This document shows positions 1-6,268 of a DNA stretch of 6,268 nucleotides, one piece after another. Origin of the DNA: JALXCG01 sp026991065 [NCBI: Gemmatimonadota bacterium] (lineage in GTDB: Bacteria > GCA-2686955); contig JALXCG010000362.1 in the NCBI GenBank assembly GCA_026991065.1, positions 1 through 6,268 on the forward strand, written 5' to 3'. The position numbers and the translations under genes were made by a program. Position 1 is the stretch's first letter. Each line of letters opens with the position of its first letter. The notes under the pieces were generated by a model. The model ran no database searches. It saw only the letters and a program-made list of their open reading frames with translations, and was not told where the DNA came from.

Positions 1-243
1 GCCCGCTCCGGCGCGCGGTCGCGGGCAGGGCGGGCAACGTGCGGGCGATTGGCTCATCTTCCGGTTTTCGCCGCCTGGGGGACCGCGGTAGCGAACGATG
101 AGCCGAAGCCTGAGCCGCTCAGTTGCGGCGGGTTCGGCCGGGAGAGGAGGTGGATCCAAGCCAACCTGCACCGCTGCGAGGGCCGCGGCGGTCCGGAGGC
201 GCGCCCGGGGGAGCACAAGAAAAAAGATCCGAATCGATTCCAG
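1..243. other. Left-edge region with no assignable gene
   Basis: No family is recognisable here. Two plus-strand frames enter from the left edge and stop early, at TAG 89-91 and TGA 99-101. Either could be the last ~30 codons of a gene outside the window, but neither tail is recognisable. An 8-bp inverted repeat (GGCTCATC at 51-58, GATGAGCC at 97-104) and a 13-base palindrome, CTGAGC-C-GCTCAG at 110-122, lie beyond those stops. Downstream of the zinc-finger gene on the minus strand there is a T6 run (complement of 221-226), but no stable stem precedes it, so I do not call a terminator. Confidence 0.4.
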
Positions 244-852
244 TCAGTCCACCGGGCCGATCTCGGCCAACACTTCGTCCAACTCTGCCGCATCCAGCCC
301 CTTGGAGTTGGCGCGCAGTTCCGCTTCGAAGCTCTCGGCGTCGAGCGCGCACTCCGGCGACCACAACTCGGTGGCCACGCAGTGCGGATGAATGTTCACA
401 TTGGCGCGGCGCACCTGGCCAAAAACATCCACCTCGCGCGCCAGAATGACCCGCCACGAATCCTTGGCGATCAACTCACCGCACCGTTTGCATTTCGAGC
501 GACCAGTCTTGGCCCGCTCCGCCCAGGGCGGCGTGCGCCGCTCGCTCTTGCGCTTCTCGACGGCCGCGCGCAGTTTCTGCAACTCGGCCAAGGGCGGCAC
601 CTTCACGCCATCATCCCACGCCTGCTCGGCATAGGCCGCGGCCACATCATCGCTCTTGTGGGCGGCGGCGCATTTCAGGTGGTGCCACAGATAGCCGGTG
701 CCGTAGGGGCCCTCCAGGAGGATGCCCAGGCGCAACACGCCCTTGTCGATCTTGCGCCGGCAGGTGCGGCACTTGGAGCGCGAAGAGCGGGCGGCTTCGA
801 TCCGGTGGGGTGGCAACTCCGGTGTTTCGGGGGTGTCTGCGGTATCCTTCAT
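244..852 (-). CDS. Small protein with two PARP-type zinc fingers
   Basis: A predicted 202-residue soluble protein, stop TGA at 244-246. Finger 1 is C28-x2-C31-x26-H58-x2-C61; it keeps the W-x-H-x2-C end (W56) and the I-x-K-G-x-L-R-L-G stretch after the first cysteine pair that are typical of PARP fingers. Finger 2 is C121-x2-C124-x30-H155-x2-C158 and lacks the tryptophan. A charged helical linker separates them, and an acidic helical tail follows finger 2. There is no ADP-ribosyltransferase or ligase domain. In eukaryotic PARP1 and DNA ligase III such fingers bind DNA breaks; a role in DNA damage here is inference. Start: the ATG at 852 has AAGAAGAG nine bases upstream. Another ATG three codons earlier (861) abuts that motif and is less likely. 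It appears to be a single-gene transcription unit, about 250 bp beyond the response regulator. Fold confidence is high; function is unknown. Confidence 0.85.
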   Translation of the reverse strand: MKDTADTPETPELPPHRIEAARSSRSKCRTCRRKIDKGVLRLGILLEGPYGTGYLWHHLKCAAAHKSDDVAAAYAEQAWDDGVKVPPLAELQKLRAAVEKRKSERRTPPWAERAKTGRSKCKRCGELIAKDSWRVILAREVDVFGQVRRANVNIHPHCVATELWSPECALDAESFEAELRANSKGLDAAELDEVLAEIGPVD

Positions 853-861
853 CTGATTCAT

Positions 862-869
862 CTCTTCTT
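862..869 (-). promoter_or_regulatory. Ribosome binding site deciding the zinc-finger gene start
   Basis: The minus strand reads AAGAAGAG, a moderate purine-rich Shine-Dalgarno match. It lies nine bases before the ATG at 852 but directly touches the ATG at 861. Normal spacing therefore favours 852 as the start. Confidence 0.45.
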
Positions 870-907
870 GGGGGAGGTTGCGATTGGTCGGCCGGGAGCC
901 TGGCGCG

Positions 908-936
908 ATTCTAGCCGCGGATGGAGCGCCGATCCA
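908..936 (-). promoter_or_regulatory. Putative sigma70 promoter of the zinc-finger gene
   Basis: On the minus strand TGGATC (931-936, 3 of 6 against TTGACA) is followed after 17 bases by TAGAAT (908-913, 5 of 6 against TATAAT). Transcription would start near 901, giving a leader of about 50 bases. The strong -10 paired with a weak -35 fits a promoter that needs help from an activator, possibly at the adjoining palindrome. Confidence 0.4.
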
Positions 937-948
937 CTCTTGCAAGAG
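937..948. promoter_or_regulatory. 12-bp perfect palindrome beside the -35, possible operator
   Basis: CTCTTGCAAGAG reads the same on both strands. It directly abuts the upstream side of the proposed -35 of the zinc-finger gene, a usual place for an activator or repressor dimer. No regulator can be assigned to it. Confidence 0.35.
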
Positions 949-970
949 GCGCGCGTGATACTCTGGCCGC

Positions 971-1104
971 ATGCTGCTTGCCGCCCTCGTGGTCGCCGAG
1001 ACCCGTGCCTGGCCGAACCGTTTTGTTGCGCCGGGCCCGCGCAACCGCCGGCTGGGGCTGCCGCTCTACCATGCCGCCCAGCTCCTTTTCGGGCTGGCGA
1101 TCAC

Positions 1105-1111
<7 letters not shown>
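971..1111 (+). CDS. Doubtful 46-residue hydrophobic small ORF
   Basis: A plus-strand ATG-to-TGA frame of 46 residues has a hydrophobic start (MLLAALVVAE), a basic proline-rich middle, and a hydrophobic end (LLFGLAITY). Codon composition looks coding-like for a GC-rich genome: about 80% GC at third positions against about 48% at second positions. It converges on the response regulator, and its last bases overlap that gene's stop codon. Against it: there is no clear Shine-Dalgarno site, a stop lies only five codons upstream, and no family is recognisable. It could be a real small protein, the remnant of a decayed gene, or chance. Confidence 0.22.
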
Positions 1112-2471
<1,360 letters not shown>

Positions 2472-2475
<4 letters not shown>

Positions 2476-4415
2476 GCTGCATCTCCCAGCGGCAAAACAA
2501 TTGTCATCGTCGTCCCCGCGCCGCGTCGGCTCTCTACCTCTATGCGCCCGTGATGCGCTTCGACCACCTTCCAGGCGATCGCCAGCCCCAACCCCGTGCC
2601 CTCCGCGCGCGTGGTGTAGAAGGGGGCAAAGAGCTGCTGCTGGACCGCCTGGTCCATGCCGATGCCGGTGTCCCGAACGTGGAGCAGCGCTTCATTCGCG
2701 GCCGCTGACCGCTCCACGTCGATGGTGAGTATCCGCGAAGCGCTCTCGCTCATCGCTTCGATCGCGTTCAGGCAGAGGTTCAGCAGCACGCGACCAAGAC
2801 GCTCCGGATCGCCCAGGGTGGTCAATTGCGCATCACCGTCGATCCGCACCTCCACGCCGCGCTGCTCCGCCATGTCCGCCAGCAGCGCAACCGTGGCCCG
2901 CGCCAGCTCCAGCAGCGCGACCGGCACCCGCTCGCGGGCGGCGGTGCGCGAAAAGTCGAGCATCTCGCGCAGGAGCCTCTCCAGGTTGGCGATCTCCCGC
3001 AGCGCGATCTCCAGACGGCGCCCATCGTTGCCGCTCAAGCTCTGGCGCTGGGAGAGAATCTGCAGGCTCATCTTGATGGAGGAGAGAGGATTGCGAATCT
3101 CATGGGCGATCGCGGTGGTCATCTGCCCCAGGGCCGCCAGGCGCTTCGACTCTTCGAGCTGTCGCTCCAGCCGGCGGCGCTCGGTCACGCTCTTGGTGTA
3201 TTCGACGATTCCGATCACCTCCCCCTCTTCATCCGGGATCGGGTAGATGTGGTGCTCGTAGATCTCGCCGCTCACCGGATCCTGCTGCTCCATCCAACTG
3301 GCCCGGCCGCTCTCGAAGGTGGCCCGCGCGGGGCAGTCGTCGCACGGGTCACTGCGCCCAAAAAGCGCGCCGTAACAGGTCATGCCCACCAACTGGGTGC
3401 GCGTGCGACCGGTTTTTTGCGCCAGGGCGTGGTTGGCTTCGCCGATGCGCAACTGCCGATCCTGAATCGAGAGGAGGTCGGTGATCCCCTGAAACACTCC
3501 CTCGAAGCGCCGCCGCGCCTGATCCATCGTCTCCGCTTGCGCTTCCAGAGCGGTCTCCCGATCGCGAATCGCCCCCGCCATCTCGTTCACCGCGGTGGCC
3601 AGGGTGGCGAGTTCTCCGGCACCGCCGGCCGGCAGACGCTGCGCGTAATCCCCGCGCCCGATCCGCTCAATAACGCCCACCATCCGCTGCAGAGGCGCCA
3701 AAGCGACCACCACACCGGTCAGGAGCAGAAAGCCGATCAGAAGTGCCACCGCCCACAGCCCGCGGGCCGCGCGATTGGCGTGCACGTGCTCCTTTACCCC
3801 CGCCTCGATGCCGCGCTCGGCCAGACCATGAACCCGCTCCTGGAAGAGGTCGAGCGACGCCATCAGGCCATCAACCTCATGCTCGAACTGAGCCCGCGCC
3901 CGGCGCAACTCGGCGTCGCTCAGACGGTCGTTCATGAGCGCCGACTTGCCATTGTGGACGCACAAAGTACAGCGCGTCTGAATCTCTTCAAAGGTGGCCT
4001 TAAGTGATTTTATCGTATCCGCTTCCGCGGTTCCCAAAACGCTGGACTCGGCCCGATCCAGGCGTTTCTGGGCATTCCCGAGGACTCCTCCCAGCTCCGT
4101 GCCCAGCTTCTGGTAAGCGCTGATGTAGCGGGGGTGACGGTCATCCTCCAGATACTCGAGAAAAACCATCTTCTGCTGCACATGGAGTCGCCGCATCTCG
4201 TGCAGATCGCCGTACAGCCCCAAATAGACATCCGCCGCGGTCTGAAACTGCCGCTGCATCTCGGCCATGCGGTTCAGAGTCAGCAGCGACGCCGCGCCCA
4301 CGACCAGAAGCAGCGCCGCCATTCCGAGAATGATGCGGCCCGCGAGCGATTCGCGCGGAACCCGCAAGAGACGCCGCAACCGGCTTCCCCATGACTTTAC
4401 AACTCTTTGATTCAT
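2472..4415 (-). CDS. Membrane sensor histidine kinase (4-helix sensor, HAMP, PAS)
   Basis: A 647-residue inner-membrane kinase, the cognate partner of the overlapping regulator. Order: basic N-terminus; membrane helix ~26-47; periplasmic, mostly helical region ~48-217 resembling a four-helix bundle and carrying C149-x2-C152-x-H154; membrane helix ~219-239; HAMP ~240-290; PAS ~302-410 with C347-x10-C358-x2-C361-P; dimerisation helix with phospho-acceptor H438 in AHEIRNPLSS; and an ATPase domain with N546/N550, DTGIGM (582-587), LFAPFYTT (595-602) and GTGLGL (606-611). All catalytic boxes are intact. Start: ATG at 4415 is chosen because the promoter at 4447-4475 would begin transcription near 4440. 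In-frame ATGs at 4448 and 4514 would lie before that, and none of the three has a strong Shine-Dalgarno site. The cysteine motifs suggest metal, haem, Fe-S or redox sensing, but the signal is unknown. Confidence 0.95.
2483..2487 (-). promoter_or_regulatory. Ribosome binding site of the response regulator, inside the kinase gene
   Basis: GGGAG on the minus strand lies seven bases before the regulator ATG (2473-2475) and within the last codons of the kinase. It supports this start and coupling through the ATGA stop-start overlap. Confidence 0.7.
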
Positions 4416-4446
4416 AATTGGTTGCCGAGATTGTGAAGGAGTTCCC

Positions 4447-4475
4447 ATGGTAGGTTCGACGACCGCCGGCGTCAA
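4447..4475 (-). promoter_or_regulatory. Putative sigma70 promoter of the kinase-regulator operon
   Basis: The minus strand has TTGACG (4470-4475, 5 of 6 to consensus), a 17-base spacer, and TACCAT (4447-4452, 4 of 6). The predicted start near 4440 leaves a leader of about 25 bases before the ATG at 4415. The promoter lies about 90 bases from the opposing sigma54-type promoter, so the two would be divergent. Confidence 0.4.
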
Positions 4476-4563
4476 GCAACGCGGGCCGTCCCCGATCCAC
4501 CATCGAGGCCCCATCTGCGGCGTTGGCAGCGGGTCGAAGTGCCGGTGGTGGACACTTTTGAAA

Positions 4564-4580
4564 CTGGCACGAAATCTGCA
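4564..4580 (+). promoter_or_regulatory. Sigma54-type (-24/-12) promoter facing away from the kinase operon
   Basis: CTGGCACGAAATCTGCA matches the sigma54 consensus YTGGCACG-N4-TTGCW at every defined position except one (C for T at the start of the -12 element). The -24 GG (4566-4567) and -12 GC (4578-4579) have exactly the required spacing, and an A/T-rich stretch lies just upstream. Predicted start is near 4591 on the plus strand. No convincing protein gene lies downstream in that direction. The NtrC-type regulator encoded nearby is the natural candidate activator; no tandem dyad enhancer is obvious by eye in 4416-4560. Confidence 0.6.
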
Positions 4581-4598
4581 GCAGATGCAGGTTGCCCA

Positions 4599-4639
4599 CG
4601 CGGAACCCGATCGAGTCGGCCACTGGTCAGGATTCCGCG
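4599..4639 (+). repeat. Inverted repeat / stem-loop 1
   Basis: CGCGGAA (4599-4605) pairs perfectly with TTCCGCG (4633-4639). Inside the loop, CCGA (4607-4610) can pair with TCGG (4616-4619). It would form the 5' hairpin of the proposed RNA. Confidence 0.5.
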
Positions 4640-4661
4640 GACGCTCCCAGGCAAAAGTTTT

Positions 4662-4737
4662 GGGGGAGTGAGTTCGATTTCATCGTGAACCACGAAGGTA
4701 CGAGAAGGCAAACCGACCCCAGCGAACTCATTCCCCT
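4662..4737 (+). repeat. Inverted repeat / stem-loop 2, 15-bp arms
   Basis: Arms 4662-4676 and 4723-4737 pair over 15 positions, 13 Watson-Crick and two G-U on the plus strand. The 46-base loop holds a second hairpin, TCGTG-aac-CACGA (4683-4695). TGAGTTCGA from the left arm recurs directly at 4739-4747, so this short stretch has three copies of the same unit in two orientations. Confidence 0.6.
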
Positions 4738-4743
4738 CTGAGT

Positions 4744-4800
4744 TCGACCGTGTGCCGAGTGAGAGAGCCCCCGCTTCCGGGTGACTTGGACACGGTCCGA
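4744..4800 (+). repeat. Inverted repeat / stem-loop 3, long imperfect hairpin
   Basis: The outer helix pairs 4744-4753 with 4790-4800 over 10 bp, with one bulged C at 4798. After a bulged G at 4754 it continues as CCGAGT (4755-4760) with ACTTGG (4784-4789), including one plus-strand G-U pair. The apex can close as CCCG-CTTC-CGGG (4770-4781). Confidence 0.6.
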
Positions 4801-4801
4801 T

Positions 4802-4835
4802 GCGACGCCGGCCCCCCCTCCCTGGCCGGCGTCGC
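4802..4835. terminator. 12-bp perfect GC-rich hairpin, likely transcription end
   Basis: GCGACGCCGGCC (4802-4813) and GGCCGGCGTCGC (4824-4835) are perfect inverted copies around a 10-base loop. The hairpin lies 17 bases past the methyltransferase stop and at the end of the proposed plus-strand RNA, so it could serve both converging transcripts. Neither side has a T-tract, so it is not a standard intrinsic terminator. It may be a hairpin-only terminator or an RNA 3'-end stabiliser. Confidence 0.45.
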
Positions 4836-4852
4836 TACGTTCAGGTCAAGCG

Positions 4853-6268
4853 TCAGCGGTGCAGCGCGATCACGCACTCCACATGCGGTGTGTGGGGGAA
4901 GAGGTCCACCGGCTGAGCCTCTTCGGGTACGTAGCCGGCAGCGACCAGGAGAGCGAGGTCGCGCGCCAGAGTCGAGGGATTGCAGGAGACATGAACAATC
5001 CGCTGCGGCGCCAGCTCGATCAGGGACCGCAAGAACTTCGGGTGGTTGCCGGCGCGCGGCGGATCCAGAACCACCACATCCGGCCGGCCGTGGCGGCGCA
5101 CCGCGTTGGCCAATGTTCCGCGCACGTCGCCGGCGCTGAAAGCGGCATTGTGGATCTTGTTGCGCGCGGCATTCTGCCGGGCATTGGCGATCGCCGCCTC
5201 GCTCAGTTCCAACCCCACCACCTTGGCCGCCCGGCGGGCCAGAAAAAGCGCAATCGTGCCGGTCCCGCAGTAGAGATCGAAGAGCACTTTCCCCCGCAGA
5301 TCGCCGGCGCGTTTCTCCACTTCGCCGTAGAGCACCTCGGCCGCGCGCGTGTTGGGTTGAAAAAAGGCGCTCGGGGCGATCTCGAACTCCAGATCTCCCA
5401 GACGTTCCAGAATGTGCCCGCGGCCCTGCAGCAGATGAATCTCGTCCAGGATCACGGCGGAGGCGGGGCGGGGCGCGATGCCGTTGAGCAGGGAGTCGAC
5501 ATCGGGGAACTGCTTGCGAATCGCCTCCGCCCAGCCCGCGGCGATTTCGGCGTCGCGGTACGCGGTCACCAGATTGACCATGATCTCGCCACTGTGCCGG
5601 CCGGTGCGAATCACCAGGAAGCGCCAGTATCCCTGCCGCGAACGGGTGTCGTAGGCCGACACTCCGGAAGCGCGGGCAAACTCCCGGGTGGTCTCCAGAA
5701 CGGCGTTGGCGCGCGGATCCTGGATGTGGCACGACGCGATCTCGATCACCTTGTCGAAGACGCGCGGCACATGCAGACCCAGCGCCGCGCCGACCGCGCC
5801 GTCCACGCCACTGTTCAGCTCCTCCGGCCGCAGCCAGCGGCGCCGCGCGAACGAGAACTCCATCTTGTTGCGATAGTGCCAGACATCCGGAGAGGGCAGG
5901 CACGGCGCGACGGCCAGCTCCTCCAGGCCGCCGATGCGCTGCAGCGGGTCGCCCACCAGCGCTCGCTTCTGCTCCAACTGGGCGCTGTAGTCAAGCGTCT
6001 GAAAGGCGCAGCCCCCGCAACTGCCGAAATCCGCGCAGGGCGCCGCAACGCGTTGTGGCGAGGGCTCCAGCACCTCCAGCACACGGGCCTCGCCATGGCT
6101 GCTGCGCGAGCGCGTAACCATCGCGCGCACCCGATCACCGGGAACGCCCCCTTTCACAAAAACCACATATTTGCCGGCGCGCGCCACGGTCCGTCCCTTG
6201 TCGGCAATCATTCCCAGGACAAGCTCAATCTCTTCTCCCTTGCGCGGCCGCCGCTGGAGTTCTGTTTC
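4853..6268 (-). CDS. rlmD: 23S rRNA (uracil-C5)-methyltransferase, RlmD/RumA type, 5'-truncated by the window
   Basis: Partial: 471 residues are visible and the frame is open to the right edge. The first ATG in the window (6211) lies inside the TRAM RNA-binding domain, which already starts near visible residue 10, so the true start is probably only slightly beyond the edge. Numbering from the first visible codon: TRAM ~10-60; a 4Fe-4S cluster set C78-x5-C84-x2-C87 with the fourth ligand C180; FFQPN (302-306); SAM-binding FDLYCGTGTI (330-339); VLDPPRAG (400-407); catalytic C429 in SCNPSTLARDL; and the C-terminal catalytic base E464. All catalytic residues are present. It transfers methyl from S-adenosylmethionine to uracil C5 in 23S rRNA. 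TRAM plus Fe-S cysteines argue for RlmD (U1939) or a relative such as RlmC/RlmCD over TrmA; which uridine is modified cannot be read here. Confidence 0.93.
   Translation of the reverse strand, partial: ETELQRRPRKGEEIELVLGMIADKGRTVARAGKYVVFVKGGVPGDRVRAMVTRSRSSHGEARVLEVLEPSPQRVAAPCADFGSCGGCAFQTLDYSAQLEQKRALVGDPLQRIGGLEELAVAPCLPSPDVWHYRNKMEFSFARRRWLRPEELNSGVDGAVGAALGLHVPRVFDKVIEIASCHIQDPRANAVLETTREFARASGVSAYDTRSRQGYWRFLVIRTGRHSGEIMVNLVTAYRDAEIAAGWAEAIRKQFPDVDSLLNGIAPRPASAVILDEIHLLQGRGHILERLGDLEFEIAPSAFFQPNTRAAEVLYGEVEKRAGDLRGKVLFDLYCGTGTIALFLARRAAKVVGLELSEAAIANARQNAARNKIHNAAFSAGDVRGTLANAVRRHGRPDVVVLDPPRAGNHPKFLRSLIELAPQRIVHVSCNPSTLARDLALLVAAGYVPEEAQPVDLFPHTPHVECVIALHR

What the first reader, a model, noticed from the sequence alone, without database searches (positions are those of the whole stretch)
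4416..4835. Divergent sigma54 promoter beside a sigma54 two-component operon, driving no protein gene
Seen: a near-consensus -24/-12 element (one mismatch, exact spacing) points away from the kinase-regulator operon into about 260 bases with no convincing ORF. Known: NtrC-family regulators often control targets next to their own genes, and sigma54-dependent small RNAs such as GlmY/GlmZ, controlled by the GlrKR (QseEF) system, and Qrr, activated by LuxO, exist. Inferred: this pair may control a small RNA as its main local output, a compact sensor-regulator-RNA circuit.
Basis: partly seen in the sequence, partly recalled or inferred. Interest (0 to 1): 0.75.

Follow-up and report, generated by a model that had tools for sequence, protein, structure and literature searches.

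The report
Sigma54-driven structured RNA beside two-component pair
Beside the genes of a bacterial sensor and its partner regulator lies an RNA gene not matched in the public RNA library, heavily folded and behind its own sigma54-type switch, and kept in a related genus, so this pair probably works in part through an RNA.

Summary
Observation confirmed, inference strengthened. TGGCACGAAATCTGCA (4565-4580, +) points away from a kinase/sigma54-activator operon. The only other genome of the phylum held (G001; contig NYZA01000054.1, "Gemmatimonadetes bacterium isolate ARS67") has the orthologous operon with a divergent sigma54-like element of the same GG/GC spacing. Behind both lies the same RNA: a covariance model built from the window alone finds the G001 copy at 103 bits, E 2e-24. 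Of 50 comparable base pairs, 7 change on both sides and still pair, 9 change on one side (all G-U compatible on + only), 3 break. The blocks tested show no protein-like substitution pattern; no Rfam family reaches its threshold. Downstream neighbours differ between the genomes, so it is not a leader. The operon has its own conserved sigma70-like promoter. Predicted RNA: about 245 nt (4591-4835), ending in a hairpin with a conserved CCCUCCC loop. Hfq was found in neither genome (both about 84% complete). Not shown: a transcript, control by the adjacent regulator, targets, a clear terminator. The model matched 2 of 386 genomes, these two. The circuit type is known (CbrAB-CrcZ, QseEF-GlmY); the RNA itself appears new.

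The parts
1105..2475 (-). sigma54-dependent response regulator (receiver, AAA+ with GSFTGA, Fis-type HTH)
   Evidence: Pfam Response_reg, Sigma54_activat, HTH_8; 71% identical ortholog in G001
2472..4415 (-). sensor histidine kinase (helical sensor region with CTLC, HAMP, PAS with three Cys, HisKA, HATPase); start taken at the ATG 4413-4415, because the predicted promoter lies inside the longer ORF
   Evidence: Pfam; ortholog 57%; promoter
4447..4475 (-). sigma70-like promoter of the operon: TTGACG, 17 bases, TACCAT
   Evidence: only sigma70-like site found in 4400-4870; same place and spacing in G001, TTGACG-17-TACGAT
4490..4533 (-). truncated copy of a repeat dispersed in the own genome, between the two promoters
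   Evidence: 27 matches in the own genome, 0 in G001;
4548..4562 (+). conserved box GTGGACACTTTTGAA just upstream of -24; role unknown
   Evidence: at most 1 mismatch: once in each of the two genomes, here and at the same place in G001
4565..4580 (+). sigma54 -24/-12 element TGGCACGAAATCTGCA
   Evidence: G001 CGGCATGCGACTTGCC, same GG/GC spacing
4591..4835 (+). predicted RNA gene, about 245 nt; both ends are predictions
   Evidence: promoter position, conserved structure
4662..4737 (+). P1 domain: P1 4662-4676/4723-4737, P2 4678-4684/4697-4699+4702-4705, strand 4692-4717 with 25 of 26 bases identical in G001
   Evidence: 4 double changes in P1; A6 alignment
4746..4797 (+). second hairpin domain with GCCGAGUGAGAGAGCCCCCG (4754-4773), 19 of 20 bases identical in G001
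   Evidence: 2 double changes, 2 of its pairs broken in G001
4802..4835 (+). 3' hairpin, 12 bp, CCCUCCC (4816-4822) in the loop; possible terminator, but no U-run follows
   Evidence: no terminator-like site in 4400-4870
4853..6211 (-). convergent neighbour: tRNA/rRNA uracil-5-methyltransferase family; not part of the unit
   Evidence: Pfam; in G001 its counterpart lies several ORFs further away

Best explanation
A divergent regulatory unit. Leftwards a sigma70-like promoter makes the sensor kinase and its NtrC-type regulator. Rightwards a sigma54 promoter makes a non-coding RNA of about 245 nt (4591-4835, +) with three conserved hairpin domains. When the kinase senses its (unknown) signal, the phosphorylated regulator activates sigma54 RNA polymerase at this promoter and the RNA accumulates. 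The RNA most likely acts without Hfq, offering the CCCUCCC loop of its 3' hairpin to G-rich ribosome-binding regions of target mRNAs and blocking their translation; the near-invariant strands of the other two domains probably bind a protein or another RNA. Supported by comparison of two genomes: a conserved structured + strand RNA, the divergent sigma54-like element, the separate operon promoter. Inferred: transcription, activation by this regulator, the C-loop mechanism (about 40% likely) and the role of the invariant strands. The confidence given is for a sigma54-driven RNA controlled by the adjacent regulator, not for the C-loop step.
For: Model from the window's copy alone finds the G001 copy: 103 bits, E 2e-24. 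50 pairs: 7 double changes, 9 one-sided, 3 broken; random re-placement of the 28 substitutions breaks 8.45 pairs on average, minimum 4 in 20,000 trials; slid controls reach at most 2 double changes. All 9 one-sided changes pair on + only. Fold z-scores + -3.81 and -3.28, - -1.94 and -1.39. Element divergent to the orthologous operon in G001 with the same spacing. rpoN in 2 of 2 genomes. Upstream box once per genome, only here. No + strand gene downstream in either genome and different neighbours. Operon promoter conserved separately.
Against: Two sequences only; the structure came from the window and the alignment was fitted to it, while MAFFT alone sets the 3' arm of P1 one base off. Three pairs break, one of them in a way that pairs only on the minus strand. 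The G001 element has 3 departures from the consensus, and the motif is barely commoner than its reversed control. No distant enhancer-like site recognised. No U-run after the last hairpin in the window; in G001 the three terminator-like sites found lie at L009:1213-1236, not at the RNA's end. The 5' 67-77 nt are not conserved in shape. Weak Rfam likeness to C-rich-loop RNAs holds for the window's copy only. Missing Hfq is uncertain in genomes about 84% complete.
Confidence: 0.7

Rival explanations
1. The RNA is real and sigma54-driven, but another sigma54 activator controls it; the neighbouring pair has other targets.
For: The lineage uses sigma54 widely: sites with no mismatch stand before groES-like, dnaK-like and flagellar rod-like genes. 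No enhancer site of this regulator was recognised.
Against: Operon and RNA have stayed next to each other in both genomes while the other side of the RNA changed; the regulator's HTH is nearly identical in both. The TAAGTCRTTGA word seen upstream of other sigma54 sites is absent from the printed window sequence upstream of this one.
Confidence: 0.17
2. The RNA is real, but the sigma54-like element is a chance match and another promoter makes it.
For: Sites with at most 1 mismatch are little commoner than the reversed control (44 against 33; 39 against 37).
Against: Place, orientation and spacing are kept in G001; the scans found no sigma70-like promoter on the + strand of either region.
Confidence: 0.07
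3. The conserved structure works on the minus strand, as part of the operon's leader or of the neighbour's 3' end.
For: One broken pair would pair on the minus strand; the 3' hairpin is a near-palindrome and also matches the model on the minus strand (14.8 bits).
Against: 9 one-sided changes pair on + only, against that 1 on - only; weaker fold z-scores on -; the operon's sigma70-like promoter lies between the RNA and the kinase, and the convergent neighbours differ.
Confidence: 0.04
4. It is a short protein gene or a chance conservation of noncoding DNA.
For: Short ORFs exist in the stretch, as anywhere.
Against: No frame of the two blocks is enriched in synonymous changes; compensatory pattern.
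Confidence: 0.02

Closest known systems
CbrA-CbrB-CrcZ (Pseudomonas, Azotobacter)
   Same: A two-component pair with a sigma54 activator and, beside it, an RNA made from an RpoN-dependent promoter (PMC6292655 and PMC6296734, passages seen).
   Different: crcZ follows cbrB in the same direction (cbrB-crcZ co-transcript) and acts on Hfq-Crc; here the RNA is divergent, Hfq was not found and Rfam gives no CrcZ match.
QseE-QseF (GlrK-GlrR) and GlmY
   Same: Sigma54 activator of a two-component pair controlling an adjacent small RNA (PMC8745638, passages seen; PMC6075780, abstract start in listing).
   Different: glmY lies upstream of qseE in the same direction and was shown co-transcribed with it in Proteus; here the RNA is divergent and has no Rfam match to GlmY/GlmZ.
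C-rich-loop RNAs: sX13, RepG; Rfam 6C, CcsR1, ar14
   Same: C-rich loop in a stable hairpin. sX13 needs C-rich loops and G-rich motifs near start codons and not Hfq (PMC3771888, passages seen); RepG uses a C/U-rich terminator loop (PMC8295292, passages seen).
   Different: About 245 nt against 115 nt for sX13, one clear C-rich apical loop, and two further domains with near-invariant strands; Rfam scores far below gathering, none for G001.

Membership tests
RNA controlled by an adjacent sigma54 two-component pair (kind of CbrAB-CrcZ, QseEF-GlmY) | adjacent kinase and sigma54-activating response regulator | tested here: met
RNA controlled by an adjacent sigma54 two-component pair (kind of CbrAB-CrcZ, QseEF-GlmY) | -24/-12 promoter before the RNA, conserved, with rpoN in the genome | tested here: met
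   conserved in 1 of 1 relative, where it has 3 departures from the consensus
RNA controlled by an adjacent sigma54 two-component pair (kind of CbrAB-CrcZ, QseEF-GlmY) | conserved structured non-coding RNA | tested here: met
RNA controlled by an adjacent sigma54 two-component pair (kind of CbrAB-CrcZ, QseEF-GlmY) | regulator binds upstream and activates | not testable with these tools
   no distant enhancer-like site recognised
CrcZ and GlmY/GlmZ as RNA families | match to the Rfam model | tested here: not met
sX13, 6C, CcsR1 (C-rich-loop RNAs) | Rfam gathering score | tested here: not met
   6C 28.5 of 47 bits, sX13 21.6 of 50, CcsR1 15.8 of 65.3; none for G001
sX13, 6C, CcsR1 (C-rich-loop RNAs) | C-rich apical loop that pairs with G-rich mRNA motifs | tested here: inconclusive
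   one CCCUCCC loop conserved in both genomes; pairing with targets not tested

The most novel reading that the evidence does not exclude
The RNA founds a new class of large structured regulatory RNA. Two inner strands are 25-of-26 and 19-of-20 identical while the helices around them drift by compensation, a pattern expected of a specific binding site for a protein or small molecule rather than of a plain antisense RNA. A two-component pair in a lineage without detectable Hfq would then make an RNA that itself binds or senses something, with a C-rich arm as effector.
Probability: 0.25. Interest if true: 0.78.

Novelty: new variant of a known kind. Interest (0 to 1): 0.6.

Why it matters
From two genomes and no expression data it shows a compact sensor-regulator-RNA unit in a little-sampled uncultured lineage where Hfq was not found. 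It gives exact things to test: a start at 4591, three hairpin domains, two near-invariant strands and one C-rich loop. If confirmed, the arrangement known from CbrAB-CrcZ and QseEF-GlmY exists with an unrelated RNA outside the proteobacteria, and an 'empty' stretch behind a regulator's divergent promoter is worth folding.

Tried and rejected
Small protein gene: disfavoured by codon changes in the two ungapped blocks of 30 or more columns, 6 frames each; the rest of the alignment and the 5' part were not covered. Known RNA family: nothing at gathering score; permissive searches gave only sub-threshold matches. tRNA/tmRNA: 0. Leader of a + strand gene: none follows in the window or in the 14 kb of G001 read; the long + strand ORFs there lie opposite minus-strand genes (judged by eye). 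GGCGTCAAG as an enhancer site: dropped, it holds the -35 of the operon promoter in both genomes. Repeat 4490-4533 as an enhancer: dropped, a truncated dispersed repeat absent from G001.

More members: the pattern scan of genome contigs gave 4 stretches, one of them the G001 contig; viral contigs gave 4. The 7 others show no RNA: contexts, no match with model R1 at E up to 1. That call searched 35 loci and found only the G001 contig again and a 38-nt hairpin at E 0.076. Second motif in viral contigs: 0. R2 matched 2 of 386 genomes (stricter filters) and 0 of 3 in the phylum of G215 (whose answer warns that an empty result shows nothing). The DNA search of 21 genomes also gave G014, 84% over 37 bases around the promoter, E 3.4e-4; on reading it I took it as chance. 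Kinase search at E 1e-50: 19 of 386 genomes, at most 3 candidates scored per genome; the 17 besides G000 and G001 match only from residue 215 on.

What the kinase senses: model of mean pLDDT 67.2 from 2 sequences; Foldseek 0 matches at E 0.001, best NarQ at 0.0089; left open. Literature: ARS67 gave 1 unrelated paper; sigma54 with structured or small RNA gave 2 and 1 papers seen only as listings; a broad search was uninformative. So 'not in print' rests on these few searches and on Rfam.

Full report
What was claimed.

The promoter. TGGCACGAAATCTGCA at 4565-4580 (+) has one mismatch to TGGCACGNNNNTTGCW; the 11 other sites found in the window have two or three. Alone it is weak: sites with at most one mismatch number 44 in the own genome against 33 for the reversed pattern, and 39 against 37 in G001. 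Sigma54 is present: rpoN in 2 of 2 genomes. Of the loci read (30 of the 83 sites), sites with no mismatch precede a groES-like gene in both genomes and a dnaK-like gene in the own one. The same exported-looking protein (272 of 470 aligned residues identical) has such a site in G001 and, in the own genome, the very 16-mer of this window. So the motif is in use in this lineage.

The relative. The window is a whole contig of an assembly 83.8% complete. One other genome of its phylum is held, G001, of the same family and another genus. Its contig has the length and position of NYZA01000054.1, titled 'Gemmatimonadetes bacterium isolate ARS67'. G001 has the kinase (57%) and the regulator (71%) as orthologs. 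Divergent to them lies CGGCATGCGACTTGCC, with GG and GC at the same spacing but 3 departures from the consensus. It is preceded by GTGGACACTTTCGAA where the window has GTGGACACTTTTGAA. That box, with at most one mismatch, occurs once in each of the two genomes, at these places. In 500 mononucleotide shuffles of the window's region the longest shared word reached the observed 11 bases twice.

The operon has its own promoter. The only sigma70-like site found in each region is on the minus strand: TTGACG-17-TACCAT (4475-4447) and, in G001, TTGACG-17-TACGAT. So the unit is divergent, sigma70-like to the left and sigma54 to the right. In the window a truncated dispersed repeat (4490-4533) lies between the two.

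The RNA. A DNA search of 21 genomes matched G001 over 4675-4829 at 71%; a third genome, G014, gave a 37-base match that I read as chance. The kinase gene itself is 63% identical in DNA. A covariance model of the window's copy alone finds the G001 copy at 103 bits, E 2e-24. On the two-row alignment 50 pairs have letters on both sides in both rows: 31 unchanged, 7 changed on both sides and paired, 9 changed on one side and paired, 3 broken. The structure slid by 1-3 columns has at most 2 double changes, against 7. Re-placing the 28 substitutions of paired columns at random, letter for letter, breaks 8.45 pairs on average and never fewer than 4 in 20,000 trials; 7 or more double changes occur in 0.4%. 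Limits: two sequences; structure taken from the window; alignment fitted to it, while MAFFT alone sets the 3' arm of P1 one base off. RNAalifold on the joined alignment, given no structure, recovers P1, P2, the second domain and the 3' hairpin.

The strand. All 9 one-sided changes pair on the + strand only; one of the 3 broken pairs would pair on the minus strand only. Fold z-scores: + -3.81 and -3.28, - -1.94 and -1.39.

Not a protein, not a leader, not a listed family. In the two ungapped blocks no frame has more synonymous than non-synonymous changed codons. No + strand gene follows in the window or in the G001 stretch read, where the next genes are on the minus strand and differ; the methyltransferase counterpart there lies three ORFs further on (gene calls in G001 by eye). 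Rfam gives nothing at gathering score. With permissive settings the window's copy resembles 6C, sX13, CcsR1 and ar14 (and a plant microRNA family on the other strand), all far below threshold, and the G001 copy nothing.

Anatomy. The predicted +1 is a G in both. The first 67-77 nt are not conserved in shape; folded alone they close with a short helix from base 1 or 2 in both genomes, but the full-length G001 fold does not keep it. Then come the P1 domain with helix P2 and the strand ACGAAGGUANGAGAAGGCAAACCGAC (25 of 26 identical); a second domain with GCCGAGYGAGAGAGCCCCCG (19 of 20); and a 12-bp hairpin with CCCUCCC in its loop. No U-run follows it (in G001 the terminator-like sites lie elsewhere), so the 3' end is a guess.

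How it probably works. Signal, kinase, phosphorylated regulator, sigma54 promoter, RNA: inferred from gene types and position. For the RNA's action the best lead is the C-rich loop. sX13 represses mRNAs with G-rich motifs near start codons through C-rich loops and without Hfq (PMC3771888, passages). RepG pairs a C/U-rich terminator loop with a G-repeat (PMC8295292, passages). Hfq was found in 0 of 2 genomes while the same search rang in 5 of 14 control genomes, which fits, but both assemblies are about 84% complete. The near-invariant strands suggest a further partner; nothing here identifies it.

Known or new. RNAs beside sigma54 two-component genes are known: CbrAB-CrcZ (PMC6292655, PMC6296734, passages) and QseEF-GlmY (PMC8745638, passages). 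There the RNA runs in the direction of the pair; here it is divergent and unrelated by Rfam. Its known range is narrow: 2 of 386 genomes (stricter filters), 0 of 3 in one other phylum, and no other member in the pattern scans (which see exact matches only).

Verdict. Observation confirmed, guess supported, and the missing piece, a conserved RNA, found. My estimates: structured + strand RNA 0.93; sigma54-driven and controlled by the adjacent regulator 0.7; C-loop mechanism about 0.4.

Noticed in passing
L056/L088 (G000:C81), L062 (G000:C324), L059 (G001:C120): Sigma54 sites with no mismatch lie before an Hsp70 (dnaK-like) gene in the own genome and before groES-like genes in both (Pfam HSP70 and Cpn10 for the own ones; the 24-residue G001 start was too short for Pfam): sigma54 may drive chaperones in this lineage.
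   Followed up: partly
L062, L059, L085, upstream of the sigma54 sites: A word TAAGTCRTTGA recurs upstream of both groES sites and of the own exported-protein site, a possible enhancer of another sigma54 activator; it is not seen at the G001 exported-protein site L061.
   Followed up: no
L085 (G000:C590) and L061 (G001:C125): An exported-looking protein (272 of 470 aligned residues identical between the genomes, no Pfam family for its first 150 residues) has a sigma54-like site upstream in both; in the own genome it is the same 16-mer as at the RNA.
   Followed up: partly
window 4490-4533; L002-L008; G000:C503:11653-11829: A dispersed repeat of up to about 160-180 bp: 27 matches in the own genome, none in G001, no Rfam match in the 7 loci searched.
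   Followed up: partly
window 3438-4412 (-): The kinase's sensor region is predicted all-helical (mean pLDDT 67.2) with a conserved CTLC motif and only weak likeness to NarQ (best E 0.0089); it was not matched outside the two genomes at E 1e-50.
   Followed up: partly
window 4574-4586: A perfect dyad ATCTGC-A-GCAGAT overlaps the -12 element in the window; it was not among the dyads listed for G001.
   Followed up: no
window 244-1044 (-): A bacterial ORF with two stretches matching the PARP-type zinc finger (zf-PARP, E 9.7e-19) lies beside the regulator gene.
   Followed up: no
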